Shown one piece after another: positions 1 to 22,756 of a stretch of 22,756 nucleotides of DNA. Under the pieces are notes generated by a model. That model saw nothing but the letters and a program-made list of their open reading frames with translations, did no database searches and was not told where the DNA came from. Origin of the DNA: a virus. Where the stretch lies: positions 1 through 22,756 of IMG/VR virus record IMGVR_UViG_3300012006_000036. The stretch is one strand, 5' to 3'. Position 1 is the first letter of the stretch. Each line of letters begins with the position of its first letter. The position numbers and the translations under genes were made by a program.

Positions 1-234
1 TCCTATTCTTTCGGCCAGTGGCGCGACGCTACGGCCCAAGACATGACGGCCCTTGCTTACCTCCGCGTCATCCGATCGCGTTTGGCATCCCTTGGAATCC
101 CCACCCCTACCCCTGAAGTCATCGCCCTATGCTGGAACCGTGGCGTACTCGGCGCCCACCGGCTAAACTTCGCCCCGAACGACTACGCAATCCGCGTCGC
201 CAATCTTTTCCGCTTGTCCCAGAGAAGTAAGTGA
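1..234 (+). CDS. C-terminal part of a possible lysozyme/transglycosylase-like protein (5' end outside window)
   Basis: The frame is open from base 1 and ends at TGA 232-234, so this is the last 77 residues of a longer gene. The first in-window ATG at 43 is unlikely to be the true start because the frame continues upstream without a stop. Visible features are an ALCWNRG segment and a late DYAIRVANLF segment. These resemble the end of transglycosylase/lysozyme-like domains, where an A-x-x-WN-x-G motif precedes a YA-x-RV-x-NL helix. That is a resemblance only, since no catalytic glutamate lies in the visible part. It overlaps the next gene by four bases (GTGA). If it is a lysozyme, it would degrade peptidoglycan during lysis or entry. 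It could equally be an unrelated helical protein. Confidence 0.45.
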   Translation, partial: SYSFGQWRDATAQDMTALAYLRVIRSRLASLGIPTPTPEVIALCWNRGVLGAHRLNFAPNDYAIRVANLFRLSQRSK

Positions 235-710
235 CAAGAGTCTTGCCCATGCACTTGCTTGTAGCGATAGACCCTGGCGTAAACGGTGGCATCGTCTGGT
301 CGTTTGAAGGTGATCCTGTCGAGTGCGCTAAGATGCCAGGTACCGATGTCGAAGTCTGCCAACTCCTCGCCGATTTAACCTGCAAAGCCAAGGACGTAAG
401 CCTATATCTTGAGGAACCTCCTCTCTTTGCCGGCAAGAACATCCCCGGCTCGGCCATCGGCAAACTGATGTGGAACACGGGCGTACTCTACGGCGCCGCC
501 GTCGCTATGGGCTGGAAGATTCACCGCATTCGTCCGGCCATCTGGCAGAAGACGCACACCTGCGGCACTAAGGGCGAACTGACCACGACCCAGTGGAAGA
601 ACAAACTCAAGGCCCGCGCTGCCGAACTTTTCCCGAACATCGACGTTACGCTCTGGAACGCCGACGCGCTCCTAATCTTTGACTCCGCCCGCCGCGCCGT
701 CATTAACTAA
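231..710 (+). CDS. RuvC-like Holliday junction resolvase
   Basis: This 159-residue protein fits the phage RuvC-like nuclease family (RNase H fold), which cuts four-way DNA junctions in recombination intermediates or before packaging. An AIDPGVNGG strand carries the first catalytic aspartate (D14), YLEEPP supplies acidic residues E61/E62, and ADALLI near the C-terminus supplies D145. The RPAIWQK segment before a Lys-rich helix is also typical of the family. The GTG at 231 overlaps the previous stop by four bases. An ATG at 249 (MHLLVAIDPG) would give a start closer to the usual family N-terminus and may be the real one. The gene opens a block of recombination genes (ERF annealer, RecE-like nuclease), which supports the role. 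Confidence 0.82.
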   Translation: MTRVLPMHLLVAIDPGVNGGIVWSFEGDPVECAKMPGTDVEVCQLLADLTCKAKDVSLYLEEPPLFAGKNIPGSAIGKLMWNTGVLYGAAVAMGWKIHRIRPAIWQKTHTCGTKGELTTTQWKNKLKARAAELFPNIDVTLWNADALLIFDSARRAVIN

Positions 711-722
711 TCTCCCTACCTA

Positions 723-944
723 ATGAAGAAAGACCTCAAATCCCCCTCTGAGTACCGCATTATCGCGGACTCGTCTTACATCGTATTACCTGATCAGAAG
801 GTCGCTCGCCTACTGACCCCGACCGTACGTAATGGCGTGACGTACTACAACCTCTTCGTCCCCGACTACACCCGGATGTCCCTGGCTGACATCGAGGCCA
901 CCATCAAAGCCGGTGAAGTCACCAAGTCTGCCGAAGCCAAATAA
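723..944 (+). CDS. Hypothetical protein, 73 residues
   Basis: I do not recognise this family. The protein is mixed, with a beta-rich first half (segments such as SSYIVLP and GVTYYNLFVPDY) and a charged C-terminal helix ending in SAEAK. It has no signal peptide, membrane segment or cysteine. It sits 12 bases after the resolvase and 9 bases before the ERF annealer, so it is probably co-transcribed with them. The leader (CTCCCTACCTA before ATG) has no Shine-Dalgarno sequence. Codon choice matches its neighbours, which supports it being a real gene. A recombination or replication accessory role is possible only by position. Confidence 0.65.
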   Translation: MKKDLKSPSEYRIIADSSYIVLPDQKVARLLTPTVRNGVTYYNLFVPDYTRMSLADIEATIKAGEVTKSAEAK

Positions 945-953
945 TTTACCACC

Positions 954-1415
954 ATGAGCACCACGCCCTCAAAATCCCCCACCACTGACCTAGTCGCCGC
1001 TCTCGCTGAGCTCGATAACGTCAAGGCCAACAAAGTAAACCCCGGCTTCAAGAACCGCTACGTCTCCCTCGACGCGCTGCTCGACGCCATCAAGCCCGTC
1101 CTCCTCAAGCACAACCTGGCTTTGATCCAGACGCTTGTCTCCGAGGAAGGTAAGGTCGGCATCAACACCGCCTTCCTCCACGCGTCTGGTGAGCGCTTCG
1201 ACTTCGGTCGCCTGATGGTCAAGGCCGAGGGTCTTGACGCTCAGAAGATTGGCGGCGCCATCACATACATCCGCCGTCAGTCCATCCAGACGGCTTGCGG
1301 TATCAGTGTCGACCTCGACGACGACGGCGCTGTCGCGGCATCGGCCTTTCGTGCTACGGCATCCAATCAGACTGTCCTAGTTCACCCATCCACCCCTCGC
1401 CCTTTGACCAAATGA
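954..1415 (+). CDS. erf: ERF-family single-strand annealing protein
   Basis: This 153-residue protein matches the ERF superfamily of phage recombinases, which coat single-stranded DNA and anneal complementary strands. The N-terminal core has the hallmark NPGFKNRYVSLDALLDAI at residues 29-46, then KHNLALIQ (52-59). The second hallmark, GGAITYIRRQSIQTACGI (100-117), is followed by the acidic DLDDDG turn. In P22-type Erf a C-terminal oligomerisation region follows. Here only about 28 residues remain, so this is a short, core-only version. The start has no Shine-Dalgarno sequence (leader TTTACCACC). The stop overlaps the next start as ATGA. With the RecE-like exonuclease downstream it would form a two-component recombination system. 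Confidence 0.9.
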   Translation: MSTTPSKSPTTDLVAALAELDNVKANKVNPGFKNRYVSLDALLDAIKPVLLKHNLALIQTLVSEEGKVGINTAFLHASGERFDFGRLMVKAEGLDAQKIGGAITYIRRQSIQTACGISVDLDDDGAVAASAFRATASNQTVLVHPSTPRPLTK

Positions 1416-1642
1416 GCCAGCCTGATCCCTTCGCTTTCTTTAACGACGCCGTCAAGGCCGCCAACGCCCAGAACGAACTCCTCGCCGCTCAGGCCCGCAT
1501 CAAGCAGCTGGAGGAACGCCTTGAAGCCATGCGTGAGGCCGGTGACGCCATCTGGTACTGCGTTCGCCACGCCACGGAAGTCGCACCTCAAGAGATTGTC
1601 GAGGCCATTGAAGATTGGCAAGAGGCCCGGAACAATGCCTGA
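1412..1642 (+). CDS. Hypothetical coiled-coil protein, 76 residues
   Basis: The frame is open from further upstream, but the ATG at 1412 overlaps the ERF stop as ATGA, the coupling pattern used throughout this block, so I chose it. An earlier start would read through the ERF gene out of frame. Residues 15-45 form a long charged helix with heptad-like leucines (NAQNELLAAQARIKQLEERL), likely a coiled coil. A second helix near the C-terminus contains EIVEAIEDWQEA. No enzymatic motif is visible. The position between annealer and exonuclease suggests an accessory protein, perhaps a binding partner, but this is inference. Confidence 0.65.
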   Translation: MSQPDPFAFFNDAVKAANAQNELLAAQARIKQLEERLEAMREAGDAIWYCVRHATEVAPQEIVEAIEDWQEARNNA

Positions 1643-1874
1643 CTTACCCGCCGGCATCGAGCGCATCGCTAAGACCGTTGCCGGTCAATACGCCCTACTC
1701 CTACTCCTCGATGGCTACCCGTACGTTGAGATGACCGCTCACAAGCACGCCGACTATCTCTCCGACCTTGGGATGTGGAAGCGCAAGACGCACCCATCCC
1801 TTGCCCGGTCACAAGTTCGCTTTTTCACGCTTGCCCCTAACGGCGAGATAAAGGAACTTACTTTTAACCGATGA
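1635..1874 (+). CDS. Hypothetical protein, 79 residues
   Basis: The ATG at 1635 lies eight bases inside the previous gene's end. This start is preferred because the longer open frame upstream is a shadow of the coiled-coil gene. The protein has a hydrophobic patch (YALLLLLDGYP), a central helix with HADYLSDLGMW, then a basic stretch and a beta pair around QVRFFTLAPNGEIKEL. I recognise no family. The leucine run is too short and too central for a confident membrane helix. Overlap on both sides (ATGA with the next gene) shows that it belongs to one tightly coupled transcript. Confidence 0.6.
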   Translation: MPDLPAGIERIAKTVAGQYALLLLLDGYPYVEMTAHKHADYLSDLGMWKRKTHPSLARSQVRFFTLAPNGEIKELTFNR

Positions 1875-2224
1875 CCAACCGCGAATCCATCAAGCGCCTC
1901 GTGGAAAATATCACGGGCTCGTTAGCCACCGTTCAGCACATTGCCGGACGCTATGAACAACACGACGCCGACATCCTCACGCTGTCGGATTTAAACCGTT
2001 CGGCCATCACTGAGCTACAGGTCTTCACCGATCACATCGAGACGGCTGATGAAGCCGCCCAGGTTAAACCTCTCCATGACCGGATACACGTCATCGCCGT
2101 GCAGTTGCGTGTCCTACGCAATACGCTCGAGATTATGGAGAACGCCGCCGAGGCCGCGCTGGAAGATGTCCGCCGTATTTCCGCCAGCGTTGAGGAAGCC
2201 GTCCCCGAAGACGACGCCCTTTAA
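1871..2224 (+). CDS. Hypothetical all-helical coiled-coil protein, 117 residues
   Basis: The start overlaps the previous stop by four bases (ATGA). The sequence is acidic and almost wholly helical, with no glycine-rich or beta-like stretch after residue 30 and hydrophobic residues spaced as in a coiled coil (QVKPLHDRIHVIAVQLRVLR). The C-terminus is very acidic (EEAVPEDDAL). No catalytic motif is visible. Such proteins in phage recombination blocks can be partners of annealers or nucleases, but nothing here proves that. A 30-base A/C-rich leader separates it from the exonuclease gene. Confidence 0.65.
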   Translation: MTNRESIKRLVENITGSLATVQHIAGRYEQHDADILTLSDLNRSAITELQVFTDHIETADEAAQVKPLHDRIHVIAVQLRVLRNTLEIMENAAEAALEDVRRISASVEEAVPEDDAL

Positions 2225-2254
2225 TTTCCAACAACCCAATAACACCACACCACA

Positions 2255-3067
2255 ATGCGTATCCCACCCGAACCTATCACCCACCGCATCCTGTATGACG
2301 GCATTCAGGCGCTGAACTACAGTGGCTCCAAAGAGCTGCTGAAATCACCGGCCCACTATCAGGCTTACCTAAACCAGGAGCGTGAGGAAACCAAGGCCCT
2401 GCGTATGGGCTCGCTCATCCACTGCGCCGTGCTCCAGCCTGAACTCCTTAACGAGAAGTTCGTCACGGCCCCCGAGTGCGACCGCCGCACCAAGGACGGC
2501 AAGGCCACCTATGAAGCCTTCCAGTCCTCCCTCAAGCCCGGCATGACGGTCGTCAGCGCCGAGGAGTCCTGCGAGTGCCACATCATCGCGTCAGCCGCCA
2601 AGCACGCCCTCGAGCGTGCCGAGGTCACCTTCGAGATGACTGAGTTCATGTTCACCACGGATCACTGCGGAGTGCAGCTGAAGTGTGCCATCGACGGCGT
2701 GGGCTCGGACGGCTACCTGTACGACCTGAAGACCACTGAGGACGCGTCCCCTGCTGGCATCCTTAAGTCTATCCGGGCTTACCGCTACAATCTGCAAGCC
2801 TACTTCTACCGCCTGTGCTTCGAGACGGCCTTTGAGCGTCGACTGCTTGGCTTCCGCTTCCTCTTCGTTGAGAAAGCTCCGCCCTATGCTACGGCATGGG
2901 TCGAGATTGGTCCTGAGCTGATGTCCTACGCCTGCTCCGACTTTGAGAAGGCGCTGCAAGCCTACCGCGATTGCACGACCCTTGGGGAGTGGCCTGCCTA
3001 CGGTGACGAAGTCCAGGTTATCGACATCAAGGGCCCGTCTACCTCCACCGCTATTACTTTTGCCTAA
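2255..3067 (+). CDS. RecE/exonuclease VIII-like PD-(D/E)XK nuclease
   Basis: This 270-residue protein fits the PDDEXK family related to the RecE C-terminal domain, a 5'-3' double-strand DNA exonuclease that produces single-stranded tails for an annealing protein. The N-terminal NYSGSKELLKSPAHY segment is family-typical. GSLIHCAVLQPE (52-63) is the helix with the conserved histidine. CAIDG supplies D147, and YLYDLKTTED supplies D157 and K159, the D-x-K core. NLQAYFY (179-185) is the conserved Gln-Tyr helix. The length equals an isolated RecE nuclease domain without the long N-terminal extension of the Rac prophage protein. The leader AATAACACCACACCACA has no Shine-Dalgarno sequence. It pairs logically with the upstream ERF protein. 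Confidence 0.88.
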   Translation: MRIPPEPITHRILYDGIQALNYSGSKELLKSPAHYQAYLNQEREETKALRMGSLIHCAVLQPELLNEKFVTAPECDRRTKDGKATYEAFQSSLKPGMTVVSAEESCECHIIASAAKHALERAEVTFEMTEFMFTTDHCGVQLKCAIDGVGSDGYLYDLKTTEDASPAGILKSIRAYRYNLQAYFYRLCFETAFERRLLGFRFLFVEKAPPYATAWVEIGPELMSYACSDFEKALQAYRDCTTLGEWPAYGDEVQVIDIKGPSTSTAITFA

Positions 3068-3074
3068 TACTAAC

Positions 3075-3512
3075 ATGACCACCGAAAATAACGATCGCCC
3101 CGTCCTCACCTCCATCTCGACCAATGGCACTTACAAGCTGAAGCTCATCAAGCCCAAGTTTGAGAAGGTCAAAGTCTGGGAGGACGGCACTTGCTCCGCC
3201 CGCCTCTTCTTCGTCGACCATAATGGCTTCTGCCTGTCGAAGAACTTCTCGACCAAGTACGGCAAGGCCCTCGCTATGCTTGTCGGCAAATACTCCGGCA
3301 AGTTCACCGAGGAGATCAGGCTGGACGCTACGGCTGCCGAGTACCTCCAGTACCTCGAGCCCGCCTGCGGCCAGACCATCCTCGTCGGCGTAGAGTGTGA
3401 AGCCAACGGTGAGTATAACGGCAAGCCTCAGTTTAAATATAAGATGACTTACCCCAAGGGCTCCCAGAAGCCGGTGGTTAAGGACGCCCTACCAGACAAC
3501 CCTCCCTTCTGA
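3075..3512 (+). CDS. Probable phage single-stranded DNA-binding protein
   Basis: The longer open frame upstream is a shadow of the nuclease gene. The ATG at 3075 sits just after its stop (TAATACTAACATG) and gives 145 residues. The body looks beta-rich with many lysines and aromatics (KLKLIKPKFEKVKVW, CSARLFFVDHNGFCL, NGKPQFKYKMTYP), compatible with an OB fold. The C-terminus ends DALPDNPPF, which resembles the acidic tail ending in PF of bacterial and phage SSB proteins, a tail that recruits replication proteins. The position after the exonuclease and before replication genes fits. I do not see a clear match to the classical SSB family, so the call rests on composition, tail and context. Another protein that uses an SSB-type tail is the main alternative. 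Confidence 0.6.
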   Translation: MTTENNDRPVLTSISTNGTYKLKLIKPKFEKVKVWEDGTCSARLFFVDHNGFCLSKNFSTKYGKALAMLVGKYSGKFTEEIRLDATAAEYLQYLEPACGQTILVGVECEANGEYNGKPQFKYKMTYPKGSQKPVVKDALPDNPPF

Positions 3513-3516
3513 GGCT

Positions 3517-4113
3517 ATGACCGACGAAGCACCCTTGCCGATGTCCGCCCCAACGCTCGTCCTGATCAGTGGTTTCGCTAGGGCGGGGAAGGACACCCTA
3601 GCCACGGGTCTGCTCGAATGGTCGACCCGAGCCGCCGAGCACATCAACTTTGCCGACGCGCTTAAGGAGGCCGGTAACCACTTCATGGACTACCTCGGAC
3701 TCGATGGCAACTTCCTGAACGAAGACTTCAAGGTTGAGAACCGCGATGCACTGGTGCAGATGGGTCGCTTTGCACGGCGCTTAGATCAGGATGTCTTTGC
3801 CCGGCACTTCGCCAACTGGGTGCCGGTGATGAAGCACCACGACAGCGTCAGCCCCGAAACCGTGGTCTGCTCCGACTGGCGTTACATCAACGAGCTGCGC
3901 GTCTGTCAGGACATCCTTTGGGAGAAGGGCTGGAAGGTTCGCACGGTCTACGTCTCGACCACTGGCGTCGGCCCGGCGAACGACGAAGAGCTCGACAGCA
4001 TCGCCGAGATACGCGCCTCGCACTCCTTTGACCAAGAGTATATCTTCAAGCCGAACGCCCGCCAACAGATTATGAACGAAGGCCGCCTACTTGCAAAGTC
4101 ATGGAGACTCTAA
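3517..4113 (+). CDS. Deoxynucleoside monophosphate kinase-like P-loop protein
   Basis: This 198-residue protein carries a P-loop GFARAGKDT at residues 19-27, followed by a helix, then INFADALKE. This is the layout of phage dNMP kinases such as T4 gp1, which phosphorylate dNMPs to supply dNTP precursors. SDWRYINEL around residues 120-130 resembles the conserved D-x-R substrate region, where this family verifies the nucleotide. The length is slightly below T4 gp1. It starts five bases after the SSB-like gene and overlaps the next gene by 13 bases. GAGG lies close before the ATG, though at poor spacing. Another AAA or adenylate-kinase-like P-loop enzyme is possible. Confidence 0.75.
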   Translation: MTDEAPLPMSAPTLVLISGFARAGKDTLATGLLEWSTRAAEHINFADALKEAGNHFMDYLGLDGNFLNEDFKVENRDALVQMGRFARRLDQDVFARHFANWVPVMKHHDSVSPETVVCSDWRYINELRVCQDILWEKGWKVRTVYVSTTGVGPANDEELDSIAEIRASHSFDQEYIFKPNARQQIMNEGRLLAKSWRL

Positions 4114-4415
4114 CCCTCGAGACGCTGGCATGGGCTCGCAAGGTTGGCCTGCCTCCTGATCGCGTCGCGTTTCTCTTAGCCTGCCCAAAGTACACGGTAA
4201 GCAAGGGCCACCGCAAGTCGGACCGCGTCATCACTGATAACCCGAACCATCACCTGCAACGCCTGGGCGACTGCTACTGGTTCCGCCTCCGTCGTCGCGG
4301 CACGGACATCGTCGAGAACATCGGCCATGACCTACTGACCGCCCGCAAGCGCCGTGACGAGATGCTCGCGGCCTTTGACTCCGGCAAGGCTATCCCTCAC
4401 GTTAATATTCGATGA
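4101..4415 (+). CDS. Small protein resembling an integrase arm-type DNA-binding domain
   Basis: This 104-residue protein overlaps the kinase-like gene by 13 bases and the phosphoesterase gene by four (ATGA). Residues 53-95 contain LGDCYWFRLRRRGTDI followed by GHDLLTARKRRDEML. This has the shape of the three-stranded sheet plus helix of tyrosine recombinase arm-binding domains (Y-W-x-R-x-R...G...L-x-T-x-x-A...R-D), or of AP2-like DNA-binding domains. No catalytic recombinase domain follows. It is likely a free-standing DNA-binding protein, possibly regulatory. The match is by eye and weak. The first half (residues 1-50) is unassigned. Confidence 0.6.
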   Translation: METLTLETLAWARKVGLPPDRVAFLLACPKYTVSKGHRKSDRVITDNPNHHLQRLGDCYWFRLRRRGTDIVENIGHDLLTARKRRDEMLAAFDSGKAIPHVNIR

Positions 4416-5176
4416 GCACCCCGACCCGCTTTGTTGCCGCCGGAGATAACCACGGTGACATGGCTGACCCGGAAGCCCTCGATGCCCTACGCGAGTTCTG
4501 CAACGATTATAAGCCGACGGTACGCGTTTGCCTTGGGGACTGCTTTGACTTCCGATCACTCCGTCGCGGCGTTGGTACGGATGCCGAGAGCGCTGAAAGC
4601 CTGAAGGCCGATATCGATGACGGTATCGAGTTCCTCCGTAGCTTCAAGCCGACCGTCTACCTTTGGGGCAATCATGAGGCACGCCTTGACTCTCTCATTG
4701 CAAACTCTGGCTCGGCTATTGTCCGCGACTATTGCACCGACGTTAAGACCGCCATCAACTCAGCTGCCAAGCAAGCCGGTGCTAAGACCATCCTGCCCTA
4801 TCACGCTGAGAAGGGTGTCTATCGTCTCGGCCCGGTGGCCTTCATTCATGGCTACGCCTACGGCGTTAACGCCACATCGCTCCAGGGAAGCCATTACGCG
4901 TCGACTGGTGGTGGAGTTATTCACGGACATACGCACACCCTCCAACAAGTAAACCTAACCAAGCATGGGGGCGGCGCCGCGTTCTCCGCTGGCTGTCTAT
5001 GCCTCAAGGACGCAATGGCCTACGCCTCACAACGCTTGGCTACATCTCGATGGGGTAGCGGCTTTGCGGCTGGATGGGTGCATGGCGACGATTGGAAGGT
5101 TTGGCTCGTGCATAAAGTTGGCCGGCAATGGATATGGCAGACTGATTTGAAACTCTACACGCCTAAGAATAAATGA
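4412..5176 (+). CDS. Calcineurin-like metallophosphoesterase
   Basis: All metal-binding motifs of the family are visible in this 254-residue protein: GDNHGD (11-16, D12 and H14), GDCFDF (42-47, D43), GNHEAR (86-91), the histidine in FIHGYA (H146), and HGHTHT (171-176). These enzymes bind two metal ions and hydrolyse phosphoester bonds. Known phage members act on DNA ends, nucleotides or proteins, so the substrate cannot be fixed. It is a stand-alone domain of usual length with no membrane segment or signal peptide. The start overlaps the previous gene and the stop overlaps the next, both as ATGA. Its place between nucleotide-metabolism and replication genes suggests a DNA or nucleotide substrate. 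Confidence 0.88.
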   Translation: MSTPTRFVAAGDNHGDMADPEALDALREFCNDYKPTVRVCLGDCFDFRSLRRGVGTDAESAESLKADIDDGIEFLRSFKPTVYLWGNHEARLDSLIANSGSAIVRDYCTDVKTAINSAAKQAGAKTILPYHAEKGVYRLGPVAFIHGYAYGVNATSLQGSHYASTGGGVIHGHTHTLQQVNLTKHGGGAAFSAGCLCLKDAMAYASQRLATSRWGSGFAAGWVHGDDWKVWLVHKVGRQWIWQTDLKLYTPKNK

Positions 5177-5424
5177 AATCACCTGATCCGCACATGGCGG
5201 CGTTCCTCGGCGCTTTAAAGAACAGCATCGATACCGTACCGAAAAACTATAAAACTAACCGCGAGCTGTGCCTCTTGTGGAAACGCTCATGCTCTCAAGT
5301 ATGCAAGATGCTTAATCAGTCGCTTGCTCAGGGCACGATGGAAGTAAAACACTTCCGTATTAAAACCCCTGCTGGTGTCCGCTCAGTCCCGCATTACCGT
5401 CCAACGGCAAAGCAATCACCTTGA
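5173..5424 (+). CDS. Small winged-helix-like protein, 83 residues
   Basis: The start overlaps the phosphoesterase stop as ATGA. The segment TNRELCLLWKRSCSQVCKML looks like a helix-turn-helix. LAQGTMEVKHFRI plus the following V-P-H-Y end resembles the wing of winged-helix proteins. It is basic and small, so DNA binding is likely. It precedes the helicase gene by 40 bases, and could be a helicase loader, origin-binding factor or regulator. Those are guesses from position, with no named family recognised. Confidence 0.6.
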   Translation: MKSPDPHMAAFLGALKNSIDTVPKNYKTNRELCLLWKRSCSQVCKMLNQSLAQGTMEVKHFRIKTPAGVRSVPHYRPTAKQSP

Positions 5425-5464
5425 CCAAGGGCACCCACGCCCGCAAACCCCATCCTCTTCTTCC

Positions 5465-6778
5465 ATGACTCCTCCGAACAACGTGCCGGCGGAACGCCAC
5501 CTCCTCGGCGTTCTCCTCCGTGACGCGCTCACGCTACCAACTGAATTAAAGGCGTCCGACTTCTTCGAGCCTGTTCACCAAGATATATTTGCGGCGGCCT
5601 TATCCCTGGCTGTTGATGGTATCCCTGCCGACGAGCTGACCGTCTCGCAACGCCTACGCGAGTTCCGCTCACCTGTTGATGCGGCCACCGTCTCACTCTT
5701 AGTCAGTGATGCCGGTCAATCGATATATCGCCCTGAGCACGTCGACCTAATTACCGATGCCGCCATCCTCCGTGAGGCATCTAACGCCGCGTCTAACGCC
5801 ACTAACCCGGATGCGCTGCTTGACCACTATGCTCGTCTGGCAGATAAGCGTAAGGGCTCGAAGACCCGAGGCTACGGCCCGCAGCGTATGGACTTCGACT
5901 CCCTGCTGTCTTTTGAGCGCAAAGAAGACCCGAGCACCATACTTGGCAATCACCGCTGGCTCTGCAAGGGTGGCTCACTCCTGATCGTCGGGCAGTCAGG
6001 CACCGGCAAGTCGTCCCTCATGATGCAGGCCGCCGTGCATTGGTCTTTAGGCCGTGACTTCTTCGGCATCAAGCCCGCCCGCCCGCTCCGTGCGATTGTT
6101 CTCCAAGCCGAGAATGATGCGGGCGACATCAGTGAAGCACTGCAAGATGTCATCGCTGGTGGTCACCTTGATAGCAACGAGCGCTTAACCTTACGCGATC
6201 ACCTAGCCATCTACCGCGACACGGTCAGCACCGGCACGACCTTCACCGCCGCCCTTCGTCAGCTCGTTATCGAGCACCGCGCCGACATCGTCTTCGTGGA
6301 CCCGCTGCTCTCCTTTGCCGGCATCGACGTCTCTGACCAGGAGCAAGCCTCCAAGTTTCTACGCCACGACCTTGCCCCGATCCTACTCGAGACGGGAGCC
6401 GTCCTCGTCGCCATGCACCATACCGGGAAGCCTAAGACCTCAGCCGACAAGGAAGGTCACACCGTCGCCGACCTAGCCTACGCTGGCCTTGGCTCCTCCG
6501 AGTTTACCAACTGGTTCCGCGAGGTAGCCGTGCTCTTCCGATGCCAGGGTGAAGACCCTATCTACAAGTTCGGCCTGACTAAGCGCCGTGGACGTGCTGG
6601 CCTGAAGGACGCCGACGGAGCCTTTAAGGGTGAGATTTACATCCGCCACGCCTCCCAGACTGGGGTCATCCGCTGGGAATACAGCCAGCCTCCCTCCCAG
6701 AGTGCTACCCAGTCAGCCCAAATGGATAGCGATTCCCGCCCCGCTAAGGGGTCGCCAAGGCGTTTAGACATCAACTGA
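5465..6778 (+). CDS. Replicative helicase: DnaB N-terminal-like domain plus RepA-like ATPase
   Basis: The frame is open from 5375, but that start would overlap the upstream gene by 50 bases. The ATG at 5465 gives MTPPNNVPAERHLLGVLLRD, the usual beginning of a DnaB N-terminal domain, so I prefer it (437 residues). Residues 8-66 match the DnaB N-terminal pattern (E-x-x-LLG-x-LL, DFFEPVHQDIF, D-x-LTV-x-x-L). A RecA-like ATPase of the RepA/AAA_25 type follows: Walker A GQSGTGKSS (176-184), Walker B IVFVDP (275-280), and the family motif HHTGKP (318-323). It probably unwinds DNA at the phage fork. The Ser/Gln-rich C-terminal tail looks disordered. A canonical DnaB has a different ATPase domain, so this combination is a hybrid architecture. 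Confidence 0.85.
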   Translation: MTPPNNVPAERHLLGVLLRDALTLPTELKASDFFEPVHQDIFAAALSLAVDGIPADELTVSQRLREFRSPVDAATVSLLVSDAGQSIYRPEHVDLITDAAILREASNAASNATNPDALLDHYARLADKRKGSKTRGYGPQRMDFDSLLSFERKEDPSTILGNHRWLCKGGSLLIVGQSGTGKSSLMMQAAVHWSLGRDFFGIKPARPLRAIVLQAENDAGDISEALQDVIAGGHLDSNERLTLRDHLAIYRDTVSTGTTFTAALRQLVIEHRADIVFVDPLLSFAGIDVSDQEQASKFLRHDLAPILLETGAVLVAMHHTGKPKTSADKEGHTVADLAYAGLGSSEFTNWFREVAVLFRCQGEDPIYKFGLTKRRGRAGLKDADGAFKGEIYIRHASQTGVIRWEYSQPPSQSATQSAQMDSDSRPAKGSPRRLDIN

Positions 6779-6944
6779 GAGTCAACACCCGTACCCCTAC
6801 CTTTAGACCCACTATGCACCCCCCCTCAACATCTTACTCAACATCTGTCCCATGTACTACGTACAAGGGTGACTCTAGTCTCACCCCCTTGCGCTTACGC
6901 TTGGGGTTCGACCGAGTCTCTAGCGAGTCCGTAAGTTTAATGCG
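6779..6944. promoter_or_regulatory. Non-coding gap with direct and inverted repeats (regulatory or origin candidate)
   Basis: This 166-base gap is the longest stretch without a gene. It contains CTCAACATCT twice (6825-6834 and 6837-6846, period 12), the inverted repeat TGTAC-TAC-GTACA (6853-6865), GGGTGA and TCACCC arms (6867-6872 and 6881-6886), ACCCC and GGGGT arms (from 6882 to 6906), and CGAGTC twice (6913-6918 and 6924-6929, period 11). Spacing near one helical turn suggests protein binding. I see no convincing sigma-70 promoter. It separates the replication block from the packaging block, which fits a late-gene control region or an origin. Confidence 0.5.
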
Positions 6945-7298
6945 ATGAGCAAACGTAACCGTACTAAGGCGCAGAGAGGATGGGTACTGCGTAAGCTGAG
7001 CCTGACCAGGTATCGCCAGAAGGCTTGGAGGGAACAGCCGGAGAAGATGGAAGGTATACGAGCTAAGGCTATTGCCGTAGCCAAGACAGCTAAGGATGAG
7101 AAGAACCAACGGATCAGGGAAGCCATGAGCACTTGGCCTAACACCTTAGACACTGCGACCTTAAGGGGATATATCCTAAAGGACTTTAACTACACCGGGA
7201 AGATGTCATCCCTCATCTGGCGGATGCGTCGGCATGGCATGATGGAGTTCAAGGCCGACGGCTTATGGCATAACCTTTGCAACTTGCCCGCTGAGTAA
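6945..7298 (+). CDS. Basic probable DNA-binding protein, 117 residues
   Basis: The first 55 residues are strongly basic and helical (KRNRTKAQRGWVLRKLSLTR onward). The C-terminal half (residues 64-113) reads like a winged helix: LDTATLRGYILKDF, then SSLIWRMRRHGMMEF as the recognition helix and wing. I do not recognise a family. GC content is by eye lower than in the packaging genes. It follows directly after the repeat-rich gap, so it may regulate that region or bind it. An ATG at 6940 is out of frame, and the ATG at 6945 is the natural start. No Shine-Dalgarno sequence is seen. Confidence 0.65.
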   Translation: MSKRNRTKAQRGWVLRKLSLTRYRQKAWREQPEKMEGIRAKAIAVAKTAKDEKNQRIREAMSTWPNTLDTATLRGYILKDFNYTGKMSSLIWRMRRHGMMEFKADGLWHNLCNLPAE

Positions 7299-7318
7299 CA
7301 TCCTTACCAAATGAGCGC

Positions 7319-7831
7319 GTGACCAAGGCCGCGACTATCAACGACCTGACAGCGCCGACCGCTGAGGCTAAGTCGTTTGACGCGTGGTTCTTTGCTCAGC
7401 CTAAGAAAGTCCAAGAGAAGATGCGTGAGTCCGGTGTGCTGCCGTACCGCGAGATGGTTCAGTCGAGGCACGTCTTCTGCATCGACGCTAACCATCCTAA
7501 GTGGGCGTTCAATCCTACAGCTGATGAGCACCGCACTGAGGTCGACTCCTTCATCTCACGCGATCACGTTGGCGTGATGCTAGGTGCGTTCATGGATGCC
7601 ATCGCTCAGTCAGACTCGATGCACTTCCGTCGTCACGTTGAGCTCATCCGATGGGCGCTGTCACTCCCTGGCTGTCTCGACTCACGCACCATCGCCCGGA
7701 TGTATGGACGCTCGCACATCTGGGCACAGAAACGTGCGCGGCAAATACGCTCGACGGTGAACGGTGACGCGTGCGGATTGTTCCCGCATATCAATTCACG
7801 CAGGGATAAGCACAAGATGCCCAAGCGATGA
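7319..7831 (+). CDS. Helix-turn-helix protein, possible late regulator
   Basis: The frame opens with GTG at 7319. The nearby ATG at 7311 reads only three codons before a stop and overlaps this GTG region, so a GTG start is needed unless the gene starts far inside. The 170-residue protein has a C-terminal motif LDSRTIARMYGRSHIWAQKR (residues 120-139) that looks like a helix-turn-helix of the sigma region 4 or transposase type. A basic tail (RRDKHKMPKR) follows. The N-terminal 110 residues are unassigned. The position just before the terminase genes is where many phages carry a late transcription activator, which is consistent but unproven. Confidence 0.65.
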   Translation: MTKAATINDLTAPTAEAKSFDAWFFAQPKKVQEKMRESGVLPYREMVQSRHVFCIDANHPKWAFNPTADEHRTEVDSFISRDHVGVMLGAFMDAIAQSDSMHFRRHVELIRWALSLPGCLDSRTIARMYGRSHIWAQKRARQIRSTVNGDACGLFPHINSRRDKHKMPKR

Positions 7832-7955
7832 ATAAGGCCCATATACCCCCGTTAAGGAGTCTCCTAGACCCCCACCCTACCTGCTCGTGGCCCGACACCA
7901 CGGAGGTTTTCTGTGGGGTCACTTTGCGTTTTCATGGGGTTTCTCTCTCAAACCC
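7832..7955. other. Gap upstream of the terminase genes, candidate cos region
   Basis: This 124-base non-coding stretch precedes the small terminase gene, the usual place of cos in phages with GpA-type terminases. It contains AGGAG-T-CTCCT (7855-7865), a GTGG and CCAC pair around 7887-7901, and the hairpin over the small terminase start (7933-7958). An in-frame GTG at 7887 could extend the terminase gene, but the added residues look non-coding. No cut site can be assigned by reading. Confidence 0.35.
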
Positions 7956-7958
7956 ATG
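7933..7958 (+). promoter_or_regulatory. Hairpin that covers the small terminase start codon
   Basis: CATGGGGTTT (7933-7942) and AAACCCATG (7950-7958) pair over nine base pairs with one bulged G and a seven-base CTCTCTC loop. The ATG of the small terminase gene (7956-7958) lies in the right arm. In mRNA this would hide the start codon, so it may limit translation until the stem is opened. The stem is read directly from the sequence. The regulatory role is inference. Confidence 0.55.
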
Positions 7959-8513
7959 GCTTTGACCAACGCCGAACTCGGCCTTGCCTTAGGCGTCACT
8001 GCGCAGCGTATTTCAGCGCTTCGCAAAGACGGCATGCCGACCGACTCCATCGATGCGGCCAAAGCGTGGCGGGAAACCCGGGCTGGCGTGCAACGCGCAC
8101 GAGCACCGCAACCCGCACCGGCGCAGCTCGACGACGGCACGCTGGCCGACACTATCCAACAGCACCGGGCTTTAGTCGGTCGGGCTCGCGGCGTCTGGCA
8201 GGCGGCCATGGAGCAGGGCGATCCGAACGGACCGAAGTACCAGACGAGTTATAACCAATCTCTGAAGACGCTTGTCGCTCTCGAAGAGGAACAGGAACGC
8301 CGACTCATCCTGGCTAAGGACTACATCTCGTCGAAGGAAGCCGGCGAAGCCATGCGCGAACTTGCGTCGGGCGTGGTCAACCGTCTCGACAAACTCGCCC
8401 TCGACGTGGCCGAAGGGTGCAACCCCGAGAATCCTGCCAAGGCCGTAAAGGTGCTCGAGGCTTGGGTGCGCCGCGTGAAGGCCGAACTCTCCGCCGTCGA
8501 TGAACAAGAGTGA
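7956..8513 (+). CDS. terS: Terminase small subunit (Nu1-like)
   Basis: The protein has 185 residues from ATG 7956. The N-terminus LTNAELGLALGVTAQRISAL is a helix-turn-helix like that of lambda Nu1, which binds the cos region and loads the large subunit. A Pro/Ala-rich linker follows (near residues 48-58), then a long helical region with the acidic EEEQERRL segment, and a helical C-terminus that would contact the large subunit. The length is close to lambda Nu1 (181). The open frame from GTG 7887 is longer, but the extra residues do not resemble terminase. The last 14 bases overlap the large subunit gene. The start codon sits in a hairpin. Confidence 0.82.
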   Translation: MALTNAELGLALGVTAQRISALRKDGMPTDSIDAAKAWRETRAGVQRARAPQPAPAQLDDGTLADTIQQHRALVGRARGVWQAAMEQGDPNGPKYQTSYNQSLKTLVALEEEQERRLILAKDYISSKEAGEAMRELASGVVNRLDKLALDVAEGCNPENPAKAVKVLEAWVRRVKAELSAVDEQE

Positions 8514-10293
8514 CCTGCTCCGCATCGGGCGGGACGTGCTCAAGCCTTCGGACTCGGGCGACATCGTCGACTGGCTGGAGGACAACGTGCACGCCATCCC
8601 TGACTCACCGATGCCCGGGCCGTTCCGATCAGAGCGGACGCCGTGGATTGCCGAGGCGTTACGCATTGCCGCCGACCCCGAGACCAAACTCCTGACCATC
8701 CTTGCCAGCATCCAGTCGGGCAAATCTCTCTTCGCTCGTTTGTTCACCTGCCACATTATCGCCAACGCTCCTGGCCCCTGCCTACTTGCTCAGGCTACGG
8801 ACCCCGAGGCGCGAGACTTCAGCCTACGCTACCTTCGACCTCTCTGGAATAACTGCCCGCCAGTGAAGGACCGCATCTCGCTTGACGACATGGACCGCTC
8901 GACGACGACGGACTTCGACCGCATGACGCTTTACTGTCGCGGCATCTGGAACGAGGCTAACCTTCAGCGCCTGTCGCTACGTTACACGATAGCCGACGAG
9001 TGCTGGATGAGCCCGCCCGGTCACCTAGCCGAACTCAGCGCGCGCGTCACGGCCTTCGGCTGGATGGGGAAGCGCATCTTTATGTCGCAGGGTGGCAAGG
9101 CGGGTCAGGAGTTTCATCAGCTGCACGAGACGACCGACCAGCGTGACTGGAACTTCCGATGCCCGAAGTGTGACAACCTTCAGCCCTGGGTGTGGGAGCA
9201 GATCAGATTCCCCGAGGACGCAAAGGTCAGCGGGTCATGGGACTTGCACAAGGTCAACGCCGGCACGACCTACGAGTGTGCGTCCTGCCGCACCTTGCTC
9301 CCTGACACTAACGCCACACGCATCGAAGCCAACTCACGCGGCTCGTTCATCGCCACCGCCGCATCGGTCAACGCTGGTCATATCGGCCTGCACTGGAACG
9401 CCCTTGCGACGATGAGCTGGGGCGAGCTCGGCGTGCTCATGCTCAAGGCCAAGGAGTCGGTCGACCAGTACGGCGACGACAACGCTCGGATGCAGTTCAA
9501 GCAGAAGCGGCTGGCAATGCCCTGGTCAGAAGAAGGTGGCGATATGGTCAGCACCGCCGAGTCTGCCAACTACAAGATGGGCGACGCGTGGGATGCCGAG
9601 GCCATGATCTCGCCAAAGGGTCGGGTCATCGAGCAGACGGACGCACCGCAAGGGAGCATCGCCTTCCGCACGATGGGCGTCGACGTTCAGCGCGGTCACT
9701 TCTGGGTGGTCGTTCGGCGCTGGGCTAAGACCGGGCATAGTCGGCTGCTGGCCTTCGCCCGCATCGAGACTTGGGACAACGTCGAGGCGTACGCAAAACA
9801 GTACGCGGTCCACCAAGCCATGGTCTTCGTCGACTCGGGTGACAATACCTCCGAGGTCTACCGCGAGTGCGCCAAGCGTAATTGGAAGACGGCCAAGGGC
9901 TCGGGCTCGGAAGACTTCGCGGTAACCGATCGGGACGGAAAGACCAGCCGCCGCTACTACTCCGAAAAGCAGGCCATCGTCGTCCCTGGCATCCCTCAAC
10001 GTGCCATCCTCGTCTCGCACTCCAACCTCGCCGGCAAAGACCTCCTTCACGGCCTACGGGCCCGCAAGGTCTGGACCTACGCCCTCGACGCTGACCCCGA
10101 GTACGTCTCGCAGCTGAACTCCGAAGTCCGCGTCAAAGACCGCCGCACGGGCAAGGCGCACTGGATACTCCCCCAGGGCAAGAAGGACAACCACGCCCTC
10201 GACTGTGAAATCCTCGCCCTCCTCGCCGCCGTCCGCTGGGGTATCGCCGGGCGGGAAACCACCGAAACCGACTTGCCTCAGAGCGGAACATGA
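8500..10293 (+). CDS. terL: Terminase large subunit, GpA family
   Basis: This 597-residue protein is the packaging motor and nuclease of the lambda GpA type. Walker A is ASIQSGKS (69-76) and Walker B with the catalytic glutamate is TIADE (163-167). A zinc-ribbon-like insertion has C-x2-C pairs at C221/C224 and C260/C263. The RNase H-like nuclease domain shows GVDVQRG (D395), VFVDSGD (D445) and the GpA hallmark KKDNHALDCE (561-570). Length and order are normal, with nothing missing. It overlaps the small subunit gene by 14 bases, and a structured 107-base gap follows. GpA enzymes usually cut at cos sites, which supports cohesive ends for this phage. Confidence 0.95.
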   Translation: MNKSDLLRIGRDVLKPSDSGDIVDWLEDNVHAIPDSPMPGPFRSERTPWIAEALRIAADPETKLLTILASIQSGKSLFARLFTCHIIANAPGPCLLAQATDPEARDFSLRYLRPLWNNCPPVKDRISLDDMDRSTTTDFDRMTLYCRGIWNEANLQRLSLRYTIADECWMSPPGHLAELSARVTAFGWMGKRIFMSQGGKAGQEFHQLHETTDQRDWNFRCPKCDNLQPWVWEQIRFPEDAKVSGSWDLHKVNAGTTYECASCRTLLPDTNATRIEANSRGSFIATAASVNAGHIGLHWNALATMSWGELGVLMLKAKESVDQYGDDNARMQFKQKRLAMPWSEEGGDMVSTAESANYKMGDAWDAEAMISPKGRVIEQTDAPQGSIAFRTMGVDVQRGHFWVVVRRWAKTGHSRLLAFARIETWDNVEAYAKQYAVHQAMVFVDSGDNTSEVYRECAKRNWKTAKGSGSEDFAVTDRDGKTSRRYYSEKQAIVVPGIPQRAILVSHSNLAGKDLLHGLRARKVWTYALDADPEYVSQLNSEVRVKDRRTGKAHWILPQGKKDNHALDCEILALLAAVRWGIAGRETTETDLPQSGT

Positions 10294-10308
10294 TAACTCT
10301 ATCTGCAA

Positions 10309-10370
10309 GGGTGCGTCGTTCGATGTTGCAAGACGGAAGAAGCTTGTGGCGTGGGTCGTTCGGCGCACCC
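10309..10370 (+). ncRNA. Structured RNA element between large terminase and gpW-like genes
   Basis: The gap 10294-10400 holds a nested fold. The outer stem pairs 10309-10318 with 10361-10370 over ten pairs (one G-U). The inner stem pairs 10325-10332 with 10343-10350 over eight pairs (three G-U), with a ten-base loop. Unpaired strands of six and ten bases lie between them. GTCGTTCG occurs twice in the element (10315-10322 and 10355-10362). No T-run follows, so it is not a plain terminator. It may be an RNA processing or translation control element, and the function is unknown. Confidence 0.4.
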
Positions 10371-10400
10371 CCCTTCGGCTTCCATTCTGGGCATATCTAA

Positions 10401-10655
10401 ATGAGCTCTGGAATCTTCATCGGACTTACGGAGTGCGAACTCCTCGACATCAAGGCCAAGGCTCTCGCTATGATCATGGAGGGCAAGACCCTGATGTCCT
10501 ACTCGGACTCCGGCTCCTCCGCGTCCAAGCAGTTCGCCATGCCCCCAAAGGAGATGCTCGGCGAGGCCATGTTCGCTTTAAGCCGCCTCGACCCGCAGAC
10601 CTACGGACGCTCTATCACGACTATCTCGACGTCGTGGGCTACGCGCCGCGATTAA
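10401..10655 (+). CDS. gpW-like head-tail joining protein
   Basis: This 84-residue protein sits exactly between large terminase and portal, where lambda has gpW (68 residues), which joins head to tail. The layout fits: an N-terminal helix (CELLDIKAKALAMIMEGK), then a short two-stranded hairpin (TLMSYSDSGSSASKQF) and a second helix (PKEMLGEAMFALSRLDP). Sequence identity to lambda gpW looks low, so the call rests on size, predicted fold and position. The leader CATATCTAA before ATG has no Shine-Dalgarno sequence. The stop lies three bases before the portal start. Confidence 0.7.
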   Translation: MSSGIFIGLTECELLDIKAKALAMIMEGKTLMSYSDSGSSASKQFAMPPKEMLGEAMFALSRLDPQTYGRSITTISTSWATRRD

Positions 10656-10658
10656 TCT

Positions 10659-12191
10659 ATGGCCCCCCGCAAGACCAAAGTCCCCACTGTCAGCCTTCGT
10701 AAGCCCGTGCTCAAGCCCGCGGCTGATGCGCCTACGCTCAAGCCACAGGCCGCTGTGATGGATAACGGTGGAGGCAGCGGCTTCGGTGGCAGTTACTCTG
10801 GCTGGCAGAGCACGATGTTCTCGAACGCCCGCCGCGCTATCTTTGGCCGTGCACCGGGCGACCTACGCCAAGACCTGACGCCGTGGAACCGCATGGCGAT
10901 GATGCGCAAGTGCCGATGGGCCGAGCGTAACAGTGGACTATTCAAACAGATTCTGGCCGACATGGTGCTCTACGGAGTGGGCGACGGCATCAAACCGCAG
11001 TCCCACGCGTCGACCCCTGAGATGCAGGAGACCTACGAAACCTACTTCGCCGAGAAGGCCAAGCGCATCGACATCACGAACCGTTTCTCATTCTATCAGG
11101 CCCAGGCTATCCTCCTCCGCGGTATGATCCGTGACGGTGACTCCTTCGCCGCCAAGGTCCGCAACGGCGCCGGCGAAGCCAAGATTCAGCTGATGGAAGC
11201 CCACCGCGTTGGCGACCCCCTCGAAGAGACGGTCGTCATCCCTGGCATCCACGACGGTATCATCTTCGGTCCATACGGCGAGTACGTCGCCTGCAACGTT
11301 TACAAGTCGGACGGCGGCAACCGCCAGATTCTGGCTCAGTCCATGATGCACGTCGTCGACCACGAGTACGCATCCGGGGCCCGCGGCGTTCCGCTCCTCC
11401 AGCACTCTATCAACTCCATCCAAGACGAGATGGAAATCCTCGCTCTCGAGAAGCAGGGTGTGAAGGACAACGCTGACGTCACCCGCGTGATTACGAAGCA
11501 GGGCGGCATCCTCGACCAAGACACGGCCAACGAGCTCGGTGCCCTGAACACCTCCTCCTATTCCTCCATCGCCAACACGATGGGCGGCAAACTTTTAGTG
11601 CTCGACCAAGGCGAGGCCCTGACCTCCCACATGAGCAACCGCCCGAACCCAACCTTCACCGGGTTCATCCAGGCGCTCGAACGCGACATCGCTCAGGGCG
11701 TGCTGCCTTACGAGTTCGTCGGCGACTCCTCCAAGCTAGGCGGCGCCACCGTGCGTCTCGTTACCGCCAAGGCCGGCCGCGTTTTCAGCAAGTACCAGAC
11801 CATCGTCATCGAACAATTCTGCGTGCCGACTTGGGGCTACATCATCGGACAGGGCATCGCCGACGGCGAAATCCCTGACGACCCGCAGTGGGCCTCCGTC
11901 TCTTGGACGACCCCGAAGAGCGTGACGGTGGACGCTGGCCGCGAAGCCGCCAACGATCGTGCGGATGTCGAGATGGGCTTGCTGTCGATGTCTGAGCTCT
12001 ACGCCCAGCGTGGCTTAGACTTCCGCACCGAGATGCAGAAGCGGGCATCCGACATGGTCTACATCCAAGACCTATCGAAGACCTACGGCATCCCATTCGA
12101 ACTGCTCTTCCGTCCGTCCAACACCCCTGTGGGTACCGTTGACCAGGTCGACCAATCCGAACCGGCTCCTGACGCCACCCTTTCCGAATAA
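10659..12191 (+). CDS. Portal protein, lambda family
   Basis: This 510-residue protein fits the lambda-type portal family (lambda gpB). These form a dodecameric ring at one capsid vertex through which DNA passes. Supporting segments are LTPWNRMAMMRKCRWAERNS near the N-terminus (lambda portals have a similar R-x-R-x-L-x-RN region), then GVGDGIKPQS, LLRGMIRDGDSF, KIQLMEAHRVGDP, and GVLPYEFVGDSSKLGGAT. The length matches lambda gpB (533). The first 35 residues are Pro/Lys-rich and probably disordered. The C-terminal tail is acidic. It starts three bases after the gpW-like stop and is followed within four bases by the protease gene, the usual lambda order. Confidence 0.9.
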   Translation: MAPRKTKVPTVSLRKPVLKPAADAPTLKPQAAVMDNGGGSGFGGSYSGWQSTMFSNARRAIFGRAPGDLRQDLTPWNRMAMMRKCRWAERNSGLFKQILADMVLYGVGDGIKPQSHASTPEMQETYETYFAEKAKRIDITNRFSFYQAQAILLRGMIRDGDSFAAKVRNGAGEAKIQLMEAHRVGDPLEETVVIPGIHDGIIFGPYGEYVACNVYKSDGGNRQILAQSMMHVVDHEYASGARGVPLLQHSINSIQDEMEILALEKQGVKDNADVTRVITKQGGILDQDTANELGALNTSSYSSIANTMGGKLLVLDQGEALTSHMSNRPNPTFTGFIQALERDIAQGVLPYEFVGDSSKLGGATVRLVTAKAGRVFSKYQTIVIEQFCVPTWGYIIGQGIADGEIPDDPQWASVSWTTPKSVTVDAGREAANDRADVEMGLLSMSELYAQRGLDFRTEMQKRASDMVYIQDLSKTYGIPFELLFRPSNTPVGTVDQVDQSEPAPDATLSE

Positions 12192-12195
12192 CTTT

Positions 12196-13344
12196 ATGCG
12201 CTTCCTTACCAATGGCCTCTCGGGCCGCGAGCCCCTCCTTATCGACCCGACCAAGGCTAAGGACCACGCCGTCCTCGCCGAGAAGTTTGGCTTCACTGAT
12301 TTGCTCTCGCAGCTCTTCGGCACCGCCCCCCAGCCCTATATCGTCGACGGCATCGGCGTCATCCCGATCGTGGGCGTCATCGGCAAGGGCCTCTCCCCGA
12401 TGGAAAAGATGATGGGCGCGGTCGACGTGAACGATATCTCCAACGCGGTCGACGCTTTCGCCTCAGCTCCAGAGGTCACCAGCATCGCCCTGCAAATCTC
12501 CTCCCCGGGTGGCACGGTCACCGGCGTCGAGGAGCTCGCGAACAAGGTCCGCAACCTCAAGAAGCCGACCATGGCCTACACGGATTCCGAGATGGCCTCC
12601 GCCGCCTATTGGATTGGCTCCGCCGCAGATAGGGTAGTGTCAAGCCCCTCTGCGACCATCGGTTCGATTGGCGTCTATCTCGCAATCCCTGACTACTCCA
12701 AGGCGGCAGAGATGGCTGGTATTAAAATGGTCGTCCTAAAGTCCGGCAAGTTCAAGGGTGCAGGCATCGAGGGTACGTCCCTTAACCCTGACCAGATCAG
12801 CAACCTTCAGGCCTCGGTTGACGAAATCCATGCCGAGTTCAAGACCGCCGTGAACATGAAGCGCAAGATGGTGCAGGCCGACTCCATGGAAGGCCAGACC
12901 TTCTCCGGCAAGCAAGCCGCCCAGAACGGACTCGTCGCCGCGCTCTCCGATTCTTTCACCGAAGCCCTGGCTAAGTTCGCTGGCTCAACCTCCGCCGTCC
13001 CGACCGCCGTGCATGCCTTTGCCAAGGGTGGGAAGGCCATAAGCCTCCTCAAGCCCAAGGCCTCCGATATCGAAGAAGAGGTGCTCGCCCTCCTCTCCCC
13101 GCGTCAGCGCGAGATGATTGATGGTTATATGGACGTCGAAGAGACCTTCGGAATGTTCGACCAAGGCTCTGGCCCTGAAGGCGCTCACTACGTCGCCGCC
13201 TCGCCCTTTGGCGCTCAAGGCCTGCTCTGCCAGAACTGCGTTTTCTACCGCGGTCCTCGCGGCTGTGGACTCGTATCCGGCGACATCGACCCGAACGGCA
13301 TCTGCAAGCTGTGGGTCATCCCAGGCTCCCTCGTCAAAGAGTAA
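12196..13344 (+). CDS. S49-family prohead protease with a four-cysteine C-terminal domain
   Basis: The frame is open from 12139, but ATG 12196 starts just after the portal stop and gives MRFLTNGLSG, so I prefer it (382 residues). Residues 50-255 form an SppA/ClpP-like S49 fold: ISSPGG (101-106), catalytic serine S135 in SEMASAAY, and K187 in GKFKGAG, 52 residues later as in SppA-type Ser-Lys dyads. It would cleave scaffold and capsid proteins during head maturation, like lambda gpC. Unlike gpC there is no obvious fused scaffold. Instead residues 340-376 form an added domain with C345, C348, C357 and C370 (C-x2-C-x8-C-x12-C) and a D-P-N-G-I-C-K-L-W end, similar in spacing to HiPIP iron-sulfur or zinc sites. 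Scaffold function probably lies in the next gene. Confidence 0.85.
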   Translation: MRFLTNGLSGREPLLIDPTKAKDHAVLAEKFGFTDLLSQLFGTAPQPYIVDGIGVIPIVGVIGKGLSPMEKMMGAVDVNDISNAVDAFASAPEVTSIALQISSPGGTVTGVEELANKVRNLKKPTMAYTDSEMASAAYWIGSAADRVVSSPSATIGSIGVYLAIPDYSKAAEMAGIKMVVLKSGKFKGAGIEGTSLNPDQISNLQASVDEIHAEFKTAVNMKRKMVQADSMEGQTFSGKQAAQNGLVAALSDSFTEALAKFAGSTSAVPTAVHAFAKGGKAISLLKPKASDIEEEVLALLSPRQREMIDGYMDVEETFGMFDQGSGPEGAHYVAASPFGAQGLLCQNCVFYRGPRGCGLVSGDIDPNGICKLWVIPGSLVKE

Positions 13345-13377
13345 GCCTCGGCTGTTTCCATCTCCCGCATTACCAAG

Positions 13378-13815
13378 ATGACCATCGAAGAACAATTGCT
13401 CGAAGCCTCGGCTGCCCTCTCGGGCCTTACTGCCGAACGCGATGACCTCCGTGCCACCGTCGAGAAACTCACCGTCGGCGCCGCCGCGGAACTCGAAAGC
13501 CTGAAGGTCGAAGCCAGCGTTAAGGACGCGTCCATCGCCAGCCTCACCGAAGTCGTCAAGACCATCGAAGCCGAAGCCGCCGCTCTTAAGGTCGCCGCTC
13601 TCGAAGCCGAAGCCACTAAGGTCAGCGCCTCCAAAGAGGCCGCTAAGATTGCCGCGTCTGTCGGCGTCACCCCGGTTGCCCTTCCCCAGGGCGACGGTGC
13701 TCCCGCCGAGGCCGTCAACCACTACGTCGCTTTCATGGCCCTGCCTGTCGGGTCCAAGGAACGCAACGCCTACTTTGAGGCCCATCGCTCCGCGATCATC
13801 AAGGCCTCTTTCTAA
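13378..13815 (+). CDS. Probable scaffolding protein, coiled coil
   Basis: The protein has 145 residues. Residues 1-100 form a long Ala/Glu/Lys-rich helix with heptad spacing (TIEEQLLEASAALSGLTAER onward), the usual look of phage scaffolds. The C-terminus contains VAFMALPVGSKERNAYFEAH and ends IIKASF, a short ordered tail that may bind the capsid protein. It lies between the protease and the major capsid gene, the usual place for a scaffold or a capsid decoration protein. The short length fits a separate scaffold paired with the S49 protease. I do not recognise a named family. The 12-base sequence AAGCCTCGGCTG occurs at 13343 and again at 13403 inside this gene. Confidence 0.7.
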   Translation: MTIEEQLLEASAALSGLTAERDDLRATVEKLTVGAAAELESLKVEASVKDASIASLTEVVKTIEAEAAALKVAALEAEATKVSASKEAAKIAASVGVTPVALPQGDGAPAEAVNHYVAFMALPVGSKERNAYFEAHRSAIIKASF

Positions 13816-13832
13816 TTTCCCTCAACCCTACT

Positions 13833-13847
13833 CAATACTAACTCATG
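13833..13847 (+). promoter_or_regulatory. Leader CTAACTCATGGC of the major capsid gene, shared with the gene at 19462
   Basis: The capsid start is preceded by AATACTAACTC with no purine-rich Shine-Dalgarno sequence. The same CTAACTCATGGC string recurs at the start of the gene at 19462. Both leaders also follow a TAATTT stop context. This may be a favoured translation start signal for abundant virion proteins, which is inference. Confidence 0.45.
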
Positions 13848-14717
13848 GCTAATTCCATCACCGCCGCCCCGTCCGTACTGGCCGCTGGCGTCCTCTCCGC
13901 TCTCCAGAACAAGCTCCCCGTCCTTTCGGGTATCTCGTCTGTCTTCTCGGCTCGTCCCGGCTCTGCCGGAATGAGCATCACCGTGCCCCTGATCGGCACG
14001 TCCACCGCGTCCACGTTCGGCGCTGGCGGTTACCTCACCGGCGATGACGCGACTGTCACGCAGACTGCTGTCTCGCTCGGTCACTACAAGATCTCCAGCC
14101 GCTTTACCCCTTCGAACCTGAAGGACTACGGCGCTGACTTCTTCGTGGCCAATTTCACGCAGACGGCTAGTATCGGTCTCGCCCAGAAGGTCATGGACCT
14201 CATCAACACTCAGGTCACCAACGCTAACTACAGCGTGTCGACTGTCTCTGGTGCCGCCCTCTCGTACCTCGAACTCGTTGGAGTCCAGAAGACCCTCGAC
14301 GACGCCAAGGCTCCTAGCCCTCGCTACGCCGTTCTTAACAGCACCTACATCTCTGACCTCCGTCAGGATACCACGATCGTTGGCAACAACGTCCTCGGTG
14401 CCTCCATCATCCGTGATGGCGACCTCGGTATCATCGCCGGTGCCCGCATCTATCAGTTCGCTAACCTCGCTACCAACTCCGAAAGCTTGGCCGGCTGGGT
14501 TGCAGGACCAGACGCAATCGCTTTCGCAAGCGCCTTGCCAGACTCCGAAGGCATCCCCGGCTTCGAAGTTGCGAACGCTGTCGACGCTGGCACGGGTCTC
14601 GGTGTGCAGGTTCTCGTCGGAATGGAACAGAGCGGCTATCTCAATGTCACTTGTACCCTACTCGCGGGTTGCGCTGTTGGACGGTCGACCTCGTTGGTGC
14701 GCTTGAAGACCGCGTGA
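13845..14717 (+). CDS. Major capsid protein
   Basis: This 290-residue protein follows the scaffold candidate and ends at an intrinsic terminator, the classic place of the major head protein. Features include an Ala/Val-rich N-terminal region (SVLAAGVLSALQNKLPVLSG), SITVPLIGTSTASTFGAGGY, a helix with NFTQTASIGLAQKVMDLINT (the spine-helix candidate), and beta-rich domains with conserved-looking GVQVLVGMEQSGYLN near the end. Third positions are strongly C-ending, as in highly expressed genes. It is expected to adopt the HK97 fold. The sequence looks nearer to P22-coat-like or other minor capsid families than to lambda gpE. Subfamily is uncertain; role is quite sure by position and composition. 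Confidence 0.82.
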   Translation: MANSITAAPSVLAAGVLSALQNKLPVLSGISSVFSARPGSAGMSITVPLIGTSTASTFGAGGYLTGDDATVTQTAVSLGHYKISSRFTPSNLKDYGADFFVANFTQTASIGLAQKVMDLINTQVTNANYSVSTVSGAALSYLELVGVQKTLDDAKAPSPRYAVLNSTYISDLRQDTTIVGNNVLGASIIRDGDLGIIAGARIYQFANLATNSESLAGWVAGPDAIAFASALPDSEGIPGFEVANAVDAGTGLGVQVLVGMEQSGYLNVTCTLLAGCAVGRSTSLVRLKTA

Positions 14718-14721
14718 GCAC

Positions 14722-14737
14722 TGCGGCCTAAGCCGCA
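14722..14737 (+). other. Short hairpin after the major capsid gene
   Basis: TGCGGC (14722-14727) and GCCGCA (14732-14737) form a six-pair stem with a CTAA loop five bases after the capsid stop. It precedes the terminator hairpin and may protect the transcript 3' end or support termination. Confidence 0.6.
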
Positions 14738-14741
14738 ACTT

Positions 14742-14769
14742 AAGGGGCTCAGCAATGGGCCCCTTTTTT
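14742..14769 (+). terminator. Rho-independent terminator after the major capsid gene
   Basis: AAGGGGC (14742-14748) pairs with GCCCCTT (14759-14765) around a ten-base loop, and the run of six T (14764-14769) follows directly. This is a standard intrinsic terminator on the + strand. It would raise capsid transcript over the connector and tail genes, provided read-through or a further promoter serves those genes. Confidence 0.88.
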
Positions 14770-14800
14770 GTGCCTAGTTCCCAAAGGCAGCAATGATAGG

Positions 14801-15178
14801 ATGAGCCTCTACGCTGACTTTCTCGCTGACGCTAAAGAGATGATCGCGGACTTCGGCGTGGCCGGAACCGCCAACTCTGGGGCCATTACCTTCCAGTGCC
14901 TCATCTCTGACCCCGCCGTCATGACCGTCCTCGAAGCAGGGGGGTATTGTGAGCGGACCCAGTACTCGGTCAGGATGCCAGCCGTAACGGCCTCCTGGAC
15001 TCTTCCAGACGGCTCTACGGGGTCATCGGCGGCCCTACTCTCGGCAGGCGTCCCCATCGCCAGCCTAGGCCAGGGCAAGAAAATCGTCGCCGGCGGGAAG
15101 ACCGTCCGCATCACGACCCAGACCTACAAGCCTGCGTCGGCATGGATCACGCTCGTCGTCATCGACGATAACCAGTAA
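14801..15178 (+). CDS. Probable head-tail connector or neck protein, 125 residues
   Basis: The frame opens earlier (14768), but that start lies at the end of the terminator, so the ATG at 14801 is chosen. The protein has an N-terminal helix (LYADFLADAKEMIADFG) and a beta-rich remainder with repeated short strands. It ends VRITTQTYKPASAWITLVV, an end pattern seen in small phage neck proteins. It comes directly after the capsid gene and before the tail genes, which suggests head completion or head-tail joining. No named family is recognised. It is the first gene after the terminator. GATAGG lies immediately before the ATG and is too close for a Shine-Dalgarno site. Confidence 0.65.
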   Translation: MSLYADFLADAKEMIADFGVAGTANSGAITFQCLISDPAVMTVLEAGGYCERTQYSVRMPAVTASWTLPDGSTGSSAALLSAGVPIASLGQGKKIVAGGKTVRITTQTYKPASAWITLVVIDDNQ

Positions 15179-15182
15179 AGCC

Positions 15183-16130
15183 GTGGTGACGGTCAGCATC
15201 CCGAGGAAGTCGCTTGAAGAGTTTAATGCGACCCTTAAGCGCGTTGCTAGTGAGATTGGCATGGATGCACAGAGCGCCGCCACGAAGCAGGCGATGCTTC
15301 TATGCCAAGACTTAGCCATCTTCACTCCGCCAATGGCAGCAGGTGGCGGACAAGGCCTTTCTAACGCGGCCAAGAAAGCAGGCGAAGGAGCCGTGGCCGG
15401 GGACATCCGTAAAATCTTTGTGGCAGTAGGTGACCGAAACATCAACATCCAGAAAGCCATTGTTTTTCAAAGTCTGGCCCATGCGACCCAAACGAACAAC
15501 CGTGCCGGCTTCGACAAGATTATCAAGCGGTCACGCATCGAGACTCTACGCATCTCGCCGATCATGACAAAAATCCTGAACGACCAGAACTATGACCGGG
15601 CTTTCCTAAAGGCCAAGAACTACCTAGCCCGCGTACCTATCGCCTCAAATGAGTACGGCTTCGATTATGCGCGTGACCTTCGAGGTCATCATGATCGTGT
15701 TAAGTCAAAGTTTGGCGGACGAATTAAGCGAGGGCAGAAGATTGGCGTTCCTCGTCTCCTGGTTGAGTCGAAGCAAGAGCTTGATGCCTACATCAAGGAG
15801 CGTCAAGCCGCGGTCGGTAAGACCAAGGCTGGCTGGCTTCGTGCGCTGACGATGCTGAAGCCACCCATGCAGGCCAATGTCGCCAGCGGTAGATTCGGCG
15901 CTAAGCTGCGGGACACAATGTGGGTCGCTCGACACGGCGGCCTAGGCTCGGCTACCCAGACTTACACCGTCAAGGAGGTCTTCATCCAAATCAAGAACCT
16001 CCTAGGCAACGTCAACTACATCGCCGACGCGGCTGACACTATGACCCTTGCGCTAGGCAATCGGGACAAGATGATGCAACAAGACCTGGCTAAGTTTATC
16101 GCCCGCACCAAAAGCAAGAACGGGATGTGA
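15183..16130 (+). CDS. Probable virion connector or tail completion protein, 315 residues
   Basis: Starts with GTG at 15183, four bases after the previous stop. The first 100 residues (IPRKSLEEFNATLKRVASEI, then ATKQAMLLCQDLAIFTPP) look like phage HK97-gp10-type or minor tail proteins, where an N-terminal helix and a T-P-x-x-x-G segment are common. The rest is basic and mostly helical (KIIKRSRIETLRISPIMTKI, VESKQELDAYIKERQAAVGK). At 315 residues it is about twice a typical gp10, so an extra domain is present. Its stop abuts the reverse ligase gene with no space. A structural function is expected by position. A non-structural function cannot be excluded. Confidence 0.6.
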   Translation: MVTVSIPRKSLEEFNATLKRVASEIGMDAQSAATKQAMLLCQDLAIFTPPMAAGGGQGLSNAAKKAGEGAVAGDIRKIFVAVGDRNINIQKAIVFQSLAHATQTNNRAGFDKIIKRSRIETLRISPIMTKILNDQNYDRAFLKAKNYLARVPIASNEYGFDYARDLRGHHDRVKSKFGGRIKRGQKIGVPRLLVESKQELDAYIKERQAAVGKTKAGWLRALTMLKPPMQANVASGRFGAKLRDTMWVARHGGLGSATQTYTVKEVFIQIKNLLGNVNYIADAADTMTLALGNRDKMMQQDLAKFIARTKSKNGM

Positions 16131-17051
16131 TCACTTGTCCCCGCGCACTCGGACAAACACCGGGTGGCGCAAGGAGCCTTGTGGGGTCTTCATCTGGAAG
16201 TCTACCTCGGCGGTCTGGCCGATGAGCTGAGAGCGGTCGGCGAGCAGGGCGGAGCGTGTGGCGTTATCCATGCCAGTGCCGACGCTGACTAGGCGACGCC
16301 CGCAGCGCACGACGATGTGGCCGGCCATCCCAGCGCACTTGCCCGTGCCTTCGACCACGTCCACGATCTCGGCGTCCGTAGTGTCGGCGTCCTTGACCTT
16401 GAGCCAAGCCCTGGAGCGGATGCCGTGGGCGTAGGGGGCGGCGGTATCCTTGACCATGGCACCCTCGAAGCCCTCGGAGGTAAAGCGGACAAAGGCTTCC
16501 TCTGGGGTGCAGGAGACGCTTGGGATGAGCAGGAGGGAGGAAGTGTAGGACCGGGCAAACAAAGCCTCCAGCGAGGCACGGCGGGTGCTGTAATCGCCAT
16601 CCAGCGAGGGCAGGTCAAACAGCCAGACTCGGGCATCGTCGGCAGAGCGGTCAGAGCGGAGGGCACCGACCGAGGTAAAGAACGACTTGCCGGACACGGC
16701 CTCGCCATCGAGAGACCAGACGCCAGCCTTGCCAGCCAGGAGGTCGAGTACCTCGTCGGCCAGATGGTCGAGGGAGGGCATAGGGTTGCCGTTGCGGGTC
16801 TCGAAGCGGACGGTGCGGGTGGAAAGGTCCGCAGTGATCAGGACGCGCAGGCCGTCGACCTTGGGCTCGCAGACGTAGGAAGCGGGTGTCTCGCCAGCAT
16901 ACAGGCGGGCCAGCATAGCGCCGTGGCGGGCCTTAGGGGTGCGGCGCTTAGGATGACGCGGGATCGCATCCTCGAACATGGCGAAGAAGGCGGCTAAGAC
17001 TGGGTCCTGTTGGCAGAGCATTGGTCGAACGACCCGAGTAAGGCACCTCAT
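16131..17051 (-). CDS. ATP-dependent DNA ligase
   Basis: This is the only gene on the - strand (306 residues). It seals nicks by a covalent lysine-AMP intermediate. Motif I is CEPKVDGLR (61-69) with K64. Motif Ia is TRNG (85-88), III is WSLDGEA (112-118), IIIa is WLFDL (143-147), IV is EGAMVKD (196-202) and V is WLKVK (216-220). The C-terminal OB fold (from about 225) ends HPVFVRVRGDK. The set is complete for a minimal ligase without an extra DNA-binding domain. Internal starts at M11 and M25 (ATG ending at 16979) are possible, because the first residues look unlike a ligase. A weak TTGACG on the - strand (17065-17060) lies just upstream. It interrupts the late operon, converges with the upstream gene with no gap, and diverges from the tail terminator gene. 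Confidence 0.93.
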   Translation of the reverse strand: MRCLTRVVRPMLCQQDPVLAAFFAMFEDAIPRHPKRRTPKARHGAMLARLYAGETPASYVCEPKVDGLRVLITADLSTRTVRFETRNGNPMPSLDHLADEVLDLLAGKAGVWSLDGEAVSGKSFFTSVGALRSDRSADDARVWLFDLPSLDGDYSTRRASLEALFARSYTSSLLLIPSVSCTPEEAFVRFTSEGFEGAMVKDTAAPYAHGIRSRAWLKVKDADTTDAEIVDVVEGTGKCAGMAGHIVVRCGRRLVSVGTGMDNATRSALLADRSQLIGQTAEVDFQMKTPQGSLRHPVFVRVRGDK

Positions 17052-17098
17052 ACCCAGTCCGTCAAGCCCCTTTCCCTACCAAAGCGGGCAATGGTACA
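17052..17098. other. Divergent gap between ligase and tail terminator candidate genes
   Basis: This 47-base gap must hold any promoter specific to the reverse ligase. On the - strand TTGACG (17065-17060) is a fair -35 box, but the matching -10 region is poor and lies inside the gene. On the + strand TACAAT at the start codon of the next gene lacks a -35 partner. No firm promoter is seen. Confidence 0.25.
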
Positions 17099-17530
17099 AT
17101 GGGAACGAAGAGCATCCGTCACATCGTCGAATCCACCGTCGCGACCTACCTCTCGACCCAGACCGGGCTGACCACCGTCACGTTCCTGACCGGGGACAGC
17201 GCCGCGACCCAGACCCTGCCCAAGGCCGTGGTCCTCTGCGAGTCTGCCCGGGCTCCTAGCGACCTCCCCGAAGGCGAAGGCAACTTCAGCTGCTCGGTCC
17301 GCATCACGCTGTTTTCAAACGCCGACGACACGACCCTCGCCGATCACCGCCTCCGCTGTGCCGCCCTGTCTGGCAATATGCGTGACCTGACCTCCATCAA
17401 GGCGGCCTTTACGGCCACCGGCGACGCGACCTGCTATGACGTGACCATGCAGTCCGAAGACGAGGGAATCGACGAGCGCTCCTGGGCGACCGCGTTCACG
17501 TTCGACATCCTCACCGTCTTCCCCGCGTAA
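17099..17530 (+). CDS. Probable tail terminator or minor tail protein (gpU-like)
   Basis: The protein has 143 residues, with the start at ATG in GGTACAATGGG, without a Shine-Dalgarno sequence. An N-terminal helix (SIRHIVESTVATYLSTQTGL) is followed by a sheet with SCSVRITLFSNADDT, a helix ADHRLRCAALSGNMRDLTSI, and a final strand ATAFTFDILTVFPA. This alternation and length fit tail terminator proteins such as lambda gpU, which cap the tail tube and join it to the head. The position directly before the tail tube candidate agrees. The match is by architecture, not by a clear motif. Confidence 0.65.
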   Translation: MGTKSIRHIVESTVATYLSTQTGLTTVTFLTGDSAATQTLPKAVVLCESARAPSDLPEGEGNFSCSVRITLFSNADDTTLADHRLRCAALSGNMRDLTSIKAAFTATGDATCYDVTMQSEDEGIDERSWATAFTFDILTVFPA

Positions 17531-17554
17531 GGTTACCAAACCGAGCATATTCAA

Positions 17555-17938
17555 ATGGCCGCCATCTCTAACGGAACTACCTGTATCTACGGAATCGCCA
17601 ACGGTACGTTTGGCAATTTGTTCGTCCAGTCCTACAGCCTCTCGTCCTCGTTCAACGCGGAAGCCACGGTGGTCGATGAGACTGGCCTGACCAAGACGCA
17701 CCGCCTAGACGACCGCAAGAGTGAGCTGACCGTGGAAGGCATTGCCAAGACCTCAGTCGTCCCTATTCTTGGCGCCAGCCTTAGCTTTACGCTTAACACT
17801 GCTTCGGCTTACCCATCGGGCTCGGCTTCGGTTTCGTTCTCGGGCACGATTACCAAAATTGACGACAAGGGCCAGAACAAGGGTTTTACTTCGGTGTCCA
17901 TCACGGCTATCGATTACGAAGGCATCTCTCCTGCCTAA
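17555..17938 (+). CDS. Probable major tail tube protein
   Basis: This 127-residue protein is almost wholly beta-type with Thr/Ser-rich strands (VVDETGLTKTHRLDDRKSEL, TITKIDDKGQ, GFTSVSITAIDYEGIS). Tail tube proteins of siphoviruses and myoviruses have this look: a beta sandwich, a G-x-T-K-T-type loop and a charged D-D-x-K segment. The position before the tail assembly chaperone and tape-measure candidates agrees. It is short for a gpV-like tube protein, nearer to the size of minimal tube proteins. A hairpin follows its stop. Confidence 0.7.
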   Translation: MAAISNGTTCIYGIANGTFGNLFVQSYSLSSSFNAEATVVDETGLTKTHRLDDRKSELTVEGIAKTSVVPILGASLSFTLNTASAYPSGSASVSFSGTITKIDDKGQNKGFTSVSITAIDYEGISPA

Positions 17939-17944
17939 TTGACT

Positions 17945-17961
17945 TAGCCCCAAGTGGGCTA
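17945..17961 (+). other. Hairpin after the tail tube gene, no T-run
   Basis: TAGCCC (17945-17950) and GGGCTA (17956-17961) form a six-pair stem with a CAAGT loop, seven bases after the tail tube stop. No T-run follows, so it is not a standard terminator. It may stabilise the upstream transcript 3' end or act as a weak attenuator between the abundant tube protein and the rare chaperone. Confidence 0.6.
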
Positions 17962-17972
17962 CACTAGGCGGT

Positions 17973-18551
17973 ATGGACAAACGGTTCCTCGCTGCCTTTA
18001 TCGACCCGGCACCCTTTCGGCTGCTGGGTCGTTCCATGTACCCGTGGTGCTTAAAGTACCGGGTACGGCTGATGGCCTTCGACTCCCCGCTAGTGACCGG
18101 CTCTCGCGGCATCACTCCTGCCGACCTTATCTTTGCCTGCCAAGTGTGCGCTGAAGAATCCCTGGGCGACATAGGCTGGCGCGATCAGCTGAGGATGATG
18201 CACCTATCCCGCAACCCTGCCAAGTTCGAGGCCCTGCTCGAAGCCTTCTCGGGCTACATCCTTGTGCAGGATTGGCCCAAGTTCTGGGAGCAAACTAAGA
18301 AGACCAGCGGCGGAAGCAAGGGTGTGCCGTGGCCGTTGTCCATCGTCGCTAACCTTATCACAAACGGCATCGACGAGAAGCGCGCATGGGAGATGCCGGA
18401 GTGCCAAGCCATCTGGCTTAACTCCGCCCTGGCTATCTCTAAGGGTGCGGACGTGGCGATCATGTCTCCCGAGGAAGAAGCCTTCATGGCCGAGGAGGAA
18501 GCCAAGGAAGCGGCGCCGCCTGCTTCCAATCCTGCAATGGTAACCCCTTAA
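17973..18551 (+). CDS. Probable tail assembly chaperone, 192 residues
   Basis: The gene lies between the tail tube and tape-measure candidates, the fixed place of tail assembly chaperones. The start ATG has AGGCGG two bases upstream, one of the few purine-rich leaders here though too close. The protein is mixed helical (FIDPAPFRLLGRSMYPWCLK, PAKFEALLEAFSGYILVQDW) and ends in an acidic Ala/Glu-rich stretch (EEEAFMAEEEAKEAA), probably disordered. I see no slippery heptamer near its end, so the usual programmed frameshift product is not evident. The tape measure follows in the same frame after the stop and one codon. Confidence 0.6.
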   Translation: MDKRFLAAFIDPAPFRLLGRSMYPWCLKYRVRLMAFDSPLVTGSRGITPADLIFACQVCAEESLGDIGWRDQLRMMHLSRNPAKFEALLEAFSGYILVQDWPKFWEQTKKTSGGSKGVPWPLSIVANLITNGIDEKRAWEMPECQAIWLNSALAISKGADVAIMSPEEEAFMAEEEAKEAAPPASNPAMVTP

Positions 18552-18554
18552 GCA

Positions 18555-19436
18555 ATGTCCCAAGACCTGTCAGTAAATATCAAGACGACCTCGGATGTTC
18601 CGCAGGCGATGGATAAGGCCAAGCTGGCCACCGTTAGTTTTGCCAAACAGGTCGACGACGTAAGCAAGAAGTTTAGCACGGCGTTTAAAGATATTGCCCT
18701 ATCCTTCTTAGCTCCGCTTGTCATCCTTAACTCAGCTATTTCGGCCATCTCTTCGGCCATTGCAGAGAACAAACAGAAAATAAAGGACGCTATGGATTTT
18801 GTCGTAAAGGGCGAATCTAAGTATTTGCGTCCAGGCACTGTTTCTTCTGGGCGTGAAGTCGAAAGAAAAAAACAAGACGCATTAGATCGCAAGAACGCCA
18901 AACTTGGAGCGGAAGCATATGCTCAGGAACAGTTGGACGCAGATAAAGGATTTTTGGGAATGTTTGGTGGTGAAGCTGATAAAGCCGTTGTTCAATATAT
19001 GTCCGGTGGTAACGGTTTTATGGACACTCTTGGGCGAACTATTAAGGGTACCGGGATGCTCCTTGGAATTAATGATATAGCGGGAAATGAAGATATGCAA
19101 AAAGTCCTTGAGAGCAGATCTCAAGCGCGCGACGTTAATGACCCACAAGTGCAGGCTCAGGCTAAAGCTACAGGTGACGCAATCGCTCAAAAAACATCCG
19201 ACGATGCGGCCAAGGCCAAAGGCACAACCTTCAAGGGCCCCGAGGGCTTCTCCAACGTCGTCGGCGTAGGCGCTAACCCGGTCATGGAAGCGATGACCAT
19301 GCAGCTCGAAGAGTCTCGCAAGCAGACCGCACTCCTTGAAGCAATCGCCCGCCCTGCTGGTGGCGGCGTCCCGGTCGATTACACTAAGTCGACTTCCTCA
19401 AGTCCTTCCCGCGCCGCTATGCTCTCCGGCAAATAA
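18555..19436 (+). CDS. Short tape-measure-like tail protein
   Basis: The protein has 293 residues, with start ATG 18555 one codon after the chaperone stop. A membrane-like hydrophobic segment at 47-70 (LAPLVILNSAISAIS inside) and long Ala/Lys/Gln-rich helices on both sides fit a tape-measure protein, which sets tail length and is ejected into the host envelope. It is very short. At about 0.15 nm per residue the tail would be about 44 nm. From about 18770 to 19195 the bases are much more AT-rich, with many A/T third positions, then GC content rises sharply, which suggests an exchange inside the gene. A baseplate or fibre-linked protein is the main alternative. Confidence 0.65.
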   Translation: MSQDLSVNIKTTSDVPQAMDKAKLATVSFAKQVDDVSKKFSTAFKDIALSFLAPLVILNSAISAISSAIAENKQKIKDAMDFVVKGESKYLRPGTVSSGREVERKKQDALDRKNAKLGAEAYAQEQLDADKGFLGMFGGEADKAVVQYMSGGNGFMDTLGRTIKGTGMLLGINDIAGNEDMQKVLESRSQARDVNDPQVQAQAKATGDAIAQKTSDDAAKAKGTTFKGPEGFSNVVGVGANPVMEAMTMQLEESRKQTALLEAIARPAGGGVPVDYTKSTSSSPSRAAMLSGK

Positions 19437-19461
19437 TTTAACACCTGATCATAACTAACTC

Positions 19462-20343
19462 ATGGCAATTGTAATTAACGGTAACACTTTAACTACCGCC
19501 CTACTCCAACCAGGCTGGACGGTAACGGCTGACGGCTTCGGCCTGAACACCTCGACGACCGTCTTTAAAATCGACACGACTTTCGAGCTCGACGCTTTTG
19601 TGGTCAAGGGCAACGCCCACCCCGACGCCGCTTACTCGTACCTTAAACTCGACAAGTGGAAAGTCAGCTGGGACACGCTCGACATCGCCACCCTGACGGT
19701 TGACTACGTCGGCATTGATACGGCCTTTAATAGCGGCGTGCGTACTAATCCGAACACATCCTCGGCTAACGGCCTGACGACCGAGAACATTTCAACCCAT
19801 CCAAACTTCTTTGCCCAGGACGCTAACTTTACTACCGGCCCTATCGCTGGTACAAGTTACACTCAGTCCGACCTCGGGCCCTTAGTGGAGATTAAAAATC
19901 CAGCCGACTACATCACTCAAATTATTAACCTCAATACGGTTATCATCTCCAAGAAACAGTCCTACGTCGGCGAAAACGGTGCGTGCTTTGAGAGTTCAGA
20001 AGGTGGCCGCTTCATTGGCTTTGTCGACCCAGCCTATCCTAACTTTTATGGCAAGACCAACTACCTGACCAGGACCACAAGTTACTCAGGGGTTATGTAT
20101 TCAACGGTCCTTGCGGATGTGCAGGCACTGCTTGCACTTCTTAACAGCGCAACGGACACAAACTCTTGGGGCATATTTGAGTTACTTCCCGCTTGGGCAC
20201 CTGTTGGAGTCGGCAGCGGTGGCGGCAACGTAAACCTTCTCTCGCAAGTCAACGTTGAGGAGTTTGGATCACTGTATAAAATCATGTACGAGATTCGCTA
20301 TTCAAAAGTAGGTTGGCACGCCTCGGTCTATACCAACATCTAA
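19462..20343 (+). CDS. Probable tail tip or distal tail protein, 293 residues
   Basis: It follows the tape measure, where distal tail, hub or tail-tip proteins are coded. It is beta-rich with many Thr, Asn, Ser and Tyr, for example WTVTADGFGLNTSTTVF and SYLKLDKWKVSWDT, and ends EFGSLYKIMYEIRYSKVGWH, giving a compact beta-sandwich look. The leader CTAACTCATGGC matches that of the major capsid gene, which suggests high expression. That would suit a structural protein in many copies. I do not recognise a family. It has no signal peptide or cell-wall-degrading motif. Confidence 0.65.
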   Translation: MAIVINGNTLTTALLQPGWTVTADGFGLNTSTTVFKIDTTFELDAFVVKGNAHPDAAYSYLKLDKWKVSWDTLDIATLTVDYVGIDTAFNSGVRTNPNTSSANGLTTENISTHPNFFAQDANFTTGPIAGTSYTQSDLGPLVEIKNPADYITQIINLNTVIISKKQSYVGENGACFESSEGGRFIGFVDPAYPNFYGKTNYLTRTTSYSGVMYSTVLADVQALLALLNSATDTNSWGIFELLPAWAPVGVGSGGGNVNLLSQVNVEEFGSLYKIMYEIRYSKVGWHASVYTNI

Positions 20344-20346
20344 GCC

Positions 20347-22155
20347 ATGAGCATCCAACCCGGTAACGGTTATACCTTCGCGTCCTCTGGCCAGGGCACG
20401 TCGCTTAACATCGATAAGCCTTGGACTCCGCCCATCGGCGACGCGCTAGTCTTTGCTCCGCAAGTTGCTATTCCTGCAAGCACTTATTTACCTGAGCAAC
20501 TGGTCTATGGCCAAGGACAGGGCGCACGCCCGTCTCCCTTTGAATGTCAGATTGTAAGCATCAACGGCGAGCGTTTCCTCCAGATTGCGGTCGGGGCCAT
20601 CAACTATACGTCGAGCCTGATGCCGGAGATTTACTACGGTAACGACACCCGCATCATGCAGGCGTACGCTAACAAGGTGCAAATCTGCCCAAGTGGTATG
20701 CGAACAAATGGCGACTTGTACCCGATTTACCCAGACGGCGACCCTACCTATTCTTTGACTTGGTGGATGGAAGACGGCGGAGGCTATAAGTTATCTGACA
20801 GTAATAGTCCTTTGACTTTGTACGCTTTTAAATGGGACGTTGCCGTGGGCGTTTCACCGTTTAGCGAGAGCTCCGTGGTCAACACTGGCCTCCCTACGCT
20901 GGCCCTGATTGCCGACTCTAACAGCACGGACCAAAACAAGATTGCCGTTGACCCAAGCCCATCGACCTACGTTCAAACTATGAACGTACAAAAGATGACC
21001 GGCTATGATGCCGCGTCGACAGGACTGGACGAAGATTGGGGCCACGGTCACACCTCCTGGCTAAACCCCCGTAAGTTGGGTTATAGTTACAAGGCTATCG
21101 CCGCGATCACCGCTGAGTCTAACTCCTTTTCTATGGTCGGAAGCATCGAGCGCGTTGCCATCCCGCTCATTCAAAACCAAGTTCAGCACATCAGTCTTGT
21201 CGGCAAAGCTTCGGGTGGTGCTGCTTACATCAGTTGCGGCACCCATACCTCAGTCATACCATTCCCGGTCACGACCTTTTGGAGTGGGTCAGTACCTGTA
21301 TACTCCGACGAGCTGACACTTGCCGCGTGCCTAAACTCTATCCCTGACATCACGATTACGGTTGATTCAGTTCCATTGGTCATCCCGATTGCGGGTAATG
21401 TTGAAGTCAGCAAAACAAGTGCAGGGTCGTATTACGTTACATTCTGCAACAATTTATCTGGCATCAATCTGCCTCAGCTTACCTTTAACACGAGTAGCGT
21501 TACGCACTACGCTTATGACTTTAAGATTACTCAATACCATACCGGTAGCATTGACCTAATTACGCCAACGCAGACGGGTATGGTTCAGCTGCGCAACGTC
21601 ATAGGAGAGGCCGAAACCGACGATCCGTATAACGTCAACGAGACGGCCGAGTGGGACCAGATTGCAAACAAGGCGCAATGCGTAGCCTGTACGGACTTCT
21701 CGGGCGACGTCATAACAGGCGGCATGTCTAACATGACTGGGGCCACCGCTATCCCTGTTAATTACGATGGAGGGGAAATCACCTCCGAGCCAAGTACACC
21801 ACCCTTCACGGTCTATCCAGGCTCCGAGGATGGCAAGTGGAAGGTTCAACCCGGCACGCTCAACGACTACGTGCCCGACAATATGGAGTCAGAGATTACG
21901 GCCTCAAGCGGCATGATTTACCTGAAGATATCCAACACCTCTGGAGCATACCCGGGCGACACGCTTACCATCGAGACGGCGGCTTCCACCCCCGTAGATA
22001 CCGACGATTACGGCTATATCACGCTGGCCGAGATTGTGGCCGGAGTGGATGAAGCACCGCCAACGGTTAATCAGTTCGTCACTGGATCACTCTGGTCACA
22101 GCGCCATAAGTTCACTTCGCCTAACACGGCATCGTACTTCTTCTACCGCGTTTAA
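20347..22155 (+). CDS. Probable tail fibre or tail-tip protein, 602 residues
   Basis: It starts three bases after the previous stop. The protein is rich in Gly, Ser, Thr, Tyr and Asn and looks built from many beta strands (GNGYTFASSGQGTSL, SFSMVGSIERVAIPL, TVYPGSEDGKWKVQPG), typical of host-recognition or tail-tip proteins. Few charged helices occur. I see no carbohydrate-active motif, collagen-like repeat or chaperone tail. The order (tape measure, unknown, this gene, then another Gly/Tyr-rich gene) suits baseplate or fibre proteins. Function is inferred from position and composition. Confidence 0.65.
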   Translation: MSIQPGNGYTFASSGQGTSLNIDKPWTPPIGDALVFAPQVAIPASTYLPEQLVYGQGQGARPSPFECQIVSINGERFLQIAVGAINYTSSLMPEIYYGNDTRIMQAYANKVQICPSGMRTNGDLYPIYPDGDPTYSLTWWMEDGGGYKLSDSNSPLTLYAFKWDVAVGVSPFSESSVVNTGLPTLALIADSNSTDQNKIAVDPSPSTYVQTMNVQKMTGYDAASTGLDEDWGHGHTSWLNPRKLGYSYKAIAAITAESNSFSMVGSIERVAIPLIQNQVQHISLVGKASGGAAYISCGTHTSVIPFPVTTFWSGSVPVYSDELTLAACLNSIPDITITVDSVPLVIPIAGNVEVSKTSAGSYYVTFCNNLSGINLPQLTFNTSSVTHYAYDFKITQYHTGSIDLITPTQTGMVQLRNVIGEAETDDPYNVNETAEWDQIANKAQCVACTDFSGDVITGGMSNMTGATAIPVNYDGGEITSEPSTPPFTVYPGSEDGKWKVQPGTLNDYVPDNMESEITASSGMIYLKISNTSGAYPGDTLTIETAASTPVDTDDYGYITLAEIVAGVDEAPPTVNQFVTGSLWSQRHKFTSPNTASYFFYRV

Positions 22156-22157
22156 CT

Positions 22158-22756
22158 ATGGCTACCGAGATATTCAGGCCGATGACGCCATCTTCGTTTA
22201 AGTTTAGAATGTTAATGTACGGACCTGACACAGATTTTGTTAACAAATATCAACCTATCTGGACGCCGTATACTCCTTTGGCTCCCGTAGGTGGACAAGG
22301 TTATATAGGCGATTTTACTAATTACGAAATGACTGAGTTCACGTCAGGGTGCAATGCTCCAAGGTCGGGGGTATTTGACGGTCAGGACTCAGGTGTCTAT
22401 CAGGCCGTTCCGTTAGGTGACTTTAATGAATGGCTCGGCAAAGGCCCTTTCCCAACGAATGGTTTTATTGGAACATCGCCTGGTAATATGGATTTTCAAT
22501 TTACAACTGAATACCGTGGTGACCTCGATCCGCCCGGGATGGCGGTACACGTGGAAATTGATACCACCGAATGTAGCAATAACCACCGCCCTTGGATTGG
22601 GCAAACCGTTACCTTTAGGGCTAAGGTTAAAACAGATACATGGGTTGACGGTGAAATAAGCGAAACCACTTACAGGGACATTGAATATGTCCATGAGTGC
22701 GTTTCGGGAGACTTTGCTTCATCCCCTGTTAAAGATTATCCTGATACGCCTTATGG
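22158..22756 (+). CDS. 5' part of a probable tail protein (3' end outside window)
   Basis: The ATG at 22158 (leader CGTTTAACT, two bases after the previous stop) opens a frame with no stop to the window end, giving the first 199 residues. The start MATEIFRPMTPSSFKFRMLM is followed by Gly, Tyr, Pro and Phe-rich sequence (YGPDTDFVNKYQPIWTPYTP) and a later beta-rich part with VHVEIDTTECSNNHRPWIG. No known motif is seen. The base composition is clearly more AT-rich than the head genes, with many T and A at third positions. This suits a recently exchanged tail gene. Confidence 0.7.
   Translation, partial: MATEIFRPMTPSSFKFRMLMYGPDTDFVNKYQPIWTPYTPLAPVGGQGYIGDFTNYEMTEFTSGCNAPRSGVFDGQDSGVYQAVPLGDFNEWLGKGPFPTNGFIGTSPGNMDFQFTTEYRGDLDPPGMAVHVEIDTTECSNNHRPWIGQTVTFRAKVKTDTWVDGEISETTYRDIEYVHECVSGDFASSPVKDYPDTPY

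Follow-up and report, generated by a model that had tools for sequence, protein, structure and literature searches.

A viral contig of the IMG/VR collection (record IMGVR_UViG_3300012006_000036, of which positions 1 to 22,756 were analysed and are here called the window) encodes a prohead protease that ends in a cluster of four cysteines resembling that of high-potential iron-sulfur proteins (HiPIPs). HiPIPs carry electrons in the periplasm, chiefly in purple bacteria, and are exported by the Tat pathway as separate proteins; PioC is the smallest HiPIP known. The locus thus raises the question whether a head maturation protease carries a HiPIP-type domain and, if so, what the domain does for the phage.

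The protease ORF lies on the plus strand at 12196..13341 (stop codon 13342-13344), starts 5 nt past the stop codon of a lambda-family portal protein gene (10659..12191, plus strand; PF05136, E 1.6e-35) and encodes 382 amino acids. Its identity as an S49 prohead protease, first read from the translation alone, is confirmed by Pfam (PF01343, E 5e-28), by PHROG (phrog_53, head maturation protease, E 1.4e-56) and by alignment with 23 relatives. It contains an S49 domain with the Ser and Lys motifs, and its gene is situated between those of the portal and the capsid protein. Ser135 (in S-A-A-Y-W at residue 135) and Lys187 are invariant across the relatives and, by analogy with SppA, are likely to form the catalytic pair. 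Downstream on the same strand follow a 145-amino acid probable coiled-coil protein (13378..13815) and the major capsid protein (13845..14717; phrog_283 major head protein, E 5.8e-12). The coiled-coil protein, recognised by its position and sequence and by the conservation of this next gene in relatives, gave no clear family match in Pfam and PHROG searches and is likely the scaffold. Beyond the capsid gene, at 14822-22155, lie seven predicted genes that gave no match to PHROG at E 0.01 and presumably encode neck and tail proteins. An ATP-dependent DNA ligase gene (phrog_114, E 1.3e-63) is found on the minus strand at 16131-17051, opposite to the surrounding head and tail genes.

Three parts can be distinguished in the protein. 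The protease part comprises residues 1-261 (12196..12978), and the proteases of sister phages end exactly here. A poorly conserved linker of residues 262-297 (12979..13086; mean pairwise identity ~0.40 over residues 261-297) leads to the HiPIP-like module of residues 298-382 (13087..13341), which, as judged from a domain-only AlphaFold2 model and its PDB fold matches, consists of an N-terminal helix and the four-cysteine core. The core, residues 329-376 (13180..13323), is the 48-residue segment with the highest conservation in the protein; its mean pairwise identity is 0.88, versus 0.66 for the best segment of that length within residues 1-270. It includes the nearly invariant Tyr332 (13189..13191), aligned with a tyrosine of the Rhodothermus marinus HiPIP (QYTDHSP vs HYVAASP), and the four predicted cluster ligands Cys345 (13228..13230), Cys348 (13237..13239), Cys357 (13264..13266) and Cys370 (13303..13305), all of them invariant. 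These are the only cysteines of the ORF and fall within its last 38 residues. The preliminary description was correct in reading them as C-x2-C-x8-C-x12-C, with D-P-N-G-I before and K-L-W after Cys370. Its extent for the domain, 13213-13341, does cover the four-cysteine region and is too small for the domain, which begins at about residue 298 (13087).

All four cysteines are retained in each of 71 distinct related phage domains, which rules out a chance occurrence. Their 2-8-12 spacing recurs in 66 of the 71; the five exceptions differ in the length of the second gap, one being a parsing artefact from an extra cysteine. This second gap had been taken to be shorter than in HiPIPs. It is no departure, given that the cysteines of PioC stand at positions 22/25/34/47 (PMC7462912), a spacing identical to that of the phage domain and within the general HiPIP form C-x2-C-xn-C-x(12-14)-C.

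The proposed resemblance to HiPIPs is borne out at every level of comparison: single sequence, sequence profile, profile against profile and fold. When the domain is searched as a single segment, the top two matches in the PDB are the R. marinus HiPIP (3h31, E 0.0025) and PioC (E 0.041). With a profile built from 23 diverse domains of phages, the four best matches were HiPIPs, namely 3h31 (E 1.9e-7), PioC (4.5e-4), 1isu (2.4e-3) and 1hpi (4.2e-3). As a yardstick, 3h31 as query gives an E value of 8.8e-7 for 1isu and no better than 0.51 for PioC; by this measure, the phage domains are about as near to HiPIPs as HiPIPs are to one another. Alignment of the phage domain profile with five HiPIPs by hhalign gave a probability of 97.7 and an E value of 1.5e-12. 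Moreover, the NCBIfam model for Iro, a HiPIP, matches residues 321-373 (E 0.0013) and the version of the domain in a related contig (L047) at 5.7e-6. The curated cut-off of the Pfam HIPIP family (PF01355, 22 bits) is reached neither by this domain (13.4 bits) nor by its best-scoring relative, L073 (17.2 bits with hmmscan, 20.7 in a second profile search). For this reason we call the domain HiPIP-like, a divergent branch, and do not place it in the Pfam family.

Among known HiPIPs, the R. marinus protein is the best match both in sequence and in fold. It shares Y-x3-S-P-[YF], C-x-N-C and I-x-P-N-G-x-C-x-x-W-V with the phage domain, but has a longer second gap (x14) and is free-standing. PioC of Rhodopseudomonas palustris TIE-1 (PDB 6xyv, 7a4l) has the N-G-x-C-x-L-[WY] end in common with it, but is an electron carrier of 54 residues that serves photoferrotrophy and reads E-N-G-W-C where the phage protease domain has a conserved P-N-G-I-C. 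In contrast to the exported electron carriers, the phage domain forms the C-terminus of a protease, and no signal sequence can be read ahead of it.

A full-length model of the protease was poor over the C-terminal region (pLDDT ~30), and a domain-only AlphaFold2 model built from an alignment of 42 phage domains was used instead (pLDDT 96.0, pTM 0.83). In a Foldseek search of the PDB, its first five matches were all HiPIPs, 3h31 leading with probability 1.00 and a modest E value of 0.015. By VIA-align, all 13 of the PDB matches listed were HiPIPs, again with 3h31 as the best (Z 7.2 over 57 residues, 3.5 A). A Z of about 7 is weak to middling by itself and becomes convincing here through the sequence comparisons, which lead independently to the same family. 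The model thus predicts the three-dimensional fold of a HiPIP and not a fold that would scatter the four cysteines, which had been named as a possible counter-finding. We are highly confident that the C-terminal 85 residues have the HiPIP fold, in a PioC-like minimal form.

AlphaFold2 does not identify metals, and the cofactor has to be deduced from the family. On this basis it is very probable that Cys345, Cys348, Cys357 and Cys370 bind a [4Fe-4S] cluster rather than zinc. A zinc-binding or metal-free structural domain that merely resembles HiPIPs would be compatible with the fact that four-cysteine sites can bind zinc, with the blindness of the model to metals and with the missed Pfam cut-off. 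Zinc ribbons, however, have two CxxC knuckles, whereas the phage domain has one CxxC followed by single cysteines at +9 and +13, the second pair being C-x12-C, which is the HiPIP spacing found in PioC. Furthermore, PDB profile, profile-profile and fold searches all return HiPIPs first, and no zinc ribbon appears among the PDB sequence or fold matches. Cysteine spacing and matches together rule out a zinc ribbon, and we consider a zinc-binding or metal-free domain of any kind quite improbable.

A scan with conserved patterns detected the domain in 337 viral contigs. A sample of 83 distinct ORFs, which was seeded from the domain of this phage and whose proportions differ from the natural ones, comprises 37 S49 proteases with a C-terminal HiPIP-like domain, 34 ORFs with an S78 protease and a remainder without protease, some of these cut by contig ends. 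Hence two head proteases of unrelated folds are fused to the same domain. In the S78 ORFs it is mostly N-terminal to the protease and often preceded by a third module, phrog_2859. This module of ~110 amino acids, fused ahead of the HiPIP-like domain in many S78 proteases, also occupies the HiPIP position in some sister phages (e.g. L168:3792-4160 and similar in L154-L216); it matches annotated capsid proteins of Roseobacter phages CRP-821/822/831 and the prohead protease of Pontimonas phage phiPsal1.

When viral proteins were searched by structure, the domain emerged in phage proteins named HAD-like, ParB/Sulfiredoxin and zeta toxin as well, and as a lone 67-residue HiPIP in cyanophage S-SRM01. 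An SppA protease of an uncultured phage (UniProt A0A6J5R8L9), likewise of 382 amino acids, carries a domain 78% identical to the one described here, although its name omits the HiPIP part. When four versions of the domain were searched by tblastn against ~50,700 phage records, the Actinomycetia phage DSL-LC01 was the sole match at E < 0.1; this search is incomplete in that it missed the S-SRM01 type. The real HiPIP 3h31, used as tblastn query, also matched DSL-LC01 only (E 0.7). The capsid maturation protease of DSL-LC01 (OQ999401, WJZ48514) is the sole isolate record obtained by tblastn and has the domain at its C-terminus too, but is of S78 type (by a weak Pfam match) and 26% identical in the matched region. 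By this capsid protease gene, DSL-LC01 encodes a second, different cysteine-rich protein (WJZ48512, L075:1188-1922) that is annotated as "high potential iron-sulfur protein"; it has the motifs CGNC ... GYC ... CAASRTCDAW and no Pfam match even at E 10. Stand-alone HiPIP-like proteins of ~130-147 amino acids, not beside recognisable head genes, occur in jumbo phages, namely in a 216-kb phage contig (L066) and in a further contig (L067).

The sole match in a bacterial genome is a 6.6-kb contig (L146, JAHEGZ010000057.1) in an Aurantimicrobium MAG. Its genes encode a terminase, a portal protein, an S49-HiPIP protease, a scaffold-like protein and a further likely capsid protein, and it probably derives from a phage and was binned together with an actinobacterium, which gives a weak hint to the host. 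The domain is absent from 394 other genomes of the class to which Aurantimicrobium belongs. With phage head genes throughout the only bacterial contig found and these 394 genomes lacking the domain, we rejected a host origin.

Does the protease need the domain? In sister phages whose protease is 82% identical, the protein stops at residue 261 and the whole domain is missing; either the scaffold gene follows 23 nt after the protease or a phrog_2859-type gene lies between. Two of the domain-less relatives (L163, L218) have a capsid protein 82-84% identical to that of this phage, and the scaffold of close domain-less relatives is 69-78% identical. A relocation of the domain was not observed either: 13 contigs (13-33 kb) of the domain-less sisters contain no copy elsewhere, a result that is not absolute as the contigs are fragments. 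Given sisters this similar, the domain is probably not required by this protease or by capsids of this type, and we regard it as accessory to the protease rather than needed by it, with good confidence. In a tree, the domain-less proteases fall among the domain-bearing ones (3 changes), several joins having long branches. Relatives without the cysteines had been named as a finding that would speak against a metal site. Such relatives exist, but always with the entire domain gone and never with cysteines lost from a retained domain, so that they do not refute the metal-site reading.

Where it is present, the domain is kept under strong constraint. It is 83-89% identical between phages whose proteases share 45-56%, while the capsid protein is 25-57% and the scaffold 39-66% identical. 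In the comparison with L037 and L043, identity amounts to 45-49% for the protease part, 25-34% for the capsid protein and 83-85% for the domain; for L037 the values are just 25% for the capsid protein and 84% for the domain. At fourfold-degenerate sites, domain and protease have diverged about equally, the silent sites being saturated. The identity of the domain therefore reflects purifying selection and not a recent shared copy, and recent horizontal transfer was discarded as its cause. The conserved partner of the domain is probably not the capsid protein.

These observations bear on what the domain does. It might act in assembly, as a rigid, cluster-stabilised knob that binds to the scaffold, the portal or the capsid protein and so helps to bring the protease into the procapsid or to keep it there. 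Most of the distinct domain-bearing ORFs have a head protease, of two unrelated folds, and the position of the domain between protease and scaffold matches the C-terminal extension of other S49 head proteases (AchV4, AH2). Against such a role, relatives with an 82-84% identical capsid protein and a 69-78% identical scaffold lack the domain, and its sequence stays at 83-89% while capsid and scaffold drift, unlike that of co-evolving partners. We consider an assembly role unlikely, if still worth weighing; the same relatives weaken the earlier suggestion of a permanent structural knob in the capsid. Alternatively, the cluster could sense oxidation and switch the protease on or off, as a gate that responds to redox state or oxygen and times maturation. 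In favour of this, the domain is physically attached to a protease, and at positive potentials HiPIPs alternate between the [4Fe-4S]2+ and 3+ states (PMC7462912). However, proteases 82% identical exist without the domain, and its presence at the opposite end of a protease of unrelated fold, with variable linkers, leaves no common allosteric route. Such a redox gate is conceivable, but no observation made here points to it; it is the least supported among the functional readings and in our judgement very unlikely.

A domain that the head can probably do without, that sits on two unrelated proteases at either end and that is conserved beyond any capsid part has the look of a passenger. According to this explanation, the HiPIP-fold domain would hold a [4Fe-4S] cluster on Cys345/348/357/370, which would stabilise its fold or carry electrons, and the maturation protease would take the attached domain into the procapsid. 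The domain would end in the virion and be active inside it or in the host infected next, by way of a conserved partner or by its own redox chemistry, outside the evolving capsid. The occurrence of the domain in HAD-like, ParB/Sulfiredoxin and zeta toxin-named phage proteins supports a passenger. Packaged proteins with several domains are a wider theme among phages, and some of the domain types just named, as zeta toxin fused to MuF and as DdrB-ParB, are known from polyvalent proteins packaged in virions, HiPIPs not being mentioned there (PMC5512222); we infer a packaging of the HiPIP-like domain in the virion. As a whole, an accessory [4Fe-4S] HiPIP-fold module carried into the procapsid by the protease has, in our estimation, not quite an even chance of being correct, and the passenger role taken by itself is put forward more tentatively still. 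In a stronger form of the passenger explanation, the domain would be released in the capsid, injected with the DNA and serve as electron carrier or Fe-S donor in the host. Its conservation independent of capsid partners, its presence in proteins with other effector-type domain names and the existence of stand-alone copies are in favour of such a delivered effector, which we nevertheless regard as a rather unlikely form. The capsid route is not general, since the copies in L066 and L067 stand alone, away from recognisable head genes.

No publication dealing with phage HiPIPs, or with HiPIPs of head proteases, turned up in the literature searched. Already known are automatic HiPIP-profile names on some phage proteins, such as A0A6J5M9J5 and A0A879R316 in UniProt (from uncultured phages and from Synechococcus phage S-SRM01, whose copy is the lone protein mentioned above), which have the same fold, and the [4Fe-4S] domain of lambda gpL. 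The latter is also a phage morphogenesis protein with a C-terminal four-cysteine domain, but belongs to the tail tip, not to the head, and its Cys173/182/205/212 spacing is unlike that of HiPIPs (PMC10721106).

Across hundreds of contigs of environmental phages, our analysis identifies capsid proteases with two unrelated folds whose best-conserved part is a minimal HiPIP form. Hereby a probable iron-sulfur domain is placed at capsid maturation, where we found none described in the literature searched. Tailed phages might, though we think it improbable, load a HiPIP-type iron-sulfur protein into their capsids as a mobile passenger module of general use, fused to unrelated maturation proteases, and deliver it for redox or Fe-S chemistry in the host through a partner that hosts have in common. 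Because closely related phages differ in whether they have the domain, comparing them offers a direct test of what it does.
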